A stretch of DNA of 48,398 nt from an uncultured Desulfobulbaceae bacterium (GTDB lineage: Bacteria; Desulfobacterota; Desulfobulbia; Desulfobulbales; CALZHT01), in NCBI GenBank assembly GCA_945787445.1, contig CALZHT010000019.1, forward strand, positions 1 to 48,398, read 5' to 3'. Shown here in pieces: positions 1 to 48,398 of this stretch (positions within the stretch are counted from its first letter, which is position 1; each line of letters opens with the position of its first letter). The position numbers were made by a program, and so were the translations under genes. A model generated the notes under the pieces. The model was not told the DNA's origin. It saw only the letters and a list, made by a program, of their open reading frames with translations, and did not search any database.

Positions 1-464
1 CTGATCACATTCGGAGCATTTCCAATAAATTGTAGTCATTGGATAAAATTTATATGAAGTTTCGAGCCCAACTTATTAATTATGCAGCTGCATTATTTGC
101 TGAAAAATTGTGTCATTTTTTTGTTAAAAAAGCAAGCAGTTGGCGTTGATGAAAGCGCAAGGCAAGTTTTGATTAAACCTGGAAAGGAAAAGGGCCTGGT
201 GGGTATCAGGGCTGTTGATGGATAGCAGGAAGTTTTAGTTGAACGCTACTATCAGGTGCCTCCAAGTACTTTGTAGCTATACTGTCCGTTACCGACTTGT
301 ATGAAAAGGCGTAGGCCGTAAACGTTGTTGAATTACCAGAAATAATGCTCCCGAGCTATTATTTCTAGCTTGAAAAAGCCTGTCATTCTTCTCTGGCAAC
401 AATGCTTCGCTCATTGGCCTTTCCCATTTATCTAACCGAATACAAATCTTTTATAGGAAATAAG
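1..464. other. Gene-free AT-rich left edge
   Basis: I see no convincing coding region here. The stretch is AT-rich and lies downstream of the lipoprotein gene that ends at 465. Its only clear structure is the hairpin at 338-366. A short string, gtagctatact, near 273-283 recurs near 1081-1091, which suggests fragments of the same intergenic material. Confidence 0.5.
338..366. other. Hairpin downstream of lipoprotein gene
   Basis: The arms agaaataat and attatttct enclose an inner stem gctc/gagc, giving about 13 base pairs with one bulge. It lies about 100 nt past the stop of the minus-strand gene at 465-785. No T-run follows on either strand, so it is not a canonical intrinsic terminator. It may protect an mRNA 3' end or be repeat debris. 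Confidence 0.4.
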
Positions 465-785
465 TTATTTCCAATTTCCAGATAATTGCCAATAGGTAAG
501 CACACCATTTGTAAAAGTGAGGCGAGCTGTACGCCCCTGCACTGGAACAGCCATAGCCATATTACCTACTGGCATAATCACTGAACCTCCTCCACCATAA
601 TTCCAAATGCATACTTTTGTTGATCCTGAGTCTGCACATTGAGAGGGTGGGCCGAATCTTTGAAGCGCCTCTTCGTAATTCATTTTATTCAGGCGTGAAT
701 TTAACATATCTTGTGTCTTAGTCGTGGCACACCCACTGAGGCACAAAAAAAGCGCGGCAAGAAAACAAAAAATTGCCTTTTTCAT
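465..785 (-). CDS. Small predicted lipoprotein
   Basis: A 106-residue protein with a typical lipoprotein signal: lysines at 2-3, a hydrophobic core, and lipobox LSGC with Cys19 as the lipidation site. The mature part has a short helix-forming segment (NYEEALQRFGPP) and a glycine-rich stretch (GGGGSV). It resembles the many small outer-membrane lipoproteins of the SmpA/OmlA type, where a similar FGPP-like motif occurs, but I cannot assign a family. A strong ribosome site (aggaggt) sits about 8 nt before the ATG. The upstream gap holds a long inverted repeat and a conserved dyad (973-1074). Export and lipidation are well supported; the function is unknown. Confidence 0.8.
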   Translation of the reverse strand: MKKAIFCFLAALFLCLSGCATTKTQDMLNSRLNKMNYEEALQRFGPPSQCADSGSTKVCIWNYGGGGSVIMPVGNMAMAVPVQGRTARLTFTNGVLTYWQLSGNWK

Positions 786-835
786 TTCTACGACCTCCTA
801 AGCTTTGAAAAAATATCATTAATTGGATGCATAAC

Positions 836-941
836 GGGGCCGGATGAGGAGCGCGCACTTTGCGTCTGCTCAATCCGCGTTGATGGCCATGGCGGTGCAT
901 GACCACCACGCTTCTTTTAGGCGCGCTCCTTATCCGGCCCC
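836..941. repeat. Long inverted repeat with 21-bp arms
   Basis: Arms at 836-856 and 921-941 pair over 21 positions with a single G.U-type mismatch and enclose a loop of about 64 nt. The loop contains a smaller palindrome (gccatggc). The element is GC-rich inside an AT-rich region and lies 50-155 nt upstream of the lipoprotein start at 785. It could be a mobile hairpin element or a structured leader. Confidence 0.75.
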
Positions 942-968
942 GATGGCCCCCGTTTTTTGGGGGCCATC
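942..968. other. Perfect 10-bp hairpin with T-rich loop
   Basis: The arms gatggccccc and gggggccatc pair perfectly around gtttttt. The hairpin abuts the long inverted repeat at 836-941, so the two form one compound structure. The T-run lies in the loop, not after the stem, so this does not have terminator layout. Confidence 0.7.
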
Positions 969-972
969 AAGT

Positions 973-1074
973 TATTCTACAGATCCGTATATCAGGTATT
1001 TTTTAATGATATACAGAAATCTGTCGGGCTGCTTGGTTTGAGCAAATGTCCCCGCAAGTTTTCAACTGATGCCA
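973..1074. repeat. Repeat A, copy 1, with conserved dyad
   Basis: About 100 bp that match 2068-2170 at roughly 80 percent by eye. Near its left end, at 979-1024, is a dyad: agatc and gtatatca on one arm, tgatatac and aaatct on the other, around an AT-rich centre. The dyad core is the best conserved part of the two copies. Each copy lies on the upstream side of a minus-strand gene for an exported protein. Confidence 0.7.
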
Positions 1075-1173
1075 ACATTGTGTAGCTATACTACTTATTT
1101 CATAATCAATGATTGATCCTGGATTTCTTCAACATGGATAAATAAATCTGTCCCAGTTTTCATTTTGGTAGAC

Positions 1174-2052
1174 CTATCTTTTGATTTCAAGCAACTTGCC
1201 ATCTCTCGGATCATAGAATTTTCTATTACGATTCTTAAAGTCTATCCTCCCAATGACTGTATCTTTTGATGATAAATCAAGAACTAATGCTAACCATATG
1301 TGAAATCTAAAATTATCTTCCATATCCAACATCTTAGTTTCCAATAATTTATTGTATATATTCACTCCTAACGGAAAACCGCCCTGCAAACGTTGTGGTA
1401 ACCTGCCTAATATCTCTTCATTTGTTATGCCTCGATTTAATCCAGCAAGAGTGGACGTTGCTCCCATTAGGTTAAGAACATATTTTGGTGCACTTGATGG
1501 TATTTTACTAATTTCTAAGTCCATAATTTTGGCACCCGTTATCCAACTTGCTATATCATTTTTTTTAGAATCAACACCGATAGTGCTCATCGCTTTGGAA
1601 ATTATAAAATGCTGTATTTCATTTTCTAGATTTGCTATGGACTTATGCTCTGGAAACCTTACTCTATAGAAAAATGGATAGCCAAGCACCATTAACTTTG
1701 CGTGCAGAGCCTCGTGGATCAATACACTTTCTTCTACATTTTTTGTATATATCGATATCCCATGTCTATATTCACTTGGTAAAACCCAGTATTGTGCAGA
1801 TACATTTTCAGAAACACTTCCGTTTTTCCTAGTATAATCATATTCTATCTCTAAATATTCGACACTTTGAACATCTTCGAAGATTTGCCATGTTGAATCT
1901 TCAATCTTGATGGGCAAACTCTCTCTTTCGATCTTGTTAGGTTTAAGTAATGTCTCCTGAGCTGTTTTGCTCTTGCTTTCGGTACATCCAATAGGGCTTG
2001 AGAGAACAAAACATAAGTATACGAAAGAAATAGTCTGAATTACATATTTCAT
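1174..2052 (-). CDS. Putative exported protein with HExxH motif
   Basis: A 292-residue protein with an N-terminal hydrophobic signal that ends in PIGC (Cys23), a weak lipobox, so it is probably exported and perhaps lipidated. It carries IHEALHA with His113, Glu114 and His117, the HExxH zinc-ligand pattern. A later segment (NLENEIQHFI, about 140-150) offers acidic or His candidates for a third ligand. I do not recognise the family, and the protease assignment is inference from the motif alone. Base composition is clearly more AT-rich than in the tungsten and formate genes to the right, which fits horizontal acquisition. The start codon lies 16 nt from repeat A copy 2, so that repeat probably holds its promoter region. 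Confidence 0.7.
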   Translation of the reverse strand: MKYVIQTISFVYLCFVLSSPIGCTESKSKTAQETLLKPNKIERESLPIKIEDSTWQIFEDVQSVEYLEIEYDYTRKNGSVSENVSAQYWVLPSEYRHGISIYTKNVEESVLIHEALHAKLMVLGYPFFYRVRFPEHKSIANLENEIQHFIISKAMSTIGVDSKKNDIASWITGAKIMDLEISKIPSSAPKYVLNLMGATSTLAGLNRGITNEEILGRLPQRLQGGFPLGVNIYNKLLETKMLDMEDNFRFHIWLALVLDLSSKDTVIGRIDFKNRNRKFYDPRDGKLLEIKR

Positions 2053-2067
2053 AACTATAGGTCAAAT

Positions 2068-2170
2068 TATTCCATAGATCTGTATATCAAGTATTTTTTA
2101 ATGATATACAAAAAATCTACCGGGCTCTTTGGCTTGAATATACGTCCTCGCACGCATCAACTTATGCCAA
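2068..2170. repeat. Repeat A, copy 2, with conserved dyad
   Basis: This is the second copy of the element at 973-1074 and starts 16 nt upstream of the gene at 1174-2052. The dyad spans about 2073-2120. It runs directly into repeat B copy 1, so A and B may be parts of one composite element. Confidence 0.7.
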
Positions 2171-2234
2171 ATCTCTTTAATTATTAGGAACCATAACATG
2201 TTAAAGGTTCACATTGCCAATTATAACTACGTCG
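2163..2234. repeat. Repeat B, copy 1
   Basis: About 70 bp resembling 3557-3625. Shared blocks are gccaa, ctct, aaccataacat and attgcca, each in the same order and at similar spacing. It lies downstream of the secreted-protein gene ending at 2389. Confidence 0.5.
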
Positions 2235-2388
2235 AAGGAATAAGAGAAAATGGAGGCATCGCAGCTGAAAGTTACAACACACATAACCCACCGCTTTGCC
2301 TTGGGCTTGCAGTAGGTTATGCGGCCCGAGTTGCTGAAATGGTTTGTCATTGGTACTACCTGTTGATACACTTTTATTCGTAGTCATA

Positions 2389-3066
2389 TTATTCTACTGA
2401 TAATTCGTATACAACATCTACCGAGAATATTTGAATGTTAGTGTCTATTTCACATATCGCCCCTTTAAAATGGAGCTCATGATCGCCTTCAGATAGATGC
2501 AGCATAACCCAAAACCCATCAGCCACTGCCTCCTCATCTCCTTGAAACAGGAAGGTTGGCGATTGGGTTCGAGCGATTGCGAAAGTGGAGTATAAAGCCG
2601 GAACCCCATCAACAGTAACATCCAGGTTGCAAGCACGAATGCCAGGTATGTTGTCGCTCATGATACCATCTAAGATTTCTCGCTTCTCTTCCTCTGTGCA
2701 CGGGCCCCCTAGCGGGCCATTTGCGCAAGTATCTTCGTCAGGCAAATTATTAAACCATGCGTTCACAAGAGGAAAGAAGAGATCCTTTCCTGTGGATACT
2801 ACACATCTGCGCTCTGCTGTACCACCTCCTGTTCCAGCAAGAAACCAGACAGGCCCTTTTTGCCCCAAGCTGCAATCGACATCGCCTTGCTCCCCCACCG
2901 GCGCGAATCCTTGTGATTCCAACCATTGCATCCATAATGCAGACCACTCGCCATAAGTCTTTCCATGTATTTTAGGCTGAACTTTATCAGCAGCATGGAT
3001 AAATCCAGCCGAAAAGAGGAAGATAATCCCTAAAATAACAACCACTACTCTATTTTTCCTCATCAT
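2389..3066 (-). CDS. Secreted protein under c-di-GMP riboswitch control
   Basis: A 225-residue protein with a cleavable signal peptide (positive MMRKNR, hydrophobic core, likely cut after HAA near residue 25). The mature part has YGEWSALWMQWL, GPVWFLAGTGGG, a run of cysteines (DVDCS, ERRC, DTCANG, GGPC, RACN, AICE) and a beta-rich C-terminus. I recognise this layout (an EWSA-WMQW segment, then VWFLAGT, then LFFPLVN) as a conserved secreted protein of unknown function found in diverse bacteria. The ribosome site ggagg lies 6 nt before the first ATG. The transcript would start beyond 3400 and carry the GEMM riboswitch and terminator at 3282-3392, so c-di-GMP probably sets its expression. An extracellular or surface role fits that control, but the exact function is unknown. 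Confidence 0.85.
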   Translation of the reverse strand: MMRKNRVVVVILGIIFLFSAGFIHAADKVQPKIHGKTYGEWSALWMQWLESQGFAPVGEQGDVDCSLGQKGPVWFLAGTGGGTAERRCVVSTGKDLFFPLVNAWFNNLPDEDTCANGPLGGPCTEEEKREILDGIMSDNIPGIRACNLDVTVDGVPALYSTFAIARTQSPTFLFQGDEEAVADGFWVMLHLSEGDHELHFKGAICEIDTNIQIFSVDVVYELSVE

Positions 3067-3281
3067 GATGCCCCTCCATTTGATATACTTCTTGCAGTAA
3101 CGCTCTCTTGGGAAATTTTCGTTTACATTTTATTCTCCTGTTTTGAAGGCGTCCCGCTGATTCGCGACCGCCATCAAGTCGTTGGAACGGACATTGTGCA
3201 CTGGCCCCGCAGAAACTGGCTCCTGCTCCATCAGCACCCAATTCCGCTCAACTCGGGCCGTTAGATATCACCTCCTTTCTC
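3067..3281 (-). other. Long 5' leader between terminator and start codon
   Basis: About 215 nt of leader separate the riboswitch terminator from the secreted-protein ATG. No credible gene is present. A near-perfect ribosome site (aggag) precedes an ATG that is immediately followed by TAA at 3128-3123, and another strong site (aaaggaggtgat) sits near 3267-3278 with no usable start. The leader may fold further after terminator read-through. Confidence 0.5.
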
Positions 3282-3327
3282 AAAAAAAAGACCGAGCCTA
3301 CCAAAGGTTTATCCTTCGGCAGCTCGG
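3282..3327 (-). terminator. Intrinsic terminator of the riboswitch
   Basis: Read on the minus strand, ccgagc and tgccgaagg pair with cctttggta and ggctcgg, around the loop ataaa. A tract of eight T follows after two bases. The 5' arm overlaps the 3' end of the aptamer (gccgagctgccga), so folding of the aptamer and of the terminator should be mutually exclusive or linked. That is the expected layout of an ON/OFF expression platform. Confidence 0.85.
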
Positions 3328-3392
3328 CCATCTTGTTTCTAAGACCCGCCACTTTCCGTCCCGCCTTTTCAGGCGGTTTGGCTTTATCGGAT
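3314..3392 (-). promoter_or_regulatory. c-di-GMP-I (GEMM) riboswitch aptamer
   Basis: On the minus strand the segment begins ccgataaagccaaacc, then ccgcct-GAAA-aggcgg (a six-pair stem with a GNRA tetraloop), then gggacggaaagtggc, gggtct, and closes with atggccgagctgccgaa. These blocks, their order and their spacing match the GEMM-I consensus (AAAGCCAAACC, GAAA-capped P1b, GGGACGCAAAG-like joining region, GGGTC arm, TGGCCGGGTTGCCGA-like 3' strand). The aptamer sits about 250 nt upstream of the secreted-protein start at 3066 and shares sequence with the terminator. The family assignment rests on sequence pattern, not on a covariance search. Confidence 0.85.
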
Positions 3393-3419
3393 TAATCTTC
3401 TCGCATACTTTTCTTGAAT

Positions 3420-3437
3420 CAAGTGCGATATCACTTG
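3420..3437. promoter_or_regulatory. Palindrome near a candidate -35 element
   Basis: The arms caagtg and cacttg surround cgatat. On the minus strand the sequence ttgaca (3441-3436) overlaps the end of this palindrome and could be the -35 box of the promoter driving the riboswitch transcript. No good -10 box follows at 16-18 nt. This is a possible operator that would add transcription-factor control on top of the riboswitch. Confidence 0.35.
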
Positions 3438-3556
3438 TCAAGATATTTATGTAAAAAAATAGTTAGGAAATGATACGTATACTTTAAATTCATATTCAGA
3501 TTTTGAGATTATTTGTAAATTTCAGGGGGGATGTTTGTATTCAAAGGTTTTGAATG

Positions 3557-3625
3557 ACGCCAACTCTCAGAATTTTTCAAAAACCATAACATATTAATGA
3601 CTTATATTGCCAGTCATAAGTAATT
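3557..3625. repeat. Repeat B, copy 2
   Basis: This is the second copy of the segment at 2163-2234, here downstream of tupC. Similarity is clearest from aaccataacat through attgcca. The rest of 3440-3755 is AT-rich and shows no gene. Confidence 0.45.
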
Positions 3626-3755
3626 ATTGTGGAAAGAGCTGGAAGGAGGGAATAATTTTAATTGTTGCCAAGAGATGCCACCAAATGAAAGGCTTGGCTG
3701 CACGGATTATAACATATGATTGGATCTGGCCATTATAACCGAGGCAAATTCACGA

Positions 3756-4472
3756 TCAGTAAATCATTTCCCCTGATATATATCGTTTGGCGAGATCAGA
3801 CTCCGGGTTTTTAAAAAAGCTGGTTGTTGGCGCCATCTCCGCCACTTTGCCCTGGAACAACAACACAACCCTGTCCGCAAGTCTCTTGGCCTGAAAAATA
3901 TTATGGGTGACAAGAAGTACCAGTTTCGTCTGCTGTTTCATGCCTTGGATTATCTCCTCAACGATGGCGGCATTCTCCGGATCCAATGAAGCGGTGGGCT
4001 CATCGAGCAAAACGAATTCAGGATCAACGGCCAGGGCCATTGCCAGACATAAACGTTGTGCTTCTCCGTTTGACAGGCGCAAGGCATTGGTCTTCTTGAG
4101 GTCCCAGAGGCCGACCGCCCGGATCGCTCTTTCTGCAGCCTCTTCAACCCTATTCCGCCCCACTTTTCTAATCTTCAAACCATAGGTGACGTTATGCATC
4201 ACAGTATCGTTGAATAACCCCTTGCGGTCAGGTACAAGCACGATGCGGCGGCGCAGCTTCAGGTCCCTTGCCAGAAGTTCGCTGCCATTGCGGAACTCCA
4301 CCGCTCCCGCATCAGGCGGTTCCACCTGCGAGAGAATACGCAGCAGGGTTGATTTACCGCTGCCGTTGGGACCGAGAATCGCATAGAGCAGGCCGGGCTC
4401 AAACCGTATATCCAGGTCCAGCACAGACCTCCCTTCATAATATTTCTTGACCTTGGCATGCACTTCCTTCAT
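3756..4472 (-). CDS. tupC: Tungstate ABC transporter ATPase TupC
   Basis: A 238-residue ABC ATPase that powers tungstate import with TupB and TupA. Walker A is GPNGSGKST at 34-42. The signature motif is LSNGEAQRL, where the usual LSGG has Asn for the second-last Gly-type position. Walker B with the catalytic Glu is VLLDEPTASLD, and the H-loop is LLVTHNIFQ. The length fits a single-domain ATPase without the C-terminal regulatory domain of ModC. Its ATG overlaps the tupB stop by four bases (ATGA type), so the two are translationally coupled. Specificity for tungstate rather than molybdate is inferred from the partner TupA and from the neighbouring cofactor genes. Confidence 0.92.
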   Translation of the reverse strand: MKEVHAKVKKYYEGRSVLDLDIRFEPGLLYAILGPNGSGKSTLLRILSQVEPPDAGAVEFRNGSELLARDLKLRRRIVLVPDRKGLFNDTVMHNVTYGLKIRKVGRNRVEEAAERAIRAVGLWDLKKTNALRLSNGEAQRLCLAMALAVDPEFVLLDEPTASLDPENAAIVEEIIQGMKQQTKLVLLVTHNIFQAKRLADRVVLLFQGKVAEMAPTTSFFKNPESDLAKRYISGEMIY

Positions 4473-5161
4473 CGCTTCAATCCCTTACGCTGCGCAATAT
4501 AAAAAACCGCATTCACCAGGAATGAGAGGGTCAACAGGATCATGCCCAGGGCTATAGCAAGCTCGAAATCACCCCTATCCGCCTCTAGGGCAATGGCAGT
4601 GGTCATTACCCGGGTATGATGGGCAATATTGCCGCCCACCACAAGAACGGCCCCGACCTCAGCCATCACCCTGCCGAATGCCGTGGCAATGGAAGCGATG
4701 ATCGAATACCTGGCATCCCTGAGCAAGGCTATCATGGCCTGCATGTGAGTGGCTCCAAGGCACATGGCAGTCAGCCGCACTGACGAACCTGTTGAGCTAA
4801 TGGCGGCATGGCTTACCGCAGCAACAATGGGGGTGGCGAGAATGGTCTGGGCAATGATCATGGCGGCGGGTGTATAGAGGAGGTTCAGAAAACCAAGGGG
4901 GCCGCTTCTGGAGAGGAAAATATAGAGAACAAAGCCAACGACCACCGGCGGCAGGCCGGTGAAGGTATTCAGGATGGTGACCAGAATCCCCCGGCCCGGG
5001 GGCCGATACAGTTCAATACAGGTAGTAATGCCAAGACCGAATACTGCAGCGATTATGATGGCAGTCCCGGAAACTTTGAAACTGAGCAAGACGATCTCCA
5101 GGAGATTGTGGTCAAGATGGAGGATGAGAGAAAATGCTTTGGCAAAGGCCTGCTGGAGCAT
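4469..5161 (-). CDS. tupB: Tungstate ABC transporter permease TupB
   Basis: The membrane subunit of the tungstate importer, about 230 residues from the chosen start (MLQQAFAKAF). About five hydrophobic spans are visible. The cytoplasmic coupling-loop region AAVSHAAISSTG...RLTAMCLGAT precedes AFGRVMAEVGAVLVVGGNI, which matches TupB/WtpB-type permeases. A longer frame extends upstream into tupA. I chose the Met at 5161 because it lies 2 nt after the tupA stop and begins the conserved amphipathic segment. It is the middle gene of tupA-tupB-tupC, and its stop overlaps the tupC start. Confidence 0.9.
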   Translation of the reverse strand: MLQQAFAKAFSLILHLDHNLLEIVLLSFKVSGTAIIIAAVFGLGITTCIELYRPPGRGILVTILNTFTGLPPVVVGFVLYIFLSRSGPLGFLNLLYTPAAMIIAQTILATPIVAAVSHAAISSTGSSVRLTAMCLGATHMQAMIALLRDARYSIIASIATAFGRVMAEVGAVLVVGGNIAHHTRVMTTAIALEADRGDFELAIALGMILLTLSFLVNAVFYIAQRKGLKR

Positions 5162-5165
5162 CAAC

Positions 5166-5990
5166 TTACCGCGCGTTCGGAATAAAGAGTTTATTGCCCC
5201 GTGCATCTTTAAAGGAGCCGATCACCTGCTGGCCCGCATCCGAGATAAGCCAGCGCACAAAAACCATGGCGTCTTTGTATTGTGCATGCGGATGTTTGGC
5301 CGGATTAACCGCCATGGCCCCATACTGATTAAAGAGGAGGGGATCGCCCTGGAAAATAATCGTGAGATCGAGCTTTTCCTTATCCTTTAAGGCGAGCCAG
5401 GTTCCCCTGTCCGTGAGGGTATAGGCCTTTTTTTCCGCTGCCACCCGCAACGTCTTGGCCATTCCCTGCCCCACCGACAGATACCAGTTGTGGCGGCCGG
5501 GATCAGGCCTGAAGCCGCTTTCATTCCAGAGAGCTACTTCCTTTTTATGGGTGCCGGAGTCATCTCCCCTGGAGACAAACAAAGACTGCGTGTTCCTGAT
5601 TTTTGTAAAACATTCCGCCACGATGTCGGAACTGCCCACGGCAGCAGAATCAGCCGGCGGCCCCACGATGATAAAATCGTTGTACATCACATCAAAACGG
5701 TCAACAAACCAGCCTGCTGCCATCATCTTCAACTCGGTATCTCTGGCATGCACCAGAACCATATCAACATCGCCATTCTTGCCGAGTCGGAGAGCCGCGC
5801 CCGTGCCCACCGCGACAACCTGGACTTCAATACCGCTCTCTTTTGCAAATATGGGCAGCAGATAATCAAACAGGCCGGAATTCTGCGTACTGGTTGTGGA
5901 AGCGCAACGGATTGATGCGGACCAGCACGGGGAAGTAGAAGACATAATGAAACTGAGCGCTAAAACCACAATCAGCCTCGACTTCATCAT
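5166..5990 (-). CDS. tupA: Tungstate-binding periplasmic protein TupA
   Basis: The extracytoplasmic solute-binding protein that captures tungstate, about 274 residues. A signal peptide (MMKSRLIVVLALSF, probable cleavage near CWSA-S) precedes the diagnostic TupA motif CASTTSTQNSGLFDYLL. Later segments GTGAALRLGKNGDVDMVLVHAR and FVSRGDDSGTHKKE are the oxyanion-binding loops of this family. The start is set by a strong ribosome site (ggagg, 6 nt before ATG at 5990); a longer frame reaching 6026 lacks one. With tupBC and the formate dehydrogenase cluster this argues for a tungsten-dependent enzyme. Confidence 0.93.
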   Translation of the reverse strand: MMKSRLIVVLALSFIMSSTSPCWSASIRCASTTSTQNSGLFDYLLPIFAKESGIEVQVVAVGTGAALRLGKNGDVDMVLVHARDTELKMMAAGWFVDRFDVMYNDFIIVGPPADSAAVGSSDIVAECFTKIRNTQSLFVSRGDDSGTHKKEVALWNESGFRPDPGRHNWYLSVGQGMAKTLRVAAEKKAYTLTDRGTWLALKDKEKLDLTIIFQGDPLLFNQYGAMAVNPAKHPHAQYKDAMVFVRWLISDAGQQVIGSFKDARGNKLFIPNAR

Positions 5991-6020
5991 AATCTTCCTC
6001 CTTTCCATGTTCAATTCCCT

Positions 6021-6054
6021 CTTCACTCTTCACACTTCACACTTCACACTTCAT
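6021..6054. repeat. 7-bp tandem repeat upstream of tupA
   Basis: The unit cttcaca is repeated three times without interruption, flanked by the near-copies cttcact and cttcatc. It lies about 30 nt upstream of the tupA start, in the leader. Copy number could vary by slippage and change leader length. Confidence 0.7.
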
Positions 6055-6116
6055 CATTTCAATTCAAAAAGCCTCATATCAATAGATTTTCAGTCGACGT
6101 AAAAAATACTGGTGTA

Positions 6117-6236
6117 AAATTAGTGCCTAAAGTTAAAAGATTTATATCCCTCAAGGGGAGCGCTGAAAATAGTCTGATCAGAAAAGTACCATAACTTTAG
6201 GCACTTTAGGCACTTCGAACTTTAGGCACTTTATCT
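6117..6236. repeat. Dispersed gtgcctaaagtt repeat, copy 1
   Basis: An inverted-repeat element: agtgcctaaagtt on the left, aactttaggcact on the right, followed by the direct run ggcactttaggcacttcg and another aactttaggcact. The middle holds tttatatccctcaagggg. Copies lie at 21404-21583 and 41797-41967. This copy abuts the moaA stop at 6249. Confidence 0.85.
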
Positions 6237-6248
6237 GAAATCATCCCC

Positions 6249-7061
6249 TTAACCTCCGATTTGACACATTGTCCTGTTCTTGCAACTGCGGCCACTCTCA
6301 GGTTTGGCCATAACCGCCTTCCTTATGGAATCCTTGATATTGGCGAGATCAATCTTTATTTCATCACTGGAAAAAAGACAGGGCTTGATAAAACCATCAG
6401 CCGTGATTCGTAACCTGTTGCAATCCTGACACTTTGGTGGCCTGTCTGCTGTCAACGCCCCGGCCGGATCTTTCAGCTCATAGAGGGAAAAATGTTTGAT
6501 GGTCTGCAGCTTAAGTTGGTGCTGGTCGCAAAACGAACGGAGGGCGGCAATCTCATCAGGGGTAGTGTCGTGAAATATCACCATATTGATCTTAACCGGC
6601 TCTAAATTAGCATCCTTGGCAGCAAATATCCCATTGAGAACGTCGTCAATATTGCCTCCTCTGGTAAGCTGAGTGAATTTATCTCTATCCAGGGTGTCGA
6701 GGGAAATATTGATCCTGGTCAATCCCGCCTGCTTCAGAGCGCGGGCCATGGATGTGGTTAACAGCGAACCGTTTGTCGTCATGTTGATTTCTGCAAGCTC
6801 ACCAATTGTGCCTATCCTTTCGACAAGATGGACAACATTCTTCTTGACCAGTGGCTCACCGCCTGTCAGCCGTATCTTGTTAATCCCCAGCGCCGCTGCT
6901 GCCTGCACAATTCTTTCAATTTCCTCGTAGCGCAAGATATCCTTATAGGATTTAAGCGAAACACCTTCGCCTGTCTTGCAGTAAGTGCAGCGATAATTGC
7001 ACTTGTCGGTAAGTGAAATTCGCAGATAGTTTACTGTTCTTCCAAAGGAATCGATAAGCAT
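6249..7061 (-). CDS. moaA: Short MoaA-like radical SAM cyclase
   Basis: A radical SAM enzyme for the first step of pyranopterin cofactor synthesis (GTP to 3',8-cH2GTP, with MoaC). From MLIDSFGR the protein is about 270 residues. The SAM cluster is C21-x3-C25-x2-C28 (CNYRCTYC) after the conserved NYLRISLTDK. RLTGGEPLV and NISLDTLD follow. The second cluster motif CQDCNRLRITADG...PCLF (C-x2-C-x13-C) and the C-terminal IGG tail that supplies GTP contacts are present. The protein is clearly shorter than the usual 320-340 residues, with loss in the segment before the second cluster. It follows moeA-PBP. The earlier start at 7082 would lie in low-complexity intergenic sequence, so I chose 7061. Confidence 0.85.
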   Translation of the reverse strand: MLIDSFGRTVNYLRISLTDKCNYRCTYCKTGEGVSLKSYKDILRYEEIERIVQAAAALGINKIRLTGGEPLVKKNVVHLVERIGTIGELAEINMTTNGSLLTTSMARALKQAGLTRINISLDTLDRDKFTQLTRGGNIDDVLNGIFAAKDANLEPVKINMVIFHDTTPDEIAALRSFCDQHQLKLQTIKHFSLYELKDPAGALTADRPPKCQDCNRLRITADGFIKPCLFSSDEIKIDLANIKDSIRKAVMAKPESGRSCKNRTMCQIGG

Positions 7062-7099
7062 GGGTAAAAGGTCAAAGCTCATGGCTCATTGTTCATTGC

Positions 7100-9028
7100 T
7101 CACTGTTCATAAATGACTGTACCACACGCCCGCAAGTCATAACCACCAAGCCTATTAACCGTCTCACGGAATTCGCCACTATTGCAGATGATATCAAGGA
7201 GCATCTGCACCTTGACGTCTTCTCCATAGGATTTCGGCACAATGAGGTCGTATCGCTCTTCCGCAACCGGAATAAAATCCAAATCCAGTGCGACCGCCGC
7301 AGCAAGAATTGCCAATCCCGTATCTGCACTGCCGCCGGCAACTGCAGATGCCACATTCATATGGGTATACTCCTCATGATCATAGCCGTTAATATCTCCC
7401 GGAGAGATACCAAGCTCCTGCAGCCGCATATCAGTCAAAAGTCGGGTGCCGGCGCCCCGCTGCCTGTTGATGAACCGCACATCCGGTCTGGCCAGGTCAC
7501 TGAAGTCTCGAATATCGCGTGGATTCCCTTTCAGGACCAGAAGCCCCTGTTGACGATAGGCAAGGTTCACCAGCAGGAGAGGGAGACCATCAAGAAACCT
7601 CTTTATAAAGGCTATATTGTACTCCCCTGTTTCTGCGTCTAAGAGGTGAGTGCCTGCGACGTGGGCCTCCCCTCTTTTCACAGCCAGGATGCCTCCCATG
7701 CTGCCGACGTGGGCTGAAGACAGTCGGCAGACCGGGCGTTGCCGATGAAGCAGGTTGGCCAGCACATCCAACGTATTGTCATGGCTGCCAATAAACACCA
7801 GGGTATTATCGATTTCCTTTGCATCCCGTAAAAGCTCCACATCGACTGTCTCTCCGGCGCCAATGCCTTCACTTCCTGCGGGAACCTGCAGTATCGCGTC
7901 AGCCTGAGCAAAAGACATGACAGCGCCGGCTCCACGACCTGCAGGGGTAGCCATCAAATTATCACCTACACGACCGATTTTTACCCGGACAAAATCCTCC
8001 ACCCCCAATTTTGAGGCAAGCGGTCGTGATAAGGTGGCCTGGAGGAAGTTCGCGGGTTCAAGATCAATGCCGAGGAACTCACTGATAAGTTTACGGACAA
8101 AGAGACGCATCGTGACAATGGCAGAGACAGGATAACCAGGCAGACCGATTACGGGTTTTCCTGCCACCACGGCGAGAATGACGGGTTTTCCCGGTTTGAT
8201 ATTGACGCCATGGACAATGACTTCGCCCAGCTCCTGCAGCACCTGGGCAGTATGGTCTTTTGACCCGGCAGAAGCACCGGCATTGATGATCACCATATCC
8301 TGCTCTTTCACGCCACCTTCGATTGCTGCCTTGAGGCTGTCGCGCTCATCATGCACGATGCCCCCCCGAATGGCAACAGCTCCCCATTCCTTTAAGTAAC
8401 CGGTCAGAATTCGGCCGTTAAATTCAATTATATTTCCTGGTTTCAGAGGTTCACCGGGTTGCACAAGTTCATTACCGGTAGGTATGACCAATACCTTCGG
8501 TCGACGCCGAACCTGAACCTGATTTATACCGGCAGCCAGCATGGCGCCCTGGTCGATGGGTCTGATTCTATGGCCGCTGGGCAGGATGAGTTCGGTGGCA
8601 ACGATATCTTCGCCTATGGTCCTCACATGTTGCCATGGTGTAACCGGAGAAATAATCTCAATCCGCTTATCAGCCATCGGCTGCACATCTTCAATCATTA
8701 TCACGGCATCAAAGCCGGGGGGCATGGCATTCCCGGTATTGACATACTCAAATTGGTGGTGCTCCGGAAGATGCAGCGGATTCGTTTCACTGGCGCCAAC
8801 CGTGTCACGGAATCGGACCGCAATCCCATCCATGGCAGCAGCATTATAGAATGGCGACGAGTGCGCTGCGAATACTGGAGTTGCGGTAATCCTGCCCAGT
8901 GCTTCATCTACGGCAATCTCCTCGGCCGGGAGAGGAGTAAGACAACCATGGGCGGCTAGACGGCTCTCCCATAAGGCGAGGGCCTCATCGAGCGGTATGT
9001 TGTCGACATAAATGGATCGTTTATTCAT
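7100..9028 (-). CDS. MoeA fused to periplasmic-binding-protein-like domain
   Basis: A 642-residue fusion. Residues about 1-410 are MoeA, which inserts molybdate or tungstate into adenylylated pyranopterin: the N-terminal SPFYNAAAMDGIAVR, MVIINAGASAGSKDHT, GVNIKPGKPV and GLPGYPVSA motifs are all present. Residues about 415-642 are a PBP-like domain of the type fused to ModE or MoeA in anaerobes (LVFIGSHDNTLDVLA, SAHVGSMGGILA, RFINRQRGAGTRLL, SADTGLAI). The domain is cytoplasmic here and may sense or present an oxyanion or a cofactor precursor. It lies between moaA and a broken moeA. Because the second copy is broken, this is the only intact MoeA domain in the window. The metal preference (tungsten) is inference from tupABC next door. 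Confidence 0.93.
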   Translation of the reverse strand: MNKRSIYVDNIPLDEALALWESRLAAHGCLTPLPAEEIAVDEALGRITATPVFAAHSSPFYNAAAMDGIAVRFRDTVGASETNPLHLPEHHQFEYVNTGNAMPPGFDAVIMIEDVQPMADKRIEIISPVTPWQHVRTIGEDIVATELILPSGHRIRPIDQGAMLAAGINQVQVRRRPKVLVIPTGNELVQPGEPLKPGNIIEFNGRILTGYLKEWGAVAIRGGIVHDERDSLKAAIEGGVKEQDMVIINAGASAGSKDHTAQVLQELGEVIVHGVNIKPGKPVILAVVAGKPVIGLPGYPVSAIVTMRLFVRKLISEFLGIDLEPANFLQATLSRPLASKLGVEDFVRVKIGRVGDNLMATPAGRGAGAVMSFAQADAILQVPAGSEGIGAGETVDVELLRDAKEIDNTLVFIGSHDNTLDVLANLLHRQRPVCRLSSAHVGSMGGILAVKRGEAHVAGTHLLDAETGEYNIAFIKRFLDGLPLLLVNLAYRQQGLLVLKGNPRDIRDFSDLARPDVRFINRQRGAGTRLLTDMRLQELGISPGDINGYDHEEYTHMNVASAVAGGSADTGLAILAAAVALDLDFIPVAEERYDLIVPKSYGEDVKVQMLLDIICNSGEFRETVNRLGGYDLRACGTVIYEQ

Positions 9029-9082
9029 GCGTACCTGGTATTTGAGCTATGAAGGTAGGTATCCGGGAGAAAAATTGAAGCT

Positions 9083-9122
9083 CCCCGTGGCCGCTTGCGA
9101 ACGCGAAGCGTAACCCACGGGG
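9083..9122. repeat. Intergenic hairpin, ccccgtgg arms
   Basis: The arms ccccgtgg and ccacgggg pair perfectly, with an inner cgc-rich loop. It lies in the gap between the moeA-PBP start (9028) and the 3' end of the broken moeA. It has the look of a REP-like intergenic palindrome. Confidence 0.6.
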
Positions 9123-9170
9123 AATCTCCGTATGTAAGGAATTTTTGACCATATTACATTCACTCTTTTA

Positions 9171-9223
9171 CCCCGCAGCCCCGCAAAAACGGGATCTCCA
9201 CTTCATTACGACAAGCTGCGGGG
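9171..9223. repeat. Intergenic hairpin, ccccgcagc arms
   Basis: The arms ccccgcagc and gctgcgggg pair perfectly around a 35-nt loop that has its own small stem (cccg/cggg). It is the second palindrome in the same gap. Neither hairpin is followed by a T-tract. Confidence 0.6.
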
Positions 9224-9274
9224 AATGCACTTCGCTATGCATGTTCAGGCAATGAAACCATTGCGGACATTCTG

Positions 9275-10497
9275 TTAATCAAAAAGCAGCACCTCAATCG
9301 TTTCACCCTGTAAAAGTCCCTGCTGTTTTTCATCAATTATGATATAGCCGTGGGCTTTCACCATGGTGGAGAGCGCTCCCGACTTACCAAGCACCGGATG
9401 CGCCTCGAACAGACCACCATCCGTTGCTGCACGAATTTCCACCCGGATAAAATCCCGGCGCCCGGCTGTTGAATTCAAATTTCTCATAAGCCGGGCTGTA
9501 ATTGTACGTTTTTCAGGCAAACCGATTTCTGCCAATCCGGCAAGGTGGTATATGGTAGGCCGCACAAACAGTTCAAAAGACATGGCAGCCGATACCGGAT
9601 GCCCCGGGAGCCCGAATATCAGTTTATTCTCAATGGAGGCGATGATAACCGGTTTGCCCGGTTTGATCGCTTATCACGGGCGCCAACCGAGCTGCTGCCT
9701 GAAAAAAGTACCAGATCATTTTCATTGATGGCTGTTCGCAGCAGTGACAAAAATTGTTCTGCATCATCAATCACAATGCCGTAATTTTGCGGGATAGCAC
9801 CGGCGTTGCTTGCCAAAGCGGCAAGGTTTACTGCATTCATATCACGGATCTTACCCGGCAGAGGTGTTTCTTCAATAGGGACAATCTCGTCCCCCGTCGA
9901 AATTATGCCGACCTTCACCTGCCGGGTAACCGGAACCGCCACGATGCCCAATCCGGCCAGCAAACCAAGGTCCTGCGGACGCAATCGATGTCCTGCCGGA
10001 AGCACAGCATCACCCTTTTGCACATCTTCACCCACAGCAATCATATTCCCACCTGTGGCTACAGGCCGCACAATTTCTATCATCCTTTCATCCACGTTTA
10101 TGGTATGCTCAAGCATGACAACCGCATTTGTGGAAGGCGGTAGAACCCCTCCGGTTGCTATCCGGAAACAGGCGCCAGAATCCGGCCCCGCCACAGGAAA
10201 CTCGCCCATACTTACCTCCCCGGTAACTTCAAGATACGCAGGCAACTTTTCCGAGGCGCCGAAAGTATCAGCTGCCCTGACTGCAAATCCATCCATTGTT
10301 GCGCGGGGGTAGGCAGGCAGGTTTTCCGGTGAACGGATTTCTTGCGATGTTACGCGGCCACAAGCCTGTGCCAGGGGGTGTCTTTCCTCTGCCGATACAG
10401 GGGGAGGATAATGCATCTCCATGAGCTGCAACGCCTCAGATAACGAGACGATATCTGACCGGCCCAGCATATCAACAGTGCGGGATGATGTTTTCAT
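9275..10497 (-). pseudogene. moeA: moeA broken by internal frameshifting deletion
   Basis: A second molybdopterin molybdenumtransferase gene, of plain MoeA type, starting MKTSSRTVDML. The first part is intact through AYPRATMDGFAVR, PSTNAVVMLEHT, GIISTGDEIV and DLVLFSGSSSVGARD. It then runs out of frame to a stop at 9619. In another frame the sequence resumes at once as IKPGKPVIIAS, IFGLPGHPVSAAMSFELFVRPT and continues to 9275. Against the intact homologue at 7100-9028, the roughly 17 residues between GARD and IKPGKP are missing and only 2 nt replace them, a loss of about 49 nt. The 1223-nt span becomes divisible by three when 49 are added. An assembly error is possible. Confidence 0.85.
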
Positions 10498-10538
10498 GGA
10501 TACGTTGGTATACTCATAATTAGTAACCAAATACCTCA

Positions 10539-11354
10539 CTATTTCATTTTCTCTTCTGCTCCGGGATTTCCAGCAAACCGGATCCGTAAAGGATGGGTGT
10601 ATATATTCATTTTTTTGCCGCGGGCAAAGCCAATAAGGGTCACGCCGTGGTTCTCGGCATAGGAGATCGACATGCATGTCGGCGCGGTGCGGCTGACTAG
10701 AACCGGTATCCGGTTCCGTATAACCTTGGTCATGATTTCTCCTGATATTCTGCCGCTCGACAGGAGAACCTTGTCATCAAGAGACACTCCTGCCAGAAAA
10801 GCCTTGCCGATGAGTTTGTCCACCGCATTGTGCCGGCCGATGTCCTCAGAGAACAACACTATTTGATCTTTGTCGGCAAGAGCAGCGGAGTGTACACCGC
10901 CGGTGCGTAAATAGAGGTCGGATATATTCCGAAATTCCCGCAGCAGCGCTCGTATGGTCTCTGCCTCTAAAAGCAACGGGGAGCGGTTCATGGCCAGATC
11001 TTGGAGGCTGCGGCTGTCGGTGAAGGTCACTCCCTGGCCACATCCTGAGGTAATCGTCTTTTTATGAAATATTTGGTCCCAGTTATCCGGCAGCTTGGCA
11101 AGTTTTACATAGACCGACGCGTTTGTTTCGTCCACGTCAAGGGCCAGAAGTGCTTGGCGTTCCCGCAGGATTCCTTCCGACAGCAGAAAGCCGACCGCCA
11201 TAGTGTCAAGCTCGGTTGGGGTGCAGAGAAGCGAAACCAAGACCTCATCATTCACATACAGGGTAAAGGCAGATTCTGCCGCAACTTCATCAAGCAGTTC
11301 CTCAACCCGCCCTCCTTTTGCCCGGAAAATTACGGTTTTGCTCGTTGCATCCAT
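10539..11354 (-). CDS. fdhD: Formate dehydrogenase sulfur carrier FdhD
   Basis: FdhD passes sulfur from IscS-type desulfurases to the bis-pterin metal cofactor of formate dehydrogenase. From MDATSKTV it has about 271 residues. Family segments seen are ELDTMAVGFLLSEGIL, GGVHSAAL, EDIGRHNAVDKLIGKA, LLSSGRISGEIMTKVIR and PVLVSRTAPT. The sulfur-transfer loop reads TSGCGQG (Cys105) rather than the CxxC of E. coli FdhD, so only one cysteine is kept. The start is uncertain: the frame is open to 11441 and an ATG at 11426 follows the upstream stop by 1 nt. That extra segment contains a perfect hairpin and looks non-coding, so I chose 11354. Confidence 0.92.
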   Translation of the reverse strand: MDATSKTVIFRAKGGRVEELLDEVAAESAFTLYVNDEVLVSLLCTPTELDTMAVGFLLSEGILRERQALLALDVDETNASVYVKLAKLPDNWDQIFHKKTITSGCGQGVTFTDSRSLQDLAMNRSPLLLEAETIRALLREFRNISDLYLRTGGVHSAALADKDQIVLFSEDIGRHNAVDKLIGKAFLAGVSLDDKVLLSSGRISGEIMTKVIRNRIPVLVSRTAPTCMSISYAENHGVTLIGFARGKKMNIYTHPLRIRFAGNPGAEEKMK

Positions 11355-11367
11355 TAACGGTTTTCGG

Positions 11368-11385
11368 GGGACAGACTTCTGTCCC
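11368..11385. other. Hairpin just upstream of fdhD start
   Basis: The arms gggacag and ctgtccc enclose a 4-nt loop. It ends about 14 nt before the chosen fdhD ATG on the minus strand and could influence fdhD translation. It also argues that the extended reading frame here is leader rather than protein. Confidence 0.5.
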
Positions 11386-11427
11386 TTGTTACATGATTTC
11401 CGGTCAACAACTGTCCCTCTATACATT

Positions 11428-11694
11428 TCAAAAACATCCAAGTTGGCATTTTGCTATCCTGATATTTATGGCATCAGCCACCCTGCCAACATCATGGGCA
11501 GGAACGGCAAGTTCCCTGGCAATGGCCAATGCTCCGGCACAGCTCACCCGGCCGTCCTTTGCTGCACGCAGCAAATGCTCTTTGATCAGCACATCCTTTT
11601 CACCAAGCAAAAATGACCTGATCTTCAACTCGCAACAACCTCCATTGTCGTCCTTGTGGTTCCGCTCTTCCAGGTTGGCAACAATTTCTGCCAT
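11428..11694 (-). CDS. Small conserved-looking protein ending CQLGCF
   Basis: About 88 residues from the ATG at 11694. Features are an acidic/Asn-rich N-terminus with a Cys pair (NGGCCELK), a central helix-rich segment (LIKEHLLRAAKDGRVSCAGALAIARELAV) that could form a helix-turn-helix, and a C-terminal tail AKCQLGCF. The stop lies 1 nt from a possible fdhD start, so the two genes are probably co-transcribed. I do not recognise the family with confidence. The position between the AhpD-like gene and fdhD suggests a role in formate dehydrogenase or cofactor biology, as a small regulator or a metal/sulfur carrier. That is inference. Confidence 0.65.
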   Translation of the reverse strand: MAEIVANLEERNHKDDNGGCCELKIRSFLLGEKDVLIKEHLLRAAKDGRVSCAGALAIARELAVPAHDVGRVADAINIRIAKCQLGCF

Positions 11695-11737
11695 AATCAA
11701 GCTGCCGAGATACGCCTGTCTCCATACCGACTGCTAT

Positions 11738-12049
11738 TTATTTTTCTATTAATTCCTTTGCCCAGGAAAGAGCAGCGGCTACGGTTGGAAATCCAATCGT
11801 ACTGGTGAGGAGAACAATGGCGTGATAAATTTCATTGGGTGTAGCCCCGGCGGCAAGCGCCCTCTTGCAATGGGAATGCACCGCCCCTTGTGAACGCACC
11901 GCGGCGGCAGCGGCCAGTTGAATGAGCTGTGCTTCCTTTTCGCCAAGGGGACCGGCGTCATGCAGATTCTTGCCTAACTCCTGATGTGCTTTCAGGACGT
12001 TGCTGAATTTTGCCATTAGCCAATTATAATTCTCTGGATACTGCGACAT
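11738..12049 (-). CDS. Carboxymuconolactone decarboxylase (AhpD-like) protein
   Basis: A 103-residue protein of the CMD/AhpD fold. Conserved features are KEAQLIQLAAAAAVRSQGAVHSHCKRALAAGATPNEIYHAIVLL and a C-terminal helix with FPTVAAALSW. The usual AhpD redox motif CxxC followed by His is replaced here by HSHCKRAL with a single Cys, so peroxidase-reductase activity is doubtful. The family is often annotated as an alkylhydroperoxidase-like protein without proven function. A good ribosome site (ggagaagg) precedes the ATG. It is the first gene of the fdhD-moeA string on this strand. Confidence 0.85.
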   Translation of the reverse strand: MSQYPENYNWLMAKFSNVLKAHQELGKNLHDAGPLGEKEAQLIQLAAAAAVRSQGAVHSHCKRALAAGATPNEIYHAIVLLTSTIGFPTVAAALSWAKELIEK

Positions 12050-12428
12050 GATTTTTCCTTCTCCTTATTGTGCCGTAAAATGAAATGTATTTAGTGGCTC
12101 ATTACCTTGCGGTCTCTCATTATTAGCGAAGATTTTCTAAAATTGCCAGCACTCAAACCTAATGAAATCTAAAAAAGTCTTTTTGTCCCACAGAGGACAC
12201 AGAGTGCACAGAGTAAAACTCTATACTTTCAAGCAGTTACCTTTGTGAACTCCTTGTCATTTCGAGCACAGCGAGAAATCTCATTGTCCCGGGAAAAGAT
12301 TTCTCACGTTCGTTCGAAATGACAGACATGCCAAAAGTCAACAGATTATGCTTCGTAACGTTTAGGTAGCTGAGAAATGATGGTAATTTATGAAGATATA
12401 AAAATTGATAGCAAATCAATACTACTTT
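12050..12428. other. Gene-free gap with repeats
   Basis: No gene is seen between the AhpD-like gene and the cytochrome c peroxidase. The stretch holds a short quasi-repeat (cacagaggacacagag) near 12190-12206 and the long inverted repeat at 12256-12323. Both types of string look like intergenic repeat elements. Confidence 0.6.
12256..12323. repeat. Dispersed gtcatttcga inverted repeat, copy 1
   Basis: Outer arms gtcatttcga and tcgaaatgac, with inner arms gagaaatct and agatttctc, make a hairpin of about 68 nt. A diverged copy is at 41591-41657. Both lie in gaps near gene 3' or 5' ends. Confidence 0.8.
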
Positions 12429-13508
12429 TTACGGGACCTGGGGGTATTGCAACACGATGTCCTCTCCGGCCAGGGCCTCGACAAGAAAGGCCTTCAGGGC
12501 ATCCTTTTCATCCGCCTTCAATCCGAGTGGTTTAATTGCCGTATTGGCTTCTCCGCCGCCCAGGTCAAAAAATTCAATAACCTCCTCCAGGGTTGCAAAA
12601 ATGCCATTATGCATATAGGGCGCGGTTTTTGAAATATCCCGCAGGGTAGGAGTCTTGAAAGCCCGCCAGTCCTTGTCATCTTTGGTGATCAAATAGCGGC
12701 CCGGATCCTCTGCCAGAGTTCTGTAGCCGTCGAAATGATTGAGCTTTGCTACAAATCGCCGCGTTGCCGCTACCCGGGGGTCAGCCTGAAAGTCGGGATT
12801 TTCAGGAACGTTGAGGGCATGGAATTTATCATCAATCAGATTGACACCAAAATGGCACTCGGAACATTTGCCCTTACCGGTAAATATCTCAAGACCCTTT
12901 CTGGCGGAGGACGACAAGGCATCCTTTTCACCTGCCAGATACAGATCAATGGGGGCGTTTCTTGAAATCAATGTTCGCTCAAAAGCGGCGATGGCCATGG
13001 CAATCCTTTCCCGGGTGATATCATCGGTGCCAAACACCTTTCTGAACTCCGTTACGTATTCGGGCACAGAGCGGATCTCCTCTTCAAGAAAATCCAGGTT
13101 CTGATTCATTTCAAATGAGGACATCATGGGGAAGAGGGCTTGATCCTCGAGGCTTTCGACCCGGCCATCGTGGAATAAATATTTGCTGAAGACCACATTG
13201 ATCAGGGTGGGTGAGTTTCTCCAGTTTTTTGTGGTTGGATAACTCAATGAAATAGACTGGCCATCGGAAAAGCCCATTTCAGGCATGTGACAGGTAACAC
13301 AACTCATGGTCCCGTCTCCTGAGAGTCGTCGGTCAAAAAAAAGTTTTTTGCCCAACTCCACTTTTGCCGGAGTTGTCGGGTTCTTGTGCCATACCGGCAC
13401 GCCTTTGAAAGGTTGCAGATGTCCTGCCAGACCAGTGGTGGGCAAAACGAAAAACGCCCAAAGCAAGAAAGCTATAACGAATGCGAGAACAGAACTATTT
13501 TTCGGCAT
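12429..13508 (-). CDS. Di-heme cytochrome c peroxidase (MauG/CcpA family)
   Basis: A periplasmic di-heme peroxidase, about 359 residues from the ATG at 13508, which reduces hydrogen peroxide with electrons from small c-type cytochromes. A signal peptide (FVIAFLLWAFFVLP) is followed by heme site 1, CVTCH (Cys70, Cys73, His74), and heme site 2, CSECH (Cys215, Cys218, His219). Family segments KLFFDRRLSGDGTMSC, FSDGQSIS, RNSPTLIN, FHDGRVESLEDQA and FKTPTLRDISKTAPYMHNGIF are all present; the last carries the distal Met/His-type ligand region. A ggagg ribosome site lies 9 nt before the ATG. The gene overlaps the upstream selenoprotein gene by 14 nt, so the two are coupled. Confidence 0.95.
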   Translation of the reverse strand: MPKNSSVLAFVIAFLLWAFFVLPTTGLAGHLQPFKGVPVWHKNPTTPAKVELGKKLFFDRRLSGDGTMSCVTCHMPEMGFSDGQSISLSYPTTKNWRNSPTLINVVFSKYLFHDGRVESLEDQALFPMMSSFEMNQNLDFLEEEIRSVPEYVTEFRKVFGTDDITRERIAMAIAAFERTLISRNAPIDLYLAGEKDALSSSARKGLEIFTGKGKCSECHFGVNLIDDKFHALNVPENPDFQADPRVAATRRFVAKLNHFDGYRTLAEDPGRYLITKDDKDWRAFKTPTLRDISKTAPYMHNGIFATLEEVIEFFDLGGGEANTAIKPLGLKADEKDALKAFLVEALAGEDIVLQYPQVP

Positions 13509-14091
13509 GCTGCAACTCCTCCGCAATAATTTTTCTCATATACTCATACGGTCGGTTGCCGATGACCTTGCGGCCGTTTATGAAAAAGGTCGGTGTGTTA
13601 TACAGATCCAAGGAAACCGCAAGCTCCTTGTCTTTTTCAATAAGCTCCTTATGTTTCATGGCATCAAGATCACGGCTGAACCGCTTAATGTTCAGACCCA
13701 GTTCTCCAGCATATGCGATGAGGCTTTCACGATCGAGCTTGGGGGAGCGGGCAAGCATCATATCGTGCATCTCCCAGTATTTTCCCTGGTCTCCTGCCGC
13801 CAATAAAGCCTCGGCGGCAATATGTGAGTAGTCGCGGTACTTATACGGATAATTTTTCAGAATAAGTCGTATCTTGCCCTTATATTCCTCCATGAGCCTA
13901 TGGACGGTCGGACCGGCCGCCGTACAATGCGGTCATTGAAAGTCAAGAAATTCTATCATGGTGATCGGCGCATCCTTCGGGCCGCGCTGGGGGGAATTCC
14001 CCAAAGGAACATCAAACCGCTCTATACTTGCAGCAATTCCGAGCGCTGCAAAGGCAAAAAAGAAAACGACAAAGACAAGCATGCTGCGCAT
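13495..14091 (-). CDS. DsbA-like selenoprotein with U-P-H-C active site
   Basis: A thioredoxin-fold thiol oxidoreductase of about 198 residues, read through an in-frame TGA at 13935-13933. It begins MRSMLVFVVFFFAFAALGIAA, a signal peptide or membrane anchor, then PKDAPITMIEFLDFQ, then codon 53 TGA, then PHCTAAGPTVHRL. In DsbA-type proteins the same place reads FxDFQCPxC, so TGA stands exactly where the first active-site Cys is expected: U53-P-H-C56. The rest is a full DsbA helical insert and cis-Pro loop (NTPTFFING, Pro167). A SECIS-like hairpin follows the TGA directly (13901-13926). A ribosome site (aaagagg) precedes the ATG. A pipeline would start it at 13893 and lose the active site. The likely role is periplasmic thiol or selenol redox chemistry. 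Confidence 0.88.
13901..13926 (-). promoter_or_regulatory. SECIS-like hairpin for the DsbA-like selenoprotein
   Basis: On the minus strand, starting 6 nt after the TGA, tg-t-acgg-cgg pairs with ccg-a-ccgt-c-ca around the loop ccggt. The stem has seven core G-C-rich pairs with a single bulged A and two more pairs beyond a mismatch. The apical loop contains GGU, as in the E. coli fdhF element that SelB binds. Position, size and loop match bacterial SECIS elements. Confidence 0.8.
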
Positions 14092-14137
14092 ATCAGGACC
14101 TCTTTGCAATCAAGGTGTAACTAAGGAAAACAGAACA

Positions 14138-14157
14138 GGACATGGTGAGCCATGTCC
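14138..14157. other. Perfect hairpin between the formate dehydrogenase genes and dsbA-like gene
   Basis: The arms ggacatgg and ccatgtcc enclose a 4-nt loop. On the minus strand it lies 23 nt after the stop of the membrane subunit and is followed by a moderately T-rich stretch (tgttctgttttcc). It could be a leaky terminator or processing site that lowers expression of the downstream selenoprotein and peroxidase genes. Confidence 0.6.
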
Positions 14158-14180
14158 CGTCTCATCTCATGTTTTTCTGA

Positions 14181-15320
14181 TCAGGTCTGCATTTCCGCTT
14201 CCGGAAAAAGGGCAAGGTATTTTGCCGCAACCTTAAAGAGGAAGATCCCCAGTGCGACAATGGCCAGAGTCAGCAGGAATTCCATAACAGAAGGAAAATA
14301 GCTTCCCCCCATGGACTTGCCGTATCCGTACAAGCCGAAGACTGCAATGTTCATGCGGTTCAGGAGTACACCTGCAACAACAAGGATATTCACGGTCAGC
14401 AAACCATTGACACCCTGTTTTACATTCGTTCCCAGCAACAGGACAAGCGGGACAACCACACCGCCTCCAACCTCCAAGAGATAGAGGTTTGCTTCCATGC
14501 TGCCGTTAAAGATTGCCGCAAACCCCGGTCCTTGCAAGAGGTAGATCACTTTCATAATCAGATACAGACCAAGGGTAATTATCGAACCTCTGGCCAGGCC
14601 CTGCAGGATATCCATATGTGGCTTATGTTTAAAGGCCTTGGAGCTGATAATTGATTCCAGACTCACCATATTGAGGCCCATGGCCACAGCAGATACCAGG
14701 AAAAAATACGGGATGAGAGAGTTGTACCAGAGAGGAGACAGCTTTTCCGCCACAATCAGATAGAGCGCTCCCAAGGATGATTGGTGCAGGACGGAAAGCA
14801 TTACGCCGAACAGCACAACTCCCATCATAATGCCATTGATGAATTTTAACAGGCCATGCATTTTCAACCGTTCAAACACCATGGGAGAAAATTCTACGGC
14901 CAGCGTCGTGGTATAAAACATGACATGCATGGCCACAATCCACATGACCGAATGATACTGCCACATAAAGGCCGGATGCCATATCCGATGGGGCTGGCCC
15001 AGGTCAAAAAAGAGGGAAATAACAGCCATCAAATAGCCAAGAAAGGCAGTCAGCACCGCTGGTCTCACTATGGGTTTGTATTTCTTCCAGTTCAGGAGGT
15101 AGACCGTGCCGGCAATAATAAAGCCGCCGGCCGCCATGGCCACCCCGCCGAGCAGGTCAAAGCCTATCCACAGCCCCCACGGAAAATCATCGTTGAGATT
15201 GGTTGCCGCCCCTAAACCATTAACCAGACGGTAAATCGCCACTACAAAACCCAGAGCCATAGCGAGAAGCAATACCATAGTGAACGGCGTCATCATTTTT
15301 ATTTCTTTGGTATCATTCAT
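14181..15320 (-). CDS. NrfD/HybB-type membrane subunit of formate dehydrogenase
   Basis: A 379-residue polytopic membrane protein with about ten hydrophobic spans. Segments such as PWGLWIGFDLLGGVAMAAGG, FFDLGQPHRIWHP, SVLHQSSLGALYL and the C-terminal NRMNIAVFGL are typical of the NrfD/HybB (PSR membrane subunit) family, which passes electrons between a periplasmic Fe-S subunit and quinone without heme. It replaces the heme b subunit FdnI found in E. coli formate dehydrogenase N. The start follows an excellent ribosome site (aaggaggg) and lies 2 nt past the stop of the Fe-S subunit, so the genes are one operon. The natural partner is the menaquinone pool; this is family knowledge, not shown here. 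Confidence 0.92.
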   Translation of the reverse strand: MNDTKEIKMMTPFTMVLLLAMALGFVVAIYRLVNGLGAATNLNDDFPWGLWIGFDLLGGVAMAAGGFIIAGTVYLLNWKKYKPIVRPAVLTAFLGYLMAVISLFFDLGQPHRIWHPAFMWQYHSVMWIVAMHVMFYTTTLAVEFSPMVFERLKMHGLLKFINGIMMGVVLFGVMLSVLHQSSLGALYLIVAEKLSPLWYNSLIPYFFLVSAVAMGLNMVSLESIISSKAFKHKPHMDILQGLARGSIITLGLYLIMKVIYLLQGPGFAAIFNGSMEANLYLLEVGGGVVVPLVLLLGTNVKQGVNGLLTVNILVVAGVLLNRMNIAVFGLYGYGKSMGGSYFPSVMEFLLTLAIVALGIFLFKVAAKYLALFPEAEMQT

Positions 15321-15322
15321 GA

Positions 15323-16096
15323 TTAGCCCTCCTTGTTCATATTTGCATGGCGACGGGTTATCACCCAGGCTCCCAGGCCGGCCACAAAAGTAATACCGAA
15401 CAACGGCAGGACATGGGAAACATACTCCCAGGTAAGATCCGGCAATGGCGCAACTGGGATATTCATCTTGAAACCCAGGTCTTCAAAAGGAACACCGGAG
15501 ATATACATCCAGGAGGTGCCCCCGGCCTCTTCCAGACCATAGATATGCTTGACATATTTTGCAGGACTTCTGTTGAGCCTGTTTTTTGCTTCCGCCACCA
15601 CCTTGTCGTATTCCTCATAAAACATGGTGCCGGTGGGGCAGACTTTGATGCAGGCCGGTATCATGCCGTCCTTAATGCGTTCGGAGCAGAAGCTGCATTT
15701 CTGTACCCATGGCAGGGCTGATTCCCATTCATATTTTGGTATATGAAATGGACAGGCAACCATGCAGTACCGGCAGCCGATACAGCGATCATACCTGTAA
15801 ACTACAGGCCCGGCTTCCGTCTTTTTGAGTGCGGTTACCGGACAGACTGATACACAGGCTGGCTCCTTGCAATGCAGACACTGATTTTTTACGAAACTCC
15901 AGACCGGCACCCCATTTTTCTCCTGCTCATGAAACCGAATATGGGTGTAACAATCCGAATTTAATGCCGTGGGATTGGTATAATCGCCATGAAAGCTGGT
16001 CCTTCTTGCCTTGCGTTCATTCCATTCCTTGCAGGCTATCTGGCAACCACGGCAACCGATACAACGCGTCAGATCGATCAATACTGCTTTTGACAT
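15323..16096 (-). CDS. fdhB: Formate dehydrogenase iron-sulfur subunit
   Basis: A 257-residue electron-transfer subunit. It has four cysteine clusters for four [4Fe-4S] centres: CIGCRGCQIACKEWN, CLHCKEPACVSVCPV, CIGCRYCMVACPFHIP, and CSFCSERI...ACIKVCPTG. A C-terminal hydrophobic span (LPLFGITFVAGLGAWVI) followed by RRHA anchors it to the membrane, as in FdnH. There is no signal peptide, so it is probably exported with the Tat-signal-bearing catalytic subunit. The ribosome site is ggggga. It sits 11 nt after the catalytic subunit's stop. Confidence 0.95.
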   Translation of the reverse strand: MSKAVLIDLTRCIGCRGCQIACKEWNERKARRTSFHGDYTNPTALNSDCYTHIRFHEQEKNGVPVWSFVKNQCLHCKEPACVSVCPVTALKKTEAGPVVYRYDRCIGCRYCMVACPFHIPKYEWESALPWVQKCSFCSERIKDGMIPACIKVCPTGTMFYEEYDKVVAEAKNRLNRSPAKYVKHIYGLEEAGGTSWMYISGVPFEDLGFKMNIPVAPLPDLTWEYVSHVLPLFGITFVAGLGAWVITRRHANMNKEG

Positions 16097-16107
16097 ATCT
16101 CTTCCCC

Positions 16108-19100
16108 CTATATTTTCTCGACGTTAACCATGAACGCCTTGGTTTCAGGGATCATGGTGTTGGCGTCGCCAATGGTTGGTGTTAGGAGGTTTGCACTGTC
16201 TCCGCCGCTACCGTCCACCGGGAACTGCCAGCCAAAGCACCATGGCAAGCCTACCTGATGAACGGTCGAGCCCATAACCTTAAAAGGCTTGAATCTGCTC
16301 GTGACTGTAGCTATGGCCCAGAGCTCTCCACGTCCGGATGTCACCTTGACTTTTTCACCATTTTTGATACCCAGGTCAGCAGCAAGTTCCTTGCTCATTT
16401 CCACAAAAACCTGGGGCATCATCTCCAGCAGCCACGGCTGATGCCTGGTCAAAACCCCAGTCTGCCAGTGTTCTGTTAGCCTGTAGGTAGTGGCCACAAA
16501 GGGATACCTGATATCACATGAATAAAAGATGTCTTCAGGAGTCTTGCCCTCTTCATAGAACAGTTTGGCAGTTGGATTTATCCTGTGCGCCTTGCTCAAA
16601 GGATTCTCCTGAATCGGGCACTCAAGCGGCTCATAATGCTCTGGAAATGGACCGTCATTACGGCCGGGGCCAAATATATGGGCCACACCAACAGGCTTCA
16701 TGATAAAGGCCTTTTTGCTCTTCGGATTGGCCGTGCCATCAGGGTTCTTTAAAGGTGGCCAGCCGCCGTCAGGAACATCCCCTACCCATTTGGTGCCGTT
16801 CCATTGGATCACCGGTCTGGCAGGATCCCATGGCTTACCGAATTCGTCCACTGAAGCGCGGTTGTAAATAATCCTCCGGTTCACCGGCCAGCACCAGGAC
16901 CATTCAGGATACAGCCCGACGCCGGTCGGATCTTCCTGCGAACGCCTGGCCATCATGTTGCCTTTTTCGGTGTAGGAATTACAGTAGAGCCAGTTGCCCG
17001 AGGAAGTGGAGCCATCAGTCTGCAGAAAGGCAAAACTCGGGACCAGGGTACCTTTGCGGTACAGTTTCCCTTTAACCTCCTTGTCCTCGAGAAAATACCC
17101 GTTTATCTCCTTGGCAATCATGTGGGTATCCACCTGCGTGACCTTACCGTCGGCATCTTTCGGGCCATAGTTCCAGTCCAGCTTTACCACCGGATCCGGA
17201 TAGGTTCCGCCTTCATTCTCATAGAGAGATTTCACCCGGTAAAAAAGGTCATTGATAATTTCGGAATCCGGCATGGATTGACCGCTTGGCTCCTGGGCCT
17301 TATAGCGCCACTGCGCCCAGCGCCCGGAGTTGGTGATACTGCCTTCCTTTTCCATGGATGCGCAGCAGGGCAGGAAGAAGACTTCGGTCTTGATGTCAGC
17401 GGAATTCACACCAGGGCCGCGCCAGAAAGAGCCGGTTTCGTTATCAAACAGGTTGACATTCACCATCCAGTCGAGTTTGGCCAGCGCCCTGCGGACCTTG
17501 CCTGCATTGGATCCGGAGCAGGTGGGATTCTGGCCCCAGGCGAAGAAGCCCTTGAATTTTCCCTGGAGCATTTCATGGAAAATCATGAGCCAGGAGGCGT
17601 TCTGTCCGTCATCCAACTTGGGCAGCCAACTGTAGCCGAAATCATTTTCCCTGGTGCCGTTTTCACCATAATGGGCCTTGAGCAGACTTACCGAATATTT
17701 GGGATAGTTGCCCCACCAGTTTGCAGAGAGCGGCTCACTTGTCTTTGGTGTATATTTGTCATTATACGCCTTAAGCGTAGGCTGCGAGGCTTTGGGAGTT
17801 TTCAAATATCCCGGCAGGATATGGAAGAGCAGACAATGATCGGTGGAGCCCTGCACATTGCTCTCGCCTCTAAGGGCATTTACCCCACCGCCGGCCCGGC
17901 CGATATTGCCAAGCAGGAGCTGCACAATGGCCATGGCCCTGATATTCTGGGTGCCGACCGTATGCTGGGTCCAGCCCATGGCGTACATGATGGTTGCCAC
18001 CTTATCGGGCTTGCCGGTGGCGCCGTATGCCTGGTAGACCTTTTCAAGTAAATCCTTCGGGGTGCCGGTAATGGCCGAAACCGTGTCAGGGTCATAGCGG
18101 GAATAGTGTTTCTTCAACAGTTGAAAAACGCAGTAAGGATCCTGCATGGTTGGATCTTGCAGGATTACGCCGTCTCCACCCTTCTGATATGCCCAGGCCT
18201 TTTTATCGTATTTTCTTTTCTGGGCATCATACCCGGAGAAAATCCCGTCCAGTTCTCCCGGCATCTTGAAGTCTTTGTTGACGAGAAATGGGCCGTTTGT
18301 ATAGAGCCGCACATAATCATTGTGCTGCAGGTTATTCTGCAGGATATAGTTGATCATGCCGCCGATGAATGGAATATCGGAACCTGAGCGCAGCGGTGCA
18401 AATATGTCCGCCTTTGCAGAAGTCCGGGTGAACCGTGGATCAACGCTGAGGAGGGTTGCGCCGCGCTGTTTCGCTTCGGTTACCCATTTGAAGGAGATGG
18501 GATGGTTTTCAGCAGCATTGCTGCCCATAATCAGGATGACATCTGCGTTTCTGATATCAATCCAGTGATTCGTCATTGCCCCGCGACCGAACGACTCTGC
18601 CAGAGCCGCAACTGTTGCAGAGTGTCAGATACGGGCCTGGTGTTCTATATAAACAAGCCCAAGGGAACGGAGCCATTTCTGGAGGACATAGCACTCCTCA
18701 TTATCAAGGGCGGCACTGCCGACATGGGCGATGCCGTCGCAGCGGTTGACCTCCTGGTTCTTGACATTATGCCGGACAAAGGTCTCGTCCCGGGTTTTCT
18801 TTATTCTCTTGGCGATCTCATCAAAGGCCCAGTCCCACTCGACTTCCTTCCAGTCGCTGGCGCCCGCCTCCCGATACCTGGGTTTCGTGACCCGTGTTGG
18901 ATTATTGGCTACCTGAAAAAGGGCCGCCCCTTTAGAACAAAGGGTGCCACGGTTTACCGGGTGGTCCGGATCGCCTTCGATATTGACGACCTTGCCGTCC
19001 TTGCTGTGGGCGATCATACCGCAACCCACAGCACAATATGGGCAGATGGTTGTGGTTACCTGTGCGCCCTTGGTGCGGTTCTCCCGCTCCCTGGCTTCCG

Positions 19101-19185
19101 CTTCCTCCGGGGATAGGCCAACAACCGTGCTGGCAATAGCCGTTCCACCGGAGTACTTCAGAAAATCTCGCCGAGATATACCCAT
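16108..19185 (-). CDS. fdhA: Selenocysteine formate dehydrogenase catalytic subunit, Tat-exported
   Basis: The catalytic subunit that oxidises formate to CO2 at a bis-pterin W or Mo centre, 1025 residues when the in-frame TGA at 18627-18625 is read as selenocysteine 187. Surrounding residues EHQARI-U-HSATVAAL and GRGAMTNHWIDI match FdnG-type enzymes, where Sec196 ligates the metal. The N-terminus MGISRRDFLKYSGG is a Tat signal. One [4Fe-4S] site is C48-x2-C51-x3-C55-x27-C83. A SECIS-like hairpin follows the TGA (18594-18623). The ribosome site gggaggt precedes the ATG. Ordinary gene calling would split it into 186- and 822-residue pieces. The enzyme faces the periplasm and donates to the Fe-S and HybB-type subunits downstream. 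Tungsten use is inferred from tupABC. Confidence 0.96.
18594..18623 (-). promoter_or_regulatory. SECIS-like hairpin of fdhA
   Basis: Immediately after the TGA, actctgc pairs perfectly with gcagagt, and an inner cag/ctg stem sits beyond a 2-nt bulge, with loop ttgcggct. The two stems and the short distance from TGA fit the bacterial SECIS pattern required for SelB-directed Sec insertion. Confidence 0.8.
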
Positions 19186-19790
19186 GGTGCACCTCCCTTC
19201 CTGTGATTGGGATCAGGTCTCAGAAGAAAAATTGACCCGGCTGGCAATTTCTTCAAGAAATACCGTCACAATTCCATCCCAAGCTATGTTATAAAAAACC
19301 ACCACCTGCTAATATTTACCAGGAATGGTATGTAATCACAGAAGCATGGTATCTATGAAGGTGCACGGAATATCACCTTTACTTAGTGTTATCAGGCCAA
19401 AATTAACAATGTCAAATTTTTTTTACATATTAGTTGGAATCTATCGATAACTTATAGAAATTATAAAATTATTTAGTAACCGTGGATCAACAACTGAGAC
19501 AGCAACAGGCCTCCATAGCAGCGCACGATTTTCCGAATTTTGATTGGAGGATTAGGGTAGAAAATTTGATATGAAATGCTGATCGACATATTTTGCTTGT
19601 TATGTTTTTTAATGCCAGATGTGTCAAGAATGAGGCAAGTGTATTCATTCCATAGTATACTTTCTGAATTGGAATATTTTAGTTGGAACTATAAAATTCT
19701 TTGAGGACTTAAATGAAGATTTATCCCCTCATTCGAAAAAAAAGAGGCACTGAGTAAATACTTTTTTTGTATTTTTGAAATAATTACCTT
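19186..19790. other. Divergent intergenic region between fdhA and ccdA
   Basis: About 600 nt of AT-rich sequence without a gene. It must hold promoters for the leftward formate dehydrogenase operon and the rightward ccdA. I looked for a -24/-12 sigma-54 promoter on the minus strand and did not find one. A loose dyad ggtg-cacggaatat-cacc lies near 19360-19377. Nothing else stands out. Confidence 0.5.
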
Positions 19791-20516
19791 ATGACTGATA
19801 TTTCCTATCCGATAGCTTTTCTTGCCGGGATCTTCACGTTCCTTTCCCCTTGTGTTTTTCCGCTGATACCCTCCTATATGTCGTTTATTACCGGCATCTC
19901 TTTTGATGATTTACGATCGGGAGGAGACCACAGCAGGATCAGGGTGCTCACCATGCTTAATTCTTTGGTGTTCATCCTGGGATTCTCAACAGTGTTCATC
20001 GCATTGGGAGCGTCCTCTTCATATATAGGCATTACGCTTGCAAGCTATCAACATATAATCAGACGTGTCGGAGCATTGCTGATCATTCTCTTCGGACTTT
20101 ATATTATGGGGATCCTTAAGATCGCTTTCCTGAATATGGAGAGAAGAGCACATTTGCGGGGCAGACCGGCCGGTTATATTGGCGCCTTCTTTGTGGGGGT
20201 AACTTTTGCTGCGGGTTGGACACCCTGTGTTGGCCCCATACTGGGTTCCATCCTTCTCTATGCTTCCACAGCCGATTCAGCCTTCTATGGTGTCAAGCTG
20301 CTTACTGTATATTCCTTCGGCCTTGCCCTGCCGTTTTTCATTACATCTCTGGCTTTCAATGCAATTCTAAGTGCCATGCCTAAAATTTCACGATACATCC
20401 ACCTCATAAGCATTATAAGCGGCATTGTAATGATCGCTTTTGGAATATTACTCCTCACCGACTATTTATATATCCTGCAAAACCTGTTTCCCGATTTAAC
20501 CATTAAGTTTAACTAG
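19791..20516 (+). CDS. ccdA: CcdA-family thiol/electron transporter
   Basis: A 241-residue membrane protein of the CcdA/DsbD-beta family. It carries reducing equivalents from cytoplasmic thioredoxin across the membrane. Six hydrophobic spans are visible. The two redox cysteines are in FLSPCVFPLIPSY (first span) and GWTPCVGPILGS (fourth span), both in the family's conserved Pro-Cys contexts. It lacks the periplasmic domains of full DsbD, so it needs a separate partner. Candidate partners in this window are the DsbA-like selenoprotein and c-type cytochrome maturation for the di-heme peroxidase. No clear ribosome site precedes the ATG. Confidence 0.93.
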   Translation: MTDISYPIAFLAGIFTFLSPCVFPLIPSYMSFITGISFDDLRSGGDHSRIRVLTMLNSLVFILGFSTVFIALGASSSYIGITLASYQHIIRRVGALLIILFGLYIMGILKIAFLNMERRAHLRGRPAGYIGAFFVGVTFAAGWTPCVGPILGSILLYASTADSAFYGVKLLTVYSFGLALPFFITSLAFNAILSAMPKISRYIHLISIISGIVMIAFGILLLTDYLYILQNLFPDLTIKFN

Positions 20517-20604
20517 AAATGGGATTTCTTAACTTCCATTTGTTATGTTTGTCAGTATGTATAGCCATATCAATATATTTTTTTCGAGCACATCAAATTT
20601 GAAG

Positions 20605-20631
20605 CTGATATTTCCTTTGCCGAAATATCAG
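20605..20631. other. Perfect 10-bp hairpin downstream of ccdA
   Basis: The arms ctgatatttc and gaaatatcag enclose a 7-nt loop. It lies 89 nt past the ccdA stop and is followed on the plus strand by an A-run rather than a T-run. It may act as an mRNA 3'-end structure. Confidence 0.5.
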
Positions 20632-20750
20632 AAAAAAAGGTGAAGAACATACACTAGGCTATATTACAATAACTTACCTTATGTATCTGTTGATGCTTTC
20701 TTACGGCAGTTAATCAAAACAAAAAAGATCCTACTCACCAAGGTGGAAAC

Positions 20751-21272
20751 ATGCGGGACAAAGGACTGATAATACTCAATACGGGCAACGGCAAAGGCAA
20801 AACCACTGCTGCAATCGGCCAGGCTGTCCGCGCTGCCGGGCATGGCTATAAGGTGTGCATTATCCAGTTTATTAAAGGAAATTGGCAAACCGGTGAGGCC
20901 AAAGCCCTGGCTTTGCATCCCGACGAAATTGAATTTCACACCAAGGGCACAGGATTCACCTGGGAAGCACAAAAAGACGAGGTGGTACGGGCCGGCCGCA
21001 AAGCCTGGTCATTTGCCAAAAAGAAGATTATGAGCGGCCTGTATCATACGGTAATCCTGGACGAACTCACCTATCTCATCAATTTCAACATAATTCCCGA
21101 AAAAGAGATACTTGATCTGCTCGCCAACAAACCCCCTGCCCTGCATATCGTTATGACGGGGAGGGATGCTTCTCCAGGGCTTATCGCCATAGCCGACCTG
21201 GTTACGGAAATGAGAGAGATTAAGCATCCTTACTCTAATGGTATTTCAGCCAGGAAAGGCGTTGAATTTTAA
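20751..21272 (+). CDS. cobO: Cob(I)yrinic acid a,c-diamide adenosyltransferase
   Basis: A 173-residue CobO/BtuR-type corrinoid adenosyltransferase that forms the Co-adenosyl bond using ATP. The ATP-binding P-loop is GNGKGKTT (12-19). Family segments IIQFIKGNWQTGE, TVILDELTYLINFN and HIVMTGRDASPGLIAIADLVTEM follow in the usual order, ending in the conserved HPYSNGISARKGVEF tail. Length is normal for the family. A ribosome site (aaggtgg) precedes the ATG. No cobalamin riboswitch is visible upstream. It fits an anaerobe that relies on corrinoid enzymes. Confidence 0.95.
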   Translation: MRDKGLIILNTGNGKGKTTAAIGQAVRAAGHGYKVCIIQFIKGNWQTGEAKALALHPDEIEFHTKGTGFTWEAQKDEVVRAGRKAWSFAKKKIMSGLYHTVILDELTYLINFNIIPEKEILDLLANKPPALHIVMTGRDASPGLIAIADLVTEMREIKHPYSNGISARKGVEF

Positions 21273-21403
21273 GACGCAAAGAAAACGGATGCATGGGTAA
21301 AAAGTTGCCATTGGCGATTTATACCTAAATTCAGAACTCCTGACTCCGAAACATGATTTCAGGGATTTACAAAATATCATCGAATTTTTCAATAACGCCG
21401 ATT

Positions 21404-21583
21404 GAGTGCCTAAAGTTCGAAGTGCACTAAAGTGCCTAAAGTTGTTGTTGTTTTCTAATCAGATACTTCCTTTAACTTTAGGCACTTCGAACATTAGTGC
21501 ACTTTAGGCACTTAACTTGGTATCGAACAATTTTCTCAAGGGTTCCTCTATCTCCTCAATATTACGCCATCGGATCAGGAAGT
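21404..21583. repeat. Dispersed gtgcctaaagtt repeat, copy 2, with ORF remnant
   Basis: This is the inverted copy of the element at 41797-41967. On the minus strand it reads from a 3' gene fragment (frame RWRNIEEIEEPLRKLF...LSA then stop) into the inverted repeat built of gtgcctaaagtt units. It lies between the convergent cobO and flavodoxin-like genes. The protein fragment is not one I recognise. Confidence 0.8.
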
Positions 21584-21589
21584 CTGAAT

Positions 21590-22291
21590 CTAGGGAAGAG
21601 CTATGGGAGTTTTGAAGTTAAGGCCGGCAAGGGATTTCCCCTGCTGCAGCGCTTCGCCGATCATGACCCCAAACCGTTTTGCTTCGGCAAACTGTTCTTT
21701 GGAGTGCCCATACTTTGTATAATATTTTCCGATTGTTTTTCCCCTTTCCGGAGATTTACCGGCAATCTTCAAAAAAACCCCTAAAGTTCTCCATGGTTCC
21801 TTGCTGGGATGCGCAAAGACAACTACGTTTGGAATAGCGGCCCCACATTCCACAAGTTTCTTCTTAAGACCATAACAATGCATGCGCCAATAACCGCGGC
21901 AGGAAATAAGCGGCAACACATCTTTGCCCTCAAATAATCGCCGGCCATCCCTATCGAGAAAAGAGAGCACAGGGCCGCTGGGGTTATACGACCAGGTGGG
22001 GCCTGCCAGGATGGCAAGATCAAACATTTTATCAGCAGCACTGGAAAGATCCTTAACGGCTACCCGATGCCGAAAAAAGGTGATGAGCATCATTTTTATA
22101 GTGGCAGAAATGGTGCCGACCGGAAATCGAAGTGGCTCCATTGGTCGTATTTTCTCCAGAGTAACCCGCAAGCCTTGCTGTTTGAGCCCTGATGCAAGGG
22201 CATTCAAAAGGCTATTCGTCTGACCACTGAAAGAATAATAGGCAATGAGCACCCGTAGCGCATCACCTTTTCCCATCTTCCCTGTTTCCAT
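21590..22291 (-). CDS. Flavodoxin-fold protein
   Basis: A 233-residue protein with a flavodoxin-like start: LRVLIAYYSFSGQTNSLLNAL carries the phosphate-binding loop (SFSGQTN, variant of the T/SxTGxT loop). LAILAGPTWSYNPSGPVLSFLD occupies the position of the second FMN-contacting loop. It is longer than short-chain flavodoxins (about 150) and has a basic helical segment (TIKMMLITFFRHRV) and a C-terminal part (FLKIAGKSPERGKTIGKYY) that suggest an FMN-dependent oxidoreductase or multimeric flavodoxin. The start has a good ribosome site (aggaagag). It is convergent with cobO. The redox partner is unknown. Confidence 0.8.
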   Translation of the reverse strand: METGKMGKGDALRVLIAYYSFSGQTNSLLNALASGLKQQGLRVTLEKIRPMEPLRFPVGTISATIKMMLITFFRHRVAVKDLSSAADKMFDLAILAGPTWSYNPSGPVLSFLDRDGRRLFEGKDVLPLISCRGYWRMHCYGLKKKLVECGAAIPNVVVFAHPSKEPWRTLGVFLKIAGKSPERGKTIGKYYTKYGHSKEQFAEAKRFGVMIGEALQQGKSLAGLNFKTPIALP

Positions 22292-22597
22292 TTATTCTCT
22301 TCCTGTTTTACGGACTATCTTTTCTAAAACAAACTTGAGTTGAAATTACATGGCACTTTGACGGTTTTCCCGAATTTTTGCGGGATCATCATATTTTGCC
22401 GAAACATTTACTGGAAGCAAGTTTTTTCTTTTTCGGAGAAGTAATCAGTTTACTTGTACAGCTTGCATTATCAAAATGGGAAGGGGGGGGATTGCTCTTG
22501 CCATGCGCGTCCAGTATTGTTATTTCATTAGCTGTCGTTTTTAAAAAATCAGGAACAAATAACAATCCTGATGAATTTCCTCTTTTAAGGAATGAAC
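22292..22597. other. Intergenic gap, divergent flavodoxin-like and phosphoesterase genes
   Basis: No gene is seen. A G8 run lies near 22484-22491. Promoters for both flanking genes must lie here, but I see no strong box. Confidence 0.4.
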
Positions 22598-23251
22598 ATG
22601 AGAATTCTTGCCTTTGGCGATATCCACATGTCCTTGGATAATTTTCATAAAATCCCTGGGATGGAATCCGCAGACCTCCTGATAATCACCGGGGACCTTA
22701 CCAATTTCGGACACAGGGATGATGCGGAAAAAATTATCTCCCAAATCCGGCAGGTCAACAATCGGATTCTGGCCATGGCTGGCAACCTTGATCATCCCGA
22801 TGTTGATACCTATCTTACCGAAGAGGACATTAACCTGCACAGCACGGGAAAAATAATTCAAAACGTGGGCATATTTGGTGTTGGCGGTTCAAACCCCACT
22901 CCATTCAATACCCCGAACGAGTACTCTGAAAACGAACTTGAAGCCTTCTGTAATGTGGCTTATGAAAAAGTGAAAAATACAAACCATCATATCCTTGTGT
23001 CCCACACGCCTCCTCATGCCACGAAAACTGATATGTTACGCAACGGTGCTCATGTGGGAAGCAAAGTACTGCGTGCTTTTCTTGAAAAAAGGCAACCTGA
23101 CCTTTGTCTCACCGGCCATATCCATGAGTCTAAGGCTGAGGATGCCATAGGCAGAACAATGATCATCAATCCCGGCATGATCCGAGACGGTGGCTTCATA
23201 GAAGTCATCTGTGAACATGGCGGGATTAATGCGACCCTTAAAACATTATAA
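22598..23251 (+). CDS. Calcineurin-like metallophosphoesterase
   Basis: About 217 residues with the complete dinuclear metal motif set: GDIH (D and H ligands) near the N-terminus, GDLTN, GNLDH in place of the usual GNHD/E, HTPPH, and GHIHES near the end. It therefore likely hydrolyses phosphomono- or diesters in the cytoplasm. The substrate cannot be predicted. The second in-frame ATG is chosen because aagga lies 6 nt before it; the first is only 6 nt upstream and changes little. It sits alone between a divergent flavodoxin-like gene and a repeat. Confidence 0.9.
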   Translation: MRILAFGDIHMSLDNFHKIPGMESADLLIITGDLTNFGHRDDAEKIISQIRQVNNRILAMAGNLDHPDVDTYLTEEDINLHSTGKIIQNVGIFGVGGSNPTPFNTPNEYSENELEAFCNVAYEKVKNTNHHILVSHTPPHATKTDMLRNGAHVGSKVLRAFLEKRQPDLCLTGHIHESKAEDAIGRTMIINPGMIRDGGFIEVICEHGGINATLKTL

Positions 23252-23351
23252 AATGCATGATGCAAAAAAAACTTAACAACCACCGTCTAAAGATGGAGAG
23301 TTAATATTAAGAACTGAAAGTCCGGATATGGGTCAAATAGACCCGTTTGTA

Positions 23352-23463
23352 TCGTGCGCGTGCTCGTGCTCGTGATCGAAATCGATTTTCCTTGTATTCA
23401 TAATCAAACACGTAAGTAATGCTTCCTTTTCGATTACGATTACGATCACGCGCACGAGCACGA
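23352..23463. repeat. Inverted repeat of gcacga/tcgtgc-type units
   Basis: The left arm (23352-23385) is built of cgtgct units followed by gatcgaaatcga. The right arm (23430-23463) begins tcgattacgattacgatc and ends in gcacgagcacga. The arms pair imperfectly because the hexamer units are permuted. It lies in the leader between the phosphoesterase gene and hemY. Confidence 0.75.
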
Positions 23464-23545
23464 AAATAATAAATACGAGCTAATGCTGCCTGCCTTAAAG
23501 GGATGGGTATTATCCTTAACTGAGACTATTAAACAGTATAGAGTC

Positions 23546-24919
23546 ATGAAAACAATAAATGATGTACTTATTATCGGCAGTGGTCTTTCAGGGCTGAGTG
23601 CTGCCCATTTTATCCAAAAATTCCAGCCTGGGCTGGATATTCTCCTTCTTGAAAAAGAAAAGCGACCCGGTGGTGCGATCGAAACCTTTAGAGAGCAAGG
23701 TTTTCAGGGGGAATGGGGGCCGCACGGTTTTCTTGACAATACCCCCGAAAGCCGAGAGCTGTTGGTTGATCTTGGCCTTGACACGCATGCGGAACGAGCA
23801 CCGCTCGAAAATTTCCTTCGCTATGTCTGTCATCAAGGCAAATTGGAGGCGCTTCCCCAGAATCCAAAAAAACTCTTATCAACTCCCTTGCTTTCATTCG
23901 GCGAAAAAATTCGTATCCTGGGCGATCTCTGGAAAAAACCGCTGCCGCCAGGTCAAACGGTGAGCCAGTGGGCAGAATACAGATTTGGTAAAGGTGTGTT
24001 ACCTCTTGTCGATGCGGCAGTAACCGGCACTTTTGCCGGAGATCTGGAATTATTGAGCATTGACGCGGTGATGCCCGGTGTCCGCCGCCTGGAAGCAGAA
24101 TTCGGCTCAGTACTGAAGGGCTTGAAGGCCAAGAAAAAGAAAGCGGCCGGCTCCGGACCTTTGCCCTCCATGATGAATTTCCCGGAAGGCATGGACTATC
24201 TCATCAGCACTTTGGCACAGGGAAAAAATATCCTGTTTAATTCAACAGTTACTGGGATTGAGAAAAGAAATGGCACTTGGGTTGTACTGACCACTGATAC
24301 TTCCTGGCAGGCCAAGACTTTAATTATGGCATTGCCGGTTAATCAGACATTAAAGCTGCTCTCCCCTTTACATACTCCGCCGGTGTCCTCCATTCCTGTG
24401 GCAAAAATTCTTAATATAGTGATGGGCTTCGGAAAATCTGCCAAAGTCCCATACGGATTTGGTTATCTTGCCCCGGAAAAGGAAAACCGTTTTTGTCTCG
24501 GCGCCATGTTCACCTCGCACATGTTTCCAAACCGAAGCCCGCAAGGGTCCGTGTTGCTGGAAGCCCTTATCGGAGGACGGCGTCATCCTGAGCGGCTGGA
24601 ATTGACAGATGACATCCTTATCCAGCAAGCCTATGAAGATCTTCGCCAACTCATGGACCTGCCTGAACCGCCCCTGTTCAGCAAAGTCCTTAGACCTAAG
24701 CATGGTATTCCGCAGCTGGAAATGGGTCATCCCGAACTTCTGGAATGGCGCCGGGATCTTGAAAAAGAATGTGCTGATATATACATTTGTGGTTTCGGAT
24801 GGGACGGCATCGGCATGAATGAAATGATCAAAGCGGCAAAGAAAGTTGCCCACGCCTTAGTTGCGGGAGGGTTGTCCGCTGATACGGAAAAGCCGCAAGT
24901 AAAGCCTGTATATTTCTGA
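23546..24919 (+). CDS. hemY: Protoporphyrinogen oxidase (HemY type)
   Basis: An FAD-dependent amine-oxidase-fold enzyme of about 457 residues that oxidises protoporphyrinogen IX, or coproporphyrinogen III, in heme synthesis. The N-terminal dinucleotide fold is DVLIIGSGLSGLSAAHF, then LLLEKEKRPGGAIET with the FAD ribose Glu. A PPO-like ETFREQGFQGEWGPHGFL segment, the long central substrate domain and the C-terminal FAD contact FGWDGIGMNEMIKAAK are present. The chosen start MKTINDV begins right before the FAD fold; 21 upstream codons in frame look like leader. Heme supply suits the di-heme peroxidase nearby. The HemY enzyme is oxygen-linked in aerobes, so an anaerobe would need another electron acceptor. 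Confidence 0.9.
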   Translation: MKTINDVLIIGSGLSGLSAAHFIQKFQPGLDILLLEKEKRPGGAIETFREQGFQGEWGPHGFLDNTPESRELLVDLGLDTHAERAPLENFLRYVCHQGKLEALPQNPKKLLSTPLLSFGEKIRILGDLWKKPLPPGQTVSQWAEYRFGKGVLPLVDAAVTGTFAGDLELLSIDAVMPGVRRLEAEFGSVLKGLKAKKKKAAGSGPLPSMMNFPEGMDYLISTLAQGKNILFNSTVTGIEKRNGTWVVLTTDTSWQAKTLIMALPVNQTLKLLSPLHTPPVSSIPVAKILNIVMGFGKSAKVPYGFGYLAPEKENRFCLGAMFTSHMFPNRSPQGSVLLEALIGGRRHPERLELTDDILIQQAYEDLRQLMDLPEPPLFSKVLRPKHGIPQLEMGHPELLEWRRDLEKECADIYICGFGWDGIGMNEMIKAAKKVAHALVAGGLSADTEKPQVKPVYF

Positions 24920-25076
24920 TGCATAATTGGCTAGGTAGTTTCCATCCGGAAACAACTAGTGCCAACAAGGCATGGATAAAAGAGCATGGCAGTAAAGTTT
25001 GACTGAAGTCGCAACAAATGGGGAGTGCCAAAGGACAAGCAAGATGCGTCAGTTGGCTATTGACACGACACTATAA

Positions 25077-25268
25077 CTACCTGCTAAAAGAATTTCTGCC
25101 CAGCCTTTTAAGGAATGGTTTGCCATTGATTTCTTTTTTCATTTGCGCCATGGCCCTTTCAAAACATTCCGGACAATACCCATGGGACAAAACATCGGAT
25201 TGGACTAACTCTTCCACCCAGCCTTGATGACTTTCCGCCTTATTACACAAACAACAAACTGTTTTCAT
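25077..25268 (-). CDS. Small Cys-rich protein, probable zinc ribbon
   Basis: About 63 residues from the ATG at 25268. Two cysteine pairs, KTVCCLCNK near the N-terminus and GYCPECFE in the middle, are spaced as in small zinc ribbons. A basic C-terminus (KPFLKRLGRNSFSR) could bind nucleic acid. The gene follows dnaA by about 50 nt on the same strand and may be transcribed with it. I do not recognise the family; a response-regulator-associated CHC-type tail in other proteins also reads GYCPEC, so it may be a stand-alone form of that. Confidence 0.6.
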   Translation of the reverse strand: MKTVCCLCNKAESHQGWVEELVQSDVLSHGYCPECFERAMAQMKKEINGKPFLKRLGRNSFSR

Positions 25269-25316
25269 TTTTTCTGCTCTTTTCAAAGTCCCTAAAAAAA
25301 GTTACACCAGCACAAA

Positions 25317-26660
25317 TTACAAAAGCTGGTCTTTCATCTTTTTGGTGAGATGGTCAATCTGGCCACGCACACTCCCCTTTCTGGCAATAGCTTCGGTAAT
25401 GACCCGGATGGAGTGCACCACCGTCGAATGGTCACGGTTGACAGCCCTACCAATATCCACCAGGGCGTGGTTGGTCCATCTTCTCGCCATATACATGGTC
25501 ACCTGCCGAGGAAAAGCGATTGCCTTCTTTCTGGATTTTGACTGAATCTCATGCACGGAAACCTTAAACTGCCGCGCGATAAAATCACGGATAACTTCTA
25601 CGGACAACTCCTGGCTTCCACCCACTATTTCATTAACTACTTCTTTGACCATATGAAAGTCGGGTTCCATATTAAGAAGGCACTTTTTTGCTTTTATACC
25701 TACAATGGCGCTTTCCAGTTGCCGGATATCTCCTTTAATGTTTTCCGCCATGTATTGAATAAACTCCTCGGAAAGATCAAGACCACTGTTCTTTGCCTTA
25801 CGTCTGATAATGAGTATTCTTGTTTTGAAATCCGGCGGGTTGATGCTGGTGACAAGGCCGGAGGAAAGTCTTGAGCGGAACCCCTGGTTAATGTTAGGTA
25901 TGTCCTTAGCCGGGATAGCGCTGGTAAAAATAACCCTCTTGTCTTCCTCCAACAGCACATCAAGAACCTCTGCGAGTTCTGCCTGGGTCTTGGTTCGGCC
26001 GTTCAGAGCATGTACATCCTCCACAAGCAATACATCACAGTGTTTGTGATATTTATCTTTAAAATCCTCCATGGTATTGCTTTTAATACCACGCACCATC
26101 TCGGCTGTAAGTTGCTGGGCGGTAAGATAGTGGAGTCTGGTGCCCGGGGCGTTGTTGACAATGTAATGCGCAACTGAATGGGAGAGATGACTTTTCCCCA
26201 GCCCGGTGGTTGCCTGGAGAAAAAGACAACGCCCGACTGAGGAATCATTCTCTGCCAGGGCCCTGCAGGCAGATTGAGCCAGGGCGTTAGTATCACCCAC
26301 CATAAATTCATCAAAGGTATACCGGGGATTCAGAGTCCTTATGGTGGCCTTGTTCCGAGGAATGGAGGGCAGCCTGAGCTGCTCCTTGCCTTCATGGCCC
26401 GGCAGCAATGGATTGTTCACCGTACCTGCCCCAAAATTGAAACGAACTGTAAGTCCTTTTGTGCCTGCCTCGGCCAGGCTCTCCTCAATGAATTGGAGGT
26501 ATTTTTCAGCAACCCATGTGCAAAAAAAACGGTCAGGGCCGGTGAGGACTATTTTGCTTTCGTCTAATTGTGTACATTCAAGGGGCTCGATCCAGAGTGT
26601 GTATATGCTTGGTGGGATTTTTTCTTGCAGAATCTCTTTTGTTTTTTGCCAAAGCATCAT
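25317..26660 (-). CDS. dnaA: Chromosomal replication initiator DnaA
   Basis: About 447 residues with the full DnaA layout: N-terminal DnaB-contact domain (LWQKTKEILQEKIPPSIYTLWIEPL), variable linker, AAA+ ATPase, and C-terminal DNA-binding domain. The AAA+ entry FDEFMVGDTNALAQSA is typical. Walker A reads TTGLGKSHL, where most DnaA have GGVGLGKTHL-type, and Walker B is LLVEDVHAL. The DNA-binding signature VNRDHSTVVHSI corresponds to GGRDHTTVLHA. The ATG at 26660 follows aggaaca. No dnaN or recF lies beside it. One good DnaA box lies in the upstream gap (26821). Function is secure; being the main or only initiator is not shown. Confidence 0.95.
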   Translation of the reverse strand: MMLWQKTKEILQEKIPPSIYTLWIEPLECTQLDESKIVLTGPDRFFCTWVAEKYLQFIEESLAEAGTKGLTVRFNFGAGTVNNPLLPGHEGKEQLRLPSIPRNKATIRTLNPRYTFDEFMVGDTNALAQSACRALAENDSSVGRCLFLQATTGLGKSHLSHSVAHYIVNNAPGTRLHYLTAQQLTAEMVRGIKSNTMEDFKDKYHKHCDVLLVEDVHALNGRTKTQAELAEVLDVLLEEDKRVIFTSAIPAKDIPNINQGFRSRLSSGLVTSINPPDFKTRILIIRRKAKNSGLDLSEEFIQYMAENIKGDIRQLESAIVGIKAKKCLLNMEPDFHMVKEVVNEIVGGSQELSVEVIRDFIARQFKVSVHEIQSKSRKKAIAFPRQVTMYMARRWTNHALVDIGRAVNRDHSTVVHSIRVITEAIARKGSVRGQIDHLTKKMKDQLL

Positions 26661-27178
26661 TGTTCCTAAATTGCCCAATTAAAGGATTTGATTGTATGGT
26701 CATGAAAAGGGATTTCGACATGCAACAGAATTTGTTGCGATGTTGGGCCAGAGTCTAATCCAAAACCACTTTTAAAGTCAAAACCGGTTTTCATGATTTT
26801 TTTATGTCCCGATTCTGCAGTTTTCCACACCGCCGCGAAGCATGTTTTTACAGGCCTATGCGGGAGGTTCACAAGCTAACTCTCTAAAAAAGTGTACTTT
26901 TATTCTGAATAAAAAAAGCCATAATAATTATATACGGTTAGTTCATCCCATCCTCCTTTATCAACATCTACGTATATTTTGATTATCTCTTCATATCTCT
27001 CTTTTTCTTATAATATCTGCAATAATACTCTTTTTTTATTTTTTTTATGGAAGCCCAAAATCAAAAGCTGAATTTTTCTCAGACATTGCCTGAAAACACC
27101 TTATATTCAACCGGAAAAATTTTTTAATTGCCTCTTTTGTGTGCCAGGCAAAATCTTGTCTTTCCAATGGCAAAAAAC
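26661..27178. other. AT-rich gap between dnaA and nikMN
   Basis: No gene is seen. The stretch contains the perfect 12-bp palindrome aaaaccggtttt (26780-26791), one DnaA box (26821-26829) and a very AT-rich run with T-tracts (about 26960-27060). Features of an origin are incomplete because only one consensus box is seen. Confidence 0.5.
26821..26829 (+). promoter_or_regulatory. Single DnaA box
   Basis: The sequence ttttccaca matches the DnaA-box consensus TTWTNCACA exactly. It lies about 160 nt upstream of the dnaA start, where autoregulatory boxes are common. No second consensus box was found between 26660 and 27300. Confidence 0.45.
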
Positions 27179-27207
27179 TTGACAAACAAAACTGTCAGCT
27201 TTACTTT
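27179..27207 (+). promoter_or_regulatory. Probable nikMN promoter
   Basis: A perfect -35 box ttgaca (27179-27184) is followed after exactly 17 nt by tacttt (27202-27207), a weak -10. The two NikR-like boxes begin right after it, over the expected transcription start. Confidence 0.6.
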
Positions 27208-27208
27208 G

Positions 27209-27235
27209 GTGTTACATTTTTAAAAATCGTGTTAC
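27209..27235 (+). promoter_or_regulatory. NikR-like operator, tandem GTGTTAC boxes
   Basis: Two identical direct repeats gtgttac (27209-27215 and 27229-27235) are separated by 13 nt. Deltaproteobacterial NikR sites are built from GTGTTAC half-sites at 13-14 nt spacing, so this is a strong candidate for nickel-responsive repression. The boxes overlap the start region of the promoter at 27179-27207 and lie about 70 nt before the nikMN ATG. A tandem rather than inverted arrangement is unusual for a symmetric regulator. Confidence 0.7.
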
Positions 27236-27302
27236 AGGTTCGATTATTTGTCCAGGCGTGCAACTGATTATATGCACGCGAAAATTCCTTGGAGAAATAT
27301 CT

Positions 27303-28346
27303 ATGCATATGGCTGATGCGCTGCTCTCTCCCGCGGTTGGCGGAACCTTCTGGTTGGTCACCGGCGGAGTATTCACCTACAGCTCCAAAAGAGTGCAACA
27401 CGAGATTGATAGCCGCAAAATACCTTTGATGGGGGTTATCGGCGCCTTTATCTTTGCCGCGCAAATGATCAACTTCACAATCCCAGGAACCGGTTCAAGC
27501 GGGCATATCGGCGGGGGCATGATCCTCGCCATACTTCTCGGTCCTTACGCAGGATTTCTGACTCTGGCCTCAATCCTTACCATACAATCATTATTTTTTG
27601 CCGACGGCGGTCTTTTGGCCCTGGGCGGCAACATATTCAATCTTGGCTTCTTCCCTTGTTTTATAGCCTACCCCTTGGTGTATAAAAGAATCACCAACAA
27701 ACGCACCAGCCCAAAATCCATTACAGCGGCATCAATCCTTTCCGTTATACTGGCCCTGCAGTTTGGCGCCTTGTTTGTTGTTTTGCAGACCGTCTTTTCC
27801 GGCGTCACGGAACTGCCCTTCAAATCATTTATCCTGGTTATGCAGCCCATTCACCTTATCATCGGCCTTATTGAAGGACTTGTCACTGCTGCGGTGGTGA
27901 ACTTCATTTTTAAGGCTGAACCGGAAATCTTACAGGTCGCCGACCCGCTGCAACAAAATGATTCGAAACGATCTTTTGGTAAGGTAATCCTGCTCTTTGC
28001 ATGTATTGCCCTTTTTGCCGGGGGGGGACTTTCATGGTTTGCCTCGCAAAATCCTGACGGGCTTGAGTGGTCTATCGCCAAAATCACCGGCAAAAAAGAA
28101 CTGCCCCCCCCCGAACAGGGTATTCACTCATCCCTTGCCAAGTTACAAGAAAAAACAACTTTATGGCCAAATTATCATTTCAACGAACCAGGAATATACG
28201 ACAACGCCCAGACCCCAAAAGCTTCGCCATTGTCTGCATTAAAAACTGGCACATTGCTTTCTGGGATCATAGGCGCCGGCCTGACCCTTTTGTCGATTAT
28301 CGGTATAGTGCTTCTTTTGCGAATGAGCAAGCCGATCACCTCATAA
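27303..28346 (+). CDS. nikMN: Nickel/cobalt ECF transporter substrate-binding fusion (NikMN)
   Basis: About 347 residues. The N-terminus MHMADALLSPAVG matches the CbiM/NikM S-component, in which the start Met is followed by His2, whose amino group and side chain bind the metal ion. About six spans follow, with GTGSSGHIGGGMILAILLGPYAGFL as the family's most conserved loop. The C-terminal part (about 230-347) is a NikN/PDGLE-type domain with two spans and the motif NPDGLEWSIA. Ribosome site ggag lies 8 nt before the ATG; an earlier frame start at 27258 would bury the essential His2. Nickel over cobalt is inferred from the NikR-like operator. Two 8-nt homopolymers (28020-28027 G8, 28104-28111 C8) lie inside the C-terminal domain. 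Confidence 0.92.
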   Translation: MHMADALLSPAVGGTFWLVTGGVFTYSSKRVQHEIDSRKIPLMGVIGAFIFAAQMINFTIPGTGSSGHIGGGMILAILLGPYAGFLTLASILTIQSLFFADGGLLALGGNIFNLGFFPCFIAYPLVYKRITNKRTSPKSITAASILSVILALQFGALFVVLQTVFSGVTELPFKSFILVMQPIHLIIGLIEGLVTAAVVNFIFKAEPEILQVADPLQQNDSKRSFGKVILLFACIALFAGGGLSWFASQNPDGLEWSIAKITGKKELPPPEQGIHSSLAKLQEKTTLWPNYHFNEPGIYDNAQTPKASPLSALKTGTLLSGIIGAGLTLLSIIGIVLLLRMSKPITS

Positions 28347-28349
28347 CAA

Positions 28350-29162
28350 ATGGCAAAAATCCATCACGCCTTCTTCGACGTCAGTTATTTTGAGACTCTG
28401 GCCGGCCAAAACACTCCGGTTCACTTGGTAGATCCTCGCGCCAAGGTGCTCACTACCCTGCTCTTCATTTTGATGGTAGTATCCTTTGACAAATACGCCA
28501 TCTCGGGGCTGTTGCCTTTTTTTGTTTTCCCTGCCGTCATGATCACTATTGGAGACCTGCCTCTCTCCTATCTGCTGAAAAAACTCTTTCTGGTGGCGCC
28601 GTTTGCTTTTTTTATAGGCATTTTCAATCCCTTTCTCGACAAACAAACAGTGCTGCAGTTTGGCGCCTTTGCCATCACAGGCGGATGGATTTCATTCACC
28701 TCAATACTGCTCCGTTTTACTCTGACAGTCGGGGCCGCTCTCATTCTTATCGCAACCACCGGCTTTCGAGAAATCTGTCTCGCCCTGGAAAAATTCAAAA
28801 TCCCGCGAATTTTTGTCTTGCAACTCCTTTTCCTGTATCGGTACATCTTCATCCTGATCGAAGAAGCATCACGTCTTGTCAGAGCACGAAGACTGAGGAC
28901 ATTCAATGGACGGGGCATGACCATTCATGTTGCTTCATCCCTTATCGGCCATCTCTTGCTGCGCACCATAAATAGAGCCCGGCGCATACATCTGGCCATG
29001 TTATGCAGGGGATTTGACGGTGAAATACGGTTGATGCGCGACCTGAAAATACAAAAAGGGGATTATCTGTTTGCCGGTGGTTGGCTGTTGGCCTTTTTGA
29101 TCATGCGGTTTATTGATATCCCCGCCTTATTCGGCGATCTTGTTATGGGGCTTTATCCATGA
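28350..29162 (+). CDS. nikQ: ECF transporter T component (CbiQ/NikQ)
   Basis: A 270-residue transmembrane coupling protein that links the S component to the ATPase. About five hydrophobic spans are present. The cytoplasmic coupling helices carry the family motifs with Ala-Arg-Gly and Arg-Gly-like patterns: EEASRLVRARRLRTF and RARRIHLAMLCRGFDG. It starts 3 nt after nikMN and its stop overlaps the nikO start by 4 nt, so the operon is nikMN-nikQ-nikO. Confidence 0.93.
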   Translation: MAKIHHAFFDVSYFETLAGQNTPVHLVDPRAKVLTTLLFILMVVSFDKYAISGLLPFFVFPAVMITIGDLPLSYLLKKLFLVAPFAFFIGIFNPFLDKQTVLQFGAFAITGGWISFTSILLRFTLTVGAALILIATTGFREICLALEKFKIPRIFVLQLLFLYRYIFILIEEASRLVRARRLRTFNGRGMTIHVASSLIGHLLLRTINRARRIHLAMLCRGFDGEIRLMRDLKIQKGDYLFAGGWLLAFLIMRFIDIPALFGDLVMGLYP

Positions 29163-29920
29163 GTCATCATATTGTCGAGGTAAACGACCTCCGGTACAAT
29201 TATCCTGATGGCACCGAGGCCATCAATGGCTTGTCTTTCACCATCAAGCACGGTGAATCTGTAGCTTTGGTCGGGGCAAATGGTGCTGGAAAGTCTACGT
29301 TGCTGCTCCATTTAAACGGCTCTTTGGCCCCATCTTCCGGTTCTGTCCGCATTGGGGAGTATCCTCTCACACCAGAAACGCTAAACAGCGTGCGTCGCAC
29401 AGTTGGCATGGTTTTCCAGGATCCAGACGACCAACTTTTCATGCCCACTGTACGGGATGATGTTGCCTTTGGCCCACTCAACCTCGGCCTGCCGGTTAAT
29501 GAAGTTGACGAAAAAGTAATAACCGCATTACAGACTGTGGATGCATTGCACCTTAAAAACCGCCCCCCTTATCGCCTCTCAGGCGGTGAAAAAAGAGCTG
29601 TAGCCATTGCCACGGTGCTTGCCATGTCGCCGGATATTTTGGTGATGGACGAACCGACTGCAAACCTTGACCCCAAGACCAGGCGTACCCTTATCAGACT
29701 ACTCAGCTCCTTCACCCATACAAAAATCATTGCGACCCATGACCTGGATATGGCTTTGGAACTCTGCCACCGAACCATTGTTATCCATAGAGGGAGGATC
29801 ACTGCGGATGGTTTAACCAGCGATATATTCAGTAATGACCAATTGCTGTTGGAAAGCCATCTCGAAAGACCACTGAGCATGCAAGGCTGTCCAATATGCA
29901 ATCGCAAAAAACCAAAATGA
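29159..29920 (+). CDS. nikO: ECF transporter ATPase (CbiO/NikO)
   Basis: A 253-residue ABC ATPase for Ni or Co import. Walker A GANGAGKST (39-47), Q-loop MVFQDPDDQLF, signature LSGGEKRAV, Walker B ILVMDEPTANLD and switch His in IIATHDLD are all intact. The C-terminus adds LESHLERPLSMQGCPICN, with a His and a CxxC that could hold a metal ion. A degraded second copy of this same tail lies at 37512-37589. The start overlaps the nikQ stop (ATGA). Confidence 0.94.
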   Translation: MSHHIVEVNDLRYNYPDGTEAINGLSFTIKHGESVALVGANGAGKSTLLLHLNGSLAPSSGSVRIGEYPLTPETLNSVRRTVGMVFQDPDDQLFMPTVRDDVAFGPLNLGLPVNEVDEKVITALQTVDALHLKNRPPYRLSGGEKRAVAIATVLAMSPDILVMDEPTANLDPKTRRTLIRLLSSFTHTKIIATHDLDMALELCHRTIVIHRGRITADGLTSDIFSNDQLLLESHLERPLSMQGCPICNRKKPK

Positions 29921-30147
29921 TGCTTGCTGAAACAGCCCAAATAGAATACACTACCACACTTATTATTTGGCAGGACAGGACTGCCGAACCCCTAGCCGAT
30001 AAATGAAATTTCATAAGGTTACCAGAATTACGGGGTCATCATTTTTGGAACTAAAATTATTTTTTTCGATCTGTTAATTGAGAAGATCCATCAACCCTTG
30101 CTATATTTTTTCGTATTGAAATAAATATATTTGATTAGGGTATTTTT
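29921..30147. other. Gap after the nickel operon
   Basis: No gene and no convincing terminator are seen. The first 40 nt past the nikO stop resemble the sequence after the nikO-like remnant at 37590-37625, so the duplicated segment extended past the gene. Confidence 0.4.
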
Positions 30148-30588
30148 ATGATAAAGTTTTCCACGCTGCGTAAAAAAATTACCATCTTACTGGTCATACT
30201 CCTTGCGGTTTTTTATAGCCTGCCTGTTGAAGCCCATCTGAAAATCTGCATCGGAGAGGACGGGCATTTCGACGTTGAAGCAGTAGCTTGCCGGACGAAA
30301 TCCCTTGCCAACCAACCAGGGACAATAAATGCGATTGATGATCATCATAAAGAATGTATTGATTTCGGTACTACGTGTGCTGATAATGCAGAATGCAAAA
30401 CATTTCTTTTTTCACCAAACCGGAAAAACCAAAGAGATGGCAGCCAAACTCTCGCCAACATATTCGTAAAAACGGAGGAGGCTTTTTTCTCTTTTCCTGT
30501 CCAAAGATTGTCTATTCTTTCTTTTTCTAACCTAAAAACGAAAAACAACCCTCTCCTCACCCTTCGCACAGTAGTTCTCCTGATTTGA
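30148..30588 (+). CDS. Small exported protein preceding metal efflux genes
   Basis: A 146-residue protein with a signal peptide (KKITILLVILLAVFYSL, cut near VEA-H). The mature part begins HLKICIGEDGHFDVEAVAC, with further Cys and His residues (DDHHKECIDFGTTCADNAECKTF), a set that could bind a soft metal ion or form disulfides. The C-terminal third ends in a hydrophobic run (LLTLRTVVLLI). I do not recognise the family. It lies 158 nt upstream of czcC on the same strand; small periplasmic sensors or metallochaperones are common in this position. That role is inference. Confidence 0.6.
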   Translation: MIKFSTLRKKITILLVILLAVFYSLPVEAHLKICIGEDGHFDVEAVACRTKSLANQPGTINAIDDHHKECIDFGTTCADNAECKTFLFSPNRKNQRDGSQTLANIFVKTEEAFFSFPVQRLSILSFSNLKTKNNPLLTLRTVVLLI

Positions 30589-30683
30589 TTTCCGACTGCC
30601 GACGATTGCTCGGCGCCTCTCCCTAAATCACGTAATTCAAGTTCCATTGTTGGTTGAAACTTTTTAACGATGCTGTCGAACTT

Positions 30684-30717
30684 AACACAAAATTGCTGCT
30701 GTTCACAATTTTGCGTT
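30684..30717. repeat. Dispersed aacacaaaattg hairpin, copy 1
   Basis: The arms aacacaaaattg and caattttgcgtt enclose ctgctgttca. A close copy lies at 46190-46222. Here it is in the leader of czcC, 30 nt before its start. Confidence 0.75.
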
Positions 30718-30746
30718 GAAGCTATTAAATATTTTAGGAGAAAATC

Positions 30747-32096
30747 ATGAAATTCAATGTGTCAGCAAGTGCTTTATTTGGCGGCTTATTGTTTATCATC
30801 ATAAGTATGCCTGCTTTTGCTGAAAACTTAGGGAATCCGGCTTCGTTTCCCTCCAACAAAGATGATTCCCAAGAAAAATACAAACAAACACTCGTTGTTA
30901 AACAACAAACAAATCGCATCATCACCCTTGATGAAGCAATACACTTGGCAATATCTCAAAATCCGCGTCTTGCGGCAGCCGCCCACGAAATGGAAGGGAG
31001 AAAAGCCGCGGCCCAACAGGCTGCTGTTTTGCCGAATCCCGAACTGATTGCTGAAATTGAAGAATTTGGCGGCTCCGGAGACTTTTCCGGCAATGATGCC
31101 ATGGCAAGTAGAATAGGCATCAGTCAGGAAATCCTTTTGGGAGGTAAACTCTCCAAACGGAAACAACTTGCTGCCGAGGAAAACAAACTGGTCATGTTTG
31201 AAAGAGAAGCCCAGGTAATTGCGTTGTCTACCGAGGTCAGTAAACGTTTTCTCGAAGTGTATATCGCTCAGGAAAAATTGAAACTGGCAGAAAATGATCT
31301 GCAGCTTACTCAGGTTTCGGCTGATGTTATAAGCAAACGAGTGGCCTCAGGTGAAGCTTCTCCGTTGGAGGAAACAAAATTTGCGGTTGAAACTGCCGCA
31401 GCTGCGACCACAGTCAAACGAATGGCAAGGATTGTAGATGCAGCTCGTCTTTCCCTCGCAGCAACTTGGGGGGGATCTGCCCCCGATTTTGCTGGGATAG
31501 CAGGCGATTTCTTTGCCGAACCTTCTTTGCAGAATAAAGACCAGCTCTTGGAGCGATTAGACAAAAGTCCAACCTATCGATTATTAACGGAACAGGTTGT
31601 TCTGGCAGAAAACAAACTCCGGCTGGCCAAGGCTGAAGCAGTCCCTGATATGGAAATAGGAGGCGGCATCCAGCAATTCGAGGAAACCAACGATCACGCC
31701 TATTTCTTGGAAGTAAGCATTCCGTTGCCGTTTTTTGATCGCAACAAAGGCGGCATCGCCGAAGCACGCGCACTTCTCAACAAAACCAAAAAAGAAAAAG
31801 AAGCCGGCGGGTTGGAACTGCAAACCAGTCTGTCAGCAACCATGTATGAACTGGAAGGCGTCTGGGAAAACTATCTTTCCATGCGGGACACCATCGTTCC
31901 TGTTTCGGAGAAAGCTTTCGCCTCTGTTCAGAAAGCATACCGGCTGGGTGAACAGGATTATCTTGATTTGCTTGAAGCGCAACGGTCTTTGCTGAAAGCG
32001 AGAAATGAGCATTTGGAACTGTTGGCCGAACTATGGCAACTCAAGCTGGAGGCGGATTCCCTTGTCGGCTACACACTAGTGAATGAGCAAATATAA
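30747..32096 (+). CDS. czcC: Outer-membrane efflux protein (CzcC/TolC family)
   Basis: A 449-residue TolC-family channel that takes metal ions from the CzcBA complex across the outer membrane. A signal peptide (ALFGGLLFIIISMPAFA) is followed by the paired efflux-protein repeats: TLDEAIHLAISQNPRLAAAAHEMEG opens the first, and EQVVLAENKLRLAKAEAVPDMEIGGG the second. Long helices rich in Ala, Glu and Lys are the expected channel hairpins. The strong ribosome site taggag lies before the ATG. It is followed after 36 nt by czcB. Confidence 0.92.
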   Translation: MKFNVSASALFGGLLFIIISMPAFAENLGNPASFPSNKDDSQEKYKQTLVVKQQTNRIITLDEAIHLAISQNPRLAAAAHEMEGRKAAAQQAAVLPNPELIAEIEEFGGSGDFSGNDAMASRIGISQEILLGGKLSKRKQLAAEENKLVMFEREAQVIALSTEVSKRFLEVYIAQEKLKLAENDLQLTQVSADVISKRVASGEASPLEETKFAVETAAAATTVKRMARIVDAARLSLAATWGGSAPDFAGIAGDFFAEPSLQNKDQLLERLDKSPTYRLLTEQVVLAENKLRLAKAEAVPDMEIGGGIQQFEETNDHAYFLEVSIPLPFFDRNKGGIAEARALLNKTKKEKEAGGLELQTSLSATMYELEGVWENYLSMRDTIVPVSEKAFASVQKAYRLGEQDYLDLLEAQRSLLKARNEHLELLAELWQLKLEADSLVGYTLVNEQI

Positions 32097-32132
32097 TTTG
32101 ATTTATACGATCTATAAAGGAGAACAGGAGTA

Positions 32133-33809
32133 ATGGATAATAAACTGATACGCACTTTTCTTGTCGCCGCTCTGATGATTGGCTTAATTTTTTTAGGCCA
32201 GGTTGTTTTTTCTGCAGATGGCCACAAAGACGAGGCTGAAGATAAACATACAACCCAAAAAACCGGTAGCACGCTTGAGAAAGGCCTTCCCGAGGATGAG
32301 AAACACGAGGGGAATAATGACCATGCCCACGGGCACACCCGGAATGAAGCGGCCCACACTGACAATGATCATGCCGAAGCTGACCACCATAATGAAGACA
32401 GCCATGGGGAGGATGTGGCTCATGAAGAAGAGAAACATGGACATTCCAATGCAGAAGACCATGAGGGAGAGGAACATGAGGGTGAGCTGGAATTAACCGA
32501 GAAACAGCAAAAAGAAATCGGTTTGACCATCAAAAAGGCAGGTCCCGGCAGCCTGCACAGCGAGTTGTCTCTTTCCGGAGAAATCCGCTTGAATGAAGAT
32601 GCTGTTACCCATATTGTCCCAAGGGTTTCCGGAATAGCAGTTGAGATCAGAAATTCGGTCGGAGACAAGGTGCGGGCTGGAGAAGTTCTGGCAATATTGG
32701 AAAGCGCTGAACTCGGCGAAGTCAAGACAGAGTATTTTGAACATCATAAAGAAGCATTGTTTACAGAATATGATTTGGAACGGGCTCGTACCATCAACAC
32801 CAACACCGATGCCCTGCTTGATTTCCTTGCCCAGGAGCCGAGCCTGGATGCCCTGCGCACGAAAAACTTCGGCGACATGGGCGAGTTCCGCTCCCGGCTC
32901 ATCTTAAGTTACACCGAACTTCTGGTTTCTCGGAAAGCATTTGAACGCAAAAAAAGCCTGTTTGATGAAAAGATCGCCAGCGAAAATGATCTCCTGGATG
33001 TACAAAATACCTATGAGAAAGCCCAGGCGGTTTACTTGACGGAACTCGATAATTCCCGCTTTGAAAACCGTCAAAACCTCTTTGAGAAAGAACGGGCAAA
33101 CCAACTTGCCAAGCTGAAGCAGGAAAGTGCGGAGCGTCGGTTACGAATTTTCGGCCTTTCCCAGAAAGAGATCGATGCAATCCAAAGCACCAAAGCCGAT
33201 TCGCATATTCATGACTCCCTCACCAAAGCACTGGTCATAGCTCCCCAGTCCGGAACGATCATCGAAAAACATATAAATCGCGGCGAGCGGGTAGGTGAAG
33301 ATTCAGATATTTTTACCATTGCCGACCTTTCATCAGTCTGGGTCGATTTGAAAGTACCTGCCCGTGACATCCATCTTGTCCAGCGTGGCATGGAGATAAT
33401 CATTGAAGCCCCTGACGGAGATAAAGCAACAGCGAAAATTGGTGTCAGTATGCCGCTCATGGATGAAGAAACCAGGACCGCCACCGTTCGGGCTGTTATG
33501 GATAGTCAGGATGGGCATTGGCAGCCTGGGGCCTTTATCACCGGTCATGTTCGGGTGTCCGCTGAAAATTTACCGGTGGTTGTGCCATTGCAGGCTCTCC
33601 AAAACCTGGAAGGAAATGATGTGGTTTTTGTGGCCCATGGCCATGGATTTACAGCAAGACCCGTTGACGCCGGCAACCGCGACCACAACAGTGTGGAAAT
33701 CATTTCCGGACTAAAAAAAGGCGAATCATATGTAACAAAGGGCGCCTTCGAACTCAAGGCAATGGCAGTGACCAATAGTCTCGGTTCCCACGCCGGACAC
33801 GGACATTAA
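32133..33809 (+). CDS. czcB: His-rich membrane fusion protein (CzcB/CusB family)
   Basis: A 558-residue periplasmic adaptor of a heavy-metal RND efflux system. After a signal/anchor (ALMIGLIFLGQVVF) there is an unusually long region (about residues 28-125) packed with His, Asp and Glu in HGH, HHNEDSHGED and EEEKHGH-type strings, which should bind Zn, Co, Ni or Cu ions. The adaptor follows: LSGEIRLNEDAVTHIVPRVSGIAVEI (barrel-sandwich half), a long coiled-coil hairpin (about 200-330), then IAPQSGTIIEKHINRGERVG and the C-terminal barrel. A C-terminal HAGHGH adds more His. Ribosome site aaaggag. Coupled to czcA by a 10-nt gap. Confidence 0.94.
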   Translation: MDNKLIRTFLVAALMIGLIFLGQVVFSADGHKDEAEDKHTTQKTGSTLEKGLPEDEKHEGNNDHAHGHTRNEAAHTDNDHAEADHHNEDSHGEDVAHEEEKHGHSNAEDHEGEEHEGELELTEKQQKEIGLTIKKAGPGSLHSELSLSGEIRLNEDAVTHIVPRVSGIAVEIRNSVGDKVRAGEVLAILESAELGEVKTEYFEHHKEALFTEYDLERARTINTNTDALLDFLAQEPSLDALRTKNFGDMGEFRSRLILSYTELLVSRKAFERKKSLFDEKIASENDLLDVQNTYEKAQAVYLTELDNSRFENRQNLFEKERANQLAKLKQESAERRLRIFGLSQKEIDAIQSTKADSHIHDSLTKALVIAPQSGTIIEKHINRGERVGEDSDIFTIADLSSVWVDLKVPARDIHLVQRGMEIIIEAPDGDKATAKIGVSMPLMDEETRTATVRAVMDSQDGHWQPGAFITGHVRVSAENLPVVVPLQALQNLEGNDVVFVAHGHGFTARPVDAGNRDHNSVEIISGLKKGESYVTKGAFELKAMAVTNSLGSHAGHGH

Positions 33810-33819
33810 GGAGGCGGCC

Positions 33820-36800
33820 ATGATCAGAAGAATTATCGAATCCGCCCTTAACCTGCCGGGATTAGTGATTATCGGCCTCATAGCCATAATCGGCCTTGGT
33901 GTTTATAAGTATCAGCATATGCCGGTTGACGCCTTTCCGGATATTTCACCGATAATGGTGCCAGTTTTTGCAGAAGGTCATGGGATGGCCCCGGAGGAAA
34001 TAGAACGGCTGATTACCTATCCCATCGAATCGGCAATGAATGGACTGCCCCATGTACAACAGATCAAGTCGACGTCCGCCTTCGGGATGGCTGTAATCTA
34101 TGTCTATTTTGAAGACGACGTTGATATCTATTTTGCCAGACAACTGGTCGGCGAGAGACTGACAAGCGCCATGGCAGAGCTGCCCGAAACGGACGAACCT
34201 CCCATCTTGGGACCGATTTCCACCGGTCTGGGACAGATTTTCATCTATTATCTTACCGCTGATCCGGAAAAAATCGATACCGGAGGCAAAGACATCAACA
34301 CCTGGTTACGGGAGCTGAACGACTGGGTGGTAAAATTCCAGCTGCAAACGGTCCAGGGTGTAACCGACGTATTGTCCATGGGAGGTCATGTCCTGCAGTA
34401 TCAAATCAAGGTCAACCCCAAGTCGTTGCGCAAATATTCTCTGAGTCTGGATGAGGTTGTCGGAGCTGTCAATGAAAATAACCGCAACGTCGGCGGCCAG
34501 TTTCTGGTATTGGGTTCCGAGGAGCACCTGGTCCGCGGCGTCGGCCTTGTGGAGCAACTTGACGATATACGGAATATTCCGGTTAAAGTACATAAGGGGA
34601 TAGTGATATTTTTGCGCGATATTGCCGAGGTCGATTTCGGCAATGAAATCAGGCGAGGTGTCGTTTCCTTAAATGGTGAGCAAGAGGTTGTTTCCGGTAT
34701 TGTCATGAAACTCTATGGTGAAAACACCTCCAAGGTGATTGAACAGCTCTATGACAAAGTTACCGAGGTTAAAAAATCTTTGCCGGCCGGGGTTGAGCTG
34801 GTTCCTTATTATGAACAGGCCGAATTAGTTGAAAACGCCACCGGCACGGTTAAATCCGCTTTACTGCAAGGGAGTGGCCTGGTGCTCCTTGTTTTACTCC
34901 TTTTTCTCGGCAATTGGCGGACAGCCTTTATCGTCGCCCTTTCCCTGCCGATTTGCGCACTGGTTGCTGTCATTTTCATGGACTTGAACCAGATTTCAGC
35001 CAATCTGATGTCTCTTGGCGGCATTGCCATTGCCATCGGTATGCTGGGTGATGGCGCAATTGTCATGGTGGAAAATATTTACCGCCACCTGGGAAGTCCA
35101 AAGGCGTTGGAGCAGCCAAAGGCACGGGTGATACTCACCGCCGCCGGGGAAGTCGGCCGCCCCATTGTTTTCTCGATCGCAATTATCATCCTGGTTTTTC
35201 TGCCGATATTCACCCTTGAAGGCGTAGAGGGCAAGATGTTTTCCCCTTTGGCCTTTACCATTTCCTTTGCCCTGCTCGGTTCCATTTTGACCGCCCTGAT
35301 AGCAGCCCCTGTATTATCCCTGTTTATGATCAAGCATCAGGAGCATAAGGAACTCAAATTCATGACCTGGCTTACCGCCTTGTATAAACCTCTGCTTACA
35401 ACGATTTATAAGTTTAAAAAACTGGTTATACTGACTGCAATGATAGCTCTTGCCGTAAGTCTCATCGCCCTTAAATTTGTTGGAACTGAGTTTATTCCAA
35501 CCCTTGAAGAAGGCTCCATTATGATCGGCGTCACCATGGCCCCTTCTATCTCTCTTGAAAAGGGGACAAAGACAATCATGGATATGGAGCGGAAAATAAA
35601 ACAATTTTCTGAAGTTGATGAGACCGTTTCACGGATCGGTCGCCCTGAGGCCGGCAGCCATCCGCATCCGGTGAATTATGCTGAAGTCCATATTGAATTA
35701 AAGCCGATCAGCCAATGGAAAAAGCACACCAACAAGGAAAAATTGATCGAGGCGCTGAGTGCTGAACTGGAAGATATCCCCGGCATTCAGTTGAATTTCA
35801 CCCAGCCGATCCAGAATGCTTTTGACGAGCTTATTTCCGGGGTCAAAACCCAGCTCGCCATCAAATTATATGGGGATGATCTGCAGATCCTGCGGGAAAA
35901 GGCAACGGAAATCCGTAACTCCATTGACGATATCGAAGGACTTGTTGACCTCAGCGCAGAACAGAGTTTCGGCCAACCACAGGTGCAGGTGATTGCCGAC
36001 CGGGCTGCTTGTGCACGCTATGGGGTAAGCGTAAGCCAGATTCTTGAAATGGTTGAACTGGCTGTCGGCGGCGAAGTTATTGACAACATCTACCTCAACA
36101 CCCGCCGGTTCGGCATCCATCTGCGTTATCAGGAACAATATCGTGATACACCCGAGGCAATCCGCAATATGCTGCTGGCCACCCACGAGAAGGGATTGAT
36201 CCCGCTGGGACAGGTTGCCGAGGTAAAACAGGTCATCGGACCGATTCAGATCAACCGGGAAAAAAATCAGCGACGCTGGATTGTGCAAGGCAACATCCGT
36301 GGCCGCGATATGGGCAGCGTGGTTGCGGATATCCGGCAACGGGTTGCCGAAAAAATCACCCTGCCGCCGGGGTATACGGTTGAATACGGCGGCCAATTCG
36401 AAAATCAGCAACGGGCCATGACCCGTTTGTCGATTATCGTTCCAATCGTTATTTCCGGGGTTTTTTTCATGTTATGGATGACCTTCAATTCCTTGCGGCA
36501 GGCGTTAATCATTATTGTTAATGTCCCTCTCGCCTTAGTTGGTGGAGTTCTGGGGCTTTTCATTACCGGCAACTACCTGTCGGTGCCGGCCTCGGTGGGC
36601 TTTATCGCGCTGTTTGGCATAGCAGTGCAGAATGGCATGGTATTGGTTACCTATTTTAATGATCTCAGGGAGAGAGGTTTGAGCGTTGCAGAAGCGGTCC
36701 AGAAAGGCGCTCTACTCCGTTTGCGTCCCGTACTGATGACCGCCCTCACGACAATTCTCGGTCTCATGCCGTTACTGCTGGCCACCGGCATAGGCTCGGA

Positions 36801-36912
36801 GGTGCAGCGCCCGCTTGCTTCCGTTGTGGTCTTCGGGCTTACCACCTCCACCTTGTTAACATTGTTTGTAATCCCTGCCGTATATGGCTGGATTGAAGGA
36901 AAATTTGAGTAA
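33820..36912 (+). CDS. czcA: Heavy-metal RND efflux pump (CzcA/CusA family)
   Basis: A 1030-residue inner-membrane proton-driven pump with the full RND duplication: twelve spans and two large periplasmic loops. The fourth-span motif reads AIGMLGDGAIVMVEN, intermediate between the DFG...DGA...VEN of CzcA-type (Zn/Co/Cd) and the A.G...DAA...EN of CusA-type (Cu/Ag) pumps, so metal choice cannot be read off. Other family segments are PVDAFPDISPI, RPEAGSHPHPVNYAEVHIELKP and NVPLALVGGVLGLFITGNYLSVPASVGFIALFGIA. The ribosome site aaggagg precedes the ATG. It works with the CzcB and CzcC proteins encoded directly upstream. Confidence 0.95.
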   Translation: MIRRIIESALNLPGLVIIGLIAIIGLGVYKYQHMPVDAFPDISPIMVPVFAEGHGMAPEEIERLITYPIESAMNGLPHVQQIKSTSAFGMAVIYVYFEDDVDIYFARQLVGERLTSAMAELPETDEPPILGPISTGLGQIFIYYLTADPEKIDTGGKDINTWLRELNDWVVKFQLQTVQGVTDVLSMGGHVLQYQIKVNPKSLRKYSLSLDEVVGAVNENNRNVGGQFLVLGSEEHLVRGVGLVEQLDDIRNIPVKVHKGIVIFLRDIAEVDFGNEIRRGVVSLNGEQEVVSGIVMKLYGENTSKVIEQLYDKVTEVKKSLPAGVELVPYYEQAELVENATGTVKSALLQGSGLVLLVLLLFLGNWRTAFIVALSLPICALVAVIFMDLNQISANLMSLGGIAIAIGMLGDGAIVMVENIYRHLGSPKALEQPKARVILTAAGEVGRPIVFSIAIIILVFLPIFTLEGVEGKMFSPLAFTISFALLGSILTALIAAPVLSLFMIKHQEHKELKFMTWLTALYKPLLTTIYKFKKLVILTAMIALAVSLIALKFVGTEFIPTLEEGSIMIGVTMAPSISLEKGTKTIMDMERKIKQFSEVDETVSRIGRPEAGSHPHPVNYAEVHIELKPISQWKKHTNKEKLIEALSAELEDIPGIQLNFTQPIQNAFDELISGVKTQLAIKLYGDDLQILREKATEIRNSIDDIEGLVDLSAEQSFGQPQVQVIADRAACARYGVSVSQILEMVELAVGGEVIDNIYLNTRRFGIHLRYQEQYRDTPEAIRNMLLATHEKGLIPLGQVAEVKQVIGPIQINREKNQRRWIVQGNIRGRDMGSVVADIRQRVAEKITLPPGYTVEYGGQFENQQRAMTRLSIIVPIVISGVFFMLWMTFNSLRQALIIIVNVPLALVGGVLGLFITGNYLSVPASVGFIALFGIAVQNGMVLVTYFNDLRERGLSVAEAVQKGALLRLRPVLMTALTTILGLMPLLLATGIGSEVQRPLASVVVFGLTTSTLLTLFVIPAVYGWIEGKFE

Positions 36913-37014
36913 ACGTTCACAAGCACCCCATCTGCACGCGCTCAGGGAAAGCGACATAGAGGGTCTATAGTCACTCCCCCTGATCACGCACACCTGGGGC
37001 ACTTGTAAACGTTT
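36911..37014. repeat. Inverted repeat with aaacgtt(c/t)acaag arms
   Basis: Arms at 36911-36930 and 36995-37014 match at 17 of 20 positions. A third related string, cttgtgaacg, lies near 37051-37060. Between them is ggcggtggcggtggcgg. The element spans the gap between czcA and the PII-like gene and begins right after the czcA stop region. Confidence 0.65.
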
Positions 37015-37096
37015 CCGCGGCGGTGGCGGTGGCGGTTACCGTTACTTTGTACCACTTGTGAACGATTACAAAATATGAAAATGGGAGGGAAATATC

Positions 37097-37441
37097 ATGA
37101 AACGAATTGTCGCAATCATACGCCCCAATATGCTAGATGACGTGGTTTATGCGCTTCATAAAATAGAGAACTTTCCCGGCGCCAACATGACCGAGGTGCG
37201 CGGCATGGGGCGTGGTTTTAGCCGCCGGGTCAAGGAAAGCAGGCAAACCTCTTCCATCGGCTATCCTGCCCAGGTGCGGATCGAGATCATCTGCACGGAA
37301 GAAAAACTGGAGGAAATTGTCACCACCATCGAAAATACGGCCAGGACCGGAAGAACAGGAGACGGTAAAATTTTTATTTCGCCGGTAGAAGAGGTGATCC
37401 GTGTCAGCAGCGGCCTAAGAGGCATTGAAGCCATCATCTAA
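37097..37441 (+). CDS. PII-like signalling protein linked to metal efflux
   Basis: A 114-residue protein with the GlnB-like ferredoxin-type fold: MKRIVAIIRPNMLDDVVYALHKI opens it as in PII (MKxIxAIIRPxKL), and EKLEEIVTTIENTARTGRTGDGKIFISPVEEVIRV contains the PII C-terminal GxxGDGKIFV motif. The T-loop (MGRGFSRRVKESRQTSSIGY) lacks the conserved uridylylated Tyr of GlnB and GlnK. This matches the PII group found next to CzcA-type metal pumps, rather than nitrogen regulators. A role in tuning efflux in response to nucleotides or metal is family inference. Ribosome site gggaggg. Confidence 0.9.
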   Translation: MKRIVAIIRPNMLDDVVYALHKIENFPGANMTEVRGMGRGFSRRVKESRQTSSIGYPAQVRIEIICTEEKLEEIVTTIENTARTGRTGDGKIFISPVEEVIRVSSGLRGIEAII

Positions 37442-37458
37442 AAGCTGGCAGTGAAAAA

Positions 37459-37589
37459 GAAGCTGACCATGCACTGTCCAAAAAAATTCACTGGCGGCGC
37501 ACCAGGGCTCGTCACTGCTGGAAAGCCACCTCGAAAGACCATTCTACATACAAGGCTGTCCATCATGCAATCCACAAAAATACAATTGA
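37459..37589 (+). pseudogene. Mosaic scar: porin-gene fragment joined to nikO 3' fragment
   Basis: Positions 37459-37525 resemble an internal part of the porin gene at 38068-38140 (both encode CPKKF-GG--GL). Positions 37512-37589 encode SLLESHLERPF, then QGCPSCN and a stop, the same tail as the NikO protein (LLLESHLERPLSMQGCPICN). The two fragments meet over the shared string ctgctggaaag. Neither has a start. Both are diverged from the intact genes, so the event is old. Confidence 0.75.
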
Positions 37590-37705
37590 TGTACCTGCCT
37601 TACCAGCACACTATTACACTGATAATTTGACAAGGGCGAATATATTTCGTAAATATCGGTGGCAACATCTTTACTCGTTTTACGGTTACTGAGGGGATAA
37701 AGAGA

Positions 37706-38803
37706 ATGTTCAAGCTGTCAAGAGGTGTCTTGTGTGCTTGCACCTGCTTGCTGATAGCGGCATCGCAGAGCCAAGCCTTTGATATTGAAACAAAGAGTGA
37801 AATTGAAAGCTTAAAAAGACGTATTGACAAACTTGAAGGCGAAGCGCCCCGTGAGGAAAAGCCCTTTTCCATTGCAGCGCTCGGCAGAAGGTTGACCTTC
37901 TGGGGGCTCGTTGAAATTGAAGCCTTCTACAATAAAACCGAGGGCCGACCGGAAAGCAGCGATGTCATTGTGGCAACCGCCCAGCTTGCCGCCGATCTCA
38001 GGATTACCGACAATATCGGGGGGCACATTGTCTTTCTCCATGAGGAAGACCAAACAGATCTTGACGTGGACGAAGCCAACATTATCATATACTGTCCAAA
38101 GAAATTTGGCGGCGGCACTTCAGGACTCATTGCCGGAAAATTTTACCTGCCGTTCGGCAATTTCTCCACCAACATGATCACCGACCCCCTTACCCTTGAT
38201 TTGGGGGAGACGAACAACACGGCCCTGGTGCTCAATTGGAAAAACGAAACGATTTCCGCCAATCTCGGCTTTTTCAATGGTGACGCCGATGTCCGGGACG
38301 ACCACGATAATATTGATTCCTTTGTGTTTTCGGTTGACATGAATCTCGGAAAAAACATTGCCTACGGTGTCTCCCTAATCAGTGATTTAGCGGAGAGTGA
38401 TCTGGGCCTGGTTGATACGGGACCGCCGAACCAATACACCTCAGACACGCCGGCAGGCTCGGCATATATTCATCTGGTATTCGGCCAATTCGCAATTATC
38501 GGCGAACATGTCGGTGCGCTTGATGAATTCAACCAGGAGGTCATTGATCCAAACGGCGATCTCACCGGAGACAAACCCTGGGCAATTAATCTCGGGGCCG
38601 CCATATCCATTACCGAACAATTTGGGGCTGCTGTCCGTTTTGAAAAGGCGGATGATTTCAGGAACGACATGAACAGATACGGCGCCACTGTTTCCTACGG
38701 CATAATCGATGGTGCAATTGTGGCGCTGGAATATTTGCTTACAGATCCTGACAACGGAGATATGTCCCACACCTTTACCACCCAGCTCGCTTTTAAATTC
38801 TAG
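37706..38803 (+). CDS. Porin-like outer-membrane beta-barrel protein
   Basis: A 365-residue exported protein. A signal peptide (GVLCACTCLLIAASQSQA-F) precedes a short coiled coil (IETKSEIESLKRRIDKLEGEA), then a long run of alternating polar/hydrophobic strands typical of a beta-barrel, ending in FTTQLAFKF with a C-terminal Phe, the classic BAM recognition signal. The layout (N-terminal coiled coil, then barrel) fits LbtU/FmdC-like porins used for siderophore or solute uptake. It lies downstream of the PII-like gene and the mosaic scar. Ribosome site gagggg. The substrate is unknown; metal uptake is plausible by context. Confidence 0.85.
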   Translation: MFKLSRGVLCACTCLLIAASQSQAFDIETKSEIESLKRRIDKLEGEAPREEKPFSIAALGRRLTFWGLVEIEAFYNKTEGRPESSDVIVATAQLAADLRITDNIGGHIVFLHEEDQTDLDVDEANIIIYCPKKFGGGTSGLIAGKFYLPFGNFSTNMITDPLTLDLGETNNTALVLNWKNETISANLGFFNGDADVRDDHDNIDSFVFSVDMNLGKNIAYGVSLISDLAESDLGLVDTGPPNQYTSDTPAGSAYIHLVFGQFAIIGEHVGALDEFNQEVIDPNGDLTGDKPWAINLGAAISITEQFGAAVRFEKADDFRNDMNRYGATVSYGIIDGAIVALEYLLTDPDNGDMSHTFTTQLAFKF

Positions 38804-38933
38804 GCTGACAATGTATCCTATTCATTTCATCAAACCGTCCGGTCCTTTTTGGGAAGGACAGGCCGGTTATATTATTGACATCACGGTGCCCGAGAACCAA
38901 TTCCTAAAAACAGATCCTTTACCCCCATACCTC

Positions 38934-38962
38934 TTGACAGAGAATGCTTTCCGATGTAAGCA
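38934..38962 (+). promoter_or_regulatory. Possible promoter for the Deg9-like gene
   Basis: A perfect ttgaca (38934-38939) is followed after 17 nt by taagca (38957-38962). The spacing is ideal but the -10 box is weak. It lies about 60 nt upstream of the protease ATG. Confidence 0.35.
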
Positions 38963-39020
38963 GAAAGTCAGTGCCGCTTCATAACTATCGATAAATCCTT
39001 AAAAAATCTTGGAATATTCC

Positions 39021-40529
39021 ATGGCTTGCATAATGAGCGCTGCAGTAAAAATGTTTTCTGTTCTTGCAGGGTTGATGCTTTTTCTTTTTTTCTCTAACGC
39101 ACCGGCCCTTGCCGAAACCGATGTGCGGGATGCCATGGTGAAGATTTTCGCCATCCAAAGCAAACCCGATTACAACAATCCCTGGAACATGTTGGGAAAT
39201 GTCCAAGTAAATGGCTCGGGTTGCGTTATCGAGGGCAACAAAATCCTCACCAACGCCCATGTGGTCAGCGACCGCACTTTTATCCAGGTCAGGCTCCATG
39301 GCCAGCCCCAAAAATATAAAGCAAAAATCCTGGCAATTTCCCATGAAGCGGACCTTGCTCTGCTTACTGTTGATGATCCTACCTTTTTTAAGGACATTAC
39401 ACCTCTTGAGTTTGGAGGCTTGCCTGAAGTTCAGCAGGATGTCTTGGTGTATGGTTTTCCTGAAGGCGGCGATACGTTAAGCACTACAAAGGGAGTGGTC
39501 TCAAGGGTGGAATACCAGACCTATGTGCACAGCAATCTGACCCTCCTTGCCATTCAATTGGACGCCGCCATCAACCTTGGGAACAGTGGCGGGCCGGTGC
39601 TGGCAAACGGCACGCTTGTGGGTGTTGTCATGCAGACCATTTTTGTTGCCAATGATATCGGTTATATAGTGCCGGTGCCTGTTATCAACCACTTTTTAGA
39701 AGACTTGCAGGACGGCGCCTATGATGGTTTTCCCTCATTGGGGGTAATTGCCCAGAACATGGAAAATGAAGGCCTTAAAAGGAAATATGGCCTTGGCAAG
39801 GAAGACTCAGGCGTTCTGGTGACCAAGGTGATTATCAATTCATCTGCAGAGGGACATCTGCAACCCGATGATGTAATCATGAAGATTGATGGTCACGAGA
39901 TAGCTGAAGACGGCACCGTTGAATTCCGGCACAAGGAACGGACAAGTTTGAATTATTACATAAACAAACATCATCTAGGTGATATGCTGGGCCTCGAAAT
40001 ATTAAGGAACGGCATACCGCAAACCATTACGGTGAAACTCACCAAACCCTTGGGCAAAAATCAACTGGTCCCCATTAAGCAGTACGATACCCGGCCCTCC
40101 TATTATATTTACGGTGGGCTGGTCTTCAGTCCCTTGACTGTCAACTATCTGCAAGTCTTTGGCGATGTCTGGTATGACCAGGCTCCCAAAAACCTTATTT
40201 ATTACTATTCATTTGAGTTACCTACCGCAGCACGGGAAGAAGTTGTCAATCTTGTCAAGGTGCTTCCTGCCGATGTGAATAAAGGGTACCACGGCAATAT
40301 GGATTTCAGGGTCACCAAAGTCAATGGCCGGAAAATCAATAATCTTCGCCAGTTGATCCGTATTGTAGAAGAATCAAAAGATGAACCGTTTATAGTTTTT
40401 GAAAACAGATGGGGCGTGAAAATTGTACTGGACAGAAAAAAGGCAGAAGCCGAACTTCCGAGCATCCTGAAAACGTACCGCATTCCTGCTGACAGATCCA
40501 AGGATTTACTAGAGAAACTGCACAATTGA
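39021..40529 (+). CDS. Trypsin-like serine protease, Deg9-like (HtrA superfamily)
   Basis: About 502 residues with a signal peptide (VLAGLMLFLFFSNAPALA), so it is probably periplasmic. The catalytic triad is His80 in LTNAHVV, Asp111 in EADLALL and Ser189 in LGNSGGPVL. Two PDZ-type regions follow. The first has FPSLGVIAQNMENEGLKRKYGL and DGTVEFRHKERTSLNYYI; the second ends near KVNGRKINNLRQLIRIVEES. This layout and these strings are those of the plant Deg9 group and its bacterial relatives rather than DegP/DegQ. An earlier frame start at 39009 is a TTG; I chose the ATG at 39021. Probable role is protein quality control, perhaps linked to the metal efflux proteins. Confidence 0.92.
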   Translation: MACIMSAAVKMFSVLAGLMLFLFFSNAPALAETDVRDAMVKIFAIQSKPDYNNPWNMLGNVQVNGSGCVIEGNKILTNAHVVSDRTFIQVRLHGQPQKYKAKILAISHEADLALLTVDDPTFFKDITPLEFGGLPEVQQDVLVYGFPEGGDTLSTTKGVVSRVEYQTYVHSNLTLLAIQLDAAINLGNSGGPVLANGTLVGVVMQTIFVANDIGYIVPVPVINHFLEDLQDGAYDGFPSLGVIAQNMENEGLKRKYGLGKEDSGVLVTKVIINSSAEGHLQPDDVIMKIDGHEIAEDGTVEFRHKERTSLNYYINKHHLGDMLGLEILRNGIPQTITVKLTKPLGKNQLVPIKQYDTRPSYYIYGGLVFSPLTVNYLQVFGDVWYDQAPKNLIYYYSFELPTAAREEVVNLVKVLPADVNKGYHGNMDFRVTKVNGRKINNLRQLIRIVEESKDEPFIVFENRWGVKIVLDRKKAEAELPSILKTYRIPADRSKDLLEKLHN

Positions 40530-40739
40530 TGGAATGGAAAAAACGATTTATCTGCAATGCGGGCGTGTTGACCCTTATGACTCCAAGCGCTGAGACGGCC
40601 GGTAAGTACAGGTGGGAATGTTCTTAAAGAATTCTTGACGGTTCTTCAATGTATTACGCGGTAATCCCTTGCAATCACATGGCACAGGAACCGTGTTCCC
40701 AACTTTTTACGAGAGCAGACAATATCGGCGAGGATCATA

Positions 40740-41516
40740 TCATCGCTCGGCTAATTCGCGGCTGTTGAATTGGACCGCTTCCTTGTAAGTTACCCCCGTA
40801 CCGCCGAAAATGTCCAGAGCGCTGCCAATAGTCGCATCCAACCGGTTTCCGGCAAGTTCTTTTACGCGGTACATATCAGCCATGCTTTTCACACCACCGG
40901 CATAGGTAGTAGGGACAGGTGACATTCTGCCAAGCAGTTCAACGAGTTGCTCGTCAATCCCGGCGCATTTTCCTTCCACATCCACAGCATGGATCAAAAA
41001 TTCAGTGCAGAATCGGGCAAAAAAGTGCAATGATTCCTGATTGATTGTGATATCGGTAAACTTTTGCCAGCGATCCGTCACCACATAATACTCACTCCCT
41101 TTTTTCCGGCAACTGAGATCTAGGACAAGGTTTTCTTTGCCCACCATGCTGACAAGCTTCTGCAACCGGTCTTCAAAAACCCGGCCATCCTTGAAAACAT
41201 AGGAAGTAACTATCACCCCACTCGCACCCAGGGACAACCACTCTTTGGCATTATCAGCTGTAATACCACCGCCAACCTGCAGCCCTCCGGGATAGGCCTG
41301 TAACGCTTCAGCCGCTGCCGCATCATTTCCAGGACCAAGCATGATCACATGCCCGCCGGTGAGACTGTCCCTTTTATACATGTGTGCATAAAAAGAAGGC
41401 GGTTGTTCAGAGGCAAAGTTCGTCCGTACCGCATCAACATTCTGATCTGATAATGTTGAACCGACAATCTGCTTTACTTTGCCTTGGTGGAGATCTATGC
41501 AGGGACGAAACTTCAT
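40740..41516 (-). CDS. hisA: Eukaryote-type HisA isomerase
   Basis: A 258-residue TIM-barrel enzyme for the ProFAR to PRFAR step of histidine synthesis. The sequence FRPCIDLHQGKVKQIVGSTL, GGHVIMLGPGNDAAAAEALQAYPGGLQVGGGI, EFLIHAVDVEGKCAGIDEQLV and GSALDIFGG follows the HIS6 protein of fungi and plants much more closely than ordinary bacterial HisA. The catalytic Asp of CIDLH and the second Asp in HAVDVEG are present. No other his gene lies nearby. The Met at 41516 starts exactly at the conserved barrel strand. Confidence 0.92.
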   Translation of the reverse strand: MKFRPCIDLHQGKVKQIVGSTLSDQNVDAVRTNFASEQPPSFYAHMYKRDSLTGGHVIMLGPGNDAAAAEALQAYPGGLQVGGGITADNAKEWLSLGASGVIVTSYVFKDGRVFEDRLQKLVSMVGKENLVLDLSCRKKGSEYYVVTDRWQKFTDITINQESLHFFARFCTEFLIHAVDVEGKCAGIDEQLVELLGRMSPVPTTYAGGVKSMADMYRVKELAGNRLDATIGSALDIFGGTGVTYKEAVQFNSRELAER

Positions 41517-41590
41517 ATTGATATACTGAAATTTAAAATCTGATTACCACTCATTTTCAGCCTTATTCTTCTTTGGTTATAAAATCTCCT

Positions 41591-41657
41591 GCCATTTCGA
41601 CCAAGGGGGAAATCGTATTGCCCAACAAACCGGATTTCTCACATTCGTTCGAAATGA
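41591..41657. repeat. Dispersed gtcatttcga inverted repeat, copy 2
   Basis: Diverged copy of the element at 12256-12323: left arm gccatttcga, right arm tcgaaatgac, with ggatttctca and gttcgttcg-like strings preserved. It lies upstream of hisA. Confidence 0.7.
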
Positions 41658-41796
41658 CAAAAAACAGGATATCAACTCATTATGAACCTACCAAGCAAAA
41701 TTGGCTGAAAATGAGTGGTAAACATAATTTAAAAAAGAATAAATTTTCTCAGGATGAACTTGGGATGGTATCAGATCCAAAGGAAATTTGCATGCC

Positions 41797-41967
41797 CGAA
41801 TTCAGAACTCCTGACCCCATGACGTAATATTGAGGAGATAGAGGGACCCTAGGGGAAATTGCTTGATTCCTGGTTAAGTGCTTAAATTTAAAGGATTTAT
41901 ACCCCTCAAGGGGGCATAAATACCATAACTTTAGGCACTTTAGGCACTTCGAACTTTAGGCACTTTT
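41797..41967. repeat. Dispersed gtgcctaaagtt repeat, copy 3, with ORF remnant
   Basis: On the plus strand it begins with ttcagaactcctgac, then a 3' gene fragment whose frame reads RNIEEIEGP, then TAG. It continues into ttaagtgcttaaa and the inverted repeat with ggcactttaggcacttcg. Copy 2 (21404-21583) has the same order in inverted orientation and keeps the frame open. Copy 1 (6117-6236) shares only the inverted repeat. Confidence 0.8.
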
Positions 41968-42004
41968 TGTAACTCCCTGAAACTCGAATCAGCCCCTTCT
42001 GTAA

Positions 42005-42715
42005 CTATGCCTTTTTTATCATAAGGGTGGAGGGGTCAAGACTAAGCAGCTTGCCAGGCGCAGTACTTCCCGTTGTATCTTTGATGATATCGAGGGCAAT
42101 ACTTTTTTCTTCTGATTCCGGCTTGAGCAGGATGATAGTGTCGAACAGATCGTCAATCTCATGACAAGGGGCTGGCACACCTGCTTCACTTACCCGGTTG
42201 TCCTTACGGTGGCTGACGGCGGAAAACCACATATGGAGATCCATGGTCTCCATCAACTCGCGCAAATCAACCAGGGCCTGGCGGCCAAGGATTTCAAAAT
42301 CAAAGCCGTCGATCACCAGACAATTTGGCCGGAAAATATTCTGATATATCAAATCATTGAGACGTTCTTCCAGTTTAGGCCTGCTGAAGGACGATACATT
42401 GAATGTCATGATCATGCGCTGCGGCATAATTTCATTAAAAACTTCATAGGCATTTTCCAACTGAAAGCTGTTCACCAAATCCTTAAAAATATCTTCATAC
42501 CAGATCTTGGTTTTCGCAAAGCTCTGGCCAATAGTAACATGAAGCACTTTGTTGCCACGCAGCAAACTATCTAAAGCAATTTGGACCAAGACCGCGGTTT
42601 TACCAACGCCGGCGCGTGCCATAAGCAAGCCCATACGCTGCTGTACTCCTCCACCGTTCATATCTGGGTTGAGAAGCCGCAGCGGACTGTTTTTGATCAT
42701 ATCGTCTCTGTTCAT
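42005..42715 (-). CDS. RecA/KaiC-like P-loop ATPase
   Basis: A 236-residue single-domain ATPase. Walker A is ARAGVGKT (33-40) after a short N-terminal segment. Walker B is NCLVIDGFDFEIL, and HMWFSAVSHR lies where the sensor Ser/Thr strand of RecA-like enzymes is expected. It lacks the second domain of KaiC and the DNA-binding loops of RecA. I cannot assign a biological role; related single-domain RecA-superfamily ATPases serve in signalling or motility control. It has a good ribosome site (gagggtg) and stands between hisA and fusA. Confidence 0.8.
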   Translation of the reverse strand: MNRDDMIKNSPLRLLNPDMNGGGVQQRMGLLMARAGVGKTAVLVQIALDSLLRGNKVLHVTIGQSFAKTKIWYEDIFKDLVNSFQLENAYEVFNEIMPQRMIMTFNVSSFSRPKLEERLNDLIYQNIFRPNCLVIDGFDFEILGRQALVDLRELMETMDLHMWFSAVSHRKDNRVSEAGVPAPCHEIDDLFDTIILLKPESEEKSIALDIIKDTTGSTAPGKLLSLDPSTLMIKKA

Positions 42716-42870
42716 TGTTTCACCCTCAATAATGACAATCCCCTAAAAAGTCGGGAAAGCGGTTAACGTGCCATGCAATTTCAACTAGTTACAACGTAAC
42801 ACATTGATGGAATCGTAATTTTTACGATTTCATCAATAATGTAAATTCGGCTCCATCCCCAAGACACCGA

Positions 42871-44952
42871 TTAGTTCTTCTGCTTCTTTTGCTGCGCTTC
42901 CTTGATCAACTCTTCAGCTACGTTTTTCGGAACATGCTTATACGATGAAAACTCCATGGTGAACTCAGCTTTTCCCTGGGTCAAAGAGCGCAACACCGTC
43001 GAATATCCAAACATTTCGGACAGCGGCACCTCGGCTTCCACCACAGTATACTCGCCTTCCTCAAAAGTACCGATAATTATGCCACGGCGTTGATTCAAGC
43101 TTCCCATGACACCGCCCTGGAACTCAGACGGCCCTTCAACAGCAACCTTCATAATGGGTTCCATAAGCACAGGTTTTGCTTTGCTGAATCCTTCTTTAAA
43201 AGCGCCAACCGCCGCCTGGCGGAATGCTATATCAGATGAATCCACGGAATGGGAGGAGCCGTCGTTAATTACCACCCTGACCCCGGTTACGACAAAACCA
43301 GCCAGGGCTCCTTTTGCAAGGCTCTTTTTGAAGCCTTTATCACAGGAGGGGATATACTCACGGGGGATAACACCGCCAACGATCTTGTCAACAAACTCGT
43401 AGTCACCTTCTTCCAACGGCTCCATATATCCAGCGACCCTGCCGAACTGGCCGGCACCGCCGGATTGTTTTTTATGGGTGTAATTGAAATCGGCCTGCTG
43501 AGTTATTGTTTCCCGATAGGCAACCTGCGGCGGACCTATTTCCACGTCTGCGTTGTATTCCCGCTTCATCCGCTCTATATAGACCTCAAGGTGCAATTCG
43601 CCCATGCCGGAAATAATGGTTTCGTTGGTTTCTTCATCAACAAATGTTCTGAAGGTCGGGTCCTCTTTGGTAAAACGATTGAGCGCCTTGGACATGTTCA
43701 CCTGCGCTTTATTGTCCGCAGGGATAATGGCAAGAGATATAACCGATGCAGGAACATGCATGGAACTCATGGAATAATTGATTTCACTGGCGGTAAAGGT
43801 GTCACCTGACGCACAATCTACCCCGAAAAGCGCGACAATATCACCGGCGCCTGATTCTTCAATTTCTTCCATCTCATCGGCGTGCATCCGCACCAAACGG
43901 CCGACTTTCACTTTCTTGCCGGTGCGGTTGTTGACCAGGGTGTCGCCTTTCTTCATAGTGCCCTGATAGACTCGAATATAGGTCAACTGGCCATATCGCC
44001 CGTCTTCCAGTTTGAATGCCAGGCAGACAAGCGGCTCATTGTAATCCGACTTCAGCGAAACTTCCTGTTCATTGTTGTCCAGATCAAGGGCGATATTATT
44101 AATATCGCTCGGAGTTGGAAGATAGGAGTTCACCGCATCGAGCAAGGGCTGCACCCCTTTATTTTTATAGGCGGAACCGACAAACACCGGGGTAAGCTCC
44201 AGACTGGTTGTTCCCTTCCGTACTGCATCGCTGATCATCTCCGGGGTAGGTGTGCCTTCAAGGGCAGCTTCCATGAGATCGTCGGAAAACATGGAGGCCG
44301 CATCAAGCAGTTCTTCCCGTTTTGTATTTGCTTCGTCAACCAATTCGGCTGGGATTTCATCTTCTCTGATAATTTCACCGTTTTCACCTTCAAAATACAG
44401 GGCTTTCATGGTGACAAGATCAACGATACCCTTCAGGTTTCCCTCAAGCCCGATGGGCAGCTGCAATGATACAGCGTTGAGACCCAATTTATCACGGAGC
44501 TGCTGGGTCACGCGCTCCGGATTGGCGCCGGTACGGTCGCACTTGTTGATAAAGGCAATGCGCGGAACTTTGTAGCGCCCCATCTGCCGGTTCACGGTGA
44601 TACTCTGCGATTGCACCCCGCCGACCGAGCAGAGAATAAGCACTGCGCCGTCCAGCACCCGCAGCGCTCGTTCTACTTCTATGGTGAAGTCAACATGACC
44701 AGGTGTATCGATAATGTTGATCTCGTGATTTTTCCAGGAACAATAGGTGGCGGCAGACTGGATGGTGATTCCACGCTCTTTTTCAAGCTCCATGGAGTCC
44801 ATCTTGGCGCCAACTCCGTCTTTTCCCCTGACCTCGTGAATGGCATGAATTCGCTGGGTATAGAACAAAATACGTTCGGTTAACGTGGTCTTCCCCGAGT
44901 CAATATGTGCGCTGATCCCGATATTGCGAACTCTTTCCAGATTCTTCTTCAT
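42871..44952 (-). CDS. fusA: Elongation factor G, spd/mitochondrial-like type
   Basis: A 693-residue translation GTPase. G1 is AHIDSGKT (15-22), where most bacterial EF-G have AHIDAGKT; switch II is [10 protein letters not shown]4 is INKCDR. Segments [25 protein letters not shown] and [15 protein letters not shown] continue through domains II-V to a lysine-rich C-terminus. The [16 protein letters not shown] and CASGDTF strings are those of mitochondrial EF-G1 and its spirochete/planctomycete/delta relatives, which act in translocation. Such genomes often carry a second EF-G. The frame is open 69 nt further upstream, but [14 protein letters not shown] is the conserved start. Confidence 0.95.
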
Positions 44953-45121
44953 GATTGTAACCTCAACCGTAATAATACTTATAAATACACGGTTTCTAAA
45001 AAAATATCCGAATAGGTACAAGAAACTACAAGTAAAAAATGCCGACCTGTCACTTGCCAGGGTCCGGCATCCCCAAAGAACTGTAGGATAAATGGTCCTA
45101 CTTTATGTGTCCAATGCAAAT

Positions 45122-45147
45122 GAAAAGGACGGCCTTGCAGGCCGCCC
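45122..45147 (-). terminator. Intrinsic terminator after the nucleotide-binding-like gene
   Basis: On the minus strand gggcggcct pairs with aggccgtcc around gca and is followed by ttttc. It lies about 90 nt past the stop of the gene at 45238-45792, which is transcribed toward it, and upstream of fusA. Confidence 0.7.
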
Positions 45148-45237
45148 GAGTAAAAACTAAAAACAGGTTTTTTTACCCTTGGGAGCGAATATTGTCAAGC
45201 AAAAACTGGGTGAGGTGCACACCCTAACAGAGGCAGG

Positions 45238-45792
45238 TCACTGGGAACCAAAAGAATCTACAAAAAGTTTTTCAACGGCCTTTTTCCCTTCCTCGGTGAG
45301 GTTCCTGGTCCCGGAACCGACAAAGGTTTCGTGCATAATTTGGGGGGAATCCTCTTTCCATGCCCCGTTCTGCCAGCTAAACCACTGGTTTTTGTTCTGA
45401 TCAAACACGCTTAACGGCCGGTTAAAAAGTTTTGCCAATTCCACTGCCCAGCCGGTGCCGCCCTTCACAGAGTTGTCTTCAAGGATATACCCCACGGCAA
45501 ATACCTGATGACCATTGTTCACCATATGAAAAATGGTCTGGAGGACCTTGCGGATCTTTTCGGCATCATAGTACTTTCTGCCCATCATCTTGGAGGCCAG
45601 TTCCATACTGATATCGCCACGTTGCAGATCATCGTCCGAAAGCTCATTTACATTCTTCTGCCGAGCGATCTGCTGGCCGGAAAAAGTAAAGTTAACTTCC
45701 GTAACCCCCCATTTTTCGGCAGCCTCACCAAACGCACTTTCAGCTCCCTGATGGCCGCCGCCATAATATATGCATTGCCCGCTTTGCAACAT
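45238..45792 (-). CDS. Unassigned protein with LOG/SLOG-like start
   Basis: About 184 residues. The N-terminal segment CIYYGGGHQGAESAFGEAAEKWGV resembles the nucleotide-binding start of SLOG/LOG/DprA-type Rossmann folds (a GG-rich loop followed by a helix with GAE..FGEAA). A central strand FAVGYILEDNSVKGGTGWAVELAKLFNRPLSVFD fits the second half of such a fold. The C-terminus VGSGTRNLTEEGKKAVEKLF is well ordered and looks conserved. SLOG membership is inference from the pattern. The ATG at 45792 has a good ribosome site (agaggtg); an earlier GTG lies 9 nt upstream. It is a single gene with its own terminator. Confidence 0.75.
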   Translation of the reverse strand: MLQSGQCIYYGGGHQGAESAFGEAAEKWGVTEVNFTFSGQQIARQKNVNELSDDDLQRGDISMELASKMMGRKYYDAEKIRKVLQTIFHMVNNGHQVFAVGYILEDNSVKGGTGWAVELAKLFNRPLSVFDQNKNQWFSWQNGAWKEDSPQIMHETFVGSGTRNLTEEGKKAVEKLFVDSFGSQ

Positions 45793-46298
45793 AAACACCA
45801 CCTCTTAATTCTGCTTCCCTTTGGGGAAATTAGCACAGGCGAGAAGAATTTACCGGAAATTATGGTTAATCCCGTGCCTGTCGCATTGGTCAAACGTTAA
45901 AATAACCCACATGGTCTGCTCACATGGAAATTTAAGGCCGGCTATGAAATGACACAGCACCGACGCCCCTCAACATCACAATGATGCTGAATCCTATAAA
46001 AAATGACAAGCTGTGAATTGTTTTCCACGGCTGCAGCCAAAACCATGATGAAAAAAATCAGGGCTTATAACAAATTTTTTTAACCATGGCAACTAAAACT
46101 TGATACACCGATTACCCAGGACAACCCACCAAGCCACTTTATAATACAAACTAATTATTTTGAAGCTTTATAGCGACGAAGTCGCGTTTAACACAAAATT
46201 GCTGTAGTTCGCAATTTTGTGTAGACCCTGAGTTAGAATATAGATAGAGGGAGGGCTTAGAAGTGGTGGTTGATATCTTTTCTTTAAAAAAACTCCTG
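45793..46298. other. Gene-free gap with dispersed hairpin
   Basis: About 500 nt with no convincing gene. It contains the hairpin repeat at 46190-46222 and otherwise AT-rich sequence. The gap carries the promoter for the leftward gene at 45792 and the tail of the TPP-enzyme transcript. Confidence 0.5.
46190..46222. repeat. Dispersed aacacaaaattg hairpin, copy 2
   Basis: The arms aacacaaaattg and caattttgtgt enclose ctgtagttcg. It matches 30684-30717 at most positions, including the loop. Here it lies 77 nt from the 3' end of the TPP-enzyme gene. Confidence 0.75.
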
Positions 46299-48065
46299 CT
46301 AGGCGGCAAAATGCTTATCCACTGTCTTGATGCGGCTATGAATAGGCGGTACTACTTCTTCATCTATCCAAACATCCAGCACGGTAGGCTGGCCGGTGGC
46401 CATTATGTCTTGTATAAGTTCATCGGTGATTTCATTCTCCTTTTCAATACGGATTCCTCTGGCCCCGAGACCTTCGGCCACCTTGGCAAAATTCACCCGG
46501 CGGTATTGTGAGGGGATGCCTTCAGGAATGGGCTGTTTGAAAAGCTTCCTGCCGTGATAAACCATGCCGAGCATGGCATTGTTAAAGATGATCCATACCA
46601 CCGGAATATTATAATTCACAGCCGTGGCCACCTCAAAACCATTCATGAGAAAACTTCCATCCCCCACAAGGGCAACTATGGGGCGATCGGCAAAGGCCAG
46701 TTTTGCGCCTATAGGGGCGGCAACCGCATACGCCATGGATCCGAAACCGAGAGAAACATAGAACGAATAAGGCCTGTCAATAATCATGTGGCGGATGGCC
46801 CAGGCCATACTCGTACCTATATCTGCAAAAAAGATGGCATTATCCGGGAAACCTTTCTGGATATCTTCAACCAGTTTTTGCGGATGATAAAGTCCTGAAA
46901 AAGTCTTGGCTGAAGGGGTCACAGGATGCTTCTCCTTGAGTTTTGCGACCGAGGGAATCTCTCTATTTTCCAGGGCTTTTTTTTGATCACTGTTCCTTAT
47001 CAACTGTCTTCTGACAGCAAAATAGATTTCACGCAGCACAGTCCGCCCGTCACCAACTAATCCCATGTTTACAGGATAGTTCTTACCGATTTCTTCGGCA
47101 TCCACATCAATCTGAATGAGATCCTTTGATGGTCGTAATCTCTCATCCCATCCTCCGGTCATCATTTCATTAAAACTGGTGCCCACGGCTAGAAGGACAT
47201 CCACTTCCCCCTCAAGGATATATTCCCGGGCCACTGATGATCCCGCGAAACCAAGTACTCCCAGAGAGAGCTCATGCGACTCGGGAAATACCCCTTTACC
47301 TTTTGGCGAAGTAGCAACCGGTATTTTTAGAAATTGGGCCAACTCCAAAAGCTCCTTGGCTCCCCGTGAGAGAACAACACCCCACCCCGCTATAATAGCA
47401 GGCCTTTTGGCGCGCAGCAGGATTTCCGAAGCCTTCTTTACACTGGCGCGGTCAAAAAGCCTGGTCTTGGATTTAACCACCCAGGGATTAGACCTTCCTG
47501 CTTGCCGCTTCATCACATCAGAAGGCAGGCTGAGATGCACGGGTCCTTTTCTGCCGGAAAAAGCCAGCTTAAATGCCTTTTCAAACATGGCCGCGGTTCG
47601 CTTCTCATTGATCATCATGCCGCTGTATTTGGTAAAATGTCGAAAAATGGAGGTGATGTTTACTCCTTCCTCCCCCGACTCCTGGATTGCCCCTTTACCA
47701 AATACCGATGTTGCCACCTGCCCCGTGAGAGCTAAAACCGGGATGGAATCCGCATATGAACTTACCAGGCCGGTAATCAGATTGGTCGCCCCGGGACCGG
47801 CTGTTGAGCAGCACACACCGAGTCTTCCCGAAACCCTGGCATAGCCGTCTGCAATAAAAGCGGCACCCTCTTCATGCTTGGTCACGATAGGATTTATCTT
47901 TTTGCTATTGTAAATTGCTGTATTGAGATCCTCAATCGCCCCTCCAGGTACGCCAAAAATGTATTCCACCCCGGCCTGCTCCAACAGCTGAACCAGCAGC
48001 TCGGCCGTTGTCAATCCTTTGTCCTCTATCGGTATGGAGACCGATTTTTTAACTCCCACATCCAT
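46299..48065 (-). CDS. Acetolactate-synthase-like TPP enzyme
   Basis: About 588 residues with the three-domain TPP-enzyme layout. The N-terminal domain carries VEYIFGVPGGAIEDLN and the catalytic Glu in THEEGAAFIADGYAR. The middle FAD/ADP-type domain includes RPAIIAGWGVVLSRGAKELL. The C-terminal domain has the TPP motif GDGSFLMNGFEVATAVNYNIPVVWIIFNN. The GGWDERLRP segment differs from biosynthetic IlvB (RFDDR), and no ilvN/ilvH follows, so catabolic acetolactate synthase, sulfopyruvate-type or another 2-oxo acid decarboxylase are alternatives. Ribosome site ggagg lies 8 nt before the ATG at 48065; a GTG 6 nt upstream is too close to it. Confidence 0.88.
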   Translation of the reverse strand: MDVGVKKSVSIPIEDKGLTTAELLVQLLEQAGVEYIFGVPGGAIEDLNTAIYNSKKINPIVTKHEEGAAFIADGYARVSGRLGVCCSTAGPGATNLITGLVSSYADSIPVLALTGQVATSVFGKGAIQESGEEGVNITSIFRHFTKYSGMMINEKRTAAMFEKAFKLAFSGRKGPVHLSLPSDVMKRQAGRSNPWVVKSKTRLFDRASVKKASEILLRAKRPAIIAGWGVVLSRGAKELLELAQFLKIPVATSPKGKGVFPESHELSLGVLGFAGSSVAREYILEGEVDVLLAVGTSFNEMMTGGWDERLRPSKDLIQIDVDAEEIGKNYPVNMGLVGDGRTVLREIYFAVRRQLIRNSDQKKALENREIPSVAKLKEKHPVTPSAKTFSGLYHPQKLVEDIQKGFPDNAIFFADIGTSMAWAIRHMIIDRPYSFYVSLGFGSMAYAVAAPIGAKLAFADRPIVALVGDGSFLMNGFEVATAVNYNIPVVWIIFNNAMLGMVYHGRKLFKQPIPEGIPSQYRRVNFAKVAEGLGARGIRIEKENEITDELIQDIMATGQPTVLDVWIDEEVVPPIHSRIKTVDKHFAA

Positions 48066-48398
48066 CTTCACTTCCTCCGATCATCTCTCTTAACATTTGT
48101 CTGCCCATTTGTATAAATTTATTTATAATTTTTTTATCAAAACAATGTTCAATAATGCAAATTCCATGCCCGATAAGTTAATATTTTTTGTTATTTTATT
48201 TTAGGCAGTTAAGGATAACTAGGAATAATAACTACTTGGAAAGCAGTAAACATTCCGGAAATGCGAATAATTGTGAAAATTTTTTCCAATAATCCGGAAA
48301 TTTCATGCTGTTACATATATTGAATTCAAGGCGAATTACACAGGAAAAAATATCGGGAAAGGTTTGAGGGAGTTTTTTGACAGCAATAAACACTGCAT
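48066..48398. other. AT-rich right edge upstream of the TPP-enzyme gene
   Basis: No gene is seen. The palindrome ttccggaa occurs near 48254-48261 and the related tccggaaa near 48293-48300, roughly 40 nt apart, and may be paired sites. The promoter of the TPP-enzyme gene should lie here. Confidence 0.45.

Follow-up and report, generated by a model that had tools for sequence, protein, structure and literature searches.

A predicted DsbA-like selenoprotein encoded between a selenocysteine-containing formate dehydrogenase and a di-heme peroxidase in an uncultured Desulfobulbaceae bacterium

The stretch of DNA analysed here (48,398 nucleotides, referred to as the window) contains a gene, named dsbU in this work, whose product is very probably a selenocysteine (Sec)-containing DsbA-like oxidoreductase. 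The gene is the fourth in a conserved cluster with the order fdhA(Sec)-fdhB-membrane subunit-dsbU-peroxidase, and its product most likely serves the periplasmic formate dehydrogenase module encoded in the same cluster. Standard gene annotation truncates dsbU in dozens of genomes, so that both the enzyme and the operon are easily missed. The coordinates of the features are given in Table 1.

Table 1. Positions of dsbU, its RNA and protein features, and the clustered genes in the window.
Feature	Position	Strand	Evidence or remark
dsbU (dsbA-like selenoprotein gene)	13495..14091	(-)	198 codons and TAG; in-frame TGA is codon 53
N-terminal signal peptide or membrane helix, residues 1-21	14029..14091	(-)	MRSMLVFVVFFFAFAALGIAA; helix 2-19 in the model
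Sec codon TGA, codon 53 of dsbU	13933..13935	(-)	Translation and orthologues
Active-site motif U53-P54-H55-C56 (TGA CCG CAT TGT)	13924..13935	(-)	TGA shared by 51/51 sequences of the clade
SECIS-like hairpin, 12-30 nt after TGA, apical GGUC at 13914-13911	13903..13921	(-)	Synonymous constraint, compensatory pairs, covariance-model match of 53.9 bits
Thioredoxin-fold loop with Thr166 and cis-Pro167 (NTPTFF)	13591..13596	(-)	T166 and P167 identical in all aligned sequences
fdhA, formate dehydrogenase-N type alpha subunit, Tat-type signal	16108..19185	(-)	Second Sec codon, U187 (TGA 18627-18625)
fdhB, 4Fe-4S beta subunit (HmcB/FDH-beta like)	15323..16096	(-)	Profile matches
NrfD/HmcC-type membrane subunit	14181..15320	(-)	Profile matches
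Di-heme peroxidase, CCP/MauG family	12429..13508	(-)	Two CXXCH; adjacent in 38/39 loci

The dsbU gene and the conservation of its TGA codon

The first-pass annotation had placed the gene correctly at 13495-14091 and had named no strand; the gene lies on the minus strand. The elements it had described, namely the ATG, the signal peptide, FLDFQ-TGA-PHC and a complete DsbA-like domain with the cis-Pro loop, were found in one frame, which is translated with TGA as Sec into MRSMLVFVVFFFAFAALGIAASIERFDVPLG...MIEFLDFQUPHCTAAGPTV...LYNTPTFFINGRKVIG...AEK (198 aa) and is followed by TAG. As it had stated, the TGA sits on the first Cys of the active site, which gives U-P-H-C with codon 53 in the first position. 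The 132-residue fragment that it had expected from ordinary annotation was obtained by table-11 ORF calling, which reduces dsbU to an ORF at 13893-13495. When Cys was placed at position 53, the Pfam profiles Thioredoxin_4 (97.9 bits) and DSBA (66.6 bits) both scored above their cut-offs. The predicted structure has a pLDDT of 87.7, with the thioredoxin core beginning at about residue 43, and its best structure matches are the DsbA-like enzymes 6eez, 3gyk, BdbD (3eu3) and ScsC.

Orthologues were found at E<=1e-40 in 40 of the 258 genomes of the host's order, and the TGA lies inside the match in all 40, one MAG carrying an additional TAA. The phylum sample yielded more TGA orthologues, in families f41, f59, f109 and f112, and the TGA clade spans 13 family-level groups over the order and the phylum sample. 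In a maximum-likelihood tree computed with the Sec/Cys column masked, the 51 TGA sequences form one clade (SH-aLRT 96) without a single Cys member, and the closest sequence outside it is L124, a Cys protein on a long branch. Of the rows outside the clade, 30 have Cys at codon 53 and six, on about four branches, have Sec; no other residue occurs there. The comparison at codon 53 that the first-pass annotation had proposed therefore returned either TGA, as in 51/51 members of the clade, or Cys, as in other clades, with no unrelated residues. The identical TGA in dozens of independently assembled genomes excludes a base-calling error. Relatives of dsbU were not found in an IMG/VR search, and the best five plasmid relatives all had less than 60% identity.

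Further DsbA-like selenoproteins were observed beside this clade. The host's own genome encodes a second one of about 290 aa (L097; contig C13, 17681-18181, minus strand), which has a UPYC motif and an N-terminal propeller-like region. Within the order, its UPYC- or UPHC-bearing relatives are interspersed with Cys forms, so that switches between Sec and Cys look more frequent there. Tandem DsbA-like pairs, with a Sec copy (UPFC) beside a Cys copy (CPFC), were seen at L126 and L127.

A conserved hairpin and the selenocysteine machinery

In the stem of the hairpin, nucleotides 12-19 after the TGA pair with nucleotides 23-30, closing a GUC apical triloop with GGUC at the apex. The first-pass annotation had noticed this hairpin but had set it 6 nt after the TGA; its existence was confirmed, and the spacing was not, as the conserved stem begins 12 nt after the TGA. 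The region covers codons 58-62 (GCG GCC GGT CCG ACC in the window), whose third-position entropies across the orthologues are 0.24, 0.18, 0.14, 0.14 and 0.19 bits, compared with a mean of 1.62 bits (sd 0.25) at 39 other four-fold sites of dsbU (Mann-Whitney p=1.7e-4).

A free consensus computed with RNAalifold favoured a split two-hairpin structure, and the single stem was therefore put to an explicit test with slid and shuffled controls. Pairing was present in 90.4% of cells (35 distinct sequences) and was strongly reduced when the partner strand was slid; an equally high value was reached in 0 of 500 shuffles, where kinship among the sequences is a caveat. Changes on both sides occur in five of the eight stem pairs, such as G-C to A-U and C-G to U-A, and these compensatory changes across orthologues bear out the conservation of the hairpin. 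A covariance model built from the orthologue hairpins gave the dsbU site as its sole strong match in the genome, at 53.9 bits; the second match, on contig C65, scored 19.5 bits, and nothing above 12 bits was found on the Cys homologues and Sec paralogues. The window hairpin alone contains a C.A mismatch, and 96 of 2000 random synonymous recodings were equally or more stable, so its stability in the single sequence is only marginally unusual; it is the comparison over 50 orthologous regions that places the hairpin far beyond chance.

No SECIS family of Rfam matched the hairpin, either at the gathering threshold or at E up to 10. The SECIS of E. coli fdhF is a short hairpin about 20 nt past the UGA with GGUC at its apex. 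The dsbU hairpin shares the GGUC apex and the approximate distance, but its stem sequence is different, and it has no Rfam match.

The Sec machinery predicted for the host was detected in its genome as SelA, SelB (356 bits), SelD and tRNA-Sec (71.5 bits, cut-off 47), and the selD gene itself carries an in-frame TGA. SelB scored above its cut-off in 44 of the 49 TGA-bearing genomes tested; the five MAGs in which it did not are probably incomplete assemblies. The NrfD and MoeA2 genes of the window terminate in TGA, which indicates that TGA is also a normal stop here and has not simply been reassigned. The homologues with TGA or Cys, the sel genes and the conserved hairpin with its compensatory changes support, as far as sequence can, the first-pass reading of a Sec-dependent DsbA-like oxidoreductase, and insertion of Sec at codon 53 appears close to certain.

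Two other readings of the TGA are highly improbable. Decoding of UGA as Cys, Trp or another residue, through near-cognate decoding or a reassigned code, would also leave the frame open, but clear genes of the window terminate in TGA, the further genes with in-frame TGA (FdhA at U187, and SelD) are classic selenoproteins, and the SECIS-like constraint argues against it. Just as hard to credit is a genuine stop, in a decayed pseudogene or before a 132-aa ORF translated alone from ATG 13893; such a table-11 ORF is present, but the fragment has neither the first strand nor the motif, and the TGA is fixed in 51/51 sequences, invariably in place of the active-site Cys and between conserved parts of the domain, with the stem conserved and sel genes present.

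The gene cluster and the possible role of DsbU

The fdhA gene upstream, which the first-pass annotation had also taken to require Sec, does contain an in-frame TGA, at U187 in the context QARI-U187-HSATVA, and TGA occurs there in 33/33 alignable homologues. The likely start of the peroxidase (ATG 13508) overlaps the dsbU stop. Among 39 loci, of which 30 are from the order or from named Nitrospirae relatives and nine from elsewhere in the phylum, the di-heme peroxidase gene directly follows dsbU in 38, and a Sec-type fdhA lies upstream on the same strand in 35. The four loci without this fdhA are L100 and L115 (contig ends), L095 (only a distant homologue) and L094 (genome G033), where the TGA gene has neither neighbour. 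The Cys homologues L119, L121 and L125-L131 are without fdhA or peroxidase neighbours.

Several further genes and elements were observed around these loci. At L124 (1-10781), the Cys form lies directly upstream of a Sec-type fdhA, and the surroundings, read by eye, contain desulfoferrodoxin-, rubrerythrin/ferritin- and flavodiiron-like genes, an apparent oxygen defence. A small carboxymuconolactone-decarboxylase/AhpD-like protein is encoded at 11738-12049 (minus strand) in the window and also follows the peroxidase in L077, L078, L089 and L095. The moeA-like gene of the window (9275-10677, minus strand) has an apparent frameshift that divides it into ORFs of 352 and 102 aa, which may be a sequence error or a real mutation; its counterpart in L077 is intact (425 aa). 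A c-di-GMP-I-GGC riboswitch aptamer (67 bits) was found at 3314-3391, minus strand.

The peroxidase belongs to the CCP_MauG superfamily, with a PF03150 match of 173 bits and CXXCH motifs at 76 and 221. Counted after the likely ATG start, it has no Cys other than those of the two motifs, and the membrane subunit has none at all, so that neither needs a structural disulfide. Most Cys residues of FdhB look like Fe-S ligands, and FdhA, from its twin-arginine-type signal, would be exported in a folded state. With the Cys content of the other subunits, no neighbour is thus an evident client for disulfide formation.

DsbU would be an exported, single-domain thiol:disulfide oxidoreductase of the DsbA fold, in which the attacking residue of the motif U53-P-H-C56 is selenocysteine. 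Sec would be put in at the UGA by SelB, with the hairpin downstream acting as the SECIS. From what is known of the family, U53 would be the nucleophile towards a disulfide or towards oxidised sulfur or selenium in the periplasm, and the resulting mixed bond would be resolved by C56, so that the enzyme cycles between the selenol/thiol and selenenylsulfide states. As judged from the sequence, it may act as an oxidase, a reductase or an isomerase.

As no disulfide client is evident among the neighbours, a role in repair or protection is favoured, in which DsbU would uphold or restore redox-sensitive sulfur and selenium groups of the periplasmic formate dehydrogenase, and the di-heme enzyme would remove peroxide. 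The gene linkage is silent on which partner is the client, and the proposal that DsbU is the partner which repairs or protects thiol and selenol groups of this formate dehydrogenase is only tentative. A doubtful extension is that the Sec-DsbA and the di-heme peroxidase form a dedicated, conserved device for the protection or maturation of periplasmic Sec formate dehydrogenases, with one selenoprotein maintaining another.

The first alternative is a Sec DsbA that forms disulfides in the periplasm in general and is placed in the operon only for anaerobic co-expression. The DsbA fold, a UPHC motif that matches the classic CPHC, the monomer size and the lack of a dimerisation domain suit such a role, which is nevertheless rather unlikely because the linkage to one enzyme module is tight throughout the clade, the same genomes contain further DsbA-like paralogues, and Sec tends to promote reduction or rapid exchange.

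The constancy of the peroxidase as a neighbour (38/39) and the two CXXCH pairs as its only mature Cys residues point to another role, in which DsbU would act as a CcmG- or ResA-like thiol reductant when haem is attached to this peroxidase. It is unlikely, as the fold is of the DsbA type and not of the CcmG/ResA type, and maturation of c-type cytochromes is normally common to all cytochromes, so that a dedicated factor ought to be unnecessary.

The best NCBIfam scores of the peroxidase are to two protein-modifying enzymes, TTQ MauG (233.7 bits) and MbnH (211.7 bits), and mau operons include the thioredoxin-like MauD. The di-heme enzyme and DsbU might thus work together like MauG and MauD in the modification or maturation of a protein, for instance the formate dehydrogenase. 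This is distinctly improbable: both scores are far below their cut-offs (443.85 for TTQ MauG, TIGR03791), the di-heme enzyme comes closest, among solved structures, to bacterial cytochrome c peroxidases such as Geobacter 3hq6, and the residue aligned to what we take to be the haem ligand, Met in CCP and Tyr in MauG, is mostly Phe. In the available part of one report, MauG and DsbA are treated separately (PMC7726332).

These readings overlap, and the order of preference, from repair or protection through a general oxidase and a haem-attachment reductant to a MauG/MauD-like pair, is a weak one. Should the linkage be functional, it offers the DsbA-like selenoproteins, which are poorly understood, a testable partner in the periplasmic Sec formate dehydrogenase with its di-heme peroxidase.

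Comparison with known systems

The DsbA-fold proteins Bacillus BdbD, Wolbachia alpha-DsbA2, ScsC and Silicibacter 3gyk share 20-28% identity with DsbU over about 165-182 columns, but have Cys instead of Sec, and we know of no link of these proteins to formate dehydrogenase. The Rcas_1661 family of thioredoxin-like (seleno)lipoproteins (NF041057, 'DsbG-like') is of the same superfamily and likewise contains a UxxC thioredoxin-like selenoprotein; membership of dsbU was rejected at 78.7 bits against a curated cut-off of 190. A DsbC/DsbG isomerase identity was also rejected, since the 198 aa, signal peptide included, hold no N-terminal dimerisation domain ahead of the core.

In a limited open-access literature search over titles and abstracts, no description of an operon of Sec-DsbA, formate dehydrogenase and peroxidase was found, so that the Sec-only clade and its operon association are apparently new. 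The molecule itself is a further DsbA-like UxxC selenoprotein, a kind known since 2005. According to the accessible parts of the sources, such proteins are recorded for the Sargasso Sea (PMC1088965) and for sequenced bacteria (PMC1794560), and reviews include them (PMC9312934, PMC13188914). With DsbA-like selenoprotein form 1, as described in the parts seen of PMC1088965, PMC1794560 and PMC13188914, dsbU shares the DsbA-like domain (PF01323; 66.6 bits against a cut-off of 25.6), Sec in the first position of UxxC through a TGA at the first Cys of CxxC, an in-frame UGA followed by a bacterial SECIS, here a hairpin with covariation and synonymous constraint, and a host with Sec machinery. It is set apart from form 1 (reference NIP15863.1), as far as the available descriptions go, by belonging to a Sec-only clade that is tied to a formate dehydrogenase/peroxidase operon.
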